A stretch of 5,289 nucleotides of DNA from Bryobacteraceae bacterium (GTDB lineage: Bacteria > Acidobacteriota > Terriglobia > Bryobacterales > Bryobacteraceae). Where the stretch lies: contig JACMLA010000049.1 of the NCBI GenBank assembly GCA_014379815.1, positions 1-5,289 of the forward strand. Direction: 5' to 3'. Positions 1 to 5,289 of this stretch are shown one piece after another. The position numbers were made by a program, and so were the translations under genes. Position 1 is the first letter of the stretch, and the number at the start of each line of letters is the position of its first letter. The notes below the pieces were generated by a model. It saw only the letters and a list, made by a program, of their open reading frames with translations, was not told the DNA's origin and did not search any database.

Positions 1-1
1 C

Positions 2-475
2 AAACGCATCCAGCGCTCCGAAGCGTACGAATCCGCGCTATTCACCGGCTCCATGGAAGGCAGACAGCAGAAGCGCAAGAAGCCCATCAAGGTCACCAAG
101 AACGACGACCTCGGGTGCGGAATCATGATCGGCGACGAACAGATCCAGCTCAGCTGGGACAATCTCGACCGCTACCGCAGAAACGCCTGGACAGACTACA
201 ACCGCGCCATCACCCAGCTGTCAAAAATGCAGAAGGAACGCAAGAGCGCACCAGTCGAAGAACTGAAGAAGTCAGAAAGGGAAGAGCGAGCCGAAATACG
301 CCACCGCGAATACCTGAAACGGACCGTAGCCCCACTGGTCCGATGGCGGAATAACCCCGCAAATGCCGACAAATTGGCTTCCTTCCGTCAGGACGAAACA
401 GGAGCAATCGTCCCGGTCGACAAAACACCCGCCACACCGGACACGCAACCAATTCCAGTGCCGGAGGCCGCATAA
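2..475 (+). CDS. Hypothetical charged protein, 3' portion (5' end outside the window)
   Basis: I do not recognise this gene. The frame has no stop from base 2 to the TAA at 473-475. An ATG at 53 would give 140 residues, but the 17 codons before it read as ordinary protein (KRIQRSEAYESALFTGS), so the gene probably begins upstream of the window. The visible part is soluble-looking, with no signal peptide or membrane segment. Counting from the ATG at 53, residues 8-16 are rich in Lys/Arg. Residues about 40-95 are a Lys/Glu/Arg-rich helical stretch, possibly coiled coil. The last 20 residues are Pro/Thr-rich and look disordered. Base use is unlike the genes to the right: the coding strand is poor in T and rich in A and C, which may mean a different origin or expression class. 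It ends about 200 bases before the next gene and is probably not in the same transcription unit. It could be a nucleic-acid-binding or mobile-element accessory protein, but nothing seen here proves that. Confidence 0.6.
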   Translation, partial: KRIQRSEAYESALFTGSMEGRQQKRKKPIKVTKNDDLGCGIMIGDEQIQLSWDNLDRYRRNAWTDYNRAITQLSKMQKERKSAPVEELKKSEREERAEIRHREYLKRTVAPLVRWRNNPANADKLASFRQDETGAIVPVDKTPATPDTQPIPVPEAA

Positions 476-611
476 CACGCAGAAGTGAAGTAGAACGAGT
501 CACGAAAACGGGCCTTCGCGCAACCCCACTGAATCCCTCGCGCCACAATTGGAGCAAGTCTGAGCAGCGTTCGCCAGCACGTAAGACTGGGCCTTCGGTC
601 GCTCGCGCTCT

Positions 612-620
612 TGCTACACT
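612..620 (+). promoter_or_regulatory. Candidate extended -10 promoter element for the operon
   Basis: The sequence TGCTACACT carries the TGn extension followed by TACACT, a one-mismatch match to the sigma-70 -10 consensus TATACT and two mismatches from TATAAT. Transcription would begin near 626-628, about 50 bases before the ATG at 676. No good -35 box lies at the expected spacing (the bases around 592-597 are CCTTCG), which is tolerable for an extended -10 promoter. It is placed correctly to drive the three rightward genes. The call rests on a short motif and position only. Confidence 0.35.
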
Positions 621-643
621 AACCGATTCCGTTGGCTTGAGCT

Positions 644-647
644 GGAG
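644..647 (+). promoter_or_regulatory. Possible Shine-Dalgarno GGAG that would favour a GTG start at 655
   Basis: GGAG sits 7 bases before an in-frame GTG at 655-657. The ATG at 676, which fits the family's expected N-terminus better, has no recognisable Shine-Dalgarno sequence. If this site is used, the nucleotidyltransferase gains seven residues (MRKLFLL) before MRITKG. The match is only four bases long, so it is weak evidence. Confidence 0.25.
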
Positions 648-675
648 CGCCCGTGTGCGAAAGCTCTTCCTACTT

Positions 676-1545
676 ATGAGAATCACAAAGGGATTGATTA
701 CAGCTGCCGGAGACCGCCAGCGCAGAGTTCCGTTACAAACACTCGTCGATGTGGATGGCACCACCCGAACGGTCCTGGCAACACTTGTGAATGAGTTCGT
801 GGGCGCGGGTGTCGCAGAGATCTGCATCGTGGTCCCTCCAGGGGAGCAGGAAGAGTACGCGAACGCCGTCCCGGCCAGGGCAGGGAAGCTTACTTTCATA
901 GAGCAGCAGGAGTTTGGAGGCTATGCCGGGGCAATCTGGTGCGCTAGGGACTATATTGCGGGCGATCCCTTCCTCCACCTTGTCGGCGATCACATTTACA
1001 TAAGTAGCCATCGCGTAAAGGAAGGGCCTGGTAGCGCGGGCAGGCTCGTGGAGCTTGCTGCTTCGGAAGAGTGCTCAGTGTCCTGTGTACAGCCTACTCA
1101 TGAGAGTTCCATCTCACGGTTCGGAGTCATCGGAGGAACTCCTATTGCTGGCCGACACTTGCTATACGAGATCGACTCAGTGCTTGAGAAACCGACACCG
1201 ACTCTGGCCGAACAGCGGCTGATTGTTCCGGGACTTCGTGCTGGTTATTACCTTGCGTTCTTCGGTATGCACGTGCTGACACCGGCATTCCTGACGATCT
1301 TGCAGGACCAGATACAGACCAATCCATCCGGTGCTTCTGTGTCCGGAGCTCTCGATACACTCGGATCCAGAGAACGATATCTGGGATGGCAAGTCTCCGC
1401 GCAGCGGTATGACCTCGGCCCCCGCTATGGACTCCTCACTGCACAACTGGCACTGGCACTGGCTGGCCCGGACCGGGACGAGGTCCTGTCCACTCTCGTA
1501 GGCCTTCTCTCAGTCCAAAATGCGGTAGAGAAGTCTGATCGTTAG
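676..1545 (+). CDS. GalU-like sugar-1-phosphate nucleotidyltransferase, divergent signature
   Basis: Probable cytoplasmic enzyme of the GT-A-fold nucleotidyltransferase family, nearest to GalU, which makes UDP-glucose from UTP and glucose 1-phosphate. It has 289 residues from the ATG at 676, close to normal GalU length. Visible features are an N-terminal strand and glycine turn, KGLITAAG (5-12); GYAGAIWCARDYI (82-94), matching the GalU GLGHAVLCA segment; LVGDHIY (102-108), with Asp105 at the expected metal/nucleotide position; EKP (171-173), the usual sugar-phosphate-site motif; and RYDLGPRYGLLTA (244-256), like the GalU C-terminal YDTG...GY. The GxGTRxxP...PK signature is replaced by AAGDRQRRVPLQTLVD, so the loop is shorter, its second Gly is gone and the usual Lys is Gln or Thr. 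ATG 676 was chosen because it places the first strand as in the family. GTG 655 and TTG 637 are in-frame alternatives. The next gene starts 15 bases later. The substrate cannot be assigned, and galU is not used as a symbol for that reason. Confidence 0.8.
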   Translation: MRITKGLITAAGDRQRRVPLQTLVDVDGTTRTVLATLVNEFVGAGVAEICIVVPPGEQEEYANAVPARAGKLTFIEQQEFGGYAGAIWCARDYIAGDPFLHLVGDHIYISSHRVKEGPGSAGRLVELAASEECSVSCVQPTHESSISRFGVIGGTPIAGRHLLYEIDSVLEKPTPTLAEQRLIVPGLRAGYYLAFFGMHVLTPAFLTILQDQIQTNPSGASVSGALDTLGSRERYLGWQVSAQRYDLGPRYGLLTAQLALALAGPDRDEVLSTLVGLLSVQNAVEKSDR

Positions 1546-1560
1546 AAACTGCAGAAGACC

Positions 1561-4500
1561 ATGAGCGAACTTGTCCGCATCATCACCGCCGATAACGCGG
1601 CTGTTCGCGATCGCTCTCTGGCGAGCATCTGCGATCAGGCGAGTTTGGCGCAACTGCTGGAGGAAGCAGCGGAGCTGGAGAAGTTCCGGCGCCGGAGCGC
1701 AAACCTGTACGAGAGGGTGCGTGCACTCTTCTTCATCTCTGCAATTTTCCGCTACTACATCCCTGCAAAGGTACAGCAGCACAGGGCTGGCCACATCCCC
1801 TACGAGGGCCACGTCCACTTACTCCATCGCCGCTTCGAAGAGGCGGTCACTACGTTTGGCCGAACTCTTGACTCGGAAGGGCCGACCGAAGCGATCGCCA
1901 GTGCACTTGCGGCCGCCTATCGTGGTCTGGCATTCCAGACTTTGTCGGATCAGGTCCGCAAGAGCGTACGTTCCACCCGCGGAAATCAGTGGATGTTTCG
2001 TATGGGCAACGTGCTCGATTACCCTCTGGTGCTGCGCGAAGAATTGCTGTGCCCGCAGAGCGGTCTCTTTCCAGTTCTTGTCGAATCGACTCCGGTGCGA
2101 ATGGATCTTAGCCACAGTGCGTGGAGCGACATCTTTTTCCTTGGGATGGACTACCCCGAAGGTGCTCGTGTTCTGAACATCTCGGTCGACCTGGCGGTCC
2201 GTGGACGCGGGTCGCAGGTACCCCGGCCTCCGATTCAGACGTTTTTCCGTGTCATCGATGAACCGGTTTTGCGGCTGGTCAGTGTGGATCTGCAAACTCA
2301 CGCGAATATCAACACGATCGAGGAAGTCTTCGATTTTGGTCGGGATTACCTCGGACTGTTGAAAGCCGCGGTGATCGCTTCCGGAATCGTGCCAACCGGC
2401 CTCGAAGGTTGCAGTCAGTCTCTGGCTTCTCTCCTTGCGCGCCTCACGGGCCGGTCAGGGCACGGCATCGAAGTTGTGAGCGCCGTCAACGATATTCCCA
2501 AGGGATCGAGGCTGGCCGTTTCAACCAATCTCCTGGCCAGCCTGATTACGGTGTGCATGCGTGCCACCAGCCAGGTCCGGTTGCTCGCAGGCTCACTATC
2601 GGAGAGCGAGCGCAGGCTGGTTGCGGCACGCGCGATTCTGGGCGAGTGGCTCGCCGGATCTGGTGGAGGCTGGCAGGACTCCGGCGGTGTCTGGCCCGGT
2701 ATCAAACTGATCGAAGGCGCAATCGCCGAACCGGGTGATCCCGAGTTTGGTGTCAGCCGGGGACGACTGCTTCCTCAGCACCGCATACTGGACACAAGCG
2801 TGATTGCCGCGCAAACCCGGCTGAGTCTTCAGGACAGCCTGGTTCTGGTACACGGCGGGATGGCGCAGGACGTCGGGCCCATACTCGAGATGGTCACTGA
2901 GCGGTATCTGTTGCGGTCGGAAACCGAATGGCAGAGCCGTAAACAATCCCAGCAGATCCTTCGTGAAATCCTTGCGGCACTTTCCGATGGCGACGTGGAG
3001 AAGACTGCCGGCCTGACACATGCCAACTACGCCGGTCCGATACAGTCCATCATTCCGTGGGCCGGAAATTACTATACGGATCAGCTGATCGCCAGTATGC
3101 AGCAGAAGTTCGGTACCTCGTTCTGGGGCTTCTGGATGCTCGGCGGTATGGCGGGCGGTGGTATGGGTTTTGTCTTCGATCCTGCTGTCAAGCCGGCGGC
3201 AAAGGAAGCTCTGGCAGAGGTGATGCTGGAAACGAAGAAGCACCTTGAGGACGCCGTGCCATTCGGCATGGATCCCGTGGTCTACGATTTTGCCATTAAC
3301 GAGAAAGGAACGCATGCAGAGTTTCTGGCTGGGCCGGAAGCTTTGCTTTGTCCGTCCTATTACTCGCTAAGGGTGCCTGGGCTTCTGCGTCAGGAGTTGC
3401 GGACTCTGGCTCCTGCGCAACGAACGGAACTGGCCGCGTTCGGGACAGCAGCCCGATTCCGGCCTGAGTTCTCCGTAGCAGCGTCAACCCTCGTGGAACA
3501 TCTGCTTCCCCGGGATTCTGACCAACAAGGAGAACACGGCCAAACTCTGGATCAGATTCTCGACCGATACGGCTTCGACCGGGTGCAGCACGAGGATATA
3601 AGCGCGGACCTGAAAAGCGGGCGCGTCGGTCTTGCTCAGAATGCGTTGCCAAAATCAAGCCGGATCGAAGATGCGCCGCAGGGTTCATGGTCTGACGGCC
3701 GGTCAGCGATCGCCGAAAGCCTCGTCCAGCTTGGGAAAGAAGCACTGCAAAGTGGATCTGCCGGTTTGTTAACTCTGGCTGGCGGTGCCGGGAGCCGCTG
3801 GACTGGCGGTGCTGGAGTCGTGAAAGCTCTCCACCCGTTTTGCCGTCTCGGAGCCGCCTACCGGACGTTCCTGGAAGTTCATCTGGCGAAGACCCGCCGA
3901 ACCTCCAGAAACTGGAACGTCCAGGTTCCGCACATCTTCACCACCAGCTACCTGACTCACGAACCCATTCAGACTCACCTGAATCTCACCCGGAATTACG
4001 GCTATGAGGGCCATGTCTACGTGTCGTCGGGCCGCAGCATCGGCCTTCGAATGGTCCCCACCTCGCGCGATTTACGATTCCTGTGGGAGCAAACACCGCA
4101 GCAGACTCTCGACGTTCAGAAGCAAAAGGTACGTGAGAGCGGGCACGCTGCCTTGATCGCATGGGCGGAAAAAGCCGGAGAAGCCTCCGATTACCGGGAC
4201 AACCTTCCCTCGCAGTGTCTTCACCCGGTGGGGCACTGGTATGAGTTCCCCAACATGCTTTTGAACGGGGTACTCAAGCTGGCGCTGGATCAGAACCCAG
4301 GTCTGCGTCATCTGCTTCTGCACAACCTCGACACACTTGGGGCCGAGCTGGATCCCGGTCTCCTCGGGATGCACATGCAAAGTGGAGCGGCCCTCACGGT
4401 TGAGGTAATTCCCCGCACAGCCGACGATCACGGCGGTGGACTCGCCCAGGTCGATGGTCGCCTGCGCCTGGTAGAAGGTCTCGCGATGCCTGACGAGCGT

Positions 4501-4887
4501 CTTGAGTTCGACCTGTCGTTTTACAACTCGGCGACCATGTGGCTGGACATCGATCGCGTCTTGACTGTATTCGGTCTGGACCGGGACAGCCTTGGGGACA
4601 AGGCCCGTGTATCCCAGGGAGTCCGCGAAGTTGCTTCCCGCATGCCGACCTACATCACAATCAAAGATGTGAAGAAGCGTTGGGGACGGGGACAGGAAGA
4701 CGTCTTCCCGGTTTCGCAATTTGAGAAACTCTGGGGTGACATGACGGCTTTATCCGATCTGCAATCGAATTACATCGTGGTTTCCAGATTTCGTGGGCAG
4801 CAGCTAAAACAGGTTTCTCAACTCGATGGCTGGCTCCGGGACGGCTCGGCAGCCTGGGTAAACCGCCTTTGCGACTGGATACCCTGA
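1561..4887 (+). CDS. Large fusion: fucokinase-type GHMP kinase domain plus UDPGP-type pyrophosphorylase domain
   Basis: An intact 1108-residue cytoplasmic-looking protein, with no signal peptide or membrane segment. Residues 1-170 are mostly helical and unrecognised. Residues about 171-560 resemble fucokinase-type GHMP kinases: TPVRMDLSHSAWSD then ARVLNISVDL (177-211, motif 1), IPKGSRLAVSTNLLAS (312-327, degenerate motif 2), GSGGGWQDSGGVWPGIK (366-382, with probable catalytic Asp373) and MLGGMAGGGMGF (526-537, motif 3). Residues 570-720 are a linker I cannot assign. Residues about 730-1108 resemble UDP-glucose pyrophosphorylases: LAGGAGSR...K (739-755), PVGHWYEF (889-896), HNLDTLGAELD (921-931), RTADDHGGG (952-960), FYNSATMWLDI (987-997) and DVFPVSQFEKLWGD (1047-1060). 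A bifunctional enzyme (sugar to sugar 1-phosphate to NDP-sugar) is inferred by analogy with Fkp/FKGP, in which the pyrophosphorylase part comes first and belongs to another family. Several active-site positions are altered, so activity is uncertain. The ATG at 1561 has a weak AGAAG upstream (1553-1557). The stop lies 4 bases before queG. Confidence 0.75.
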   Translation: MSELVRIITADNAAVRDRSLASICDQASLAQLLEEAAELEKFRRRSANLYERVRALFFISAIFRYYIPAKVQQHRAGHIPYEGHVHLLHRRFEEAVTTFGRTLDSEGPTEAIASALAAAYRGLAFQTLSDQVRKSVRSTRGNQWMFRMGNVLDYPLVLREELLCPQSGLFPVLVESTPVRMDLSHSAWSDIFFLGMDYPEGARVLNISVDLAVRGRGSQVPRPPIQTFFRVIDEPVLRLVSVDLQTHANINTIEEVFDFGRDYLGLLKAAVIASGIVPTGLEGCSQSLASLLARLTGRSGHGIEVVSAVNDIPKGSRLAVSTNLLASLITVCMRATSQVRLLAGSLSESERRLVAARAILGEWLAGSGGGWQDSGGVWPGIKLIEGAIAEPGDPEFGVSRGRLLPQHRILDTSVIAAQTRLSLQDSLVLVHGGMAQDVGPILEMVTERYLLRSETEWQSRKQSQQILREILAALSDGDVEKTAGLTHANYAGPIQSIIPWAGNYYTDQLIASMQQKFGTSFWGFWMLGGMAGGGMGFVFDPAVKPAAKEALAEVMLETKKHLEDAVPFGMDPVVYDFAINEKGTHAEFLAGPEALLCPSYYSLRVPGLLRQELRTLAPAQRTELAAFGTAARFRPEFSVAASTLVEHLLPRDSDQQGEHGQTLDQILDRYGFDRVQHEDISADLKSGRVGLAQNALPKSSRIEDAPQGSWSDGRSAIAESLVQLGKEALQSGSAGLLTLAGGAGSRWTGGAGVVKALHPFCRLGAAYRTFLEVHLAKTRRTSRNWNVQVPHIFTTSYLTHEPIQTHLNLTRNYGYEGHVYVSSGRSIGLRMVPTSRDLRFLWEQTPQQTLDVQKQKVRESGHAALIAWAEKAGEASDYRDNLPSQCLHPVGHWYEFPNMLLNGVLKLALDQNPGLRHLLLHNLDTLGAELDPGLLGMHMQSGAALTVEVIPRTADDHGGGLAQVDGRLRLVEGLAMPDERLEFDLSFYNSATMWLDIDRVLTVFGLDRDSLGDKARVSQGVREVASRMPTYITIKDVKKRWGRGQEDVFPVSQFEKLWGDMTALSDLQSNYIVVSRFRGQQLKQVSQLDGWLRDGSAAWVNRLCDWIP

Positions 4888-4891
4888 AGTC

Positions 4892-5289
4892 GTGAGGCAG
4901 ACACCCGAAACAGTCGTAGTAAGGCTGGCGCAGCAATGTGGTTTTGAGCTCGCAGGCATCGCACCGGCTCTGCCTGTGGAACCGGACGCCACACAATTTC
5001 TTAACTGGGTCTCGCGTGGTCTCGCGGGACGTATGAGCTACCTTACCGATCGCAGAGCAGACCTGAGGACCGATCCCCGCTCGCTTCTACCAGGTGCGCA
5101 GACGGTAATCTGCCTCGGTCGTCTGTACAACACACCCGAGTCCGGACCGATTGCCAGGTACGCGCGCTCGGAGGATTATCACGAGACGCTCCGAAGGGAT
5201 CTCGAGGTCCTGGTAGTTGCACTGCAGCAGGAGTTTGGCCCGTTCGAGTACAAGCTTTGCATCGACACGGCTCCACTGCTGGAACGTTC
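4892..5289 (+). CDS. queG: Epoxyqueuosine reductase QueG, N-terminal part (cut by the window edge)
   Basis: QueG is a cobalamin- and [4Fe-4S]-dependent reductase that converts epoxyqueuosine to queuosine in the wobble position of tRNAs with GUN anticodons. It acts on tRNA in the cytoplasm. The 132 visible residues match the N-terminal half: FLNWVSRGLAGRMSYL (36-51), the family's W...G..G.M.YL segment; DPRSLLPGAQTVICLG (61-76); IARYARSEDYHETLRRDL (87-104); and CIDTAPLLER (123-132). In that last motif Asp125 corresponds to the Asp proposed as proton donor in characterised QueG. The Fe-S cluster cysteines and C-terminal repeats lie beyond the right edge (QueG is usually about 350-380 residues). 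The start is a GTG at 4892, 4 bases after the upstream TGA. There is no clear Shine-Dalgarno sequence, so translational coupling is likely. The next in-frame ATG (5032-5034) would remove conserved sequence. Confidence 0.93.
   Translation, partial: MRQTPETVVVRLAQQCGFELAGIAPALPVEPDATQFLNWVSRGLAGRMSYLTDRRADLRTDPRSLLPGAQTVICLGRLYNTPESGPIARYARSEDYHETLRRDLEVLVVALQQEFGPFEYKLCIDTAPLLER

Follow-up and report, generated by a model that had tools for sequence, protein, structure and literature searches.

What does a single polypeptide make when it joins a fucokinase-type GHMP kinase to a UDPGP-type pyrophosphorylase, with the kinase in front? The question was raised by the longest gene of the window, by which we mean the whole stretch of 5,289 nt analysed here, from contig JACMLA010000049.1 of a Bryobacteraceae bacterium (GCA_014379815.1). 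The window contains four gene-like stretches, all on the + strand (Table 1). An earlier note on this DNA had described the gene as such a fusion, with an order of domains opposite to that of the known bifunctional salvage enzymes, and had proposed that its product converts a free sugar into an NDP-sugar.

Table 1. Genes of the window and parts of the fusion protein
Feature	Position (nt)	Strand	Remarks
ORF, 140 aa	53-475	+	without a credible family; Pfam matches all sub-threshold
Partner gene U, GalU-like nucleotidyltransferase, 289 aa	676..1545	+	conserved ATG at 676; mechanical ORF begins at TTG 637
Fusion gene, sugar-1-kinase / UDPGP-type pyrophosphorylase, 1108 aa	1561..4887	+	begins 15 nt past the stop of U
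N-terminal helical region, residues 1-165	1561..2055	+	
Fucokinase-type GHMP kinase domain, residues about 166-595	2056..3345	+	R180, W188, D190, P-loop 313-322 with GSRLAVST, E362, Q372, D373
Linker, residues about 596-718	3346..3714	+	mean pairwise identity 0.497
UDPGP-type pyrophosphorylase, residues about 719-1108	3715..4884	+	NB loop 739-755 with K755, G891-H892, N922-x-D924, E972, N989, K1083
queG-type epoxyqueuosine reductase gene, 5' part	4892-5287	+	begins 4 nt past the fusion stop

No RNA family was found at gathering score, and the counts of promoters and terminators showed no excess over shuffles. The queG-type gene had a single weak match among the 80 loci collected for the fusion (31% identity, locus L018, about 6 kb from the fusion).

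We examined both halves of the fusion by profile searches and by comparison of its predicted model with known structures. The C-terminal half matched Pfam UDPGP (PF01704) with 50.8 bits, against a curated cut-off of 22 bits, and the fucose pyrophosphorylase family was absent from the Pfam matches at E up to 10, in agreement with the earlier placement of this half outside that family. The N-terminal half was matched at residues 173-555 by the Fkp model PRK13412 (E 9.7e-21; 73.2 bits, below the model cut-off of 721 bits), and a PDB sequence search returned the Fkp kinase at E 1.6e-8. Thus, of the two profile matches that the earlier note had proposed to look for, the UDPGP one was obtained, whereas no Pfam GHMP model matched. 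On the predicted model, a GHMP fold of the N-terminal half and a UDPGP fold of the C-terminal half were both supported, and Pfam and structural comparison agreed in placing the kinase first. Model residues 1-589 were matched to Fkp 488-949 as a single range (VIA-align; only the first and last aligned residues). The structural scores of the kinase half were 34.0 for Fkp, 33.6 for the heptokinase WcbL and 28.0 for galactokinase 1s4e; the tie between Fkp and WcbL counts against a fucokinase-specific reading. The C-terminal half resembles the UDP-glucose and UDP-GlcNAc pyrophosphorylases of the UDPGP family in fold and catalytic residues, but shares only 13-22% identity with them in structural alignments, differs from them in being joined to a kinase, and departs from bacterial UGPases by an insertion at about residues 830-880.

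The protein departs in several ways from known fusions of this kind. In plant FKGP the order is that of Fkp, with the pyrophosphorylase before the kinase. Fkp has an N-terminal pyrophosphorylase followed by the kinase (PMC11982464); the present protein shares the fucokinase-type GHMP kinase domain with it, whereas the N-terminal GDP-fucose pyrophosphorylase domain was not found, a UDPGP-type pyrophosphorylase stands at the C-terminus, the P-loop is altered, and a partner gene is present. Zebrafish DrGKUP likewise joins a GHMP sugar-1-kinase to a nucleotidyltransferase for UDP-sugar salvage, but its putative pyrophosphorylase is of a short bacterial type and comes first, and its kinase is a glucuronokinase (PMC3938481). 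A 2025 survey of FKPs favours a single origin of pyrophosphorylase-kinase fusions, and no word in its main text starts with UDPGP, Acidobacteri, Verrucomicrobi or Planctomycet (PMC12732313). Because both the pyrophosphorylase family and the domain order differ from the Fkp type, we infer an independent fusion event; if true, the same metabolic fusion was built with another pyrophosphorylase family. In the open-access literature, searched by title and start of abstract, we found no paper on a kinase-first UDPGP fusion and no description of its architecture, its P-loop or its partner protein.

To locate the active site of the kinase half, residues of Fkp were mapped onto the fusion by HMMER alignments, and conservation was counted in 81 sequences, comprising the 80 loci and the window. 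Published work on Fkp assigns the base to D762, metal binding to S719/S720 and a second carboxylate to E751, lists R592 among the functional residues, and names W599, D601, T602 (contact to the C3-OH), Q761 and D762 as holding fucose (PMC11982464). The equivalents of R592, W599, D601, S719 and S720 (R180, W188, D190, S321 and T322) and of E751, Q761 and D762 (E362, Q372 and D373) were each identical in 81/81, so that the sugar contacts of a fucokinase appear, by alignment, to be retained. T602 corresponds to I191, which is Ile in 81/81 and counts against fucose-type contacts. As the loop containing W188 is poorly predicted (pLDDT <50 at residues 187-189), its match to W599 comes from the gapped sequence alignment only. 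The P-loop, GSGLGTSS in Fkp, reads GSRLAVST in 81/81; it keeps the hydroxyls of S321/T322, but R317 replaces G715 in every sequence, a departure from the GHMP consensus. A profile of the kinase half was run against the ORFs (250 aa or longer) of 15 loci, 12 from Bacteroidota (L108-L119) and 3 others. It matched the one complete Fkp, at L108, with E 5e-16 and a shorter GHMP-type kinase (L111), which lacks the Trp, with E 2e-4; the other matches were members of the fusion family, such as that at L118.

The pyrophosphorylase half was compared in the same manner with AnUGP, whose active-site residues, including the phosphate and metal residues K135, H228, D258 and K403, have been described (PMC10470519). 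K135, G227, H228 and N256 correspond to K755, G891, H892 and N922, and D258, E307, N329 and K403 to D924, E972, N989 and K1083, all identical in 81/81. The equivalent of N331 (position 991) is variable, and the uracil-binding Q198 has no aligned partner, as the profile alignment leaves that region unaligned; the nearest columns are S822 (61/61), position 823 (P in 49/61) and G824 (59/61). The first Gly position of the NB loop is G in 35/61 and A in 26/61. Since the N331 position varies and Q198 is unpaired, the NTP is kept generic in the reaction proposed below.

The gene immediately upstream, U, proved to be a constant companion. In 77 of the 80 loci it lies ahead of the fusion in the same orientation; two of the remaining three have no upstream DNA, and the third (L024) has 982 bp. 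The gap between the two genes is -17 to +301 nt in 73/77 loci, with a 4-nt overlap in 20. Adjacency was counted in these loci, and co-occurrence in 150 genomes from the family to which L001 belongs (Bryobacteraceae), where the fusion was found in 67, U in 67 and both in 66, that is, in 66 of the 68 genomes holding either one. The sequence distances of U and the fusion also correlated (r 0.82, 76 pairs, 0/999 permutations as high). The GalU-like partner is a new observation beside a kinase-pyrophosphorylase fusion and, like the altered P-loop and the apparently retained fucose-contact residues, goes beyond what the earlier note had seen. No other recurrent neighbour was found: 365 neighbours were collected at 78 loci, and the 114 scanned out of the 140 nearest (positions -1 and +1, 130-600 aa) contained 120 Pfam families, the commonest of which occurred 4 times, with no transporter, epimerase or glycosyltransferase among them that would point to a sugar.

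The predicted fold of U is that of GalU, with a score of 66.6 bits against the GalU model TIGR01099, below the equivalog cut-off of 326.8. Compared with the UTP-glucose-1-phosphate uridylyltransferases GalU and YngB, its NTP loop and glucose-contact Asp are altered. The G-x-G-T-R loop is mostly G-x-x-Q-R, with Q at the Thr position in 40/42 sequences; position 26, the equivalent of the uridine-binding Lys28 of YngB, is R in 26, P in 5, Q in 3 and other residues in the rest (n=42); and His stands at the position of YngB Asp134, which contacts glucose, in 42/42. Most ligand residues are invariant, so U is not obviously a dead protein. Nor is it, as a rule, a replacement for GalU, since 136/150 genomes hold a match over the GalU cut-off. 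A GalU match at E 1e-40 was present in 146/150, and two of the four genomes without one (G267 and G291) are carriers of the pair.

We consider it probable that the fusion uses ATP and an NTP to turn a free sugar into an NDP-sugar by two-step chemistry. The fucokinase-type half would phosphorylate the free sugar at C1 with ATP, and the UDPGP-type half would then couple the sugar-1-phosphate to the NTP-derived nucleotide, releasing PPi. Such an enzyme would operate like Fkp with its halves swapped and a pyrophosphorylase from a different family. The gene pair would form a self-contained nucleotide-sugar salvage module for a sugar, perhaps L-fucose-like, released from glycans. U would act in contact with the fusion, either as a subunit that assists or regulates it or as a further nucleotidyltransferase whose specificity has changed. 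In the latter role U would be an active enzyme and not a helper, working on the sugar-1-phosphate that the fusion uses or on a different one; we hold this possible but somewhat doubtful, given the altered loop, the variable Lys28 position and the His in place of Asp134. We regard as unlikely a more elaborate arrangement, in which a complex with three nucleotide-handling sites and an arginine-bearing P-loop would produce an NDP-sugar novel to Fkp-type salvage, with U gating or completing the reaction; there the nucleotide would not be UTP, or not only UTP, because the uracil Gln seems to be missing.

As to the sugar, nothing but the fucose-type contacts of the kinase half hints at its identity; as aligned, they make an L-fucose-like sugar (L-fucose, L-galactose or D-arabinose) somewhat likelier than any other single class, and we favour it tentatively. 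Glycoside hydrolases were compared between 66 carriers of the pair and 82 non-carriers in the family of L001, with 2 single-gene genomes excluded and kinship ignored in the Fisher tests. PF01120, PF14498 and PF17389 we take to be GH29, GH95 and GH78, respectively. GH29 was present in 66/66 carriers and 70/82 non-carriers (p 0.0006) and GH95 in 45/66 and 32/82 (p 0.0005); among the controls, GH43 (PF04616) was present in 32/66 and 17/82 (p 0.0004) and GH78 in 44/66 and 36/82 (p 0.008). The mean copies, with at most 12-16 scored per genome, were at least 5.41 in carriers and at least 3.32 in non-carriers for GH29, 1.70 and 0.52 for GH95 (the largest ratio), 1.29 and 0.44 for GH43, and 1.68 and 0.65 for GH78, all of them lower bounds. 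A fucose-specific co-occurrence was not shown. Because both control families were enriched as well, the carriers look like general glycan degraders, and the hydrolases do not point to fucose.

The same two reactions might instead serve a sugar that is not fucose-like, such as D-galactose, L-arabinose, a uronic acid or a heptose, and yield a UDP-sugar, a variant compatible with the two-step chemistry that we hold to be a real, though not a probable, possibility. Sugar-1-kinases and UDP-sugar pyrophosphorylase give UDP-sugars in plants (PMC3938481), and the pyrophosphorylases matched here are of UGP and UAP types. The equal structural score of WcbL, the Ile in place of T602, and the fact that GH43 and GH78 go with the pair no less than GH29 does speak for this variant, whereas the stacking Trp and the Asp and Gln contacts of Fkp, retained in every sequence and with the Trp missing from the shorter kinase L111, speak against it.

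The two-step reading also has to be weighed against a kinase half that serves as a sensor or scaffold, leaving the pyrophosphorylase alone functional. The altered P-loop and the silence of the Pfam GHMP models would fit such a loss of activity. No sequence, however, differs at the equivalents of R592, the metal ligand S719, E751 or the base D762. Among the four parts compared, conservation is also highest in the kinase half, with a mean pairwise identity of 0.692 against 0.664 for the UDPGP half, and lowest in the linker. We judge an inactive kinase quite improbable. Far less credible still is operation in reverse in vivo, with NDP-sugars split by pyrophosphate: ATP-dependent sugar kinases are practically irreversible, and a fused kinase would be purposeless. 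In favour of this reading, UGPases can catalyse their reaction in both directions in vitro (PMC10470519).

The fusion family is patchy yet widespread. At E up to 1e-20, the fusion was found in 2/199 genomes from Acidobacteriota, the phylum of L001, against 67/150 in its family, in 18/194 of the phylum of L012 (Verrucomicrobia, by title) and in 15/199 of the phylum of L036 (Planctomycetes, by title). The impression that similar proteins occur in these three phyla was borne out, with Chloroflexota and others in addition; the ten phylum labels, which may be affected by foreign contigs because most loci are metagenome bins, are Acidobacteriota, Verrucomicrobiota, Planctomycetota, Chloroflexota, Bacteroidota, Ignavibacteriota, Rhodothermota, Armatimonadota, Lentisphaerota and Kiritimatiellota. 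Cultivable Stieleria and Rhodopirellula strains (L049/L050) are among the carriers. Relatives in different phyla share 56-69% identity. Frequent horizontal transfer, which these values might suggest, was not supported, because a tree of 78 rows was mostly phylum-coherent (10 label changes, with a minimum possible of 9; Chloroflexota 6, Planctomycetota 3). The window grouped with L001 (Bryobacteraceae) and L002 with the highest SH-aLRT support.

The family is thus conserved and widespread, and it is also misleadingly named. The earlier note had suggested 'UTP--glucose-1-phosphate uridylyltransferase' as the generic name; this held for 7 of the 120 matches listed, while 6 were called 'galactokinase/mevalonate kinase-like predicted kinase' and the remainder were hypothetical or unnamed. 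Where a name is given (13 of the 120 matches listed), it covers one half of the fusion only. If the proposed function is true, pathway reconstruction overlooks a route from free sugar to activated sugar in scattered environmental bacteria that hold more glycoside hydrolases than their relatives, and the fusion is a candidate one-pot biocatalyst for NDP-sugars.

Several copies are unusual. On plasmid NZ_CP095065.1 of Hymenobacter volaticus (L107, 13999-18327) the pair is present, with U annotated as a sugar phosphate nucleotidyltransferase and the fusion unannotated and disrupted, its sequence spread over several frames. A divergent relative of 39-45% identity (L122, 662-4855, minus strand) has its kinase and UDPGP halves in one frame with a single stop between them and no U within 2.6 kb upstream; either the protein is split here or the gene is broken. 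The genome of L029 (G007) holds, besides a full-length copy on another contig, a second copy in three overlapping pieces (contig C161, 4302-6734). Finally, genome G758, from the phylum of L074, contains the full Fkp at L108 and a 1134-aa frame matching the kinase part of Fkp (contig C66, 16004-16642). This second frame probably belongs to the fusion family, in which case Fkp and the fusion would coexist in one genome.
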